Source of the DNA: Glutinoglossum americanum
Lineage: Eukaryota > Ascomycota > Geoglossomycetes > Geoglossales > Geoglossaceae
Direction: 5' to 3'
DNA length: 64,000 bases
Assembly: GCA_020080175.1 (NCBI GenBank)
Contig: JAGHQL010000006.1
Location: 213,731-277,730, forward strand
Below the pieces are notes generated by a model. It was not told where the DNA came from. It was given only the letters and a program-made list of their open reading frames with translations, and ran no database searches. The position numbers and the translations under genes are program-made. Shown piece after piece: positions 1 through 64,000 of the stretch; the stretch's first letter is position 1; each line of letters begins with the position of its first letter.

Positions 1-234
1 CCCGCGTAGAACCGAGGCGTTTTCCTCGCCCACGAAAGTGTCGTCGGGGAAGCTGTGGTGGATGGCGCTGATGAGGAGGGCTTGGGAGCCGAAGTCAGCG
101 ATCGTTACGGGGGACTTGTCGGGTTTGGAGAGGTGGCCTTGGTCGAGGGTTTTGAGGACGATTTGGGTTAGGAGGGAGGCGCGATGGACGGCCAAGATGG
201 CTATTTGGTGTTCTGTGGCGTAGGGACGGTCCAT
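1..234 (-). CDS. 3'(2'),5'-bisphosphate nucleotidase, HAL2/MET22 type (N-terminal part)
   Basis: The minus strand is open from an ATG at 234-232 to the window edge, exactly 78 codons. The product begins MDRPYATEHQIAILAVHRAS and contains DKSPVTIADFGSQALL followed by DDTFVGEEN. These match the N-terminal helix, the conserved K-S-P-V-T-x-A-D segment and the metal-binding V-G-E-E/D segment of the HAL2/MET22/CysQ family of lithium-sensitive, Mg-dependent phosphatases. Those enzymes remove the 3' phosphate from PAP and PAPS in sulfate assimilation and salt tolerance. The rest of the gene lies left of the window, so later metal ligands cannot be checked. Start choice: the ATG is followed at once by the family's conserved helix, and no other reading frame is coding-like here. 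Confidence 0.88.
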   Translation of the reverse strand, partial: MDRPYATEHQIAILAVHRASLLTQIVLKTLDQGHLSKPDKSPVTIADFGSQALLISAIHHSFPDDTFVGEENASVLRG

Positions 235-2163
235 TTTGAAGACTCAGTATGGTGACTGGTGGTCTTGGTTTGCGGTTCGAGTCTGTCGGGTGTATAATGG
301 GTTGCCTGTGGTCGTTTGAAGATAGCATTTGGTCAAGAAGGATCCGTAGAGGCCTGGTTAAGAGTTCTGATCGCTTGCTTGCCCCGTAGCATGAGGCTGC
401 CACGTGTCGAGCTGCTAATGCTACATCGGAGGAGATATTCGCCTGGCGTCCCCCATCAATGGCGCTTCTCGTTTAGGCCTCGGCAAGCACAGCCACCGCC
501 GGCTTGCTCTGGCCTCAAACGCAGGCCGATCGCTGGAAGGAAGCTGGAAATCGAGGCTTAAATCGCTATCGCCCTCATATCGGGATACCGGTTATCGGGG
601 TACTGGTTGTAGGGCTGACGGGCTATCTCAACTGGGGTTTTTTAGATAGTTGCTGCATATTTCGCCTTAGCTTTTAGAACGCGTAAAGCAAGCACCACCA
701 ATTCATCTTCCATCCCATTCTCTTATCTAGTGTGGATTGGCTATTTATATTAATTAACCCCCACTACGCTCTCCCCCCGCCTCATTTCAACTCCTTTATT
801 GAAGGTACTTCACCTATCTAGTAGCATGAAAATATAGCAACCAGTTAGCAAACTCTCGGCCTAAAACATCCACTCGGCGGGTTGTTGACCCACAAGGAGT
901 GGTAGAAGGCAACAGCCGACCAGCCACACCCGACTTTTGCGACAGAGTTGACCCCTGTTTCGTGGTTCCTATTTGGTTGTGACTTAACGCGTAGATAGGC
1001 ATATATACAGATGGGAGAGGCCGAGATGGCCGCTTTGGCGAACCCCACCAAAATTGTATGGCAAACAAGACCGCGACCACAATTTTTCATAGGCTTATAC
1101 TATTTTTATCAGTTCTCAGGCACTCTCCAAAACTGCAGGTTCACTAACTATCCTAGTTCCTTATTTGATGGAAATTGTATTCTAGTTACTCGGTCCAAGT
1201 TATGCTGCTCTAAGTCAAAATTTGAATTCTATCGATTTCCTATACTGATTTTGCTAGTAATTTTGCTGGCAAAATATTAGCTTATCTGCATCATCCAATA
1301 TCTTAAATTTTTCTCAAAATTGTATCTACTAATGAAATAAGTCATCTACGTAGCAGCATTTTCTATCTTACAAAAAATTTAAATATTGTTGGCAGGTTTG
1401 ATGGAGCATTCTATTTTTCATAGTTGGTGGACATTCGCCATACAATTTTGGTGGAGTTCGCGAAAGCGTTGTAACCGCTCTACGGTAAGTAACCTTTTTA
1501 CGATTTCTACAGCAAATCACGGCACCTTATCGATATAAGCTAAAAATTTCCATGAAGAACAATCTCCTGGTGCGCTTCCATAGAATAACAAAAATGGCTT
1601 GGAGTTTTTTTCCTTCATTCGTCACCTCTTTTTACGTGGCACTGTGCATCCAACCGGCCACCGGCACGCGTTGGGCGGGTTTCATGTAAAATCTACCGCT
1701 CCATATCCGCATGCTGGAATTGAGAGATGTTTTATTTTACCCACAAAATTTTCCGCCAGCTCAAATTCCAGGTCCCAACGCCAAGTCTAGATCACGTGGG
1801 TTGGGCTCTGTATGACTCTATGTAACGGGTAGATAATCTTGCGTTTATCTGCTTGCACTTCCAGCGCGCGAAAGGTTTGGCGCAACCCTTGGGGTATTCG
1901 CAGCACCTAATGCAAGACATGGAATTACTGGAGCATAGCACGTGTGCTCTGCGGCCGCCGCCGCTAGAGGGATACGCACGATAGTCGACTGCATAGATAG
2001 AGGGGCGGGGCAGCTATGTGTGGTATCTCCTGGGCCTCGGGCACTGCAGGCCAGAGCCCTTAGTTCTCCCAACTGGGGAGTAGGCATCACTATTTCACAG
2101 CATCCCTGTATAGCACATCCCGTCACATTACCGTAATTACACAAACGTCACGAAACGAACACC
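235..2163. other. intergenic stretch
   Basis: No convincing gene was seen on either strand. The first part is the upstream region of the nucleotidase gene. The middle (about 1080-1450) is AT-rich and lies between two 32-bp inverted repeats listed separately. Open frames here are short and show no family resemblance. Confidence 0.6.
1031..1468. mobile_element. MITE-like element with 32-bp terminal inverted repeats
   Basis: Positions 1031-1062 and 1437-1468 are inverted copies of one another, 30 of 32 bases matching; the core is CCACCAAAATTGTATGGC. The 374 bp between them are AT-rich and carry no coding frame. Size, inverted ends and lack of coding capacity fit a non-autonomous DNA transposon. 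I could not find a clear target-site duplication at the outer ends, so the exact borders and superfamily are open. Confidence 0.5.
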
Positions 2164-5100
2164 TTAACCCAGCCTCTCAAGCACCTCCTCAACGTCTCTA
2201 ACCTTCCTCTCCACCCCCCGAACACACACCATCCCATCCTCCAATCTCCTCCGTACCTTTTCCGCCACCCCACCCGCAACTAGCCTCCCCAAATCCGCAA
2301 CTCCCATCCCCGCCCTCGCGGCCCCCAGCCTCTCTTCCGCCTCCCTTAACTCCTCAAACACCCCATCGATAACCACCATCTCCCCTACATCCATCTCATA
2401 ATTTTCGAGCATGCCCGCGGCGCGGACTCGGAGTTTTGTGATCTGGTCCTCGAGGGCTGAGAGCTTGAGGTGGAGCTTGACACCCGAGGTGACGAGGAGG
2501 GAGCGGATTTCAACGGTTTGGTGGAGGGATGTGGGAACGGGCGGTTGGCTCAGGGCGATGAAGTGGCTGACGGCGACTGCTTCGGCGGTTTGTTTCCAGG
2601 AGCGATAGTCTTTGAGGTGGGGGGAATAGCGGCGCCAGAATCGCTGGATGCGTAATGCGGATTCGACGTCGCGGTCTGTATATTTCTCACTTTCGTCGCC
2701 GTCGGTGGTGGTGGCGGCAGTGGGTGCGGGATCGCTCGAGGGTGAGGTACCGGTTGGCTGCTGGCTATACCGGGGGCTCATTAATTGCTCGAGGGGGATG
2801 GCCTTGATGCCCAGTCTTTCTAAGTTAGCAAAGGCGGGCGGATAGCCGCTTGTTTGGCCTCTGTCGGTGCTGAGGGTGGCTATAACAAGGGAGTTCTTGT
2901 TGCGGTATGCCGCAAAGGAGTGAGCCAGTTGTTCGGCAAGCTTCGGGACTGTGGGGTGGACAAGATGGCGGTCCCCTAACAGGCGGAGTTTGAAAATCTA
3001 GTTTTATCACGTTATTAGGCAGAATACGTTTTCTGGCTATTTGGGATTATGGGAATGCGGCTTACATCCTGTACTTTTTGCCGCCCCTCCATGAAGCCGC
3101 GAATATGAGGTTTAATATTGTCGAGATTTACCAGGATGATTGCTAGAAGCTCTGTGTTTCGCCTTAGAAGTATGGTTTGTGGATACGCCCGACCGGCGAA
3201 AACGAAACCGAAGTGGCCATGGTGCGTTGCTTTGGCAAACGTCTTCTCAAGCAGTTGGAGGATATTACAGATTTTCATGAGAAGACGAAGAAGTGATCGC
3301 CGGTACGTGTATATATCGAATTCCGTTAAGTTATCGCGACGCGTGAAGTTTGACACTAGCGGAAGATGAAGGTCGATCCATGATTGTGGAATCAGAAATG
3401 AGTTTCGACATACTAGGGATATCTAGAAACTATTAGTTTAGTCGATAATTAAGTGAAGAGGACTGCGCACCAAGTATGTAGCGATATATTCAAATACAGA
3501 GGTTACAGCGTGGAAGGAGGCTAGCTCTCGCGGATCAGTCCGCTCAAGGTCCTCAAGCATGGTCGCCAAGCTATTATTCTATTCGTTGTGTTAGCACAGG
3601 GGCTTTCCGCGTCATCAAGATATAGAAAACATACAAAACAAAATGCGTCCTGGCGCCACATTTCGCGTTTCACCGCCTCGAGGTGAGATATCACCGTCCC
3701 AGCGTGAATGAGTTGTTGGTCTGGGAGCGTATTACCGTGTAAGTGGGAGCTCAATTTATGGAATAAGGCCCTAGTGAAACGGCGGTCCACATCTACACAA
3801 GCCCAATTAGCTTTCGTGGCGGAATTTAGGGAAGCCTATCCTCACGTAGGGTTTGTGCTAGTTGAATCTGTTCCAGTAAAGAGGATAGGTTCTTCCTTAT
3901 ATCCCATTCCCTACCCAGCCTGTGGAATAGTAAATCTTCAAGACTAGAAGCAACAGTTGCCAATTTGCGGTCCCGGAGTAGACCTGTTTGTGCTTCAATT
4001 ACTGGCTTCGAGTGGTGTCCGAAGGAGGACAGATATGTTAGCGATTCAAGCAGCCGCTCGAGCCAAGTCCGTTCTAAATTAATTAGATGCGGTGTATCTT
4101 TGAGGAGTAGTGCAGATAGATAAGCTTACTACTAGGCCGATATATTCTCTGAAACTCTTCTGCCATTGCTTGGTGGCGGTAAACCGTCATCAGATCCCCG
4201 AACACTGAATTGACTCGCAGCAGATCCTAGAAGCGCGGTCAGGTATCAAAAATTTAGGCTGAAAGGCTTCCTTTTATCTTGTACCTTGATCATGTATTCG
4301 CAATCCGGTGGCGTGATGTTTTTATGCAAAAGAGTGCATCTCCCCACATTGGCTTTTCCACACCCACCTGCTCACAGTTAGTCCCCGCACTTTTATTAGC
4401 TTCCTTGGTGTTCTAAAATCACCTCGAGTCAAAAACCAGGAACACCGCCTTGGCCAATCTCTCTTCCATGTATCTTTTAGCTGCTCATCCAGAATGAGGA
4501 TCGACGAAGAGACGCGGTTGAGGATCCATGACTTTGCCAATTGAAGGCATTCTGCCACGCCAGTGTTCGGGTTCCATTCCTCGCGCGTTCCCCTGAGAGG
4601 GGACCAGGGCATGAGAAAATGAACCGCAGGTAGCGAGCGCGGACGGTAAACTCCACATATTAGAAGCACAGCCGACCATGCGGGGCATTCAGCGTCCTTC
4701 ATGAGAATATCTCTTATCACAGAAATAGCCTCCCTGACAGCTTCAAGGGGCAGGTTCGCTATCGGTAGCGACCTGTTAAAATATCTAGCCGGGTCGACAG
4801 TGACCTAGAAACGTTAGCGCCCGGCCGCATAGGAAGTTATAGGGGCCGTATGCTTACATGAAGACAAAGCGCCCGTTTTATGAGAGCAGTCTCTATATCT
4901 GAAATCTGATTGAGAACCCTGATGTTTTCCCGGTCGTTGGTAGCGTTTCTCGCTATCCCCCAATCCGTTTCTGCCTTTGAAATCTCTAGATTGTACGGGC
5001 TATTAATGACGCCGACCGTTGAGGTGTTATGATTGCCGAAGATTTGACCGGCGCGGACATAGTTGAGAGTATTTATTAGGATAGCTGGGTCGATATCGTC

Positions 5101-8100
5101 AAGCAGCCCCTTGGTGACTGCCACCTCCAATGCGGATTCTACGAACCCTCTGCCGATATCCAAGTGGAAGAGATCTCTATATCTCTTCCTCAATGTGTAG
5201 AAGCCAGCTAGCTCCTCTTTCATGTCGAACTCTTTGAAGAATGCCTCCTGATCATCTTCAGAGCCAAGAAGTCCTATAGCACGACTTCGGAGTCTGGAAG
5301 GGATTCTCCCCTGCTTGAGGAGAAGGTTACAGAGCCGGCTGAAGGTCCTGCTATCTTTGACACTGAGGTGATGACAGTTCCTTTGGTATCCCGAACAGTG
5401 AGCGTGATCGCCTTTGTAATGGCAGGCTCGAGGTAACTTACAGAACAAGATATTCAACTAATTCATCGAAACGGCCGCCTTGGCGTAAAGCGGCAGCAGC
5501 TTCGTTATGCTTGCCGATGAGATCAAAATGATTCGCTGCCTGCCTGAAAAAGCCAGCCTTCAGGAATAGAGGCGCCGATTTCTCGTACTTCCCTGCATCC
5601 GACCACAAAGCTATTTCTGTTAGCGGGTCGGCTAGCTCTCTTTGGGTGGTGACTTACTGGCGGCTTCTTCAAATCTGTTCAAAAGTTCAAGGCCCCCAGC
5701 AGCGCTGCCGATCAACCCAACTTGTTTAAACGCATCTACTGCAGCTTCGATGTTGCTTTCAAAACCTTCATTGTCACCAGTTGCCTTACACCGACGTCCA
5801 TTCTCCTCGAAGATATAGGCGTTTGCGATATGCTGACCCTTGATATCTCCAGCCTTTTTATAACAAAAGAGCGCCTGGTGCAAATTAGAACTTTCCTTAG
5901 GAGGCACGAATAGATATGGATTGCACCCACATCTTCGAAGCTTTTCTGCCGAATGAGCTGCTGACCCTTTAGGGACCATCGCGTGGGGTCGATGGATTCT
6001 CCAGATCGTAAACTTTTCACTTTTTCCGCAGCCTGGTTTACCAAGGTAAGCCTCATAAAGCAAGACCCTAACAATGAGATATCTACATTCACATCACCTG
6101 GGTGGACGACATCTACCAACGGCCCCGGAATGCTCTGTGTAAAGATCCTAGTGGCCTCTAAAACGCCACTGCTTCTTTCACTTTCAATTAAGGAGAGCGT
6201 GATACGGGCTCTTGTAACCGCGACATAGAGATGCTAAATTAGTAGTTTTAGCTTCTCTCTGAGGCTGGGGTGGGTAGGGGAAGGAGGATTTGATTACCTT
6301 GAGCTCAGAGCATAGTACCTATTTTCGTTCGTTAGCCGGTGGACAATATGCGCCACAAGCAGGGTGGGGAGGCTCACGATGTGCTTCCTCGCATCAAAGA
6401 CTGTGCCTCCAGTCAAACCAACGAGAGAGCCCAAGCACCTCAAACTTGACGGGCACGAACTTTCTGTAAAGAAATTATAAAGTAGCACGTCGTCGAATTC
6501 CATGCCCTTGCTCTGGAGTATAGTTAGGACTAATGCGATATCCCCAATCTTGGCCTGTAGATTCTTCTTAGCCTCTTCGTCCCGGACAAGGATGACCTGC
6601 TCTGCGCCGAAGTCTGCAATCCGTTCGTTTAGCTTCACTAAGCCCACCATCTGAGCCGAGAGAATCTGGGCGGTGAAACCGACTGCAAGAGGTTAGTGGG
6701 TCATGGCTCGACGCTGGGTCACTATTGGGAGTCTTGGAGGTATACCAAAGAGCGTAGGTCTCGGTCCGCTGAGTTGGCCAATTTCAGGCTCCAATCTATC
6801 GACCGTATCCGGAAACCCTTTTATAGGATGTTAATATGCTCACCATCAAGATCAAATCGCGAAAAGGTAAGGCTAACCTGTCGACAGCATCTTCATGATC
6901 AAGGAAGCCAGGGACAAAATCCCCTGATGAGAGCGGTAGTTCCTGGAAAGAGTGAATTGTATTGGCTTCGCGAGGCTAGCCTGGTTAGCCGCTTTGCTCG
7001 CGGAGGAAAAGTGGTCGTAAAAGAGGGCTTTTATGTCCGCGAAACGAAAGGTTGAGTCTTTGGAGATTGACTGCGCAGTATCTCCAGCTAAAGGCATGCG
7101 AGTTTAGCTATATTCCTTGAAAGTTTCACAAGTTAGGACCCACCAAGGTGAAAACCACGCGCATCTTTTACGACGCTAAGCAGCAGTTCAATGTCGAGGC
7201 ATCGTTGATCTTGAACCTCTACAAAACCAACACGATATCAGTAATCATAAACGACGACATGTATCAAGTACCTCACCGTCAACATAAACCTCGTCGAATG
7301 CAACGCCAAACCGCTCCCGAAGCCTTTCATCTCCCCGAATTGCCTGTAGAAGATTCACAACGCGATCGATATAATCCACATCCCCAAATCCCCTTTTGAC
7401 TCCCTCATACGCCTCATAGAGGTTGTAAACACTAGTTCGCTCGGATTCTAATGTGAAAAAAGGTGCTTGACGGTAGCCCCTAGACATATACTCCTGGCGG
7501 GATAGCGGTGATAGAGACTCTCGCGAGGACGCTGAGCCTTTGATCACACCCATTATTTCAGCAAAGACCAGTTCTATGGGCAGGCATCGCGTGCCAGGCA
7601 ACTGCCCCCAGTAATCAACCTTGAATGTGTAGAAGTCAACGGTTTGGGGTTTCCGTTGGTATGCACGTGTCATCGTTTGCGGGGATTGTGGGTCGTTGAC
7701 GAGTACCCTTGGGGAAGAAAAATCCTTCCTATTCGCCGTTCTGTTAATCACCGTTAGTGAGCATAGCCCCTCCCCTAAGGCTAAGTGACCTACTTCACCG
7801 TATTCTCCAATATTCGTAGAAACTGATCGAAGGTGCAAATGAGGGGAAAAACATCATCTCTCAAAGTCGAGATAGAATCTACCGCAAGGTCATCTTCAGT
7901 TTCAAGAAGAATATCATCAGGTGGCTGAGATCCATCTAGCTGTAGTGCTCTTGATGTTTGAGTTTCTATCAATCTCTTTGTGTATAGCCGTAGCTTCGCC
8001 GACAGAAAGGCTGACCGCGTAAGAAGAACCTGGGAGCAAGAACAAATTAATTTACCACAAAACAAAGCGTTTCTCAGAGACTATAATGCAGCTGCGGGTT

Positions 8101-10149
8101 TTGGACCACAAACCTGCCGCAATGGCTTCTCCCCGGGTATGGAATTTCTAGCTAAGTATTTGCTCAATAGCTTGTACACAAGACATGTCGTCTTTCCCGT
8201 GCCGCTTCTCCCTAATATCAGACTCGCAGAGCCAAAATGGCGGATAATCCCAACCTCTTCCTCTGAGATATCGAAAGGGAATTCGGCCTCCAAATTGTTT
8301 GACAAGATCGAATTTATTACTGGTTCGGTGAGAGAATAGAATTTGTCTACAGGAATTTCGACGTCAGAAAACACTTGGAGGACGGTGGAAAAGGAGACGA
8401 ACTAGACATTTCGATGACTTCTTTGTCTGTCCTCCTAATATCCATCTGCGCCGCCGGCTCAGTCGTTGTGGCGGCCCCCGAACCCCTCGTAAATTTCGCA
8501 GGGATGTATTTTCCATCCGCATCTGTCAGTGGTCTGAATTTGCATTGCTGTATGAATTCATCGCTGTAGCACCTCTGTAGGACAGCTACCCGGCTGATAG
8601 CCCGGGATACCTAATATCTAGGTTAGATCGCAAAGGAAGAGAGGGGAACAGTTTAATATCGCAATTCCGGGAAAAGTCGTACGAACCTCGTCATCTGTAT
8701 CGACTTTCCAAACTAGATAACCGCCGGCGAGATGTGAGTATCCTCATTTAATTAATGCAAGGTGACATGCTAGGGGCAGATAACGTACCTCTGACTAGCT
8801 GCTGGACACATGAGGTAACCTCATCAAACCCTACTTCGATCTGCCAGAGAATATACAATTTCTTGGATGCCGATGCACGGAGCAAGTGAACCTTGAGTTG
8901 GCTCCGCTGGTGCTGGCTTCCTGCGAGATTGGACAGCCCCCTCCAGTTCCCAGATCCCATATCCCTAAGCTTCGCTTCGGCCAACCCGAAGGCACCTGTT
9001 TCCTTTCGTTAGAAAAAGGGAATATAAGGGTGGTAGAAACCAAGGATGAAAGAATGTGAAGGACTTCAAGGGCTGGGAGGCTAACTCACCATCACCTGAT
9101 GCCCTAAGCCTCCTCAGATCCTTGAGCGCGGTTGCCGACAAGGAAACCTTCCAGACTCCGATCCGCTTCTCGTGGAGGCCGACTCTCGGCTGTTCCATCG
9201 GATGCGGACCTTGTTCTTTCGGAGGTATCTGCGATGCCTCGGAGAGGCGACTTGCGGCATCGTAGCACGGTTTGCAAGGGTAGGTCTCAATCACCGTGAG
9301 TAGTATAGAGAGGGTCTCATCTTTTTCCAGCGATTCGATCAGGGTACGGAGTGCACGTTTAGAGGTCGGCACGGCCTTGCCAAATGCTCTCACTGCATCT
9401 GCGATATTTGGGGGGATATCGAAAACACGCTCAGGCTGCACCCGCGGCCGACGCGCCCTGTTGTTCTTTTTGTCACCCTCTGCCAACTGCCTCATGCCCG
9501 CAAGCAGCGGTAGATCATTCGACCTGGACGCTCGCCCCTCTTGGCCAGATTGTCCCATCACTCCCACCAGTGTCGCCTTCAGCGCGACCAGCGACCTCCA
9601 CCGTGCCGTTTGATCGGCCACCCCATGGTCGCATCTGTCGCATAGTGCAACGATCCTATCGGTCCACTCCTCTAGTGAATGCAGGTCCCTGATCGTTGTG
9701 GCGAAGGTAGAAGACCAGTCTTGAAGACGCAGGCCGCCGGCCTGGTCTGACACTAGCTTTTCGAGGATGCTGGGTGTATCTGCCAACACGGTTGCGAATG
9801 TACTTAGGATAGGAGGAGGGGCGATGCGGAGGGCCGAGACTAAGAGCTTAATCAGTGCGTCGCTATCTAACTCTTTCCACTCTTTCATTATTGGCAAGAT
9901 GAGCTCAAGCCATAATTCTGTCGCCACTCTAACGTCTGCCGGTCTAACAACATCGAGGAATTCGGCGAGGCGGGCGGCACGGGCACTAAAATCGATAAGG
10001 AACTGGTCCTTCCTATCGACATCGCGCATTAAGGTAGAGATCTGCCCGATATCCGAAGAAACGCATTCATAGAGAGTTACCCTTTGGGCACGACCCGAGG
10101 GTTTATTACTGAAGACGAACTGGAGGAAGAGATCCGGCGGCCCGGGCAT
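2164..10149 (-). CDS. large UvrD-like (SF1) helicase, TRANK1-like
   Basis: One multi-exon gene fills almost 8 kb. The N-terminal exon (10149 to about 9080, starting MPGPPDLFLQFVF) is helical with no known motif. Helicase motifs follow in order: Walker A GRSGTGKTT at 8212-8186; Walker B YVDEVQDQ around 7290-7205, its Glu codon split by an intron at 7276-7219; GDTAQSI near 7080 after an intron at 7143-7088; RNYRSHQG near 6940; QSKGMEFDDV near 6510; and YVAVTRARIT near 6225. The last is reached through introns at 6377-6319 and 6297-6234, which restore frame exactly. The tail (about 2970-2164) has an IQ-like RIQRFWRRY helix. The layout matches fungal proteins annotated as UvrD helicase or TPR/ankyrin-containing protein 1. 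No stop or frameshift needs to be assumed. The 5' end is uncertain, as an upstream exon near 10210-10400 is possible, and the exons between 3.0 and 6.0 kb were not all resolved. Confidence 0.82.
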
Positions 10150-12428
10150 CGTTGACTGCTAGGGACAAGTGTATGATCGTTAGGGGTGGAGGTGCGCTGC
10201 GACGTGTTTACCTTGTTGCCGTCGCGTGGGCGATTTGTGTTGTTAGCTTCACCGCACGCGACGCAGAAAGCGGTGACCTTTCTGCTTACCTTTTAGGAGG
10301 AGGCACTTCAACTTTTCGCGGCGCCTCACTTTGCGTCAGCACCGAAGAAAGAGGCTCCAGAACCCTAGAATCTCTGAGCGAGATATCTCCTCAAATTAGG
10401 GATCGCCAACCCCACCGATAACGACAAACACACCAGAGGGGAAATGACTGGTTTCGCCGCTGCGCATTCCCGGCCTCGCTCGGAATAGCCTAATCAAGCA
10501 ATACTCACAAAGAAGACGCCAAACAGCATTCAGCGGTGTGCCAGCGACCGTGTATTAAACAAGTTTCTCAGGATGGAGAGTAGGGAGGTGGGGAAGGCGA
10601 GCGGGGATGCGCATTTTGTGCAACGTGAGATGGGAGACCCAACCACTGGAGGATATTTGCATAGCCGCATAATCAGGTTTCGCGTTTGTCGTGGCTTGTG
10701 GTTAGTGGCTACATAACTCTAGAGCTTTCTGCCCAACCAGAATGTCGAATTCCCATCTCTCATCATGCCGTTTACACTCAAAGGGGCGTGATTCCCAGGG
10801 GGGTTGGGACGAACCAGTGTCAATCTCTCAACTATGCCGGTGTCTCAATCAAGCACAGGCGGCACCTCCCTTGAAGCTATCTCCTATCGCCCAACCCACC
10901 AGGTCATCTACTACACTAGTGCAGCTGCACGATACCTCAATGCCCGCATGAAGCAACAACCCCCGGCACTTCCATACCAGTAAGAAATGGCAAACGAAAG
11001 CTAGAGTCGCTTTGTTGCCTCAGCCGGTGTCCTAAAGGGGCTAGCACCCCCTCCCTCCTAATAGCCGCTCAGGGCCCACCTCTGCCGGGAACCGAGACCC
11101 TTCCGCTCCTCCCGCCCGTTCCTCACCACGACTAGACTAGGCTACCTAGTCAACACTCACTCAGATCTTACCCTGCATCGCGTTGTAATCTAATGCGGCT
11201 ACTGCCCCCTATTACCTCCGTCGGGGTGAAACCCTGGCTATATCCGCTCTAGGACCGGGTTAGAGTAAATTTACAACAGATAGCCAAACCTGACCCGCGA
11301 ATCCCGTTTACGATACATCCAAGAAACCCGGTTAATGGCCCGCACCCTGTCCTTCCGAGAATAGCAGCCCAAGTTATTCAGCCATACCCTTGCTAAATGT
11401 CACCGGATCTAGTTCCTCGCATTCCAGTTACCGGGGAGCACTACAATGACGGCTAAATTCCCAAGCAGATACACCAACAACGTAGGTGTGTTCTGTAGAT
11501 CCGTAGAACGCCCGCAAAGCCATTGAATCGCAAATATTGAAGGGCCTATCTACGACAAACTAAGGGCCACTAGAGGCGTCCAGGAGGTCACGCCAGGAAC
11601 AGCACGCATCCCATATCCACTCACGCCAGATTTGTTCAGCAGCTTCCCACTAACCTTCCCGGGTATCTAGCCGAGAATTTATTCGGCGTCCATAGCGTTC
11701 TCCGCTATCTACATCTACGCGGATCGTAAAAGTATCGAACCAAGCTCCGCTCCAACGCGCGGGCGAGCCGCTACCGGGGCTCGAGATAGTGTAGCTATAT
11801 GCTGGGGTACCGCCCCGGTAAGATTCTAGGTGTTTACCCCTTTCCTATGAGCCAGCCTATGAGCATATAGATCGGGCTTCACCCTCGCCCATCACTCTTC
11901 ATCTCTTCATGCCTCCAATACCGTAATCCTAGCCGGCTAGGCTGGGCAGCTCCTCCCACATGCAGCTAGCCCTTTGTCGTCACGGATACGCTCGGATTCC
12001 CATATACAAGTGCTGAACCGAGACACCTTCCAGCTACAGCCCGCAGGAAGATCCCATCACCAATGCAACAACAGTACAAGCACAGAACTAACCTATAAGT
12101 CTTAGAAAGCGTTTCTAGTTGTTATGTATAAGTGGTTGCATCACTAGGTAGATACCGATACCGATGGTTGATGTCACGTGATGTAGATTACCTGTAGGCA
12201 GGGGTTTTGTGTTCCAAGGGTGCCACGAGGGCCTTGAGATATCCGCCGCATACTCGATTCGATTCGCCATTGTACTGGTGTTGAGACCTCCGTTGTAGCA
12301 GAAATACGAAAATGTCCCCGTTCCCGGTGAGCACCCATCAGAATTAGAAAATGCGAACAATTGATGTTTAGGGGTTTGTGCACATAGTGTGTGTCATGTC
12401 CGTGCTTGCACAATTCCCCTAAATCGGT
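10150..12428. other. intergenic stretch, no gene recognised
   Basis: 10150-10450 is the upstream region of the helicase gene and may hold an untranslated or first exon; GTAAGC and GTAAAC donor-like sites occur there. From about 10980 to 12100 every frame on both strands is closed by frequent stops, although base composition is not AT-rich. This may be old decayed sequence. Nothing nameable was seen. Confidence 0.5.
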
Positions 12429-14058
12429 CTAGGCACCCAGGGCTTGGGACCGCCCCCCAAGGCGTAAACCGAATAGCCTACTGCTGCCCTTCAAGATGGC
12501 CATGGAGCTATCCGCGAATCGTCTGACCTCACTCGTGCCTGGCGTAGCGTCCCTGAATACCTCCAATACCGCAAAAAAGACATTAGATCCCGGCCAACCA
12601 CAGGGCGCGAATATCCCGCCCACCCCCAAACGGCCAAAAGGAAGATACAAAACGAAGCTCCAAATGCAAGCAGCAGGAAGACCATAAAAAAAGTGCTGCC
12701 AAATTTTACGGGGAATTGCCCGACATGGAGATTGGGGATAACGAAGTTGGTATTGAAGAAGAGTCGGTAAATAACGTAGGGGCTGAGAAATGAGTCGACG
12801 TTTTAAACCCACTACTAAGGTGGGTATGAGGGAGGGCACTGACCGCTGCAGGAAGAGCGCTTAGTACAAGAAAAACCAAGGGCAGTATCCTGAGCGACGA
12901 GAGGAGGGCGCCGCACTTTACCGCTAAAAGGTTCCAGCAGTGAAGAGAATAGATACGAGAGCAAAGTAGTCCTAGCCGTTCAGCAAACCATGATAAACGC
13001 CAGTTCCGAGATTAGCCTTCGGGTGGAGAAATAGCGAGAAATGTTGCCAATGCAGTAGAGTAGAATACTTAGCTCCGAGGCCACGGAACACAGAATCGAG
13101 GCGCAGGTTGATGGATAACACCAAGTAGGTTTTTGTAAAGAGATACTAGCAAACCTTGGTTTAGGGGTTGGACCATCTGGAGGGGGCTTTTCACCGGGAT
13201 GGAATTCGCTCTCGGACACGTAACCTTTGCCAATTTGATGGAAGCGTATTGCAACCTTGGGCGGATCCCCAGAGGAACGAAGCATGCCCAGAGGGTCCCT
13301 GAGCGACTCGGGAATCGGAGGGAGCAGGATGATCGCGAGCACCTCCAGCATTATGCCGATTCCCATAACCCACCGCCCGCGCGCTTCGTCCCTACGGCCA
13401 CTCCCGGCCCAACATAACGCTATCCCCATACACAGCCTTAACCCTAATAGTTGCGAGTATCGCCACTAAATACCCAAATGGCCACGCGGAATATAGGGCA
13501 TAAACCTATCCCTCATTCGCGACTGCAGCCCCAAGGCAAGCCCAGCCGTGATCACAGCACTAAGCAGACATGTCCCGCCGATCCCAATGCCCACGATCAA
13601 CTGCCAGACGACCAGCCAGTTGGTGAGTAAGGCGGGATTTGCAAGTCTAGCGGAGAATACCGCCCAAAATTGCAGCAAGTGAGAAAACCAGTAGCCCCAC
13701 CTCATACTCTCTTCGACACCCGTAAGCATCCTCTAAGATACCGAAGCTAATGTATCCGGCGACCGCACGGCGGAGATCGAGGTGCGCATGACTATATCGA
13801 GGCGCGAGGGCAGCCCACCGCAGACATATGCGATCATTGGGATGGCCACGTTAAAGGCAAATACCTATGCCTAAGATAGATCCGAGCTAGGGACGGTAGC
13901 TGATATTCAATTAGAAAGACGCATGTTATATGCCACTGTAAGAGCATGTTATATGCCTCTGTAAGAGCACCGCACAAGCCAAAACCTACTTCCAGCTGAG
14001 GGACAATACCGTTGCCCCACCAAAGGCAGCCCCATTCTTGAAGGGTAATATAGGGCAA
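12429..14058 (-). pseudogene. decayed MFS phosphate transporter (Pho84-like)
   Basis: Scattered minus-strand segments resemble, in order, an H+/phosphate symporter of the major facilitator superfamily. They are MIAYVCGGLPSRLDIVM (about 13830), FGILEDAYGCREEYEVGLL (about 13745; family pattern F-G-x-L-x-D-x-x-G-R-R), WQLIVGIGIGGTCLLSAVIT (about 13600; family W-R-x-x-x-G-x-G-I-G-G-x-Y-P-L-S), and RWVMGIGIMLEV with PPIPESLR (about 13370-13310). They lie in different frames and are separated by stops, so no continuous product can be made even allowing short introns. Key residues are also altered: the arginine before the G-I-G-I-G-G motif is Q, and the Y-P after it is C-L. The family would import inorganic phosphate at the plasma membrane; this copy should not work. 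The ends are approximate. Confidence 0.6.
13921..13966. repeat. 23-bp tandem duplication inside the transporter pseudogene
   Basis: Two adjacent 23-bp units, 13921-13943 and 13944-13966, differ at one base. The insertion is not a multiple of three and so is one visible lesion in the transporter relic. Confidence 0.8.
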
Positions 14059-15957
14059 TCAGTTAGGCAAGGCCATCATCTAAAAGCCATTGTGCTTACC
14101 GATTTGTGCGGTCGAACTCATCGGTGAGACAGCTTGCCCTTTTCCATTAGCGCGGCCAAGCCAGAGTAGCTTTTTCTAACGAGTTCTCAAGCAGTAGCAA
14201 GGGTAATAAGGTGTCCCATGCGCCAGCTATTCATAGGCTATAACTAAGGAGAATGAGAAAGCTGAGACGCGTCGCTCTCGGAGCAAGGGAACTCGATTGA
14301 TAGTTAGATAAGGGAGATGATGCTCGCTTCCCAATGGAGAGGCGCAGCAAGCTTCTTGGCGGCGAGACGTATAGGTTACGTAATTGAGCTTTGCGACAAA
14401 CCCACGTGAAACCCCAAAAGCGCTATAAGTCTACGTGGCAAAATATGTAATAGACCGGGTCGGAATGGCAATGGATTGGGTACGGGGGTGGGGGGATAGC
14501 ACCAGGACTGTGAAAACCGGCTTCACTAACTGTTCTACCGCACCCCGCAGTAGAGCACCGCTGGGGGCCATTAGATGTGGACGGAGGTGGCTTAGAATAG
14601 ATGCCTTAGTGCATAGTGGCCTACATCAGCATCGATCCGGGCCTCATTGCGTACTCGTTGCTCCTATAAACTTCGTTGTGGCTTCTCGCCGGCTCTCGAA
14701 AAGTGTCGGGCCGGATCGGATCGGGTGGGCCAACCCGACACGACCCGCACCCATATCGTCAACCTGGTTCAACCTTCAACCTTCACCTGTCAGAGCCAAG
14801 GGTATCCTTTTTGGTAACCAATTACCTCCCCTTGCGGACGCCGGGTAAGTACAGGATAGACATCTCAAGATAAGATGAACGCAGGACCTTGAAGGCAACC
14901 ACCAGGGTGATCGGTCCACAACTTTAGTGGGTGCGATAGCGACGAAAACCTATGCTACCCAAACGGCAAGCAAGCCACGCCGGGTACCATGGATTTTCGG
15001 GCGCAGTGGCGTGGTCGCAATCCAGTCGGCTAAAAGAGAGAGATGATGCAACCTCGAGAGTGACCGGGGTGGTCTGGAGCAGAACTTCCAGTTACTTTAT
15101 TATCTATCGTAAGTTTTATAGCCAAGGATAGCAGCCGGCTCGACCCCTAAACAACCCTAGACAACCCTAAACAACCGACCCAACTCAGCCTAAACTCACA
15201 TCCCAACACGGCGGACACAGAGCAGAACAAGCTAGTCTAGTCGAGGCGCTGTAAGGTTGGGTACAGGCCCGAGGATCGGGTAGTGGAGCAGGAGGCTGCG
15301 GATCAGCACGCAAAACGCAAAGGTACATGTAGTCTACGAATGAGTCACCGGCCCACTCACCAAAGAACTCGCCTCCGGGGCTCCATCTCGAAACACACGA
15401 CCACCTCGAGCCAGCCACGCCTCTCAAGCCCCATCCCGCGAGCCGAGAACGCGCGAAGCCAGTCAGCCACGACGGCCTGCCGACTCGACGCGACGTTCCA
15501 GATATATAGTCTGATGTTTCTAGGCACCGCGGGCGATTGAGATTATGTCAGGGAGCTGTTCGCCCTAGATTTCGGATCTGCAGCCAAGACCATCAGAAGA
15601 CCCAGGCGAGGCTGAGAGGCCGCGCCAGCCAATCAAGCGCCGTTCGCCCACCCACCCGTCTCCCACACACGGGTGCAGGAACCACGTGCCGCGCTATTTA
15701 TTTTCCTCGGTCTATAAAGTGGCGGGGTTTCCCTTTCGCCTCGTTCTTAGGCTGAAAATTTCATCGAAACGTCAACTCTCTCTCCGAAGCCATTTGAACG
15801 TCCTCGCAACCCGCATCTGGGCAACGACAACGTCCTGATTTCTGGCGAATCCGGATAAACTCGTGCGTCTGCGGCCCTCGGCGTGCGTGTTTTGCGACTC
15901 GGTTTCAGTTAGCCGACCGACAATCTCTCAGCTGGAGGCTCGTGCCCAACCGCCACG
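14059..15957. other. intergenic stretch and upstream region of the Gly/Tyr-rich gene
   Basis: No gene recognised. The part before 15.0 kb holds only short frames. The last 300 bp carry promoter-like elements listed separately and a CT-rich stretch (about 15770-15790) of the kind often found near fungal transcription starts. Confidence 0.5.
15683..15718 (+). promoter_or_regulatory. E-box plus TATA box upstream of the Gly/Tyr-rich gene
   Basis: CACGTG at 15683-15688 is followed by TATAAA at 15713-15718. They lie about 240 bp before the start codon at 15958 and just ahead of the CT-rich stretch. The arrangement fits a core promoter with a bHLH-type site; use in vivo is not shown by sequence. 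Confidence 0.4.
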
Positions 15958-16939
15958 ATGACTAGTGGAAGCCGGGGAGGCTACGGCTACCCTTACGACA
16001 GCAGTTACCGGACAGGTCCCGAAGCTGGCAGGGGTCGCGGTGGGTACAACGATACGGCGAGATACGGCGCTGCTCCGCGACCGCCAGGCGATCGGTGTAG
16101 GTTGAACTTGCACACGCTCCCCCTTTGCGTCAAAAGCCTTCCCATAGAAGCTACGCCTGCTAACCAACCCCTTGGGTAGACGTCCCAGACTACAGCTCCA
16201 GCGGCGGCGGCTACGACCAGTACGGCAGGGGCAGCAGGGACGGCAGAGACGGCAGGGACGGCAGAGACGGCAGGGACTACGCTTACGACTCTGCGCCCCC
16301 TCCCAGGGATCCACGCGATGCACGCCCTACATACCCTCCATACGGTTCGCTAGCGGACCGGCCACATGATAGCAGATGTGGGTTAACCCATATGTATTCT
16401 TTCACTTACTATCTCGCATAAAATGATCGCTCCACGGACATCGCACGTCTCCTAACGCGCTTATCACATACAGATGCCCCGGGACCAGGATATGGCCGTG
16501 GAGGTGGCAGTGGATATGATCCCCGGTACGATGCCCCTTACAGCTCCTACGCCCCTCCGGATTCGGGTAGATATGGGCCAGATATGGGATACGGCCGCGG
16601 TGGACCTCCCCCTACTGGTCTACCGCTTCCGGGGGATGGAAGATGTAGGTTACCCACGCAACCCCTACCGGAGCTACAATCCAACCTTGCCAAAAGAACC
16701 ACAACTAACAGCAAACCCCAGACCCCACATACCCTCCAGCCCCCCGCCCCGGCGGCCCCCCAGACCCGCGCCTCCCCCCGGACCCCCGCGACCCGCGACT
16801 CCCCCCAGGCTACTACCCCCCGCGCGACGCCTACCCACCAGACCCACGAGGAGGAGGCGGCGGCGGCAGCAGCGGCGGAGGAGGCGCCTACCCGCCGGGC
16901 AACGGCCGCGCGGGCTACACCGGGCCGGGGCCATACTAG
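15958..16939 (+). CDS. Gly/Tyr/Arg/Pro-rich low-complexity protein, four exons
   Basis: Exons 15958-16096, 16180-16377, 16474-16644 and 16722-16939 join in frame to 241 codons plus TAG. All three introns are phase 1 and each splits a Tyr codon (T|AC or T|AT) that follows Arg. Their donors are closely alike (GTAGGTT, GTGGGTT, GTAGGTT) and branch sites such as GCTAAC are visible. The product is disordered and rich in RGG, GYGRGG and PP. It has a 9-bp-based GRD run (about 16228-16277) and a Gly9/Ser block before the end, GYTGPGPY. No folded domain is seen. RGG- and Tyr-rich composition recalls RNA-binding or condensate-forming proteins, but that role is inference. If intron 3 is not removed, a different frame stays open far past the normal stop (see findings). 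Confidence 0.85.
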
Positions 16940-18935
16940 CACGCAGCGGGCCCGCCCACCACTTCCACCAGTCCTCTCAGTCGGGAAGAACGGCGTTGCG
17001 GTTATTCCACTTATTTTCTTTCCCCTTCTATTCTCTCCATGTCCCCTTCACGAAACCCCAAAAAAGAAAAAAAAAACCAAAGCTTCACGCAGCGCAGTGC
17101 ATCAAAGACAGGCAGGCGTATGGCGAAAACAGCACGCGCGCGCCTCGGCTCTGGGGGGCGTGTGCGCGGTGATAGTGCCTGGAGAGAAAAAACTACCCGT
17201 GCGAAGGGGAAGAAGGGGAAAAAAAATGTTGGGTTGCGTTTGTTACACGCCCGCTCTGTTGCATTTTCCTTTCGCTTTCCTTTTCTTCGTTCCCCCCGGG
17301 GCAACCCCATTCGGTGGTAGTCCCGAATTCTCTTTTTTTTTTCTTTTTCCCGCCTCTCGGTCAATCTTTCGATCGATCAGATTCCAGGAAAGCATCATCA
17401 TTGGGGGTTTTTTGGAAATTATTGTTTTTTTTTTTTATCTGTTTATCTGTTCGCTCGTTCCGTTTGTTAACCCCCATCCCCTTTTCTTTTTGGGTTTTTT
17501 TTTGGATCCCGGGCCTAAAGTAGCTACTGCTGAAAAATCAAAACCTATTTATAGACGCGTTGTGGTGTGGTCGTCTATGGGTCGTGTATATGGGCTGGTT
17601 TTGCGTGCGCGCGGTGGTGGTCTAGTGCCGGTGCTGTTTTTTTTTTTCGCTCTGTCGTTGGTTCTTGGTGCGATGGTATACGGCTTTTCAGGAAATTCGG
17701 TTCGTGCGACTAACCGGCCTGCTGACTTCTTTCTTGGGCTTTGGTCTGCTTTAACTGTCTCGGGGTATTCAGTTTTTAAAATGCGAGAATTTTATGCTGA
17801 GATGAACTAACTCAAATAGATGGGATATTCTACATTCAACCCGGCTGCCCCTTCGTGTACAACCTTGCGCAGGAGCCTAACAAGAGTGGGGGACACTGCT
17901 TCGGCCCAGATAGGAACACCCGTTATAACCTGGCTCTTCCCAGGGATGGTGCCCCGGCGATGAGCGATCTTGGTTATGGGGTGTGTGGTCCGCGGGGCCG
18001 GCTTTATTAAGCTGAGGGTGAGATGGCAGGTCTCGCGGCGGGATCAAGTTTAGGGAGCTTGATATTAGGTAATGTTAGCAGAGGGCCGCCTACTTGCTAA
18101 CCCTTGGATATCTTGGTTCAGTGTGTGATCCCTGTAGTTGGCTTGTCAGGTTAACGCTAAGCCGGTTTCCCGATTTATTGCTCCCTGTAGGTGCGTAGAT
18201 AAGGTCATGTAGATAGCCGCTGTGTAGGGGAAGAGAAGGTCCTGCAACGCTTGCTCTAGCCACACAAGATTTACCCAGGAGTCCAGGACGCAGAGGCATC
18301 GCTAAGTGGCCTCAGCGAGCGACGAAGGGCCCCGTCTCTCTCAATACCACTCTTAAGCGAATCCAACCCGATATCTAGATATTCCTAACTGGATAGTAGG
18401 TGTTAAAGTAGAGTACAAATCACCCGGATCAATTCTGAGAAAATTAAAAATGCGTGTTAAAGATACCCTAGAGTCGCGGCTAGTACTATGCGTGGCATGC
18501 GTGGTCGGGTACCCAAGCCGTTTTGGGGTGGAGTGGCCGGTTTGGTCATGTAAGTGTGTGGACGGAGTACATGTAGCAGGACACGCCCCACACTATAGCA
18601 AGCTATGCGGGCAAAATGTAGCATATGCCAACACCGCAAAATGAGAATTACAGACTGGCTTGTGGACTGTGGGCGGCTGCGTCTTCCTTGCATATAGTGT
18701 CCGGCTCCTCCGGCTCCTCCGGCTCCCAACACTCGAGAAAGATCGCTCATGGGCAAGCCGGAAATCGCTGGTGGTCCAAACCAGACCAGAAATAAGCAAG
18801 CAGATAACCCGCCCTACGCCATATCTATTCTCCACTACAGACTCTCCGGTAATTGCCCCACCCGGATGAGTATCTAGCTAACCAACTTAGCTGTAATCGA
18901 CCTATGACGTAATCGATCCCAAATCTCAAATCAAC

Positions 18936-19007
18936 CGTACCCACTTTATAAACCATACCTACTTTAGAAAGCGTACCCACCTTGGAAACCATACTCGCCT
19001 AGTTACC
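18936..19007. repeat. 18-bp degenerate tandem repeat, four units
   Basis: Four adjacent 18-bp units follow the pattern C-R-TAC-Y-Y-R-C-Y-T with variation toward the last unit. The repeat lies in intergenic DNA about 150 bp before a small ORF. Function unknown. Confidence 0.6.
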
Positions 19008-19154
19008 CAACGAATCCCCGGCGCCTGGGATGTTTTCCCAGTTCGGATGAACCCGGGTGTGGGCCTGAGCTAATATAGAAGACCCACCCGCCTATTAGCC
19101 TGTCGTTTCCCTTCTAATTACTCCCTCAACCCGCTCCCTCTTGCCTCGTTTAGC

Positions 19155-19298
19155 ATGGATAGCCTCGCTTCTACCCATATGGTTCGGATAAATGCCTTGG
19201 CGTTGACCGCTGAGCAGCTGGCGTCGCATGCTCATCCGTTTAGGGTGGAATACCCGAATTTAATGCTGGTAGAGCCCCTGCAGAGCCATATTGTCTAG
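19155..19298 (+). CDS. small ORF, 47 residues (uncertain)
   Basis: An ATG at 19155 opens 47 codons to a TAG, following a CT-rich stretch typical of fungal leaders. The product begins MDSLASTHMVRINALALTAE and has no recognised motif. It could be an upstream ORF or first exon for the 2EXR-type gene, or chance. Confidence 0.25.
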   Translation: MDSLASTHMVRINALALTAEQLASHAHPFRVEYPNLMLVEPLQSHIV

Positions 19299-19511
19299 CG
19301 TCTCGCTCCCGCTATACACAGATTGGCTGTAATAGGCGCTTGCGACCCGGGAAATGCTCCTAGAAAGGACCAAGGGTGCCTTTTCCCCTCACTCTTCGGC
19401 TGCTCTGAGGCCTGTGTTCGCATGGGGTATAAATCCTTCCCTCTAGTCTTCTTTTCCGGACGCTTCCTGCTTCTTGTTCTCTACGCATCCTTAATCCCCG
19501 GCTCAAACACA

Positions 19512-20435
19512 ATGACCGCACAGCCCCCAAGACAGACCACCGCCTCGGTCTTCGACAAGCAACGCCTATCGGTAACAACGGCTCCGTCGATACTTTTTAA
19601 ACTCCCCCGCGAAGTCCGCGACGAGATATACTGCCATGTGCTTGGCCTTCCCACATTTACCAGTCCGCGTGGTCGTACAATCTGCCATGTCATCTGGTCC
19701 GGCAAAAACATAATATCCCGCTTCTCCCCGGGGGACCGCCACCCCGAGTGTGACAACGAAACGGAGGTATGCACTGAGATCCTTCGCACCTGCCGAACCG
19801 TGTCTGAAGAATGTCTGTCTTTGCTTTACTCCCGTATGGCATTTAGCTTCTTGCCCATGAGCCAAGATTTCATGTGGGGCGAGCTCTTGTGGTTCCTTGA
19901 CATGATCGGGGAAAAAAATCGCCAGTGTCTGGGAGAGATTAGTGTGGAAGCACCTTGGGTGGCGCCACTGGTAGAAAGCCCATATACCAGAAAACCCACA
20001 CTAGAAGGTATATCGTGGTTGCGAATAAACCCAGATAAGCACATAGAGTGGGATAAAGCGCTGGGATGGGAGGCGAGCCCCATGGCAGAGGTCGCGTCGA
20101 AGCGCCTCGCTGGACTGACGCCTGGACTCCGCAAATTCGAATTAGTGGCGACAGCCGAGCTGATTGACATGTTGTGGGAGGAGGAGGGATCCGAAGCAGC
20201 GAACAAGGCTCAGTTCGAGGCTCTAGAGAAGGTTGCGGAGGCGTTCCGTGGGACGGCCGTCGAAGTGACCTTTAATATCGAGCAGCTCTCCTGCCCCAAG
20301 GTTGATCCCGTTATCCAGAGGATAGTTAAGAAATTCGGCTGGAAGACAATCAATCAACGTGAGTACGCGCCACTATTGGATGAAAATGAAGAGGATAAGT
20401 GGGTTGTTTCTATCCCAGATAACTCGTGGTGGTAG
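19512..20435 (+). CDS. 2EXR/F-box-like protein, paralogue A
   Basis: The frame contains ILFKLPREVRDEIYCHVLGL near the start, the usual opening of fungal 2EXR or F-box-like proteins. Family-typical segments follow: EILRTCRTVSEECLSLLYSR (an old-copy, cell-wall-independent helix pair) and LTPGLRKFEL. I chose the ATG at 19512 (MTAQPPRQ) because it sits just before the domain; the same frame is open back to 19323, but that extension is hydrophobic and leader-like. No intron is seen and the length from this start is 307 residues. It is clearly paralogous to the gene at 35937-36791: both share LPxEIRDxI, ILRTC, SEECL, LLWFL, IGEKNR and LTPGLRKFEL. Function unknown; such proteins are often lineage-expanded. 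Confidence 0.75.
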   Translation: MTAQPPRQTTASVFDKQRLSVTTAPSILFKLPREVRDEIYCHVLGLPTFTSPRGRTICHVIWSGKNIISRFSPGDRHPECDNETEVCTEILRTCRTVSEECLSLLYSRMAFSFLPMSQDFMWGELLWFLDMIGEKNRQCLGEISVEAPWVAPLVESPYTRKPTLEGISWLRINPDKHIEWDKALGWEASPMAEVASKRLAGLTPGLRKFELVATAELIDMLWEEEGSEAANKAQFEALEKVAEAFRGTAVEVTFNIEQLSCPKVDPVIQRIVKKFGWKTINQREYAPLLDENEEDKWVVSIPDNSWW

Positions 20436-21888
20436 CTTCCGAATTGTTTTCCGCGTACAGAAAAAGCGACTGGGTTAATTCATCGATTTCGCAGGAACTA
20501 TGACAAATCGTAGGTCGGATTCGTCAGGCGCATAGGTTTGGCTGGATAGGTTTAGGCTAGTTTGCATAGGTTAGATCGCATTGGACGGATTGCATGGGGG
20601 TCGAATCGCATTGGTCGGATTGGAAGGAATAGGTTGGGCGGCGTAACTTCCTTAGAGTAACAAATGCTAAAATAAATTAAGTAACGACCAAAGTTAGACG
20701 TGACAATGGAAGCTATTCTAGAACGCCTCTTAGTGCGAGAATTTTTATAACGATTGCTTGTAAATGTGCTGCGATGATGCGTGGATGTGAATGCCCTGCG
20801 CATGCCAAGCCGCTAATCACCCCAGGATTAGCTGATGGGTCTAACCCCATTCTCTTAAGGCGATCATCGCCTACCACAACCAACACTCTTGTATGTGTGA
20901 GCGGGGGCAAAAGTGTTGTTGTCCTAGGATTCAACACACCTTTAAGATCCGCTAGCCTAACGCATAGAACCTTATCCACTCTATAATCCCCGACTCGACT
21001 CAGCTTACCCCTCAGCTAAAGAGGGTAGCCAAGATAGATAATAGCCGTTCAATCCCATCCAACCCACCCGTTTTACGACGCTCCACCGAAGAAAAGCGCC
21101 CACGAATGACTCAAGCCCCCAAACCCCAGATCCTGGACTCTAGCTGCCCAGTCTCACTCAGCCTTGCATCGCAGTCCCCCCGCCGGAACCCTTCCCATTC
21201 CCGCAAGTCGCTTAACCGCCGCCCAGCCTTTTCTCCAAAACTAGGCAGACGGTTTCACCATCTCCACCGCGAGGCTGCCGTCTGCCTCGCCTCGGCTAGC
21301 CACGGGGGCTAGGCTAACAGGGCGAAACGCACGGCTGATTCGTGTTCGGTGCAAGAGCTCGGAATCGCCAGATTGAGTAAGTTGGGTGCTGAGCGGGTTT
21401 CTGGGAAAGAGAGCTCAGTTTGGTTTTTAGGGCGTATATCTTATGTAAGCTTGGTGAGGCAGGGTTGATAGGTGGTTTCCTTTCGAGCTGGGGATTCTGT
21501 TAGGCGCGAGGTGGGATATGAGGTGCCTTGGCCGGCGGTGTGGGGTTCAAATTATAGCTGTTGGTAGGCAATCGCCGGTTGCGTGTTGCCCGTGGCGCGA
21601 TCACTCTGGGCTTTGGTTAGATAACCCTCCGTTAAGAATGACGTCATGCATCACCGCTGTAGCTATTGGCCTGACTGGCATGGCAAAAAGCGAATTTCGG
21701 TGTTTTTCTCCGGTCTCTCGCTTACTTTCTACGTACTCACTCCGGTCACCATTGTTACTGGCTCACATTACGCTCACTTGATAGTCAGTTGAACTCCATT
21801 CCTTTAGCTACCTTATTTCACACGTCGAAACTCGCTTCAATATATCTTTAACCCTGCATTCACACCATATTCGGAGGCTGGGTGTCCC
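20436..21888. other. intergenic stretch
   Basis: 20510-20640 has short, loose direct repeats of a TCGCATTGG-type word. One aminotransferase-like relic is listed separately. The rest shows only short frames. Confidence 0.5.
20713..20979 (-). pseudogene. fragment resembling a class III PLP aminotransferase
   Basis: The minus strand encodes GLACAGHSHPRIIAA, close to the conserved G-x-x-x-x-G-H-x-H-P-x-I-x-x-A segment near the N-terminus of class III aminotransferases. Upstream is VVVGDDRLKRMGLD where the family has a G-D/G-x-x-L-x-D-x-D-G stretch. No downstream part with the catalytic lysine was found and the frame carries no intact gene. A chance match is possible. Confidence 0.35.
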
Positions 21889-23878
21889 CTATATTGACTC
21901 GAAGTTCCGCAGTGCTTTCTCGAGCGGGCGGACGACCTCACTATATACCGCATCCCTAAACTCATGATCCTCCAGGTTCGTGCTCCTTGGCCCAAACGCG
22001 CAAAAGATACATCTTCTAATAGCGTTGTCGTATTCGGGCCCACCCTCTCCAAGGGCTTGTTCATACCATTTCGACGCGGTGGCGAAGTCCGTGTTATCGT
22101 TGGGCTTGCCGTCGGGACCAAGATAGTTCTTCCGGATAGGTTGCTCCTCGAGCGCTTGGCCGAAGCAGAGTTCGAGAAGCAGGATCCCGAGCGCCTGGAT
22201 GCTTTTGCGGCATGAGTTGTGAGTCGGAGTGTCTCGTGTCATGGTGGACGTAGCGTCTCGAGACACGTAGGGTCGCTCGAATATGACGGGCCCTGAGGAG
22301 CCCTCATTAGCCCGTAGGAATAATATGTCCCTTTTGCTCCACCTCTCGCTGAGCCAGGGAGTCGTGTGGAGCAGTAGTAAAGAAGACGCTAGTGTCACCG
22401 CGACGGCTAATCTCTCTAGCCTAGAGAGCGCCATGCGCTCTCCCGTATCTGAGAGCCCACTGGCATTGCCGTGTCGCAATAGCAGGCTTTCTAAGCTCAC
22501 CAATTCCCAAGAATCAAGAACCTCCCGCGATTCTTTAACCTGGGCGAATGTGAATCGCCGATTCTGGCTGTCTGACAGGAATCCAAGATGTGGTTTCCCC
22601 ATCTGGGCCTCTTGGATGGTTGAGCAGAGGTCGACGATCTCGGCCATTCCGGGAGTCTTGTGGTTCGGAGGCTGTCCTTTTTGTGGCATCGAAACCGTGC
22701 ACGTCTCCTGCGAAAAGCTGACCTTTTTTTTGTTGGATTTGATAGCCAGGCTGCCGTAGTGTTAGCTGACGGCGAGAATCTTCTGTTGAATTACAGCCTT
22801 GGCTAGGAGCGACATATACCTCATAGTAGTGCTTGTCAATGAGGATGACCTAGAGCTTTCCGAAACCTCCGTCAATACAACTTGAGATCTGAAGTCATGC
22901 TTGGGGTTAGTAATAAACCCCGCCGTTGGGGGTGGTTGAAACGTTGACTGCGTCTTTGGAAGATCTGAGTCGACTTCCACCACACTGATCTCCAACTCAT
23001 GCCAGTCCCACGGCCTCGGCTGGGGTTGGGCCGGATTCACCTCATAGCAGAACAGAACCTTGAACGCGGAATATGGCAAATCGGTGCCTCCTAGATCGGT
23101 CCCGGGATCTGTGGCGGTTCGCTTCTCCAACAGCAGGTTTGCCCCATGTGACAGCTGACAGCTACACCGCCACCCCGACGTGAGAACGGCATGTAAGTCA
23201 CGGGCGTGCTCCCGAGCACGCTGAAAGGACATGGTGGGCGGGGACTTTCGGTAACGCCGGGAGGGTGCCAGTTCGTCGCTTGACTGCAAAAGCTTCCGGA
23301 GCTCCTCGTTGTGCCGGTCCAGTGCCTTCGCCAGCTTCTCTCTCTTCTTCTTCGAGAGTGTGAATTTGATTCGACGGAACTCGTATTCCCACCTCACCCT
23401 ACTCAGGGCGCTTGTTTCGTTGTCGGCCCATCCGGTCTAGATGCCGACGATTGTTAGGATATGACTGAGGGAAAGGTGGCCAACTACACACCTCTCCATC
23501 TTTAACTCCCAGCTTGTTTTTCAGTTTCTCCATATCAGTTATCATACTATTAACGGTGTTCATGTACCAGTCGTAAGACTTTGGCAACCTATCTCTAAGC
23601 TTGTCCTCGAGGCCTGGTTTGCTCCATGATTGCCCTCCAGGATCCTTCAGTAGATCATTCATTTCGGCATCGGATTCAATTATATCTGCCAGAAGTCTCT
23701 CAAGGTTCTCATCGAACCTTATAGACTGAAAACCGATGGCGTGGACGAAACCCATATACTCCGTGCGGAAGCCCCACCAGTCCTTTAGAGCCTCGAAACC
23801 TTCTTGGTAGTGCTCTAAAGCAGATAGGACCAGCGGGAATGTTGCAAGGACAAACCCAGCCGCTTCGACTCCGCTCAT
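21889..23878 (-). CDS. DUF7580-type fungal protein
   Basis: Exons 23878-23492, 23436-22820 and 22750-21889 join in frame to 621 codons plus stop, with introns of 55 and 69 bp (branch sites CCTAAC and GCTAAC). The N-terminus MSGVEAAGFVLATFPLVLSA is a HeLo-like hydrophobic helix start typical of this family. The middle has WEYEFRRIKFTLSKKKREKL and SGWRCSCQLSH. The C-terminal part has LGFLSDSQNRRF and a kinase-like but degenerate fold with KSIQALGILLLELCFGQ, the usual DUF7580 signature. The family is abundant in filamentous ascomycetes near NLR-type and heterokaryon-incompatibility genes; its biochemical role is unknown. The gene looks intact. It is transcribed away from the C2H2-ankyrin gene, sharing a 264-bp intergenic region. 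Confidence 0.85.
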
Positions 23879-24069
23879 GACGATAAAAACTGACAGAATG
23901 TATTTTCATCCGACGTCGGTGCGGACACTTGGTGGAGCGAAACGGCTATGGGGGAGGAAGCCGGTCGCTGAAGGCAAAATGTTTCGCTTTTTCTAAATGA
24001 GGGGTAAAAGTGGGGTAAGATAGCAAATCTATGGCATTGCGCCAAGAATCTTCTAACTTCCCCGCACAC

Positions 24070-24112
24070 AACCATCACCATCACCAACCATCACCATCAC
24101 AATCATCACCAT
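24070..24112. repeat. ACC/ATC microsatellite in the divergent promoter
   Basis: A run of CATCAC-type triplets lies 30-70 bp before the ATG at 24143, between two divergent genes. Length variation here could affect expression; this is inference. Confidence 0.6.
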
Positions 24113-24142
24113 AGCCGTTACATTCACTTCTGGGAATTCAAG

Positions 24143-27100
24143 ATGGCGTCTAAGCCCGCGGCTATTGCCTTAGAAGCAAACCTTTGTAGGGAATCCTTTT
24201 ATCACCTCTGCTCTTTACTAACGGAACCGGAATGTGTATTTATCGACCAGATATCCCACTCTGCTGTGATGGACGAACTCGGACGGTTCGGGGTCTGGGT
24301 GGGGAATATTGGGGCCCTCCAGGATGGCCCGAGCTCCCTTGACTATCGGTTAAGGGAGGCTTCTCATATCCGTCAAATGGTACTAAAACTCCTTGGGGAT
24401 CTAAACGATACGCTTCAAGAGGGTCAGTAGACAATTTGTCAGTGTTTCACATTGGGACTCTATCTGATAGTGTCATAGCGATATCGATCGTTTCGTGTAA
24501 GCGGCCTCAAAAGGATTTTCAACCCCCAGACGATGAATTCGCTTCCGAATTTTCTGGCGATGGAAGCTCGACAGATTCGGACGCCCAAGACCCCTCGAAC
24601 GACTTGATGCCAACAACGGAGATCCAGCAGCTCTTCCTAGCCATTGTTGAAACTATCACTAGCCTTTTAAAGCTATCAATTACGATCCGTAACCCTGCGC
24701 CGCGAGATAGACATGCCAAGTCCGCATCTTTTAGTCCTTACGACGACCGCTATGATATCGGCCATGTTTGGCAGAAATTCCCCCATGCACGCAAATCCTC
24801 ATGGCTTATAGATCGCCTGGGCAAGGCGAACTCCCGGCGCCGCCTCTATCTCCGATACCGTGAAAAGCACCGTGAGAAGCTATCGAAGGAGCCCAAATCT
24901 CTAGGGAATGCGAAGATAGGGGCCAAAACCGAGGTCGTTCAAGGCGACGGAGCAGACCGTCTTACGCAGAGACAGTCCAGCCGTGAGGCCAAAAGTCGTG
25001 CTACAAACCCAACCGCAACAACCACTCTTGTCCAGACAATAGCCTCGTCGCTATATAACCCAGATAAAGTGGAAGAAAACTCTGATGCAGATCAGTCAGT
25101 TACTTCCTACGCAACCTCCATCGGTGAGGGCGATAATACCACTATCCGCGTACCTCCGCCGCCGGAAGCCTCCGCAGATGAAATGCCGTTTGAGTGTCCC
25201 TACTGCTTCACCATCCAGACATTGAAAGGAACTCATTCTTGGAAGTAAGGATAATCCGCGCTCTCAAATCCCATGTGGTGTTAACATTTCATTTTCAGGA
25301 AACATGTGTTTAACGATCTCGAGCCATACATTTGTACCTTCAAGGATTGTTCTTTAAGGACTTTTCCAACCCGGCGTTCTTGGTTCGATCACGAACTCCA
25401 AGCCCACCGGAGGGATTGGTGTTGCAGCATCTGTGAAACCCGCTTCCATTCTGCTGGGGCCTTTGAGAACCACATGAGGCAACTACATTCTGCGTCATTT
25501 GTGGAATCTCAGCTATCAGCCATTATTAGTCTGGGCGAAACACCTGTTGATAAGATCCTCGCCACCGATTGTCCTTTTTGCGATGACTGGGATACCGTCC
25601 TGAAGGGGCGGATGGCCCTTACCGACCCGGAAATCTCCACTGAAAGACTTGTCGTCACGCCTGAGCAGTTTCGTAGACACGTCGGACGGCATATGGAGCA
25701 GCTTGCTCTGTTTGTGCTGCCTAGGAATTACTACGATGACGAAGGGATGGACTTCGGCTCAGATGCGGTCGCAGTTCACGATAATTCAGATAGCACTAAT
25801 GTTGATAGGAGAATTTACCAAGTGGTTATGGGTGGAGATGAAACGGTACTAGCCCAACTACTCGACACTGGGACTGATGCCGAAGCAGCGCTCCTTCTAG
25901 CCGCTTTGAATGGACGAAATACGGTAGTAAAGCTGCTAATTCAGATGGGCGTCTACCCAGATGCGAAGTCAAGCAGCGGGGAAACTGCGTTGTACAATGC
26001 GGCAGCCATGGGACATGTCGAGGTTGTCCGTGACTTGGCCGGGTACGGAGCCTATATTGACGCAAGGGATAACGATGGCGTGACAGCGCTACAGGCAGCG
26101 GCCGCTAGAGGGCACTACTCAGTTGTGGAATTACTAGTTAACGAGCTTGGGGCAAACGTCACCAACAGGGACAATGATGGGCGGACCGTACTGCACTGGG
26201 CAGCGGTACATGGGTTGGCATCATTAGCTGATTTCCTATCGAGATTTGGACTGGAAGGCATGAGAGATGACAGCGGCCAGACAGCGCTACATGTGGCAGC
26301 CTCAAGCGGGTGTGAAGACTTTTTACGGGTGATCGCCAAAGCTGGACCTGTACTTGAATCACGAGATATTCATGGCCTGAAAGCGTTGCATTTTGCAGCC
26401 AGAAGCGGCAGCACAAAGTCCCTAGAAGTATTAATCAAGGCTGGGGCGGAAGATTTCCGAGGTAACACAGCGCTACTCTTAGCAGCGGGCAGCGGGCATC
26501 TGGATGCAGTGCGTCTGCTCATCGAGGCGGGGGCGGAACCCAAATTTAAAGCACTGTCCGAAGCCGCGCAGAACGGGCACGAACAAGTAGTGTGTCTACT
26601 TCTCGACAAGGGGGTCCTACCTGACCCGAAACCTCACTCTGGACTCACGTACCGGCCCCCCGCGCCGCTAGCTGAGGCAGCAGGAAACGGGCATCTAGAA
26701 GTAGTGCGTCTACTTCTCAAAGCAGGGGCCGATGCTGAACTGAGGTCTTCCAACGGACGCAAAGCACTCCACGAAGCTGCAGCAAACGGGCACCATGAAG
26801 TAGCACGTCTGCTGATCGAATCAAAAGCCGATATCAACTCAAGAAATACACTTGGACTTGCACCCGTGCCGCTGGCTGAGGCTGCAAAAAACGGTCATTT
26901 AGAGGTAGTGCGTCTCTTTATCGAAAAAGGGGCCAGCCTTGAGCTAGACGATTCCAATGGATGCACAGCGCTCTACGAAGCGGCGGCGAATGGCCACTTA
27001 GAAGTAGTGCGCCTACTTCTCGAATCGGGAGCCCATCCCAATCCGAGAGATGCCTCTGGGCGCGCGTCCTTGCCGCTATTCGTAGCGGCGAAAAACGGTC

Positions 27101-29292
27101 ACCTAGGAGTAGTGCGTCTGCTTGCTGAGGTAGGGGTCGACCTCGAACTGAAGGCTCCCAATGCACATACTGCATTGCATGAAGCTGGAATAAACGGACA
27201 TGTACAGGTAGTGCGTCTGCTTCTCAAAATGAGGGCCAAATTCGACTCGGAAGCACTGTACGAAACTGCGTCGATTGGGCGCCTTGATGTGGTGAGCCTA
27301 CTTAGAGAGGCGGGAGCAGATATCGGCGTTGATGCGGCGGCTGTAATTGCTGAGTTGGATGAGCAAGGAGTGGTAGGCAGCCTGGCGACATCCCCCCCAC
27401 CGCCCCCTTCCCAGGAACCCCATCTCCAATGTAAATACTGCGATTATATCCCAAAGCCTCACCCCGATTACAACTACCGCGTATCTAATCTCCGCCTTCA
27501 CGAGCGTACCTTACACCGCCAATCCTACGAGCAGACAATCCCTTCTAAAATCCTAGATTCGAACGAACAATCTCGCCCTGAGACGACGACTATTGCTAAG
27601 GAGCTCACTTTCGCAGAGGTTTCGGTCCACAATAAGAGGGGCGATTTATATATTGTGATTCACGACCAGGTCTACGATGTCTCAAGTTTTGCGGATATCC
27701 ACCCGTACGTTAAAATTTCCCTTCTATTCCGGTTGTGAGCGGAACTTTACCCCGTGTGGGCAGCTTCTATTACGGCCGTACTGCCCGCCCCCGCTTATCG
27801 GTCTTTTACTCTCCCAGAAAAATAGAATTTAGAGGGCGTGCCTTTTCTTCCCTACCGCTTTTTCACAGATTGGGTCATGTTCCGAGGCTCGGTATGCTGA
27901 TTTCTAGGGATGTTTACGAATGCCCAGTGGCGGTGTTAATGCCCTCCTTGATATGGGCGGAAAGGACGCTACCAAGGCTTTTGAGGGTGTCGGACATTCC
28001 CCTGAGGCACGAGAGATACTCGCGGGTCTATTCGTTGCAAAGTTGGAGCAAAAGGTGAGATATGGAAAATAGTACTTCCTTACAGCAACTTATACACCCC
28101 CCAATCTAACCATCCTACACATTCCAAACTGCTAGCCCAAGCACCGCTAACCCTCCTCTCCCCCGCCATAGATTAGTGACTTAGCACCCATAGCTGCCAC
28201 CCCGAGGAGTGAAGAGAATGACTGGGCAGATTGGACTACATCTTTCTATGATCACGTTCCGCGTCATTTGGTCCCGGATTTGGTGCTTACACTCCGACGC
28301 GATAGCCCTATTAATGCCATAAAGTTTAGTCCCAATGGCAAGCTCGTAGCTATTGGGTCCAGCGCCTCGGCTCAGATATTTGATGCCAAGACGGGTGAAG
28401 AAGTCATGCAAATGAGAGATGGCACTGACGGTGGAGTTCACAGAGAGGTTATCTTCGCAGTATGTTTTAGCCCTGATGGCGAGTACCTTGCGGCTGGCGG
28501 GCGAGATGGGACTACTAGAGTAAGTGATCTCAACATTGACGGCCTGTCAACGCTCTTCCCAACTATAGTGGCCTTCATCCATTCGCTGATATTTTTGTTT
28601 GCTACTCCCCATGTTGTAAACTCCAACTAATAGCTGGCCCAATGCAGGTATGGGATACCGAAACGGGGGCCCTCAAATACCAATTCCATCACCGCCAAGT
28701 AAGCGTACTGTGTCTGGACTACGCTAGCAATGGCCGTTATATTGCCTCAGGCTGTGCTACTAATGTAGTTCTAGTGTGGGACACTGAGACTGGGCTACTA
28801 GATAAAATTATGCCCGAACCTTCACCTGCGGGCAGTTACATACTAGCTGTCGCGATATCCCCAGATTGTGGTTACATCGCTGGAGGCTCGTTCAGTGGAG
28901 CCATTACCCTGTGGAAGAGAGCTACAGGCGACCGTTTTGCACGGGTTGAGGGCCATACTGGACCCGTTAGCTCAATCTCATTCCTACAGAAAGGCAGTTT
29001 ACAGCTTATCAGCGGAGGCTGGGACGGCAAAATAAGAGCCTGGGAGCTAATTTCCCAAGGGGGTGAGCCCGATCAGCTGCCCTTACTTGGGGCGCCTCTT
29101 CGAACGTTCGAATGGTCAGTAATGGGCCAGCCATCCCGTGTGCGAGGCTTTGCTGTGGCCCCAGATGGTCGATGGGTATTCAATGGTTTGGACAACGGTT
29201 CGCTGCAATTCTGGGACTTCATAACCGCCGACACCCACGGGTTGTTCGTTCACAAGCACCCTGAGAGTAAAGCCCTCCGCTTTCGTTCGTAG
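24143..29292 (+). CDS. C2H2 finger-ankyrin-cytochrome b5-WD40 fusion protein
   Basis: Exons 24143-24422, 24479-25244, 25299-27704, 27928-28054, 28172-28519 and 28648-29292 join to 1523 codons plus TAG with every phase consistent. Order: N-terminal helical region; C2H2-type fingers (FECPYC, CTFKDC, CSICETRFHSAGAFENHMRQLH, CPFCDDW); about 13 ankyrin repeats (about 25830-27330); a further CKYCDY finger; a cytochrome b5 domain; and a Tup1-like WD40 region. The b5 domain runs ELTFAEVSVHNKRGDLYIVI, then DIHPGG split by the intron at 27705-27927, then GKDATKAFEGVGHSPEAREI, with both haem-ligand histidines present. The WD40 region has VPRHLVPDL, SAQIFDAKTGE and VWDTETG. The b5 exon ends phase 0 (LEQK) and the next exon (ISDLAP..) has no ATG and is open from its acceptor, which argues for one transcript. 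The TAG at 29290 may truncate the last blade. Alternatives are two adjacent genes or a broken chimera. Confidence 0.62.
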
Positions 29293-29550
29293 TTCATGGC
29301 GCAAACCTATTTGATCAATATCGGCAGGCTGACCCTAGCTTCTGACCCCCTAGCCCCTGATACTCTCGCAATTGCAGCTAGTCCGACTGGTCAACTTTTC
29401 GCTATAGCTTCCGGGCGTAAAGCGACAATCTTTAGGTCTGCGCTCCCCAAACCGCAACTCCAGTGTTACCCACCAGAGCTTCTGCTGACGCGTACTGTCC
29501 CAAAATCCAGCTACAGCTCCGAAGAGCCTCCAAAAGGCGAGCTACGATGA
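29293..29550 (+). other. frame continuing the WD40 blade beyond a TAG
   Basis: The same frame goes on after the TAG at 29290-29292 and encodes LAIAASPTGQLFAIASGRKA, the last WD-repeat pattern of Tup1-type proteins. Either the TAG is a true nonsense mutation or a short intron (for example 29248-29292, 45 bp, with a weak GTTCAC donor) removes it and the protein ends at 29550. Confidence 0.5.
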
Positions 29551-30849
29551 CAGATCATCGAGCAGAGATCCCCAGCCACACACGCTAACTAGATACACAT
29601 TTCTAGTTGGTTTAGTTGTATGAGATGGGTTCTAGTTGATCGGTGGAACTCATATTGCTACGGGCAGGACGGAATAGCTTTTTAGACGGTCTTCCAGAAG
29701 TAAGTTTGGAATAGATGATTAGCCTTGCCAAACCGGGTAACAGCTCAACCGCCACTGAAGCTCTCAGCGTCAGCACTGGTCCCCACTCGTCATGCGCACT
29801 CACTCCAGGATGGTCTTCTACACAAGGACGAAACAGCCGCGCCGGCGGGCAAGTCAGGAGACACCTGACTAGCCGGACGATGTGGCCAATGGTCTAGCCC
29901 GTCTAGCCCAAAGATTCTAAGTTGGACTGGAGCCATGAAATGGAAGGTTTGACTAAACTGGACCCAATCTAGTCGCCTACCCTTCGATCTTTATTGGAAG
30001 TAATTGGAACGGTGGAGGCAATGTAGCATAGAATTTAACTAATTGACTTAATGGAATGCTCGATTGATAGCGAACAAAGTAGGATAACTAGCTAGCTATA
30101 TAGACAAAGAGGAAACGGCCCCATGGTCCGGCCGCATGCCCGAAGTTCAAAACAGGAATAGAAGTTCTATTCTAGCAGCTCGTTTCTATTGCTAATGGAT
30201 ACCAGGTGCTGTAGTGAAACGCACTGCAGGAACCCGCAACGGGGACTAAGGAGATTATCTAACAAAAACACGTTTGCACGCAAATATCGCCTAAGGGAAC
30301 GACAAGAAAACACCCACTACATAGGCTAACACTACTATAAGCAAGGCCAAGCGATGCTGTAGCAATTAAATTCAGTCTATTCGTTAGTTCCATGCAAGCT
30401 ACTCCTAACACAAATTGCCGTTCACGCAGAAGCTCCCACCTCACGCACTACGAGGACGGCTAGTCTACGCATGGACTATCAGTTTCAGCCTCCATGTAGT
30501 CCAGAGCATTTGAATAATTTATGCTAACAGCTCAACATCGATACTATTAAAATGGCAGGGGTTGCGAGTGGGATAAGCGGGCCAAGCACGCGGCGAGGGC
30601 AAAGAGGCACCCTAACTCGACCAAGCTGGCGAGGCTGCCATGACCTGTATTGAGGATATGGCTGCAGAGAAGACAGCGAGTATAACGACTAAGATACCAG
30701 GCTGAGGGAGCGAGATCATTAATTAATGTTATCGCGCGGGCAGTATACCACCGAACCACGCCCAGACGAACTTAAGAAGGTAGTATACCAGAGGGGGCGA
30801 TAGCTGTTAGTAGTTAGGCTGATGCAGAGGCCAGGAAAGTAGTAGTGCA
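29551..30849. other. intergenic stretch
   Basis: No gene seen on either strand. Composition becomes AT-richer toward the transposon. Confidence 0.55.
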
Positions 30850-30858
30850 TATATAGAA

Positions 30859-30998
30859 GGGTTATTTACCGAAATACCCTCATTTTCAATTTTAATTACT
30901 CGGCTACCCCAAAAATTTAACAAATTACTGAAATACCCTATTGTAAGTCATGTGATGGCCACCAAAGCTCGCGTCCAGCTGCGCGTTTTCGCGGCCAC
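30859..30998 (+). repeat. MULE left terminal inverted repeat
   Basis: 140 bp beginning GGGTTATTTACCGAAATACC and ending GCGGCCAC. It matches the right end inverted, with mismatches only near its inner end. CpG sites survive in its inner part. Confidence 0.92.
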
Positions 30999-31139
30999 AA
31001 GCTTTTGTGACCACAGCCTCTTACCCAGCTACTTAGCTACTTATATAGTTATAGTTACTTATATAACTGTCCACCTAGCTGCCTATGTAGCTGCCCACTT
31101 AACTGTCTGCACAACTGTCTACTTAGCTGCCTATATATA

Positions 31140-31190
31140 AGAACTCTCAATGTCAAGGCGACCCGAAGGCATTTTGACATTAAGAGCTCT
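31140..31190. repeat. 17-bp imperfect hairpin near the left MULE end
   Basis: 31140-31156 and 31174-31190 are inverted copies with two transition differences and a 17-bp loop, giving a strong hairpin about 140 bp inside the left inverted repeat. It is preceded by a run of CTACTTAGCTGCC-like degenerate words that recur at 31600-31690. Confidence 0.6.
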
Positions 31191-32088
31191 AATGAAGTTT
31201 GGTAACAGTGTGACATTGCACCTTGCAGTGATAATGCTGGCTAGCCATCTGGTCTACGTGTAGATAAGACTTAGGTATATAAAGACTAATAGATTGACTT
31301 AATGGTTCTAAAATAACTATACATTGGTCCGACTTAGAATATATGGCAGATGGGATAGACTCAATTTTAATAAGCTGGAAATATAAAAGACTGATAGCTG
31401 ACCTCCAAGCAGGAGGCCAGTGAATTATATATATATATATAATAGGGAATACAAACTTTCCATATTGATTTCGGAAAGTATACTTCTGGAATCCTTATCA
31501 CTATGTAGATAAAATGTTGCGGACATTATGTGAGTTAGTTACCTGACCGCAGAGGCTCAATGGCCACTACCAAGTAACTGACCACAGGTCATGATATTAT
31601 ACAACTGCTCATATAGTTGCTCACGTAACTACTTATTGAACTACTACTTAACTACTTATATAGCTACTTATTTAACTGTTCTACTTAACTATCAATAGCA
31701 TTTCGACAACTTCTGCAATTATGCCCTTGTATACCACAATAATTACAAACATTTCACTGTTTGTCTACCTTGTCCTTATACCTATACTGCTACTCTTTAG
31801 ACTGTCTATGAAGCTTGGCTATAATCAAAGCCTTGATATTATTAAACTCTTCTACTAGATCTTCCTCCCGTATCAGATACATATGTAAAGTATATGTATT
31901 AGAATGATATTTTATAGAATATTATTCATGGATATAGTTATAGGGATCATAATTCCACCAGAGACAAACAGTTACAGCATGTTAGTATAATATAAGAAAC
32001 TTTTGGAACTTGCTACAAGAACATTTTCTGTCAACTAAATTGACAATATGTGATGTACCATTTGATACAAATACTTGTGCAAGACCAT

Positions 32089-32771
32089 TGTGATGGTTGC
32101 TTATATAAGCTAGGCTGTGAAGGTCGGGTGCTGCAGGCATTAAGACCGAGCTAGCCCTAAAGGGCTAGTTATAACAGAGTAAGGGAGGCCAACTGTGTGG
32201 TATGACAGGAGGATAGGCCTAATGGTCCTTAATAGTCTATCTAACGTGATTATGGTATTAACCAATGAGGTTTCCTTCTAGACCCTCTTTAGCTTTTTAT
32301 ATATACTAATAGCCCTAAAGGGCCTACAGGTAGGGACCTGCCCGGTTCTCTTTATGGACACATATGGACCCCTTGCCTACGACTGTACTTCTATTGGGAA
32401 GTTCTTATGATACTTATGTAGTTTCTTATGATACTTATGTAGTTTTCTCATCACTGGCCATGCCTTTCGCTGCCGCCTATGCTCCTATATAGAGTTTCTA
32501 TAATACCCGTATGGTTTCTTCACTAATAGCCATGTTCCTATGTGGAGTTCTTATAATGTTTGTGCAGTTTCTTCACCAGCCATGCTCCCATATAGAGTTC
32601 CTATAATGACGTCATTGGTGGGACCTTGTAGGCCCCCTTCGTGTATCACCGGCTTAATGTATTACATTTGGGGTAGTCCCCCCTATATTCCACCAGTCTT
32701 CCTTAAGACTAGCCCTCCTTCTTAGCCTGTTTAGTGGTCTACCGAGCCCTTACCTGGTGGCCACCATAACA
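32089..32771 (+). mobile_element. solo LTR, forward orientation, inside the MULE
   Basis: 683 bp starting TGTGATGG and ending CCATAACA, with near-matching 5-bp flanks ACCAT (32084-32088) and ATCAT (32772-32776). It is homologous along its whole length to the reverse-oriented copy at 33419-34080. TG..CA ends, 5-bp duplication and lack of internal retrotransposon genes indicate a solo LTR. Confidence 0.82.
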
Positions 32772-33418
32772 ATCATCTCTTGATAATTTGACATGGTAAT
32801 AACATGCTTACTGATAGCTATTATCTAGTTTAGCTACAGCAAAGTCAGTAACTCTTAAGAACTGATGGTTTCTAAAATAGCATTGGTATATTATTAACAT
32901 AATACTAGTTTAAATTGCAACTAGTAGTCCTATAATAGGAAGATTGCGATATTTGTTTCAGAATGAATTCAATGATTCAGCAATATTAGAGGTAATATGC
33001 CCAAAACACGATGCTGGAAATACACATTGTACTCAAGATTCCTTCAGAATAGTTACCAGATACTCATAAGCTTATGTATTAAAAGCTTTAAGTTTATTTA
33101 TTGCTATACTAAAGTTATGCTTATTTGCTGCATATACAATCTTCCAAAATGCTGTTTGACATACCAAACTAAAATGCTTTTGAATATTGTCTCTGAGGTG
33201 TTGACAGCAGTGAGAATGATATGACTCAGGAAAGGTGTTGGTAACTGCAGCATGTAATTCATTATCTCGATCACTGATAAAAACTATTTCTATTCAGTCT
33301 ATACCTACAAAGTAATCTTTAATACTTTGTAAGAACTAGAGCTAATTATCACTATCTTCAATTGGAACAATAGCCTAAACTAATGGAAAGATCTCATTGT
33401 TTCTATCAAGTATGCATG

Positions 33419-34080
33419 TGTTATGGTAGCTACTGGGTAAGGGCCCAGTGGGCCACCAAACAAGCTGAGAAGGAGAGCTAGCCCTGAGGAAGGCTGGCAG
33501 AGCATAGAGAAGACCACCCTATACATAATACACTAAGCCGGTGACATACGAGAGGGGCCTACAAGGCCCCACCAATGATGTTATCATAGGAACTTCATAT
33601 GGGAGTACAGCTGATGAAGGAACTGTACGAACATCATAGAAACTCTACATGAGAGCATGGCCGGTAACGAAGAAACTGCACCGGCATCATAGGAACTTTA
33701 CATAGAAGTATGGGCAGCAGCGGAAGGCATGGCTGGTGGTGAGGGAACCACATGAGCATTATAAGGACTTCCCAATAGAAGTATGGCCAGAGGCAAGGGG
33801 TCTGTACGCGTCCATAGAGAGAACCAGGCAGGTTCCTACCTGTAGGCCTCTCAAGGTCATTAGTATATATAGAAGGCTAAGGAGAGTCTAGAAGAGAACC
33901 TCATTGGTCAATACTATAATCACATTAGATAAACTATTAAAGACTATTAGGCTTACCCTCCTCTTGTGCCACACAGCCGGCCTCCCTTGCTTCATCGTAA
34001 CTAGCTTTTTAGAGCTAGCTCGGCTTCGATGCCTGTAGCACTCAACCTTTGCGATCCAGCTTATATAAGCAGCCGTCACA
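33419..34080 (-). mobile_element. solo LTR, reverse orientation, inside the MULE
   Basis: 662 bp reading TGTGACGG..CCATAACA on the minus strand, flanked by a perfect 5-bp target duplication GCATG (33414-33418 and 34081-34085). Differences from the forward copy are mostly transitions. The insertion splits the transposase relic within its DDE region. Confidence 0.88.
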
Positions 34081-34739
34081 GCATGCTGTAAAAAGTATCA
34101 TTCGAAAGCAAGACTTTGTATAATATTCATTTAATGCAACAAATGGATAGTAGGATTTGAATGCAACTTAGGTTGCTGCAGGAATAATAAGACATCACTG
34201 AAAACACTCTCCATTTGTATTAATATAAACATAGTTGTACTTTTGATTTGTCGTAAGGAGATCGACTAGTCCTAGTAATTGTTTGAAGTATTTTACTTCA
34301 TTGACTTTCAACTCTTATCTAATTGCCTCTTGAGTTTACCATGCCTGTTAATAGCTAACATGAGTATTTCTATAAAGAATCCATTTAGTACTCTATATCT
34401 GTTTTGGTAGTATCTCTCTATTGTCAACTACAGCTGTACAATGATGAGAAGCAAGAAAAGTAACAGAATGTGCTTGACTAAAATTCTGATACACGATTGG
34501 ACTACAGAAATAAGGAACATAATATGTAATATAATAGATAAGACCTTTAAGTAAAGTAATATGAATACTAAAGTAACAGAACTCATTATGGCAAGTTAGA
34601 ACATAACGCTTACAATTAGACTGATAGACACGATAGGATTCTTCTTAATTAATAATATAAGAGCGAATAGTATTACAAGTTATACCTAATAAGGAAAAGT
34701 TAGAAGTAAGAGGTGTTGGAATAGATTGTAAAGATGTCA

Positions 34740-34990
34740 TAATAGTAATAGTAATAAGAGTAGTAGCGACAGCAGTGACAGTAGTAACAGTAGTAGTAAT
34801 AGAGGTAGTAGTAACAGTAGCAATAGTAGTGACAGCAGTAGTGATGGAGGCAGCAGTGACAGTAGTAGTGATAGAAGCAGCAGCAATAGCAGTAACAGCA
34901 GTGGCAGCAGTAGTAACAGAAGTAGTAACAACAGTGGCAACAGCAGCAACAGCAGCAGTGATGGAGGCAGTAGCATCAGCAGTAGTGATG
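34740..34990. repeat. GTA/GCA trinucleotide-rich tract next to the right MULE end
   Basis: About 250 bp of interrupted AGTAGT/CAGCAG triplets adjoin the right terminal repeat. Read on the minus strand in the transposase frame it would encode a Thr/Ala/Val-rich stretch before the conserved transposase start, so it may be an expanded N-terminal coding repeat or a subterminal repeat. Confidence 0.65.
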
Positions 34991-35130
34991 GTGGCCGCGA
35001 AAACGCGTGGCTGGACGCGAGCTTTCGTGGCCATCACATGACTTACAATAGGGTATTTCAGTAATTTGTTAAATTTTTGGGGTAGCCGAGTAATTAAAAT
35101 TGAAAATGAGGGTATTTCGGTAAATAACCC
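34991..35130 (-). repeat. MULE right terminal inverted repeat
   Basis: 140 bp, inverted counterpart of 30859-30998, directly followed by the target duplication copy TATATAGAA at 35131-35139. Confidence 0.92.
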
Positions 35131-35139
35131 TATATAGAA

Positions 35140-35936
35140 TCGGGAACAATTGAATTTCAATTCAACCGCAACTACTTTACCTAGTCACAATTTCTAAGCT
35201 TTTATTACGCCTATGGGTTCTCTGTGCGGACTCTCCATTCAGGGGTTCAAGGGCAGCCAGCTACCCCGACCAACGCACTCTAGTTCAGAGGTGAGTGGCC
35301 ATAATGCAGTAGCGTCTAGACACATCACAGCGGCGGTCCTGTGCCTGTTAAACCCAAGGCGAGCTCTAAGGCATCCCGAACCATCGGAATACGTTTTCCC
35401 GTAGGTTGCTAACAGAGCGCTGGGAATGCTAATTGCTTGAGACGAGCTATGGGAGCTGTGAGAGCCGTTAGTTGGAGCAGTTCACACGAAGAAGTACAAA
35501 AATGCCAGGAGAGAATGACAGCGGTGGGATCAGCCAATTCTAACGAGCTTCAGGCAGAAACTGGCATGCCCTGACTATACTCGAGGCGGCCCAACACCAA
35601 GGAATGCTCTCAGCCCTTTGTGGCGCATCCTCAGTGGCAATAACATACTATAACATATGAGGCGTTCTAACAGGAGAAGCCCGAAAGGGATTGGTAGCTC
35701 GGCATACATTCAGATTTTCCACATGGTCTGATTTACGTAGATTATAAGGACATTCTCGAAGAGAGTGGACGAAGTTTGAATTGGGTAGGCGGTACGAGAA
35801 TTTACGTGCATAGCGCTAATATTATACCCGACGTCGAAGCGGCCTCCAGTAGACGTTGGAGGCGATCATAACAAATTTATCTTACATTGCAGCTCCGTTG
35901 CTGCAACCACTCCCACTTTATCTAAACCTTATGCCA
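35140..35936. other. intergenic stretch
   Basis: No gene recognised between the transposon and the 2EXR paralogue; only short frames. Confidence 0.55.
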
Positions 35937-36791
35937 TTAGTTGGGGCTAGCAGCCAACTCTGACTCCAAGAGTTGGCTCTGCGAGCTGCCTGCCCCGAAA
36001 GATGCCAAGCCGTTAGCATTTAGCTCCCACCCAAACTCAGTCGCAATTCGATCGAAGACGGGCTTAAGCCCCTGGTAGCAGAGGCCTTGAAGGTCTAGAA
36101 CCACTTTCACACCCGTCCCGCTGAATGCCTTCGCGATTTTCCTTAATACCTCGAGTTGAGCCTCGCTCGCTGATCCCGAGCCATCTTCTTCCTTAAGCAT
36201 ATAACACAATTGGACTGATGCCGTCAACTCAAATTTCCGGAGTCCTGGAGTGAGTTTGCTCAGTTGGAGCGCTCCAGTCGCTGCCCTAGGGTTCACTTCC
36301 CACCCTAGTGTGTTCCCCCATGCAACCCATCCCCGCCACCCCATCATCCCAAAAGACCAAGGACCCGCCAACCTGGGCATATTTGGGCAGGAGGACCCGG
36401 CAACTGGTTTTACATATGGGGCTTCCATGGAGATCTCGCGAAGTCGCCCGCGGTTTTTCTCTCCGATCTCATTAAGGAACCATAACAGGTCAGTCCACAT
36501 GTCGTCCTGGTTGCCCAAAGCGGCAAAGGTGAAGACCAATCGCGAGTATAGCAAGTCCAGACACTCCTCCGATATTGCTTGGCAGGTTCTGAGGATTGCT
36601 GTATACAAACAATCGGTACCGCCGTACCAGGGATGGCTGTCATGTCGACACAGGCAGAACAACAACGGGCGGTTATCAGGGGCGACGTCACAGAATATGC
36701 GGTGTCGTACGGATGTAGGGACACCGAGAGAGAGACTGAAAATCTGATCACGGATTTCGAAGGGAAGCTTGAAGATCGGTGAGGTTGCCAT
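35937..36791 (-). CDS. 2EXR/F-box-like protein, paralogue B
   Basis: From the ATG at 36791 the frame gives 284 residues beginning MATSPIFKLPFEIRDQIFSL, the 2EXR/F-box-like opening, with AILRTCQAISEECLDLLYSR, TDLLWFLNEIGEKNRGRL and LTPGLRKFELTAS. The frame is open upstream to 36899, but the ATG at 36791 lies next to the domain and matches paralogue A's domain start. No introns. It is a diverged paralogue of 19512-20435, on the opposite strand about 15 kb away. Function unknown. Confidence 0.77.
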   Translation of the reverse strand: MATSPIFKLPFEIRDQIFSLSLGVPTSVRHRIFCDVAPDNRPLLFCLCRHDSHPWYGGTDCLYTAILRTCQAISEECLDLLYSRLVFTFAALGNQDDMWTDLLWFLNEIGEKNRGRLREISMEAPYVKPVAGSSCPNMPRLAGPWSFGMMGWRGWVAWGNTLGWEVNPRAATGALQLSKLTPGLRKFELTASVQLCYMLKEEDGSGSASEAQLEVLRKIAKAFSGTGVKVVLDLQGLCYQGLKPVFDRIATEFGWELNANGLASFGAGSSQSQLLESELAASPN

Positions 36792-38643
36792 CGTCTCGTG
36801 TCTGTAAATGAAAAGTTGTTGAAGGCGAGGACTGTCAGGTAAAAAAACGGCCTGGACAACGATATTTATACCTTCCCCTCTGGCACAGCGGCCACACAAA
36901 TGGCACAGAGCACCCTAAGTCGATTCAGATAAGTTCAGAGGCTAGGCGGCGGTGATCCCACGCGGTGTTAACGCTGCCCGGTAATCACAGTATAACGCGG
37001 ATCTGGGTATATACCTATCTCCACCCCAAAGGGCCATTCCTAACCTATTTTAACCCACTAGGACAACAGGTCAGTTGAGCTCTCAATCAATCCAACAAAC
37101 AAACACAGGGCGAAGCTGAGTCCAGGCGGTAAGAACGACTCTTTGGGTGTGTCAATAAGTAAGAAAAGACTAGGGTATATAATATCCCGAGACTCGGGGT
37201 CCTCTAAAAGGCAAGATATTGGCAGTCGGGCCGAACCGCTTTACGGTTGAGACAGGCTGCAGGTAATACATCGTAACCTCTGCAAATTTTATAGAGATGA
37301 CCAAGGAACATCTCTAGCGTGTTTTTGTTGGCCGTTCGTTTTCCAGCAGGTACTCAATCCGATCTTCACATACACCCCTAGTACCCCGTGACATCACATG
37401 TCATGGTTGTGGCCACAAGGGTTGCTCATTTCATCCATAGCTAACTTCCTATAACTCCTCTCTCGTCTCCTTTTATAGGCGCCATCTCAAATCCTCTTCT
37501 GAGGTTGTCATCGCTGCGTTATTGTCGAAAAATGCTTTGACCTAGTATTAACGCGGAAAGTGCTAATATGGGCATTACATCTTCCTATCTGTTAGTTTGA
37601 TGGTCCATTTTGAAACTTCCCAATGGGTACGACCGCCCTTTGACTGGGATCTCCTCGCTGTTCCCATGCTACTCCATCAAGGCTTCCTAGTCGCACTATA
37701 GATCGCTTGTCGGCGGCAAGTGTCGCCCCTACCATCATTAGCGCCACAATTACAACTAATTCCTACTAAACACCAGCGGATGAGCAGGCTCATTTCTTCA
37801 TCTTGTCTTATCGCCTCATGTCTCCAACAAACCACCAGCAATCTCTTACTTTGAGCTCACTTCCTTGCCGAGAGGCAAATAGGTGAATTCCCCCGCGCAC
37901 CAAACGCCCACCCACATCCCAATCCATAAATATCCCAGAGCGCGGCTAGCCTCCATAAATCTTCACCCAGGAGCTGAGCATCGGCTAAACCTAACTAGAA
38001 AGCCCCTCTCACAGGACATATTTTTCCACATGCCCAAGCGTATATTTATATATCCCCCCACCCGCCCTTACCCCCTCCCCACAGCTTCCATGAGTAAAAC
38101 ACTAGAATTAAATTCGACCCCTACATCACACGCAACCGTAGCTTCTCCCCTGCTGGCTTCCCCACATTACAGTACACAGTGTTGTATAATAACCATGCGT
38201 TTCTAGACCGCGAGCGCTGTGAATACCATGGCCCCACCCGAGATCCGGGGAAGGGGGAAGCTATCACATCTCTTTTGCGCAGATTACGAAGTGATGGGGA
38301 GTCGGCTCAGCGGTTGGATCTAGAGTTTGTGTCCCTGGCTTGCTAGTCGAGTAGCGTTGTGGTGCTCGCAGTTGCTGTGTGTGAAATGGGGGTGGAAATA
38401 AATTGGGAGTGATTTGCTTGCTTGCTTAGCTGTTGCTGTGAGTATTGTGCAACCCGGGGCAACGTAGCGCTCTATTATAATCGGTTACCTGAAACGGTAC
38501 TATCATTCCATAAGATCTAGAATAGCTCTCCCTGCCTATGTTCGGTTCCAATTCGATCCACTTGACATATTTATTCGGCCCGTTTATAACCAATGCGTTA
38601 AACTAGGTTATCAATCCGGTCCAGGACTGTTATCACCGGCACA
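36792..38643. other. intergenic stretch
   Basis: No gene supported. A 107-codon open frame at 37883-38206 is Pro/Ser/Thr-rich and shows no family resemblance. CT-rich and AT-rich pieces alternate. Confidence 0.5.
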
Positions 38644-40762
38644 CTAAGGTAGTGGCCGTAGTGGTAGTGCCCCCTCCATACCAGTCTCATCGGCCACTTG
38701 CGCCGCCTCTATCGCATTAGGTGCTTGTGCGTTGGAGGGAGCCCCTGCGGTCTGTCGCAGGTCCGGACTCCAATGCTCCCACCTCCTTCTAATCCACCAG
38801 CTCATCCCTGTGGCGAGTAGCGACCACCCTACGATAGTCACGACGCCTAGATACCGTATCGAGGTGTGTTTTGTAGTGTTGACTAGGACGTTGGTGCATA
38901 TGAAGCGGCTTTCAGGGAGCATTTCGTTGACGAGGAGAGAGGTGTCGAGGAAGGGCGGACTGGTAGGAAAGTATAGCACCGCTAGTTGCATTGACGCGAG
39001 GACGATGTCGAACCCTAGAGCGAGGGGTTAGTGGTTTCAGCGAGGGAGGTTCGAGGGGGAAATGCACATTGAGATACTTCTGCCTTCCACTGCTCTTCTC
39101 CGTCCGCAGTCTGCATCTCCCACAATCCACCGGGCCCCGGAGCCATAAGCAAAGATCTCGCAGCAGCGATGTTTGACCCTGCACCACTAGCCGTATGCCC
39201 AACTGTTAGCCCCGCCAGCTTCCGTGGGAACAATAACCCAATCATCCCCTTATCTTCACTCCCACATTTCTCATAAAATTCCCCCAGATCGACTTCACCA
39301 TTCTCTCCCCTAACCACACCAGTCCATGGCGAACACTCTCTTCCTCGCCCAAAATCATTGCAGAGTTGAAGTTTCTCGACGCAAGCTATACTTCCAAGCC
39401 GCTCTTCCCATTTAGGGAGGTATCCGGTTATATTCAGGAGCGGAACAGGGATCTCTTGGGTGGCGGAGAAGATAGGGTCGGCAGTACGGTGAAGGTGGAT
39501 AAGGTCGTTACGGGAGATGTAGATTATAGAAACGTTGCCAGTTTGGGCTTGGAGGTTAGGGTGTACGACCATACCCGGTTGGGGGTACCAGGCACTAACC
39601 ATGTATCTGTCATTGCATTAACAGAGCCGTCACAGAGATAGGATATATAGGGCATCCCCGAGCTGTACTTACGGTGATGCAGAATCACTCCTCGGAATTT
39701 GCGTAGCATTCTGCCCATTAAACGTCAAGTGCGCATATCCTCCTACAGGCTTGGTTTCCGTAACCTCAACGCGGTACGGTTCCATAACAATCGGTGCGCA
39801 TATGCTTTCCCGCTTCAGAGTGAGCTTGGATTTCGTGTTGATCCCAAAATCTCGGACAGTGATATCCCCTGTAGTCATCGTGAAAGCCGTGCCATCATCT
39901 CCACCAACGCACTGCCCTTTAAACGGGCAATTGGCGCGCTTTGAATCCCACAGTATCCTCCCATTACTCAAAGTATCGCAATGAGAGCTCTTCATGTCCG
40001 AGCCATAGCACGCATCTATCCAAGCCAGCGCCGACGATGAGCCATTCGATATGAATTGTGCCAGCTGGGACAGCTGGAGCACTTCCATGCTGGATCCTGA
40101 TGCCCCCATCATGTCGGAGGTGTTGTACACCCAGTATCCGCAGTTAGTTGGGTAAAGGGTGGCAGTGCGTTGGGAGACCAGGCCTGGGGTGAAAATACTG
40201 AGGGTAAGGAAGCCGATAGAGTAGAAGAGGGAAAGAATGAGCATGAGCACTATATGGACCCATCCTTCCTCAGAGTGCTGTCGTCGCATGATTCGGAGGT
40301 ACACCCCCCGGATGTATACCTCAAGCATAGCTGTTTCACCCTAAAGTCAGCCCTTCACTAATTCTACGGGTCGAAGTTCATAGGCTTTCAGCAGTAATGA
40401 TCCCTTACACCAACTCGTCGACGGAGTCCTCGACGCCACCCTCATGAGATCCACAGAGCCTACCCCTGCTCCACGCGATTCTAGCCAAAAATCGACCAAA
40501 AACCGAACCACCGTCCAGGTCACGGCGCCGGCATAGGTGACCTTGAACATTCCAATGTCAGCGCTACCGGTTTCCCAACCATTTTAGAAAATGGGAATGG
40601 ATGAAGTGTGGAACTAACCAAGATAACCACTACAGACACGACGACCAGCGCGTCTCGGTCCGGGAGACAGAGGAGATACTTCGAAAAGGGATTCATTGTA
40701 TGTTCGTCCACCCAAGGATGAAAGCGCGGAATATGGTCCTCAGGAGAGAGTGAAACCATCAT
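38644..40762 (-). CDS. integral membrane protein of unknown function
   Basis: Exons 40762-40619, 40541-40464, 40340-39673, 39606-39131 and 39014-38644 join in frame to 578 codons plus stop. Introns 1 and 3 have clear sites; introns 2 and 4 are my best fit. The product has a first hydrophobic segment near ALVVVSVVVIL and a second near VLMLILSLFYSIGFLTLSIF. A large, Cys-containing and probably non-cytosolic domain follows, with several N-x-S/T sites and SSSALAWIDACYGSDM. A final membrane span is VVTIVGWSLLATGMSWWI before a short polar tail. The arrangement recurs in uncharacterised fungal membrane proteins; I recognise no catalytic motif. It could be a receptor-like or wall-associated protein. 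Confidence 0.7.
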
Positions 40763-43123
40763 GTGCTATCAAGTATAGGGCTCAAGAGGGAGGCTCTCTA
40801 ACGTAGAATGGACAGCTCACCAATGGTTAAGGATCTATATGCTGTTGCCCCTTTTTCTATCGCCTACTTTTTCTTCCTAAAAACCAAACCCCACCGCATA
40901 TTTAAAGTCCTTCCGCGAGCGGAATCCACTCTCGAGACTTATGGCAAAAGCCTTCACTCGGTAAGTGGCCTCCTCTGCATGGCTCCACTACATTTAGATC
41001 TAGCCTCAATTGAGGCTGAGCGGCTTGAAAGAGCCAACCGACGACTCCCGCCTATATCGTATTAGACGCCGAGGTTGACATTTGCCGATCTCTCTCACTG
41101 CACAATGCCTAATGCTCGAAATTCTGATAACCCTACCGACTCAATGAGCCTGGCGCGGCTTGAGGGCCAGGATGTTCGCTTGTAAAACCGCAGCCATGCG
41201 CACAGGAACCGCAGTTCCCACGACATAGCAAACCCGAGCCGATCATCTCTTCAGCTCATCCATCAATGTCTCAGAGCCCGCCGGTGGTCAAACCAACTAA
41301 TGCATGCGCCACCCTCTCGCTTGGCATGGAGGCCTGCAAATCAGGCCTGTGTGATAGGCCCATACTCACGCGGCATATGTAGAGGAATCCATACCGAACT
41401 AAGCGCCGGCACAGAGGGGCCCAACCACATCCCAAAATAGGTACCAGTTAGCCAAATGGGGTTCACCACCACATCCCAAAATAGGTACCAGTTAGCCAAA
41501 TGGGGTTCACCACCACATCCCAAAATAGGTACCAGTTAGCCAAATGGGGTTCACCACCACNNNNNNNNNNTTCACCACCACATCCCAAAATAGGTACCAG
41601 TTAGCCAAATGGGGTTCACCACCACCATACCCGCAGCAATTCCCGCCACTAAACCTACAAGGGATCTACCGTGGAGATTCCCGCATCCGCTGTGGTGACG
41701 CAGGTATGGGTTTACCTCAGCAAGGCGTCTCAGAGCCCTGTGGCCATAACGCCTAGCGAACTACCTCTCTCTATTTAACAGCGTAAGGCCTCACCGAACG
41801 GGCTGTGTTGGAGCTTCGGTTTGGTATTCCATATGCTGATCCGCCGATCTTGCGAATCCGGTACTTTGTACACGATCATCACCTTTTCCGTGTATAGTCC
41901 GGGCTGTGTCCTCGCCCGACCCTACAATCGACCTTGCCATGACCTTCGAGCCCACAAACCCTAACACATTACACTCCAGCGAAGCCCGCTATGGCACATA
42001 ACGTCTCCGACCGCTCAAATCAAGCTCTCGCTGCTCAGCTAGCCTACACTAAAGGGTAAATTTGTGGCTCAGTGGCCGGCGGCAAGTCGGCTTGGCAGTT
42101 TCACCCACGCCCAGCGACGCAGGAACAACACCGCCAGCCTGAGACCTCAAGAAGTAGAGCTGCTAAAATATACCGCAAGTACCAAGAATAATGAGGCACC
42201 CGATTCAAACACCCGTAGAAAATGCATCACTACATAGCGCAGGACAGTATAATCCCCAAACAACCCTTCAGCAACAAGCGCCCCTACCAGGTCACCAACC
42301 CACCCTACACTTCCCCCCACCCCAGGGATAAAACCCGCACAAACCACGCAAACCACGCAACCCCCCTTCATAAAACCCCCAATCCTCCTTCCCAAATTTT
42401 CCCGCTCGCGATCCGGAGGTGGCTGCTTTAGCGACGGATAGCGTGATTGGGCTTGCCAGGGCCTAAAGCGGCGATAGTATGCCCCCACGCAGAGTCGAGG
42501 AAGAGGGTCCGTTGGGATTGGAGGCGTGTCAGAGGGACATTTTGGGGTTCGGGGATGCGCAGTAGCGTTAGCCTTCGGGCACTATTCCGGATAGACAGAC
42601 CCACGGCGGGATTATGTATAGTTCGGGGTGCTAGGCTATCTGGGGATCTTATTATCCCCTCCCAAGGTCCGCGCGACAGGTTTACATCTCTAAAAACTAG
42701 ATTCTACTCAAATATTGTATATACGTCACGGAGAAAGAAGCGAAACAGCATTCCTGGCACTCATCACACCAATCTCCCTCCCTAGCAAATGAGAGATAGC
42801 GAACCCCTAAACTGGCCCTCTCTCCTTCCAGCCTTTCCATTGGGTATTGTTCAATATTCCCGGCGAACTCCCACATCACGAACTCCCTCTCTCTCCTTCA
42901 CCCCCCTTCTATTTTCTTTAGCAGCGGGATGCCCGTGGTAGTGTGCTTAGGCCGGCGTGTTTAGTTGGTGGGCGAAGGTAAGGGGGAACCCTCAGTGGGT
43001 ATCACTTTGACCACGAGTGAATGCCGTGATTATTGGCGGCTTTACGGCGGTTTGGCCGACTTCGGCAGCTGTGCTACTCCGGGTTTGGATACTAGCCATA
43101 CCCGCTTGTCGTGCGGTTCCGTA
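40763..43123. other. intergenic stretch with an assembly gap
   Basis: Contains the 44-bp tandem repeat and N run listed separately. A 113-codon minus-strand frame at 42147-42488 has a hydrophobic Gly/Val segment but no resemblance to a known family and is not called. Confidence 0.5.
41425..41635. repeat. 44-bp tandem repeat containing a 10-N gap
   Basis: The unit around ATAGGTACCAGTTAGCC recurs at 41437, 41481 and 41525 (period 44) and again at 41590 after ten Ns at 41561-41570. Copies are essentially identical. The Ns probably mark a collapsed array whose true copy number is unknown. Confidence 0.92.
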
Positions 43124-46100
43124 CTATCCTCCCTGGGCATTTGGGTCGGCGCCCATCTCGAGCAGGAGTCGGACAATCTGGCGGTGATCATAGAATGAAG
43201 CCGCGCGCAGCGCGTGATCGAAGGGGCCCCCTTGGGCATTGACATCGGCGCCTGCATCGAGTAGTCGTTGGACGATCTCGCAGGAGCCGAGTGCCGAGGC
43301 CGCCTGTAGCGCATTGCCATATCTTCCACCACGAGCGTTGACGTTAGCACCTAAATCGAGTAGCCGCTGGACGATCTGGTCACGGCCGTTAGCCGAAGCC
43401 GCCTGTAGTGCACTACTAAAGCATCCCCCTTGGGCATTAACATCAACCCCCGCATCGAGCAGCCGTTGGACGATCCGATAGGAGCCGAAGGACGAAGCCG
43501 CCTGCAGTGCATTGCCGTAGTACCCCCCTTGGGCATTGGCATCAGCACCTGCATCGAGCAGCCGCTCGGCGGCCTGGTCGTGGTGGTAAACCGAAGCCCC
43601 CTGTAGTGCATTGCCATAGTACCCTCCTTGGGCATTCACATTAGCCCCCGCATCGAGCAGCAGTTGAACAATTTGGCCGTCGCCGAAGGCCGAAGCTGCC
43701 TGTAGTGCACAACCGTGGAACTTCCCCTGAGCATTGACATCGGCCCCCGCATCGAGCAGTAGTTGAACGGCCTTGTAGCGGCCGAACGCTGAAGCTGCCT
43801 GCAGCGCGTTATCATAGTAGCCCCCTTGGGCATTGACGTCGGCCCCCGCATCGAGAAGCTGTTGGATAGTTTGGCAAGAGCCGAACGTCGAAGCAGCCTG
43901 CAGCGCATAACCGTAGTGCCCTCCCTTGGCATTGACGTCAGCGCCCGCGTCAAGCAGTCGGCGGATGATCTCGTTGTGGCTGCGGATCGAGGCCGCCTGC
44001 AGTGCACTACCGTGGCGACCACCTCGGGCACCAACGTCAGCATTCCACTTAAGCAATTGTATCACAAATTCATCTAAGCCAGCCAGTGATGCATAATACA
44101 ACGGAGAGGCCACACTCTCCAGGCGCATTGTGATATCTGGCGGCTTCGATGGATCCTCCGGATTACAGAGGCGAATCCAGTTGACAAAGGCATCCCTCCT
44201 AGACCAAAGTAGTTCTACAACCAGCCTGTAAGTCGTGCTAGTACTTTCCCCAACCTCTCGAGAATGCTGAACCCAGTACTTCGAGGCATATCTAGCTAGC
44301 GGAAATTCATTAACAGTTTCCGACCTTAAAGAATCTGGCTTGTCGAATTGCAGAAGATATACGAGACAGCCCTGAGCTATGCGCCTATTAGCGTGAATCT
44401 CTTGGACACTATATCTCGCTGCCGGGCCATCTCGAATTCGGTCCGAAACAAGGTACTCTTTGACAGAGAAATGAGCGAGCCGTAGCAATTCCACTTCTAC
44501 GCCACGTCCAATCCAAAACACGCGTGACACAGTGACAAGGCTGGAGCATATTTCTAGCACTTCCCGCGGTTCACGGAGCCTCCGCCCGAGGTCGAATCTA
44601 GGGGGGTCGCTAAAGTCGATTGCAATCGCTTCGGCAACTTCTTCAAGTAGTAAGGGACGATTAGAGCAGGCCAACCATTGAAGGATTCCTATCGCAGCCT
44701 GGTAGTCCTCCTCACCAACACTTACTAATATTCGGTCATATGTCGCATCCAATGTTTTCGGCAGCGTCTTTAATGCCTCTCGGAGTCCGTTGATGTGTCG
44801 GCATCTCCGCAGCGAGTCTAATTGGCACACGACCCACCGAAACCTTAGGGGCACTGTCAGTAGGTCTCTCGATCAAAGCAGAGAAGCACCTAATAGAAGA
44901 CCATACATGCCCTGGGCTCCTTTCACAAGAGCCTCTTGGATCTCTTCTTGGATCTCCAGCGGCCATTTCAGCTTCGGATCATGTCGAAGCCGTTCGCGAA
45001 TATGCAGCTCAATGTCTGCGTTAACCAACTCACCCTGAATACAGATCTGATGTGTTACCAACGGTTCCAGAGCTTCTTCGATGTCTATCTCTTTTCGGCT
45101 GGTGGCCAGAATATGCAATTCCCTTATATCCCATCGAGCCATTTCCTCCACCAGCACTAAGAGCTTCCCTCTCTCTGCGCACTCATCTAGAGCGTCAATA
45201 ATGACATATGTTTGATGGAAATTCTCAATCATTCCCTTCAGGGTGTCCATCAGCTCTTGGGTCGTTAAATATTGCTGCCCATACTGGTGACAAGAGTATA
45301 GGTCTTCTAAATGTTTTGAGGGATTCGCGCTCTGCGTAGAGAATTGCGCGATTAGCGAGCGCATGAGATTGTCATGACACTGTTTCTCTTTGTCATTAAA
45401 ATCAAAGTAATAGAAAGCAATAGCGGAGGCTGGTGGGCAATGTGTCTTAATGTTTTCAATAATAGTTGAACTGTAGTATCGACTTAGCGACAGGTTTCGA
45501 GATACCGCGAGGTCACACTAACCACAGAATTGTTTTGCCGCATCCAGCTAAGTTTTTACTCAGCGCCCAGCAATTCTGGTAACTCGGTCGAAAAGTACTT
45601 ACGAATCCCATGCATCCAAAAGACCGAGCCGGGAGCCACTTTCCATTCTGTGAATCTACTCCCCTGAACAAACCATGAGCCTGTTGTCGGCTGCCGTTTT
45701 TCGCATGCGGCTTTGTGATTCGAATTGGGATCCGGGGGAGAAAGCCAGCTATATATCCTCTGCCGATATTCCCCTAAGGATATAGCCAAGTTAGTGAGGT
45801 GTTCCAAGATAGGTAGAGCCACTAACCATTCTGAGCGAGGACTAATGCGCCAACACCATCTTCAGCCCTCGCTACTCCTGCAGATATTTGAGTAAGGCTC
45901 TCTGTAACGTCGTCTAGCTTTCGTCGAGATGCAACCGATGAATCACTATATAGCCCTCCATTAGCTAAGCTCTATCAATTATCCGCTACAACAGTGCCTA
46001 AATAGCCTACACCTGAAGAGTCTCCACAGCCAAGCCAAGGTTGTCACGTAGCTCCGAGACGATCTCCCGAAGTTTCGCCAGCGTACTCTCTTTAAAGGGA

Positions 46101-46453
46101 TACAGCGCCCTTCTGCCATGTGAACGAATCCTCTCCCAGGATCCCAATTTGGCGGGCATCTCAACAGCCTGAATCTTTTCCAACTTCTTTTGCAGGCTAC
46201 TCACTCCGCCTTCACACGATCTGATACACCCTTTTACACCAGCAACTATCTCGGGATTAAAACCGTCGCCCTTAATCGACGTTTCGAGAAGTTGTAAGGT
46301 TCTTGTAAGCCCCTCCAGCGAGCCAAGTGTGGCAGCAATATCGCCTTCATAGCCTTTCCAAGAGTTGTAATATTGAAGCAAGCCTCGACAAACAGCCAGA
46401 CCCAAAGAGACGACGCCGACTGCGCTTCCGGCGGCTGAAACTGGATCCGACAT
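43124..46453 (-). CDS. NACHT-ankyrin NLR-type (STAND) protein
   Basis: Exons 46453-46011, 45945-45827, 45773-45603, 45547-45523, 45470-44907 and 44843-43124 join to 1013 codons plus stop, all phases consistent. Domains: an N-terminal helical domain (MSDPVSAAGSAVGVVSLGLA, about 1-190) of the fungal STAND-partner type; the conserved lead-in CEKRQPTTGSWFV; a NACHT with P-loop HGIPGCGKTILC, carried mainly by a 25-bp exon, then FYYFDFND, VIIDALDEC (Walker B) and HILATSRKE; a winged-helix-like region; and nine 33-residue ankyrin repeats of the pattern ADVNAQGGxxxxALQAAS. Such proteins act as intracellular non-self sensors that oligomerise on ATP binding. All NTPase motifs are intact. Repeats vary mainly at the surface-loop positions (see findings). 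The ligand is unknown. Confidence 0.9.
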
Positions 46454-48060
46454 GACTGAAGGCGGAATAAACCCTATGGATCCCGTAGATCTCTCTGAGT
46501 AATAGCGTATTGAAAAGGATATAATGAGAGGGTAAGAAGTGCAAATGGCCTCGAGACATTCCCTCAGCCTGAATCAAGAAAAGCCCTTCTAAAGCGGCAA
46601 TTGTAATCAATTAGTGTCAGTTAAATTGATGCAACCAAGACAACCACGTTCTACCTCTTATTTAATCAGTCGCCCAGCCAGAAAAACGTCCAGAAACGTC
46701 CAGAAAGACTAAAATCAGAAAATATCTTCGTATACCCCGCATATCGCCTCCGGAGTTTTCCGCTGCCCAGCTGAAAGCCTAGCACTGGAGAAACTGGTGT
46801 CCAAGGTGTTAACTACCGCTAATTACCCAAGTTAGGTTAGCCAAGGCCTAAGTTTTAAGCTATTATGAAAGCAGCGACCATCATAACTCTTGCCGTACAG
46901 CCACACTCCCGGATTGAGTAATCGTTAGCGATGATATTGCAACGGTGGCTTAAGATGTGCGGAAGCGATTAGGATGGCAAGTTGAATCTTCAAATCAAAA
47001 TATACTCCGAACATAGAAAACAGAATCACCCTACTAAACCGCCAGAAGAGGCTTACCACGGACCCCCAAGCTAAGGGAACCACAGCTCCTCGCGAACAAC
47101 GTCGCGAGGATATCGCCCAGACAGACGAAAAGTAATCCCAAGGGCGATTTTAAGGTAAGCTAACCAAATAAACGGAGTGAGCAATATTTTCTGATCCGTA
47201 TTCCCCTCCTACGCATATATCATATATCATAGACAAGAATTCGATCCAGGCCTAGTAACTGTGTTATGATGAACCAATGAGAATTGGCTTATAAGAAATT
47301 CACAGATCGCTACTAATAACTTTAGTTCATCTTCGCCATACATACGCAACTCTCAAGTGGGCTATGTCACTTATTCCTCTTCCAAGAAAGACATATAGTA
47401 ATGAAAAAAATAATAATATCGGTTTTTACGTCACCAAGGAGGGTTCGCGATATTTTCTTGCATTTGTTTAATATTTGACCCTTTACCTCTACATTTGAAG
47501 GAGGCTGACAAGCTCGGAAATTTTTTTTTAAATATTAAGAAACCCGCCTTTTTGTTTTATAACTTATTTTTCCTCGTCTCATCCTAATCTATTGATTATG
47601 GATAGTAACATACTGCCCAATGACCTGGACAGCTACCCTAAAACCCACCCTAAGCGTCTCCAAGAAATCCCGGATTTAAAACTCAACGTTTTTTTATCGT
47701 ACAACGCCTGAGGAGCACGCGGACCTGCATGATGACTGACAGAAGCGGGTCCAGCATTTCCTCATAACGAATCAGGTGCCCATCCAATCGATTAAGAAAA
47801 TCCCAAACCGTCCAGTGACCCTAGGCTCGGGGGTGCCGTTGCCACACATTGCCATATCGGACGTCACCCCGTAGTTATATATCATGAACAAGCCGTTTGA
47901 GATCACACTCTCCCCCTTTTCCCCAGGCAAAACTAGCAAGTGAAGACGGAAATGTGAGAACGAAAATGTGGAAACGATTTTTCCTCTGTTCGTGATGTTT
48001 TTGCCACTGTAACTGGATGGACAGACGAAAAGCAGGAGGGAAACACATCTTCTCGTCCTC
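46454..48060. other. intergenic stretch
   Basis: No gene recognised. An AT-rich part with T runs lies near 47400-47580. A minus-strand frame reaching in from 48212 to 47772 is a wrong-frame extension of the transporter's last exon. Confidence 0.55.
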
Positions 48061-51000
48061 TTACGCGGTCTGTAAATTCCCCACTGTATATAGTGGCTCT
48101 GGCCTTTCCCGTTCGCGCCCAGTAACGCCCTTCCACCAATACGGAAGTTGCTCGTAGACTTGGTGTTTTGCGAACTTTCGTGTTGAGACGTTGACTGGAT
48201 GTCGTAGTCCAATGTTAGTTTGGTATTCAGTCGGTTAGCTTGGGGGAAGGAGTAAACTTACAGACGCCGTCGAGATCTTCGAGGGTTTTGAGTTTGGTTT
48301 CGGGGACGAAGAGGACTAGGGATTGAGTTAGATTCGCGGTTTGGGGAGGGCGGTAAATGCTGGCTGGTGGGTGACTTACAGATCATGATAAAAGCTATTA
48401 TATTAAGGACACTTTAACCAGTATAAAGTCAACGGGTTATTCCGTGTGGGAACCGAATCAACTTAGGGTGAAAGTTGGGCACTTACGCGTAGAAACCGAA
48501 AGCACCTTGGGGAGTAAATGCCTTTATCATCGAGGGAAAGGTGAGCGAGAGGACTCCTGCAAAGAGCAGGTTAACTGCCACGGCAAAACTCATGCCCAAT
48601 TCTGAATCGCGAAAATGGCCCAGTTAGTATCAGACCCATCCATGCGGCTATGTCAGGCTCTATATCGCATCTAACTTACCTCTGTAATAGAGAGGAAATG
48701 CCTCTGCGGAGTAGGTAAAAGGAACAGGCCCTTCACCAGGCGAGTAGAAGATATCGAAGAGATAGATGAAGAATGTGACGAGCCCCAGATGTGCGCCTTT
48801 CGTGCCTTTGATGAAGAAACAGAGACCAGCTGCAAGGAGCGTCCAGGCCATGTTGGGGAAAGTGAACAAGAGGAGCGTACGCCTGCCCCAGCGGTCGATC
48901 GTTATGAGAGCGGGGAACGCGAAGCTATGAACCAGAAAATACGAAAGTTAGTCTGGGAAAACATGGTTTTTTCGCCTACAGGAGGACAAAGCTATGGCAG
49001 ACATCCACAGCTTTGCTGTGGAGGGCTCCAGAGGGAATGAAATGTCAAGTTCCAGAGCTCCGAGCACAGCAGTGGAGCTCAAGGTTTGTATACCCAGAGC
49101 CACTTGCTGGGATCGTCCTATCTGGGGATCGGGGCGGGCAAGCGATGGGGAGAGCTAACTTACACAAAGTTCACTAGACCGAATCCAAAACTAGCTAGCA
49201 GAGCAGATCTAAACTAGAGTTAGCTGAATGTCTGGTTGCAACCGGGGAAAGGTAAGGGTTGGTTGGAGCCGTACCTATAGCTTGCCCCAGCCTCTTTGAA
49301 AATTGTGCTACATTTTATTTCAGTTAGATATATCCCGCAGCGGGTGTATAGATGTAGCTACCTTGAGTAAAATACCGCGATGTTGACTTTTGGGACGGAC
49401 CACGTTAGCTTCACCAGACCCCTGAATACAAGCGATAGAGGAAGGAAAAACGAAAAACGGGTGCAACTCACTACCGCACATCTGTTGCGCAATCATTACG
49501 ACGAACGCGGCTAAAGTAGCGCGCCGAACCCGCTCTTTAGTAAAGAGCGACTTAAGGCGATTCCAATATAGCGAATCGCTTCCTAGGCGCTCCTCCTCGT
49601 TTAGCAGTTGCTGGCGCACGTAGAAGAGATCCCGGGCTGCCTGGAGTCGGGAGTTGCGAAGCCGGCAGAGGGAATCGTAGGCCTTCATGTAGCGACCCTG
49701 TTTCATGTACCAACGGGGTGATCTTGGAGCTTGAGTTAGACATAGAAACCACAAGAGGATTGGACCAAACGCAGGGAAGCAACATACTCTGGGCATAGAT
49801 ATATTCCCATAACCAATGGAACCGCTGGGACGAAGGCAGATCCTAGATGAAATATTGATTAGAAGAATTGTCTCAAAACTAAACCTCCGGATTTCATAGT
49901 GACCCACCGAGTTGTAAACGCCACGCTTGTCCCGGAGCCTTGTAGACAGCTAGGTTGGCCGAATAGCCTCTGCAGTTGGGAATTAAGCAAGGTAAGCAAT
50001 TGCTATTACGATAAAATCCGGTAAACTTTCAGGAAACCCACGCTAGAATGCCGAACGCGACCTTCTCTCCGTTAGCTTATTTGTGAACTCCCGGCGGGCA
50101 CTAGCACGGTATAAAACTCACCCACATCTGCCAGCTCATCACTATTTGATGAATAAGTAGTTAGAATTAGCCGAAACTTAAAGGGGGCCAGCTCGGCCGT
50201 TTCAACGACTCACCAAGAGCTCCACGAATTTGAGCTGGCGCACTCTCAGCTGCAAAGATGGGAACAGTCGTAGCCTTTGCGCCCATGCCTAGGCCTAGGA
50301 GGAAGCGACACAAAAGAAGTTCTTGCCACGTTTTACTGCATCCACTGCCAATAACAGTCACTAGGCAAACGAAGGCTGCGGCGAAGATTGTACCCCGACG
50401 ACCCCAATAGTAATTCAACTGCAACTCCAAGTTAGTGCTTGGAGCGTCATCTCAACCAGCATTACTGCCGTTGGAATGTCTAGACCTACGGGATCTGAAA
50501 TCCAACAACCTCTGTGATATTGTGGTTATTAGTCAGCACTGGCGGGAAATAGACCCAAAATGAAAGGGATAGCCTACATAATCGCGGCGGAGAGGTAGGG
50601 CGCAGCATTAATCAAGCCGAAAAGCCAAAAGTTACGGGCGGAGTGCGGGTTGTCCCCGTAGCCCTCGGGGCAACCAGAGAACGAAGGCAGAGCAGGGGTC
50701 GTTGAATTCCTGAGGATGCAGTTATCTGTAGGGATATGAAGATCGAACGGCCAGGTGAGATTAGCGCTATTAACACCTGTAAATAAGAGTAAGCAACCCC
50801 GAAAAGATAATGTTATAATTTATATGGGGAGGGGGGTTGAGCGGAAAAAAGTAGCTGAAGCGGGATAGCACGTGACCACCAGAAAAAAACTCGGGGATCC
50901 GTACCGGTTTGATCCCACCCCTATTTGAGATGTTAGTAACGACTATGATGAGAGGCAAAGAGCGGGGGAGTTGGTGTGGCTTACTTGGACGGCTGCGCCG

Positions 51001-51957
51001 ATCGAACAGAGGATCTAATCAGCGCCGCGCAGGGCTCCCGTTAGCTGGACCGCACCACCGAAGCCCAAACCGCAAAGGGAAAAAGGAGGAGCCCGGATAG
51101 GGAAACCCAAGACCCACAATCGTGAAGTACAACGCCCTCGGCTGCTTCCACCGGTTCAACCGCTCATTCATCACATGCTCCGCCTCATCCGGGTCGATCG
51201 GCCGCAGTTCCCCGTACACGTCCCTATCCCTCTCGATGATGTCGGTGATATGCTCCGTCTCCGAGTCTTCCGTCGGCGGCGGCTTGGGGTATGCGAGGTC
51301 GGCGCGCGGGTGCTTGGCGAGGATGGCGCCGAGGCGGAGAAGGGAGAGGTCGCGGGCGGGCCAGTTGAGTTCGGTGACGAGGCGGTCGACTTTGGACATT
51401 AGCTCGGCGGCTGTGTCGTCTTCGAAGGGGTTGCGAATTCTGGGTGGGTGGGGTGGGAGGTTAGTTGGGGGGGATTTCTGGGGTGAGGGGCGTTCTTTTG
51501 GGTGGTTGGGCGGTGTGTTTGGAGGGGTGGGGTGTGGGGTGGGGAAATGAGGGTGGACGTACTCATCAGGGCCGCGGCGCGGTTGTGGGTCTTGATCTTC
51601 GAGGATACCATCGCTTCCATTCCTGTATCGTAGTGAGTATTATATGGCTAATATGGGCTGTCGGAGGAGGTAGTGGAGCAGGCATAATAGCATAGGGTCA
51701 GGAAGAGAGAATGATAAGCGAAAGACGAGACGGTGGATGGGTTTTTGGGTGGTTACGTACTGGCTAGATCCAGGGGGTGGTATGCTCCGTGGGCGGTGTT
51801 CAATCCTATATCAGCGTAAGTATCAGTGTAAGTTCAAGTAAACGGGACTGGTCTGGGGAAGTAGATTTGTCTAGAGCTTATTGAATTTGGACGAGCGTGG
51901 AGAGTGAAGACGACGGATGGCCCAATTTGCAAAAAGAGATAGCTACTCACCCATCAT
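48061..51957 (-). CDS. MFS sugar transporter
   Basis: Minus-strand pieces match a fungal hexose/polyol transporter of the MFS sugar porter family in order: [18 protein letters not shown] (about 51420), [10 protein letters not shown] then GWDQTG in two very small exons (about 51015-50900), [12 protein letters not shown] (about 50405; G-R-R loop motif), [20 protein letters not shown] (about 50300), [17 protein letters not shown] (about 49710; PESPR motif), [10 protein letters not shown] (about 49480), [18 protein letters not shown] (about 48720) and [15 protein letters not shown] (about 48290). The C-terminal exon encodes a tail ending [12 protein letters not shown], stop at 48063-48061. At the 5' end, ATGATGG at 51957-51951, 51805-51761 and 51622-51563 join in frame (..[19 protein letters not shown]). 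The next junction, to 51439, is off by one base with the splice sites I see, so either another site is used or there is a frameshift. A start at 51399 is the alternative. At least a dozen exons. Confidence 0.82.
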
Positions 51958-53379
51958 CTATATTGTGCGGTGATACATCTCGATACCCTCCATTCCTACA
52001 ACACAGTAAGACCAAACCCTAAACCTAGCGTACAAAACAGCCTCTCTACATACGGCCTCACCCCCGTGTGCCTCCCCGTATTATCCGCTTGGCCTCCCGG
52101 ATCGACATTATCCGCCATCTCGATCTCGCGATCGTTCCTAGTCTGTTGATCCGCGCGCAAGTAAGCCAAACGTTTTCTTATTATCGCTTTGAGGAAGAAT
52201 AAATATCAGGGAAGATCACATACGCAAAAACACGTCAGTCGGTAGCCCTATTATAACGCATACCTGGCCACTATCATCGCTGCCCTCCCTTGCATGCTCG
52301 CTCGCGAAGAGCTACATATGTATCGTAAGGCTGGGGTAGCGTACCTATGATCGTCGCGACCCGCCATCCTGGATATCAAACTAGTCGGTCCGCTCTCGAT
52401 GCCAAAGTCAATCGACAATCGTAAGCCGGGTCTTCGTCGTCAATGTCGCTCTTTTACACTAATGTGTTGAACCGTATCGTCTGTCTGTCGTTCGCTTGTC
52501 TTTGCGTTCGCTCGCGTGCCCCATCAATACGAACGGCAAAGAGACTTTAGAGTAACGACGCCAGGCCAGAACAGGAACACAATGCCCTCCCAGGAAATTA
52601 AATGCCGTTGTGACACAAGGTGTTTCTGTCTCGTAACCGGCAAAAAGGGCTGGGACGAACGCAGTAGGGACTGAAATCTTCGACTGAGACGTCTCATTTC
52701 AGGCTTGGACCCTCTCCCCGGCATATGGCGAAATGATTTTCATGCGAGAGCCCCGATGAGGCGGGACTCAGCATGGTGGTGGGCAAATCAGCCCCTGCGT
52801 GTGCCACCGCAGGGTCAGGATGCACCCTGCAAAACATGGTTGTGCAAGTACCAAAATTCCTAAATCCCCGTCAAACGCCCTTTCTTGCCGCCCCGCCTCG
52901 TTGGTCCTGTACTCAGAAGCCAGATTATCTGGTGGGCGACTTTTGAATGGACCACCCGCGCGAGAGGCTCAGAGGCTCAGCTCGTCATGTGATCCTTTCG
53001 CTGTGGTGGCCAAGCTGTTCAAGCTGTTGTTCCCAGCTGGCGTTCCTGGCCGGATGTGCTGCGCGGTGCATCGGATGAAATAATGACATACGTCAGGTAG
53101 CTGGGCAGGTAGTGAGGCTGTGTGGTCTTGGTGAGTGGTCGACCAATCGCTCCGAGATGAATCTAGAGCGATGCATGGGTGTAGCCGGCGTATTGTCCGT
53201 CACTTATCCGCGGGGCTTACCCGTTCCGAGAAACACGAAAGTCGTGGAAAGGGCGACGAGTAATTCCCAAACCGGTCAATGAGCCTCCATCTTGCAACAT
53301 CATCATTGCATCTCGTCCATCTAAGAAAAATACATCCCAAACAAATGTCGCGAGTCCGCTATCGCGACATCTCCAAACT
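51958..53379. other. intergenic stretch
   Basis: Lies between two divergently transcribed genes (transporter and the NLR-N-terminal-like gene), so it should contain both promoters. No coding region seen. Confidence 0.55.
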
Positions 53380-54639
53380 ATGAGTTTCGGCTTCGGAATC
53401 AGCGACATCATCACCCTCTCTACCATCGCCGCCCGCATCATCTCTAAGTACCGCTCCGCCCCATCAGAGTACCAAACCCTCACCCTCGAAGTCTCCCGGC
53501 TCGACAACGCGCTCTCCGACATCCGCGATGCCCTCAAAAGCCTGCCCGGTGATCGCAGATGCTATCTCGATAAGTCGCAGAAGGATTGCGAGACGTTGTT
53601 GCTGAGGGTGGAAGAGTTTTTAACAAAGTATGCAGGGGTGGGGAGGAAGAAGAATGGGGCGGAGAGGGTGAAGTTCATGATGAGCGAGCAGAGCGGGCTC
53701 GTGGTAGAGGTCAGGGAGCACAACGAGGAGTTGCACAAGGCGCTCAGCAGACTTGGGGTGTAAGTTTTGTTCCCCCTCGAACGGATATCTCACCGACGGA
53801 CCCGCATTCGCGCAGTTCTCCCATCTGGTGGGGCGACGAAGATAGCTAACACAAAACTTAGGCTAATAGCCGCTGAGATCCACCACGAGATCGTAACCAA
53901 CCGTGCGGGCTCCGTGCCCACGATGCCCACCTCCGTCACCCTCACGGTAGTGGAGGCGGTCCCCGACGCCAGCAACACCGACATCTACTACTCCAACAGC
54001 CAACGACAGCGACAGCAGCAACGCCTCTCGTCGAAAGAACAGCAGCTGATGTACCCGAAGGACGAGCGATTCGGAGACGGAGGCCGTCGACGCGTCACGG
54101 ACCCGGAGATCCCCCGCCCGATACCGTACGCCCCCACCGACGACACCCCACGCAAACCCTCCCCACAACCCCGCCGCCCCAACCGCGCAGACACCCAAGA
54201 AACCCTCGTAGAACCTCCCGAACGCCTCCAACCCTCCCCCCCCCTCCCGCTACCAACCCGCCCCCGCACCACCTCAACAACAACCACCTCCTCGCGCCCC
54301 AATCCCCCGCGTAGACGCGACCCATCCATCTCCACAACCTCCACGACCTCCACAACCTCCACCACCTCGTCCTCCTCGTCCTCCTCCCCAACCCAACCCC
54401 TAAGATCCTTCCTCAGAGACCTCGTCGACTCCGGCGGCCAGTCCGTATCCCTAGAACAAGGCGGCTCTTCGGCGCCCGTGCGCGTCCCGCCGCGCGAGAA
54501 GAAGGAGAGGCGGAGGGAGGCGCCTGCGGTTGCGTTGCCGGGCCCGGAGCCGAGGCGGTCGCCGAAGCCGCCGAGGGGGAAGTGGTGGGATATTGCGGCG
54601 AATTTGGGGGGCAGTTCGCCGGCGTTGAGGGAGGCTTGA
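53380..54639 (+). CDS. protein with fungal NLR-type N-terminal domain and disordered tail
   Basis: Exons 53380-53759 and 53862-54639 join in frame (GT|G) to 385 codons plus stop; the intron has a GTAAGT donor and AGCTAACA branch site. Residues 1-125 (MSFGFGISDIITLSTIAARI, then KYRSAPSEYQTLTLEVSRL) form a helical domain related to the N-terminal domains of fungal STAND/NLR proteins. The gene at 58203-59332 starts in the same way (FGFSVGDFVAVAGLVWKL). The rest is low complexity: a Gln/Arg patch, Pro-rich stretches, a Thr/Ser run built from a 9-bp unit (about 54330-54380), then a basic tail ending near KWWDIAANLGG. No NTPase domain is present. It could be a stand-alone signalling partner of an NLR; that is inference. 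Confidence 0.78.
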
Positions 54640-57600
54640 GCGTCGGTGATGGTCGTTCCGCCCTCTTGTTTTTCCCGGGGCGTTAAAACCCGATCGTGCC
54701 GGCTCGTCTCCATTGCTGTTTCTCGGGCGTCGAGTGCAGGCTGGGTGGGTATGATGGGCTGGGGGTCCGGACCGCGATATGGGCGCCGATGACGGCGGGT
54801 CTGCTGTTGGGATAACTAAAGGGTTTCCTTGTCCTTAAACAAGGAAGGCATAAGGTGCAACAGGCCTCGCTTCATAATCTTTATTGTCACCTATCTCTTG
54901 TGTCCTCTTTTTTTTTCAATTTCTTTCTCGTTTGATATCATCGGGTACCGGGTTCGGGATCGGTTGTTGGGTTTTCCCTTTTCTGTTTGTTTCTTTTTCT
55001 GGTTTAGAGATATCCCCTTGATCCTGCTTGCTCCTGTCTTCGTGGGGGGGAGGACGGAGGTGGAGCCGGACTAGGGTGGGGAACACGTTATATTAGCTTT
55101 GTTTTGCCGCGAATAGAGCCGTCACGCAGCGGATGGAGCGCTGTGTTTGGTTTACCATTTCCCTTGTTCTGTGTCTGATGTGCGGGATAGGGTTGTCCCC
55201 CTAGAGCACCTCATCGTCTATCCGTTTTCCTGGCTTGAATGGATGGCCGAGGGAATGGGATGTAGCTCGGGCTGAGCGAGGAGACACGCATATGACGTCG
55301 GAGTAGAGGCGTCATGCAAGGGACGGACGGTTCCAAGTTCCTCCCTTTTTCTTCCTGAGGGTTTTTCCTTGTCTAATGCGAGGATGCGGCAAGGAACGAG
55401 GTGGTGTTTCCTTTGTTATTTGTACCCGCATCGTTCCACCCCCAGCTGAAAGAAAAGAAGGGAGATGGGTAACAAACGCTCAGTGAGCGAGAAGCCACGC
55501 AAAATCTTGTCGTCGGAATAGGGTTATCTTGCTCCATCATATGCGAGAGATGAACGGGGCCTTGGGATTCTTATCCAGTCCCCTCGGTTAATGGATGTAT
55601 GTATGCATGTCTGTAGTGTGTGACGGTGGGTGATGGGACGCGCGCTAATTGACCGACCATGTAACCTCGCGGCCCCACCATGTAACCATCATGGCGCGAC
55701 TTTTCTCTGCTCTGTCCTTTCCTTTCCTGGCTGCTGTAGGGACTTTCATTCGCAGTGGACCCGTTTTCTAGTGTGGTGGGGCGGGTCTTCCCTTTTCCTA
55801 TCTACATAAACGTGGGCGGGGCTACGTAGTTTTTATATGGTCGGGAGGAGCGGAAAATACGCCTTGTTGACCTTTTGACGCTCAACATGCGCCGCCGCAG
55901 GGGTGCTGCGATTATTTCGTTGGTCGAGGAGCCCTACACGTTTTTGTTTTGCTCAACGGAATTCCCCTTTGTCGGGATTTTTCATCCTATTAATTAAAAG
56001 TTTACGTGTAGAGAGCGAGGCTTGTCCTTGAATCCTTCATCTATTTTGCTTCCAAGATCGTTGCTGAATTCCGAAGCGAGACGACTTCTACTTCAGCTTC
56101 CGTTGAGCCAACACTGAAGTGAAATAAGTGGCGAATCAAAGTATGGATGTAGAGGCTGAGTAGTCGTTTGTATGTAGGCACTTAAAGCGGATGCGAGCTT
56201 ATCTTACATGGCTACCGGTTATGGGTTTGGGGGTCGAACGCGCTGGGCAGCAGTGAAGCGGCCGCTTCGTATGTATGCAAGTCGCAGAGAGATGTCCCAA
56301 CGGAAAAGCACAGAGCAATAGAAAACGTTAGAAGCTCCTCCAGAGGATTATACACAACTTCAACATCACCACCACCCTCCCAACCAGCTAGGAGAAACAC
56401 TCCGCTATCTGACTAAAGCCACAATATTCGCATGAACTAAGCCAACAACGCACCGGAATACGCGGATAGGCAGGACTTGCCGTGGCGGATCCTTGGCGAA
56501 TGCCGAAGTGAGTCCTCCCCACTAGGAATACCGCAAACGGCGCGGGTCGGGAAACAACGTATCCCTCTTATTTGTGTACTATGTATGTGCGTATATGTGG
56601 ACAGCCGGGTGTGATGCACTATGCAGGCCATTGCACAAGAGGATCCTTCTGGCGACGGAGGCTATCCGAGGGCGAAGGACTATGCCTTACGGGAGGGGTA
56701 CTTTATGCCTCGGAGTAGAATTTAATATGGGGGAATTGGCGTTAAACGAATACGGGACACTGGGTGCGTAAGGCATTTGCGCGTGGCATTTTGCCTGGAA
56801 GCTTTTAATGGGTTGGATGATGCTTGATCCCAACGCCGTTCAGCTTGGTCCCGTTTGGGAATGGGATGTCTGCAGAGACAAGTCGCTTGTCCTCGCAGAC
56901 ATTTCCCAAAACGGACAGGGCGGTAAAAAATATCAACCAAACTGTTTTTTATTTTCTAATTTCTCGCCGTGTTAAATCTTTCGAACCTTTCGAGCCTTTT
57001 CGAGCCTTTTGAACCTTTCGATCCTTCCTATTTTATAATGTATTACTGATTTTAAGGCAAGTGGGCTTAGTCAGCCCCCCAAGCTTCCAATAGGCTCAGC
57101 GCCGGTCCACAATGTACGCGTAAGTTAGATATAAATAGAACCCAACACATTCACCGATGCATATGCGTCAAAAAGTTCCGATAAAAAACCAATAGGACAG
57201 GAATGACAGCTGCCTCCCGGAGAGAAGAATGTGCCTTCTCTCCCCGGGTCGGGGCTGGGCTTAATTTTGCGCCGTTGGAATTGTTCCAGAATGAACGCTA
57301 GGTAGCCGCCACGTGCCTCTTGGGGCATCCGCCGCTTCTGTAGATATATAAAACAAAGAGCCCGCATCCATATATGCGGATACAGTACATAAAATAGGAA
57401 TTCAGGATACATGAAGTTAACGGCTTCAAATGCTCATGACAGCATTGCACGTGATATAAGGCAATTGATGTGTTTAGCTAGGGCAGCGGAGGAGAAGCGG
57501 AGCTTCTAGTTAAGCCGCGAACTGACTAACTCCTTTAGTAAAAGTACCGGGCATGTATTCTGGATCTCAGGCTGAATCGGACTACGGCCGAGGCAGCATC

Positions 57601-58202
57601 ACTATATAAATCGATCTCATTCCCTTCTATACCATTTCGCTGACAATCCGCCGGCCTCGGGCCCGGCCGTCTTAAACGGATTAGCTTCCCTCGACTGACT
57701 GGGGCTGCGAGCGGTAAATCAAGCACTTTGAGGTTGAGGATTTAGAACTGCAGACGGGTCTAGAAACGGAGCCTCTAGGTGTTATCGTCACTAGCTCTCC
57801 GGTTAATATTTAACACCGGTTCTCCGGTTTCGAGAGGGCCTTGGGGAGCGCTTGGATTTAATCCCGCGACACCCACGCTCGGTTCTATTTTCGTAGAGGC
57901 TAGGTCGTGGGAGGATGTGGGTATCTCATCGGATTCTAGCGTCGGCGATTGCGTCAAAGTTCCTGGACGTTTGCCACTTAAGCATCGTACGCGCCGGGTA
58001 TTGTGCGTCCGGGTGTTGTGTGCCCTGAGGTTTGCTGCGTCGGAAAATCTCTGGTAACAGCAGAGACATCTATTGATTTCCTGATACGCGGATCAGCATC
58101 GCGAGTCGAGATCCAATGTCATGGAATTGCGTCGAGCATACCTTTTTTGGCCGAACATAATCCAGAGCCCAGGTCTGACGGCCCTCGCGCCCAGCGATCG
58201 CG
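54640..58202. other. long intergenic stretch, 3.5 kb, no gene recognised
   Basis: All frames were considered and none gives a family-like product. Homopolymer-rich DNA near 54900-55030 fits a 3' untranslated region. Short CGAGCCTTTTGAACCTTT-type direct repeats lie at 56984-57020. The stretch is unusually long for this gene-dense window and could hold non-coding RNA genes, which I cannot detect by eye. Confidence 0.5.
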
Positions 58203-59332
58203 TCAAAATCCCCTTGAAATTTGAGTTTCCCGTGAGGACCAGGAGATCTTGCTTGTGGAAATCTCATGTTAGCACTGTAGTACTGGGCATTATATTCCAC
58301 CGGAGGCGCCACTTACAGGAATGCAAACTCCACATCTTCGGGATACCTAGACCACTTCGGTAATGGGGTCTGAAACCGAACTATTTCCTTGCTTTCTCCC
58401 ACTTCAGGCGAACGTCCCTCAGGTAGCTCGTTCTCGCTTGCGGGTGGCTGCAAAGGTGGAACTGGAGGCTCCTCGTCGTGCCCCAGTAATGACATATCCA
58501 GCAGCATTCCTGGACGCGTGGCGGTGACCCAATCTTTTTCTTCAATCAAATTGCAGCGTTTTGCCTGTCCCTCCACTGGGCTGAATAGCCATATGCACTT
58601 CTGCTCGATAACTTCTAGTATCGGCGAGACCTTAAAGGCGAATTTGAGGAAGCAGAGCAGACCCTGTAGTGAATAATGATTAATGATATACCTTGCAGCT
58701 AGACGAAGCTCTTAACCACATACCTCAAACGTACCGCACACCTCAAGCGGTATTGGGTATCTCCTTCCAATAGCATCCTGGAATCGGATCGGCTTCTGGT
58801 CCCAAGGTTCATCAAGAGCGGGATAAATCGGAGTATTGACGCCCTCTTTATCCGTTCGCAAAGCTCTCACTTGTTTACCAAGGTCAAGTATTGCCTGCTG
58901 CTGCAACGATTGCATGATGAGTCCTAATATAGCTGAATAACTCTGGACCGTCTTCCGAAATGGCTCGACTTTCTTCTTCCCCAGGAACGTCCATTGCACG
59001 CGTTTCCGAAGCTTTCCTATAGCCTGCACTCCATCTCCGTCGGCAGGCCCCGCCTTGTACTTCTCGGTGTGCTTCTCGAACTCCGAAATAGGTCGCCGGC
59101 AATTCTCGAGGACATTCTTGATGCGCGCAACTTGTTCTTCGGAGAGGATTGCTCCCGTGCAGATGAGCTGCTCCAGTCCGATGATGGCGCTGTGGAACGA
59201 GAGGAGTTCTAGTTGGACTTTGCGGAATTCCTCAGTATCTTCGGAGGATTCGTCTAGGGCTTGGCATAGCTTCCAGACAAGCCCGGCGACAGCCACGAAG
59301 TCGCCCACACTGAATCCAAACGGTACAGGCAT
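58203..59332 (-). CDS. ULD-type ubiquitin-like domain protein
   Basis: Exons 59332-58724, 58663-58317 and 58251-58203 join in frame to 334 codons plus TGA; introns of 60 and 65 bp, the second with a GCTAAC branch site. The N-terminal 190 residues (MPVPFGFSVGDFVAVAGLVW) form the helical domain common in fungal NLR-associated proteins. Then IRFQDAIGRRYPIPLEVCGT and FLKFAFKVSPILEVIEQKCI match the fungal ubiquitin-like domain often annotated ULD, followed by LIEEKDWVTATRPGMLLDMS and a Pro/Glu-rich linker. The last small exon (..KISWSSRETQISRGF) is less certain. The gene diverges from the kinase-GTPase gene, with 699 bp between start codons. Confidence 0.8.
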
Positions 59333-60031
59333 GAAGAGACGTTATTGGGGAAGAACTATCGCGTCGCTGCAGGCGGGGGTTTCCCAGCATTTTATCACCC
59401 CGTAAAATCAAGGCCGTTGTCGAAAACCCCTCGCTAGGAGACTCCGCCTCGTCTTCAATTCGACTGGAGGCTGTGCAGCCTCGCAGCTTGGAGACTACGA
59501 AGTAAAAGAGGAGATTCGATCAAATCTTAAAAAAAAAAACCTAATTAATCTATTGGCTCGACAGATTACCTTGCCTTTAAAGGCAGTACTACGTACTGAT
59601 CTTGACTACCTTGGCTTCAACTGAGAAACTCTTAGGGTTAGGGCTGATTTGTAACGTTGGGGATCTCTTGGGGCGGCGCCAAACGAACAATGTTTGGTTG
59701 CGGGAACTCGTTGGTTTGTTGACTGCGCTGGAAATCGGAGCCAAGAAGCCAAGAAAAGAAGGCTGAATCGCGAACTACCATTCACTCCTAAAGTTCTTGT
59801 GATGATAGCGCAAATATGGATCTCTTGTCATCACACTGCTTACCTCTCGGCTGAATAGGTATGGCTAATGCTTGCAGTTGAGACGTTGGTTGTATTAAGG
59901 ATCAAGACTAACTAAAGAGTAGACAGGAAGATATAGTACTGGTGATAACACCAACTGTGTTGACACCGCGCCGAAGCGACAGTTTCCAACAATCTCTGCA
60001 AAACCCAAGCCCTAGAAACTGCCACCTAAAC
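59333..60031. promoter_or_regulatory. shared region between two divergent genes
   Basis: The 699 bp separate the start codons of the ULD gene (minus) and kinase-GTPase gene (plus). No ORF is supported. Positions 59923-59978 recur in diverged form at 63105-63160, downstream of the kinase gene. Confidence 0.55.
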
Positions 60032-63030
60032 ATGGCATCGCCGCCGTCCAGTGGCTCCAAACCAACTACACCTCAACCCAGCTCTCTTGGTGGGGTTCTG
60101 CCTGCGAGCGATGAGAAGCAAATCTGCGTCGAACATCCCCGGCATTCCGCCCTGCCGAGTAACGCCCATAAACCGGCAGAAGCGCCGCACACCCGGGGAC
60201 AACGAGAAGGCTATGACGAGGACGGGCAACAGCCACCTGTCGGTGATTTTATCACCCATACGGGAGAATATCCGTCTCTAAACTCGCCAACCGTCCCGGC
60301 TTTGCAGCCGGCTCCCCTGGATCCCCAGTCCATCATACATAACGGGAGGACCCAAACTCCTGCGACCGGGTGGACTGGTGCTAAGAGGGGTCAACCAAAC
60401 CCCGCCACGACAACCGGTTTCCCCAGATCCTCGTCCCTGAGGTCCCTGCGGCGGCCCCCAAGTCCACTGACATCGCATCGGGGAAATCCAGTAATCCAGT
60501 TGACCCCTCAAAATCGCCTTGACGATAGTCCTAATCAAGGAGACCAAGGAGATCAAGGGAGTATAATAGGCGCGTTGGGGTTGGGTGGAGAGACTGATAC
60601 TAGTGAACAAGCAGAATTCCAGTCCATCTCCACCCAATCAATCTCCACATACTACTCGGCACGCTCCAAGTTATCCGCGCTAACAGACTCGCTGGCCTCG
60701 GCTACAAACAATTTAGGCGGGGCCTTTAGAAGATCGCCTGCCGAGTCTCCCTATATGATGCTCGTGCGCGAACGCCACCTCATTGGATCTCATGAGGATC
60801 TGCTTGACTGGAGTGGCAAGGGCCAGCATGTAGAGTTTGCGATAGGGGAGAAGTTGCCATTGACTTGTGGGGAGGTGATTGGACATACCTCGAGTGCGCT
60901 AGTAGAGGTGGTCAGGTGCCGTAGGATCAAATTGGCGAGGAAAAAGATGGTTTGTGGCAGGCGGTTAAGGCTCGGGACAGTCATGAACGAAGTGCAGCTT
61001 CTGCAGCGACTACGGCACCCGCATATCGTCCAGCTCGTAGGCACATACCTCCAAGGAGACTCGTTTGCAATACTCCTCTACCCCGTCGCAGAATACAACA
61101 TGCAGACCTTCCTCAAACACTGCACCTTTACCGAAGTTTCGACTAATGAGCCATTAACCTATGAGCAGCAGCGTTGCTGGGCCTCACTCCGCCGCTTCTT
61201 CACCTGTCTTCTCAATGCTCTTGCCTATATCCACGCCAACAACCTCAAGCATCGCGATATCAAACCACTCAATATCCTCGTGCGTGGTCCCGTACCCCGT
61301 CTTGCGTATCAAGTCTATATCTGCGACTTTGGCATCTCCTCCCTCTTCTCGGATCAGGACAACAGTCAGACCGACGGCCCAACCCCAAAGAGTGTACTTT
61401 ATTGCGCGCCAGAGGTTTACAGCCATGACAAGAGGGGGCGCTCGGCGGATGTATTTTCACTAGGGTGTGTGTTTCTCGAGATGTGCACAGTCCTAGCTGG
61501 GGAAAGCGTAGATGCCTTTGCAGATTTCAGATGTCTTGAGAATGAACATGATGGGGACGAATCGTTCCATGGGAACCCCGCCCAGGTGGGCAAGTGGATT
61601 TCAAAGCTCCGCGATGAGAGACCCACACGTTTCCTCCCGAAGATACTCGACTGTACCAAACACATGCTTCGCCCCATACTCACTGAACGCCCCTCCGCCA
61701 CAGATCTTGTCTCCCTACTTCCCAACAAGGGAAGACAATCCTGCTGTCTCTCTCCTCGCGAACTTTATGAGGCCCACAATGCACGCGACATCGACATCCT
61801 CCACCCTCGCAAACTCGCCGAGGATATTTTGTACCAGGCTGCGGAATCTGCGGGGTTGTTCTCCAGGGGTATTGTCACCCGATGCTCGGCCCTGAATGGG
61901 TTGTTCTGTCGTATCGTCGCCGAAATACTCACTCCTAACGGCTCTCCCCTCACCGAGAAGGGCACTTGTAGATATGCGGACCTGGGTGAGCTCGTTAAGA
62001 ATTGCGCTCACACTCTGGAACGGACTAAAGCGGCACTCCTCAAGGGGGTCTACACTAGTCCAGCTGATCCCCTTATTTTAGTTTTGGGTTGTGATGAGTA
62101 CGGACAGAGTGCTTTTATAAATTTGTTCTTACGGAAGAAGGCTCGACTTGGTGAGTTCGCGCTAATGCAGTCACCCATTGCTCCTCACACTCCTAATGCG
62201 TCTTAGGTACGAAAACTTGCAAAATTTGGAAAATCAAATTAGGTGGTGAGACTTTTTATATGGTTGACACTCCAAGTTTCAACGATTCTTACGGGGGCAA
62301 CCTGGCTGTCCTGGCAAATATCATTGAGTTCATCTGCACCTGCCGGCTGTTGGGATGCAATATTAGAGGGATCGTCTACGTGACTAGCGATAGCTATCTG
62401 ACGGGAGTTGCGGCACATAATTTCTACCAAATCATCAAAGCACTTTGCGGCGATGCATACAGTAATGTCGCATTTGTATCGCTCCAGCAGGTACAGGAAG
62501 AAACACTAGCCAGAGAAGAGTGGCAGGTTAGCCGCTTCTTGGGGGTGGAGAGCCGCTTCTTAGACCGCTTCTTAGACCGCTTCTTATGTGATCTTGGGTC
62601 GGCCAGGGCAGTCCTGAACCTGATCCGCAAGGACCATATCGAACTCCAGATCGAAAAGGAGATGCAAGACCTGGAATTGAAACTACGGGATACTAGGGCT
62701 GTACAATCTATGCTTACACCACAATATCCTGGATTCCTGCAGCGTGACTTTTATCACGTGGGCCTCTATGGTACCGTAGGAGGCTTGTCGCAAAGGAGAA
62801 GCTCTTATATCATGCAGCTTCTTCACGGGAATGGTGTCCAGGACGATTACAATTTGTTGGGGACGGTGATGAAGGGGCTACCACTTCGGGGGTTGACCAT
62901 GCCTTTACGTGAAATGATGGCCCAGTTCGAGGAGCTAGAGCAAGAGCTGGTAGGGTACGAGACCGCCCTCGGGTCCTTCCTCCCCAACAACGAAAGAGGG
63001 CCCCGGGTGCTCAACCCAAAAAGCCCTTAA
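60032..63030 (+). CDS. protein kinase fused to a GTPase-like domain
   Basis: Exons 60032-62150 and 62207-63030 join in frame (G|GT) to 980 codons plus stop. I take the ATG at 60032 (MASPPSSGSKPT); the frame is open upstream but only from a GTG. Residues 1-260 are disordered. The kinase domain (about 270-560) has an N-lobe ARKKMV lysine, NEVQLLQRLRHPHIVQL, HRDIKPLNIL, CDFGIS and APEV, so all catalytic elements are present. A helical linker follows, then a GTPase-like domain: LVLGCDEYGQSAFINLF stands where the P-loop G-x(4)-G-K-S/T belongs, with Q replacing K, and ETFYMVDTPSFNDS matches the G3 region of AIG1/dynamin-like fungal GTPases. C-terminal coiled coil (about LEQELVGYE). Loss of the lysine suggests weak or no GTP hydrolysis. 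A 12-bp repeat expands RFLD within this domain. Confidence 0.85.
62553..62586 (+). repeat. 12-bp in-frame tandem repeat
   Basis: CCGCTTCTTAGA at 62553-62564 and 62565-62576, with a partial third unit to 62586; encodes repeated RFLD in the GTPase-like domain. Lengths stay in frame. Confidence 0.8.
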
Positions 63031-64000
63031 CACTATATCATAGGTATGGCCGAAACTTGCATTTGTGACTTATTTGGTGTTGTATGGGGACTGACGGCCA
63101 AAAAACAGGAAGATATAATGCCAGTGTTGAGACCTGCTGCGTTAACACTAGGCCGAAGCGCCCACCCCCATGAATGCAATTGTGGAAAGAAAACACGATG
63201 CCCTATCGCGCTCCATCTTTCATACCTAACTCGCCACCACCAGCCCCTTCTAGCGTCTATAGCGCAGCGGTAACACCACCGCACACAGTATACTATCGGC
63301 AATGGGAAATTGCACGGATGTCTCCGATGAATCGGATATTTCCCACATCTATTTCTAGAGAAGCAAAAGGAAAGGTGTTATCCGGATGGAAATGGGAGTT
63401 CTTGCGGAAGGGTAAATTTGGTGAGCGTGAAAGGGAACCCATCCGCGAAGATAAGCGAGATGTCCTCGTAGACATTATGCGGAAGGGGGTACTATGAATC
63501 GTTCTGTTGGCGCTAAAAAGAAGCTTATTGGAAAGTGGGGGTGCGGGTAGATAAAACCTGGGTTGACATGACTTGGGGTTGGCGTGTAGGGAAGGGTAGA
63601 CCAGTAGGCCCAAGGCCAATAAAAGAACAAAAAGCATTCCAATTCCTTCGGCAATTTCGCCGTGACCGCCAAGTAAGTCACTTTGTATCCTAGGTGATAT
63701 ACTACCACGCCTTTATTGTAAACAGGCTACGAGGCACGAAGGGGGCATGTAGAATGGTTAAAATTGAGTGTATTAAGTTGCTTAGACTAGCTACATTAAT
63801 GAGAGGATATCAAGAAGTTTATATGCTTCGAAGTTGACCATGGCGGCCGAAGTATTGGCAGCAGAAGGCTGCCACATGCTCTTAATGCCGAGAACATGCC
63901 AAGAGGCTCCTCGGCCACTATTCCATAGAACACCGAAGTATGGTGTCTCTCATTAAACTGGTAATCCTCTTAGTAAAGACGAAGCAGAGCAAGAGATATA
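63031..64000. other. downstream region with a diverged duplication; no confirmed gene
   Basis: 63105-63160 matches 59923-59978 (56 bp, about 42 identical without gaps), the stretch just upstream of the kinase gene. An open frame at 63174-63497 on the plus strand starts soon after but shows no recognised family. It could be a remnant of a second copy or a new gene running on. The final 300 bp show nothing. Confidence 0.45.

What the first reader, a model, noticed from the sequence alone, without database searches (positions are those of the whole stretch)
24143..29550. One open gene joins C2H2 fingers, ankyrin repeats, cytochrome b5 and a Tup1-like WD40 domain
Seen: six exons whose phases agree throughout. 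The cytochrome b5 domain is split by an intron inside its H-P-G-G motif and keeps both haem histidines. The WD40 exon has no ATG and is open from its splice acceptor. Known: C2H2-ankyrin proteins, cytochrome b5 and Tup1 corepressors normally come from separate genes. Inference: a chimera that could couple a redox/haem signal to transcription-corepressor-like binding; I know of no such architecture described.
Basis: partly seen in the sequence, partly recalled or inferred. Interest (0 to 1): 0.85.

Follow-up and report, generated by a model that had tools for sequence, protein, structure and literature searches.

The report
Fungal sensor-like chimera with borrowed domains
This fungal gene appears to be a true chimera that welds altered copies of two housekeeping genes onto an immune-receptor-like protein, and it sits back to back with a partner gene, which suggests a two-gene alarm system rather than a redox-controlled gene switch.

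Summary
The chimera holds up as a gene model: seven exons (not six), 1580 codons, 172 kDa, no internal stop. Its cytochrome b5 and WD40 parts descend from intron-bearing copies of this fungus's own cytochrome b5 and Tup1/RcoA genes: both b5 intron positions and two of three examined Tup1 positions correspond, and the b5 introns still align. The redox-to-corepressor idea is weakened: 12 of 14 conserved Tup1 sites and 5 of 8 b5 surface acids are changed, though both haem ligands stay.

Seven genes here share the C2H2 block but differ downstream: NACHT-ankyrin (two), TPR-WD40, Sel1, extra fingers, a PP1 phosphatase copy with a ruined metal site, and this chimera. All seven lie within about 3.5 kb of a DUF7580 gene, six head-to-head with 201-415 bases between predicted start codons.

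Best reading (about 50%): the variable sensor half of a two-gene receptor-effector pair, its C-terminus built from duplicated self proteins, like an integrated domain or decoy. No transcript, other fungus or function could be tested. Ten paper searches showed no description of this pair.

The parts
24143..24422 (+). Exon 1: N-terminal segment (DELGRF..WVGNIGA..SSLDYRLREA), also seen ahead of the C2H2 block in sister genes
24479..25244 (+). Exon 2: linker and first cysteines of the C2H2 block
25299..27704 (+). Exon 3: rest of C2H2 block, ankyrin repeats, second C2H2 finger (about 27420-27520), first half of cytochrome b5 (from about 27592)
27705..27927 (+). Intron 3 inside H-P-G-G; aligns with the intron at the same place of the canonical cytochrome b5 gene (z 4.5, 0 of 200 shuffles reach it)
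27928..28054 (+). Exon 4: second half of cytochrome b5, ends at the same codon as the canonical exon
28055..28171 (+). Intron 4: aligns with canonical b5 intron 2 (z 2.7, 0 of 200 shuffles); the b5/Tup1 fusion point lies at or near its 3' end (inference)
28172..28519 (+). Exon 5: Tup1-type pre-propeller segment and first blades; no in-frame ATG before 28406
28648..29266 (+). Exon 6: middle blades; its upstream intron is at the same place as in canonical Tup1 (phase 0); one canonical intron is absent inside this exon
29354..29550 (+). Exon 7: last blade and tail; its upstream intron is in the same phase (1) and within about three alignment columns of a canonical Tup1 intron
21889..23878 (-). 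Partner gene: hydrophobic N-terminal segment (MSGVEAAGFVLATFPLVLSALEHY), middle part, DUF7580 domain (E 2.4e-30); its exons were not spliced here
23879..24142 (.). 264-base interval between the two predicted start codons (head-to-head; candidate shared promoter, inference)

Best explanation
The gene encodes the variable, sensor-like half of a two-gene receptor-effector pair. Its N-terminal C2H2 block is shared with NACHT-ankyrin (NLR-type) genes. Here ankyrin repeats follow directly, without a NACHT part. The C-terminus holds a second finger plus altered duplicates of two self proteins, cytochrome b5 and the Tup1 propeller, joined at an intron. The head-to-head DUF7580 gene would be the partner that acts, for example by killing or arresting the cell. 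Proposed working: something foreign or damaging, such as a parasite's protein, a non-self partner's protein or a haem/redox change, binds the C-terminal module; the ankyrin/C2H2 part then releases or activates the DUF7580 partner. Shown here: gene model, origin of the parts, family, linkage. Inferred: sensing, signalling, immune or allorecognition role.
For: (1) C2H2 block shared with two NACHT-ankyrin genes and four others, each with a different C-terminus.
(2) 7 of 7 block-bearing genes lie within about 3.5 kb of a DUF7580 gene, out of 15 DUF7580 matches in 25.77 Mb. Six are head-to-head with 201-415 bases between predicted ATGs. Random placement within 5 kb is about 0.6% per gene.
(3) A second member carries an intron-bearing copy of PP1 (191 of 292 identical) with 5 of 6 metal ligands changed and 5 of 7 docking-groove residues kept; site lists recalled. 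So capture of self proteins is seen in two of seven members.
(4) The b5 and Tup1 copies keep fold residues but lose known partner surfaces.
(5) One DUF7580 partner runs on into a subtilase. A 2025 review says some fungal NLR sensors that control gasdermins carry S8 proteases, and some HELL domains are joined to (pseudo)kinases (PMC12881547, passages seen).
(6) The genome counts at least 156 NPHP3_N (NACHT-type) matches.
Against: No function of DUF7580 or of the C2H2 block came from any call; 'DUF7580' has 0 papers in the library.
The window protein has no NACHT, so it is not an NLR.
A decoy should keep the surface that an attacker binds, yet the known partner surfaces of b5 and Tup1 are eroded; only the PP1 copy shows the dead-site/kept-groove pattern.
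The seven pairs may descend from one ancestral pair, so they are not seven independent events. For C28 the stretch between the two genes was only partly read, so a gene in between is not excluded.
Eight of 15 DUF7580 matches have no such C2H2 gene found beside them.
The MLKL/HeLo likeness of the partner is by eye: Pfam found none, and the DUF7580 profile's only PDB match is a kinase at E 0.29.
No expression or population data.
Confidence: 0.5

Rival explanations
1. Neofunctionalised scaffold or haem sensor with no immune role: the b5 domain senses haem or redox and the propeller binds a new partner.
For: Open frame and kept haem pocket despite strong surface change.
Against: Does not explain the seven-fold linkage to DUF7580 or the PP1 sister.
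Confidence: 0.2
2. One reading: a haem/redox-gated corepressor-like regulator in which C2H2 fingers bind DNA and the Tup1-like propeller recruits repressors.
For: Haem ligands and 13 of 14 ligand or pocket residues kept; a propeller of Tup1 descent; C2H2 fingers.
Against: 2 of 14 conserved Tup1 functional or adjacent sites kept; no Tup1 N-terminal domain; 3 of 8 surface acids kept; the C2H2 block is shared with NACHT-ankyrin, TPR and phosphatase-like genes, so it is not in itself a mark of a transcription factor.
Confidence: 0.12
3. A decaying or recently assembled fusion without function.
For: Strong divergence of the Tup1 part (40% identity); no relative outside this genome could be examined.
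Against: 1580 codons open; 5.1 and 8.9 stops expected in the b5+WD40 part at 10 and 17.5% neutral divergence, 0 seen; at 5% the expectation is only 2.5 (P 0.08), so a young fusion is not excluded. Splice sites intact.
Confidence: 0.12
4. Two neighbouring genes or an assembly misjoin read as one.
For: No transcript data; the 3' half is separated by a 117-base intron.
Against: No in-frame ATG in the first half of b5 or in the first 78 residues of the WD40 part; exon 4 ends in a donor whose intron matches the canonical b5 intron; no second close copy of either half and no loose Tup1 N-terminus found.
Confidence: 0.06

Closest known systems
Integrated domains/decoys of fungal NLRs, e.g. a CHK-2-like kinase at the C-terminus of nine Sordariales NLRs (PMC12258605; passages seen)
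   Same: A copy of a host protein fused at the C-terminus of an NLR-related repeat protein
   Different: Here there is no NACHT; two unrelated host copies in tandem (b5 and Tup1 propeller); the partner gene is DUF7580; the words 'cytochrome' and 'Tup1' have 0 occurrences in that paper's main text
Plant sensor-helper NLR pairs with integrated domains (described in PMC12258605 passages; PMC8294853 listing and start of abstract only)
   Same: Head-to-head pair, one member with an added domain
   Different: Neither member here is known to be an NLR; no nucleotide-binding domain was found in the DUF7580 frames scanned
NWD2/HET-S pair of Podospora (PMC3321046, PMC4344463: listings and starts of abstracts only)
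   Same: Receptor gene beside a cell-death executor gene in a fungus
   Different: Amyloid motifs were not looked for here; DUF7580 partner, C2H2 block
Canonical Tup1/RcoA (L033; yeast 1ERJ)
   Same: Propeller descent, pre-propeller segment, two corresponding introns
   Different: No N-terminal domain; functional face largely changed
Canonical cytochrome b5 of this genome (L034)
   Same: 67.5% identity over 80 residues, both introns, haem ligands
   Different: No start codon, no tail anchor, acid patch largely lost

Membership tests
Cytochrome b5 | H-P-G-G and second axial histidine, haem pocket | tested here: met
   (pocket list recalled)
Cytochrome b5 | C-terminal membrane anchor (ER form) | tested here: not met
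   The anchor exon is replaced by the WD40 exon; canonical L034 has it
Cytochrome b5 | Acidic docking surface for redox partners | tested here: not met
   3 of 8 acids kept against 8 of 8 in canonical; six of the positions as listed in a passage of PMC9320672, two recalled
Tup1/RcoA corepressor | Propeller with Tup1-type pre-propeller segment | tested here: met
   among the matches listed only C246 covers the query before residue 28
Tup1/RcoA corepressor | N-terminal tetramerisation/Cyc8-binding domain | tested here: not met
   Absent from the model; found only at C246
Tup1/RcoA corepressor | Functional surface residues | tested here: not met
   2 of 14 kept; sites partly from PMC2614187 passages, partly recalled
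Fungal NLR | NACHT or NB-ARC domain | tested here: not met
   None for residues 1-521 nor among the 25 of 42 families shown for the whole protein; NPHP3_N over cut-off in sisters C251 and C28
Fungal NLR | Superstructure-forming repeats (ANK/TPR/WD40) | tested here: met
Integrated decoy | Copy of a host protein by duplication, fused to a receptor-like protein | tested here: met
   Intron-bearing copies of self genes; 'receptor-like' is by family resemblance only
Integrated decoy | Surface targeted by an attacker kept; recognition of an effector | not testable with these tools
   No effector known; known partner faces are eroded
Head-to-head sensor-helper pair | Divergent neighbours with short shared interval, repeated across copies | tested here: met
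   6 of 7 head-to-head, 201-415 bases between predicted ATGs; the seventh in tandem
Head-to-head sensor-helper pair | Joint function of the two products | not testable with these tools
   No expression or genetic data

The most novel reading that the evidence does not exclude
Fungi have an undescribed two-gene recognition system: a C2H2-block receptor with a swappable C-terminus (NACHT-ankyrin, TPR-WD40, Sel1, dead PP1, or cytochrome b5 plus Tup1 propeller) transcribed divergently from a DUF7580 partner that carries out the response. Receptors diversify by capturing intron-bearing copies of conserved self proteins and disabling their original activity, so as to detect attacks on those proteins.
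Probability: 0.4. Interest if true: 0.87.

Novelty: new variant of a known kind. Interest (0 to 1): 0.72.

Why it matters
If right, it turns the open question of whether fungi have innate immunity with integrated decoys into a concrete, testable gene pair. It names the parents of two captured self proteins here (Tup1 and cytochrome b5), and of a third in a sister gene (PP1), as possible targets of fungal parasites. It gives DUF7580, a family with no paper in the library searched, a likely pathway. The shared introns also give a clean example of how such receptors gain new domains, by joining at introns.

Tried and rejected
Viral-contig scan with the b5-WD40 junction: 7 pattern matches, none confirmed. 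No fungal genome other than the source genome was available to search; the prokaryote collection was not scanned.

AlphaFold of the DUF7580 exon and of the partner's N-terminus from single sequences: pLDDT 38 and 48, useless, not searched further.

DUF7580 and N-terminal profiles against PDB: for DUF7580 one match up to E 1, a kinase at 0.29; for the N-terminus 27 matches up to E 10, best 0.0029 to a rhoptry protein fragment, taken as helical noise.

Tup1 intron 1 (chimera and canonical): no sequence similarity left, only position; the last canonical Tup1 intron was not compared in sequence. Codon-position counts (b5 14/18/37, Tup1 147/122/205) cannot be assigned to one branch and were dropped as a test of selection. 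In one search the last canonical Tup1 exon was joined one base off, so the last residues of that alignment, and slightly the 40% figure, are affected; one search uses the right frame.

Against the Tup1 assignment by raw score: in PDB, 1ERJ is fifth for the chimera's WD40 part. In the genome several single stretches of other WD40 genes score above either Tup1 exon (best C32, 102 bits; C246 has 80.8 and 67.7 in two exons). The assignment rests on the pre-propeller segment and the introns.

Counts: seven genes with the C2H2 block. Two weak places on C2 (another multi-finger gene) and one fragment at C274:171678, for which no DUF7580 match is listed nearby, were left out of the seven.
Full report
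OBSERVATION. The window lies in a 25.77-Mb genome (G000, 317 contigs, unnamed). That it is a filamentous ascomycete is my inference from its genes, not a tool result. The gene model has seven exons and six GT-AG introns with consistent phases, 1580 codons, no stop. Domain order by Pfam: ankyrin repeats, Cyt-b5 (1119-1190), WD40. Ahead of the ankyrins is a C2H2 block that Pfam misses at its cut-off but in which ten Cys/His columns are invariant across seven aligned family members.

ORIGIN OF THE PARTS. Searching the same genome found the donors. The closest relative of the b5 part is a complete cytochrome b5 gene with a tail anchor (L034, C296): 67.5% identity over 80 aligned residues. Both genes are split at the same two places, in H-P-G-G in phase 2 and after the same last b5 codon in phase 0. 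Their introns still align: z 4.5 and 2.7, 0 of 200 shuffles reach either score. Of the other fourteen pairings of four chimera introns with four canonical introns, none exceeds z 0.91 (one is -3.1). The ATG of the canonical b5 is not an ATG in the chimera. The WD40 part derives from Tup1/RcoA (L033, C246), the only place, apart from the window itself, among the matches listed that covers the query before residue 28. It has an intron at the same place before VWD (phase 0) and another in the same phase within about three alignment columns near the last blade, while one canonical intron is missing. It is 40% identical over 330 aligned codons; the tail of that alignment is out of frame (see Tried and rejected). 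By raw score other propellers come first: 1ERJ is fifth in PDB, and several single stretches of other WD40 genes outscore either Tup1 exon. So the Tup1 assignment rests on the pre-propeller segment and the introns. The Tup1 N-terminus was found once in the genome, so neither a full-length second Tup1 nor a misjoin is indicated. The fusion point lies at or near the 3' end of b5 intron 2 (inference).

WHAT THE PARTS HAVE LOST AND KEPT. Of 15 Tup1 sites (some from PMC2614187 passages; others recalled), 14 are identical in yeast and the canonical gene; the chimera keeps 2 of these 14, against 87 of 203 conserved positions overall, hypergeometric P 0.02. Of eight surface acids of b5 (six of them named in a PMC9320672 passage on cytochrome c docking models; two recalled), the canonical protein has 8 and the chimera 3. 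Of 14 haem ligand or pocket residues listed from recall, 13 are kept, both histidines included. So the parts look like folded, haem-capable modules freed from their old partners. A neutral copy of the 467 b5+WD40 codons would be expected to hold 2.5, 5.1 or 8.9 stops at 5, 10 or 17.5% divergence; none is present.

THE FAMILY. The N-terminal part (query, residues 1-521) recurs in the genome. Genes with the whole C2H2 block: this gene, C266 (TPR-WD40, in one open frame with the block), C251 and C28 (NPHP3_N over its cut-off, then ankyrins), C301 (Sel1), C3 (further fingers by eye) and C84. Exon joins of the six sisters were not all modelled, so their domain orders rest on collinear open frames. 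C84 carries a PP1 catalytic-subunit copy: 191 of 292 residues identical to the canonical PP1 (L068), with three introns leaving at corresponding places. Five of six metal ligands are changed (H66R, D92N, N124K, H173S, H248N), and R221 too, while five of seven docking-groove residues are kept; the site lists are recalled. Two of seven members therefore carry intron-bearing copies of conserved self genes.

THE PARTNER. Each of the seven genes lies within about 3.5 kb of a DUF7580 gene (PF24476, 15 matches in the genome, 14 over cut-off). Six are head-to-head with 264, 269, 264, 415, 339 and 201 bases between predicted start codons. C28 is in tandem at about 3.5 kb, and the stretch between was only partly read. 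Random placement within 5 kb would be about 0.6% per gene; the product for seven, 2e-16, assumes independence, which common descent of the pairs would break. Five of the six head-to-head partners were aligned and share the pattern MSGxEVAGxVLGxxPLL at the N-terminus (consensus); the sixth, L074, begins alike; the N-terminus of the C28 partner was not seen. The C28 partner continues into a subtilase domain. The kinase-like look of DUF7580 is weak: its only PDB match up to E 1 is a kinase at E 0.29. The HeLo/MLKL likeness is my reading by eye; Pfam gives none. Eight other DUF7580 matches are not near such a C2H2 gene.

LITERATURE. [quoted passage not shown] PMC5658179 (passages) raises decoy domains in fungal NLRs. 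PMC12881547 (passages): HELL domains with (pseudo)kinases, S8 proteases in NLR sensors. PMC9815663: five terms looked up in its text, 'zinc finger', 'C2H2', 'decoy', 'AcuF' and 'cytochrome', 0 occurrences. 'DUF7580': 0 papers. A search for all six of cytochrome b5, WD40, ankyrin, zinc finger, domain architecture and fungi gave one paper, on myosins. The statement that this pair is undescribed rests on the searches only, in an open-licence library; most hits were seen as listings.

MECHANISM. Most likely (0.5): a sensor whose C-terminal captured domains or ankyrin array meets a ligand and then controls the DUF7580 partner. Shown: anatomy, origin, family, linkage. Inferred: sensing, signalling, cell-level response. 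The decoy form is only partly supported: the PP1 sister fits (dead site, kept groove), but the b5 and Tup1 parts have lost the faces that known partners bind. A haem sensor without immune role is the main rival (0.2).

Noticed in passing
window 43124-45472 (-): A second NLR-type gene in the window: NPHP3_N match at G000:C274:258825-259202, then GPIID_WHD and ankyrin repeats with 99-base tandem units.
   Followed up: partly
G000 C84 (L061 from about 2900 to 3950): C2H2-block gene carrying a PP1 copy with five of six metal ligands changed and three introns at PP1 places.
   Followed up: yes
G000 C28 (L075 1080-2501): DUF7580 and a subtilase (Peptidase_S8) in one open frame, upstream of a C2H2-NACHT-ankyrin gene.
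   Followed up: partly
G000, whole genome: At least 156 NPHP3_N (NACHT-type) matches in a 25.8-Mb genome (a match is not always a gene): it looks rich in NLR-type genes.
   Followed up: no
G000 C301:17402-17539 (L054, L058): A finger 47% identical over 46 residues to the one just before the chimera's b5 domain, near the end of another open frame on the contig that also holds the Sel1 sister.
   Followed up: no
G000 C274:171678 (L049, L063): Fragment of the N-terminal segment with a frame change and no C2H2 block found, 66 kb from the window gene; looks like a relic.
   Followed up: no
window 19299-20435 (+) and 35937-36914 (-): Two frames matching DUF7730, the second just below its cut-off, on either side of the pair.
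   Followed up: no
window 31001-35000: AT-rich stretch (35-41% GC) with many short tandem repeats downstream of the gene.
   Followed up: no
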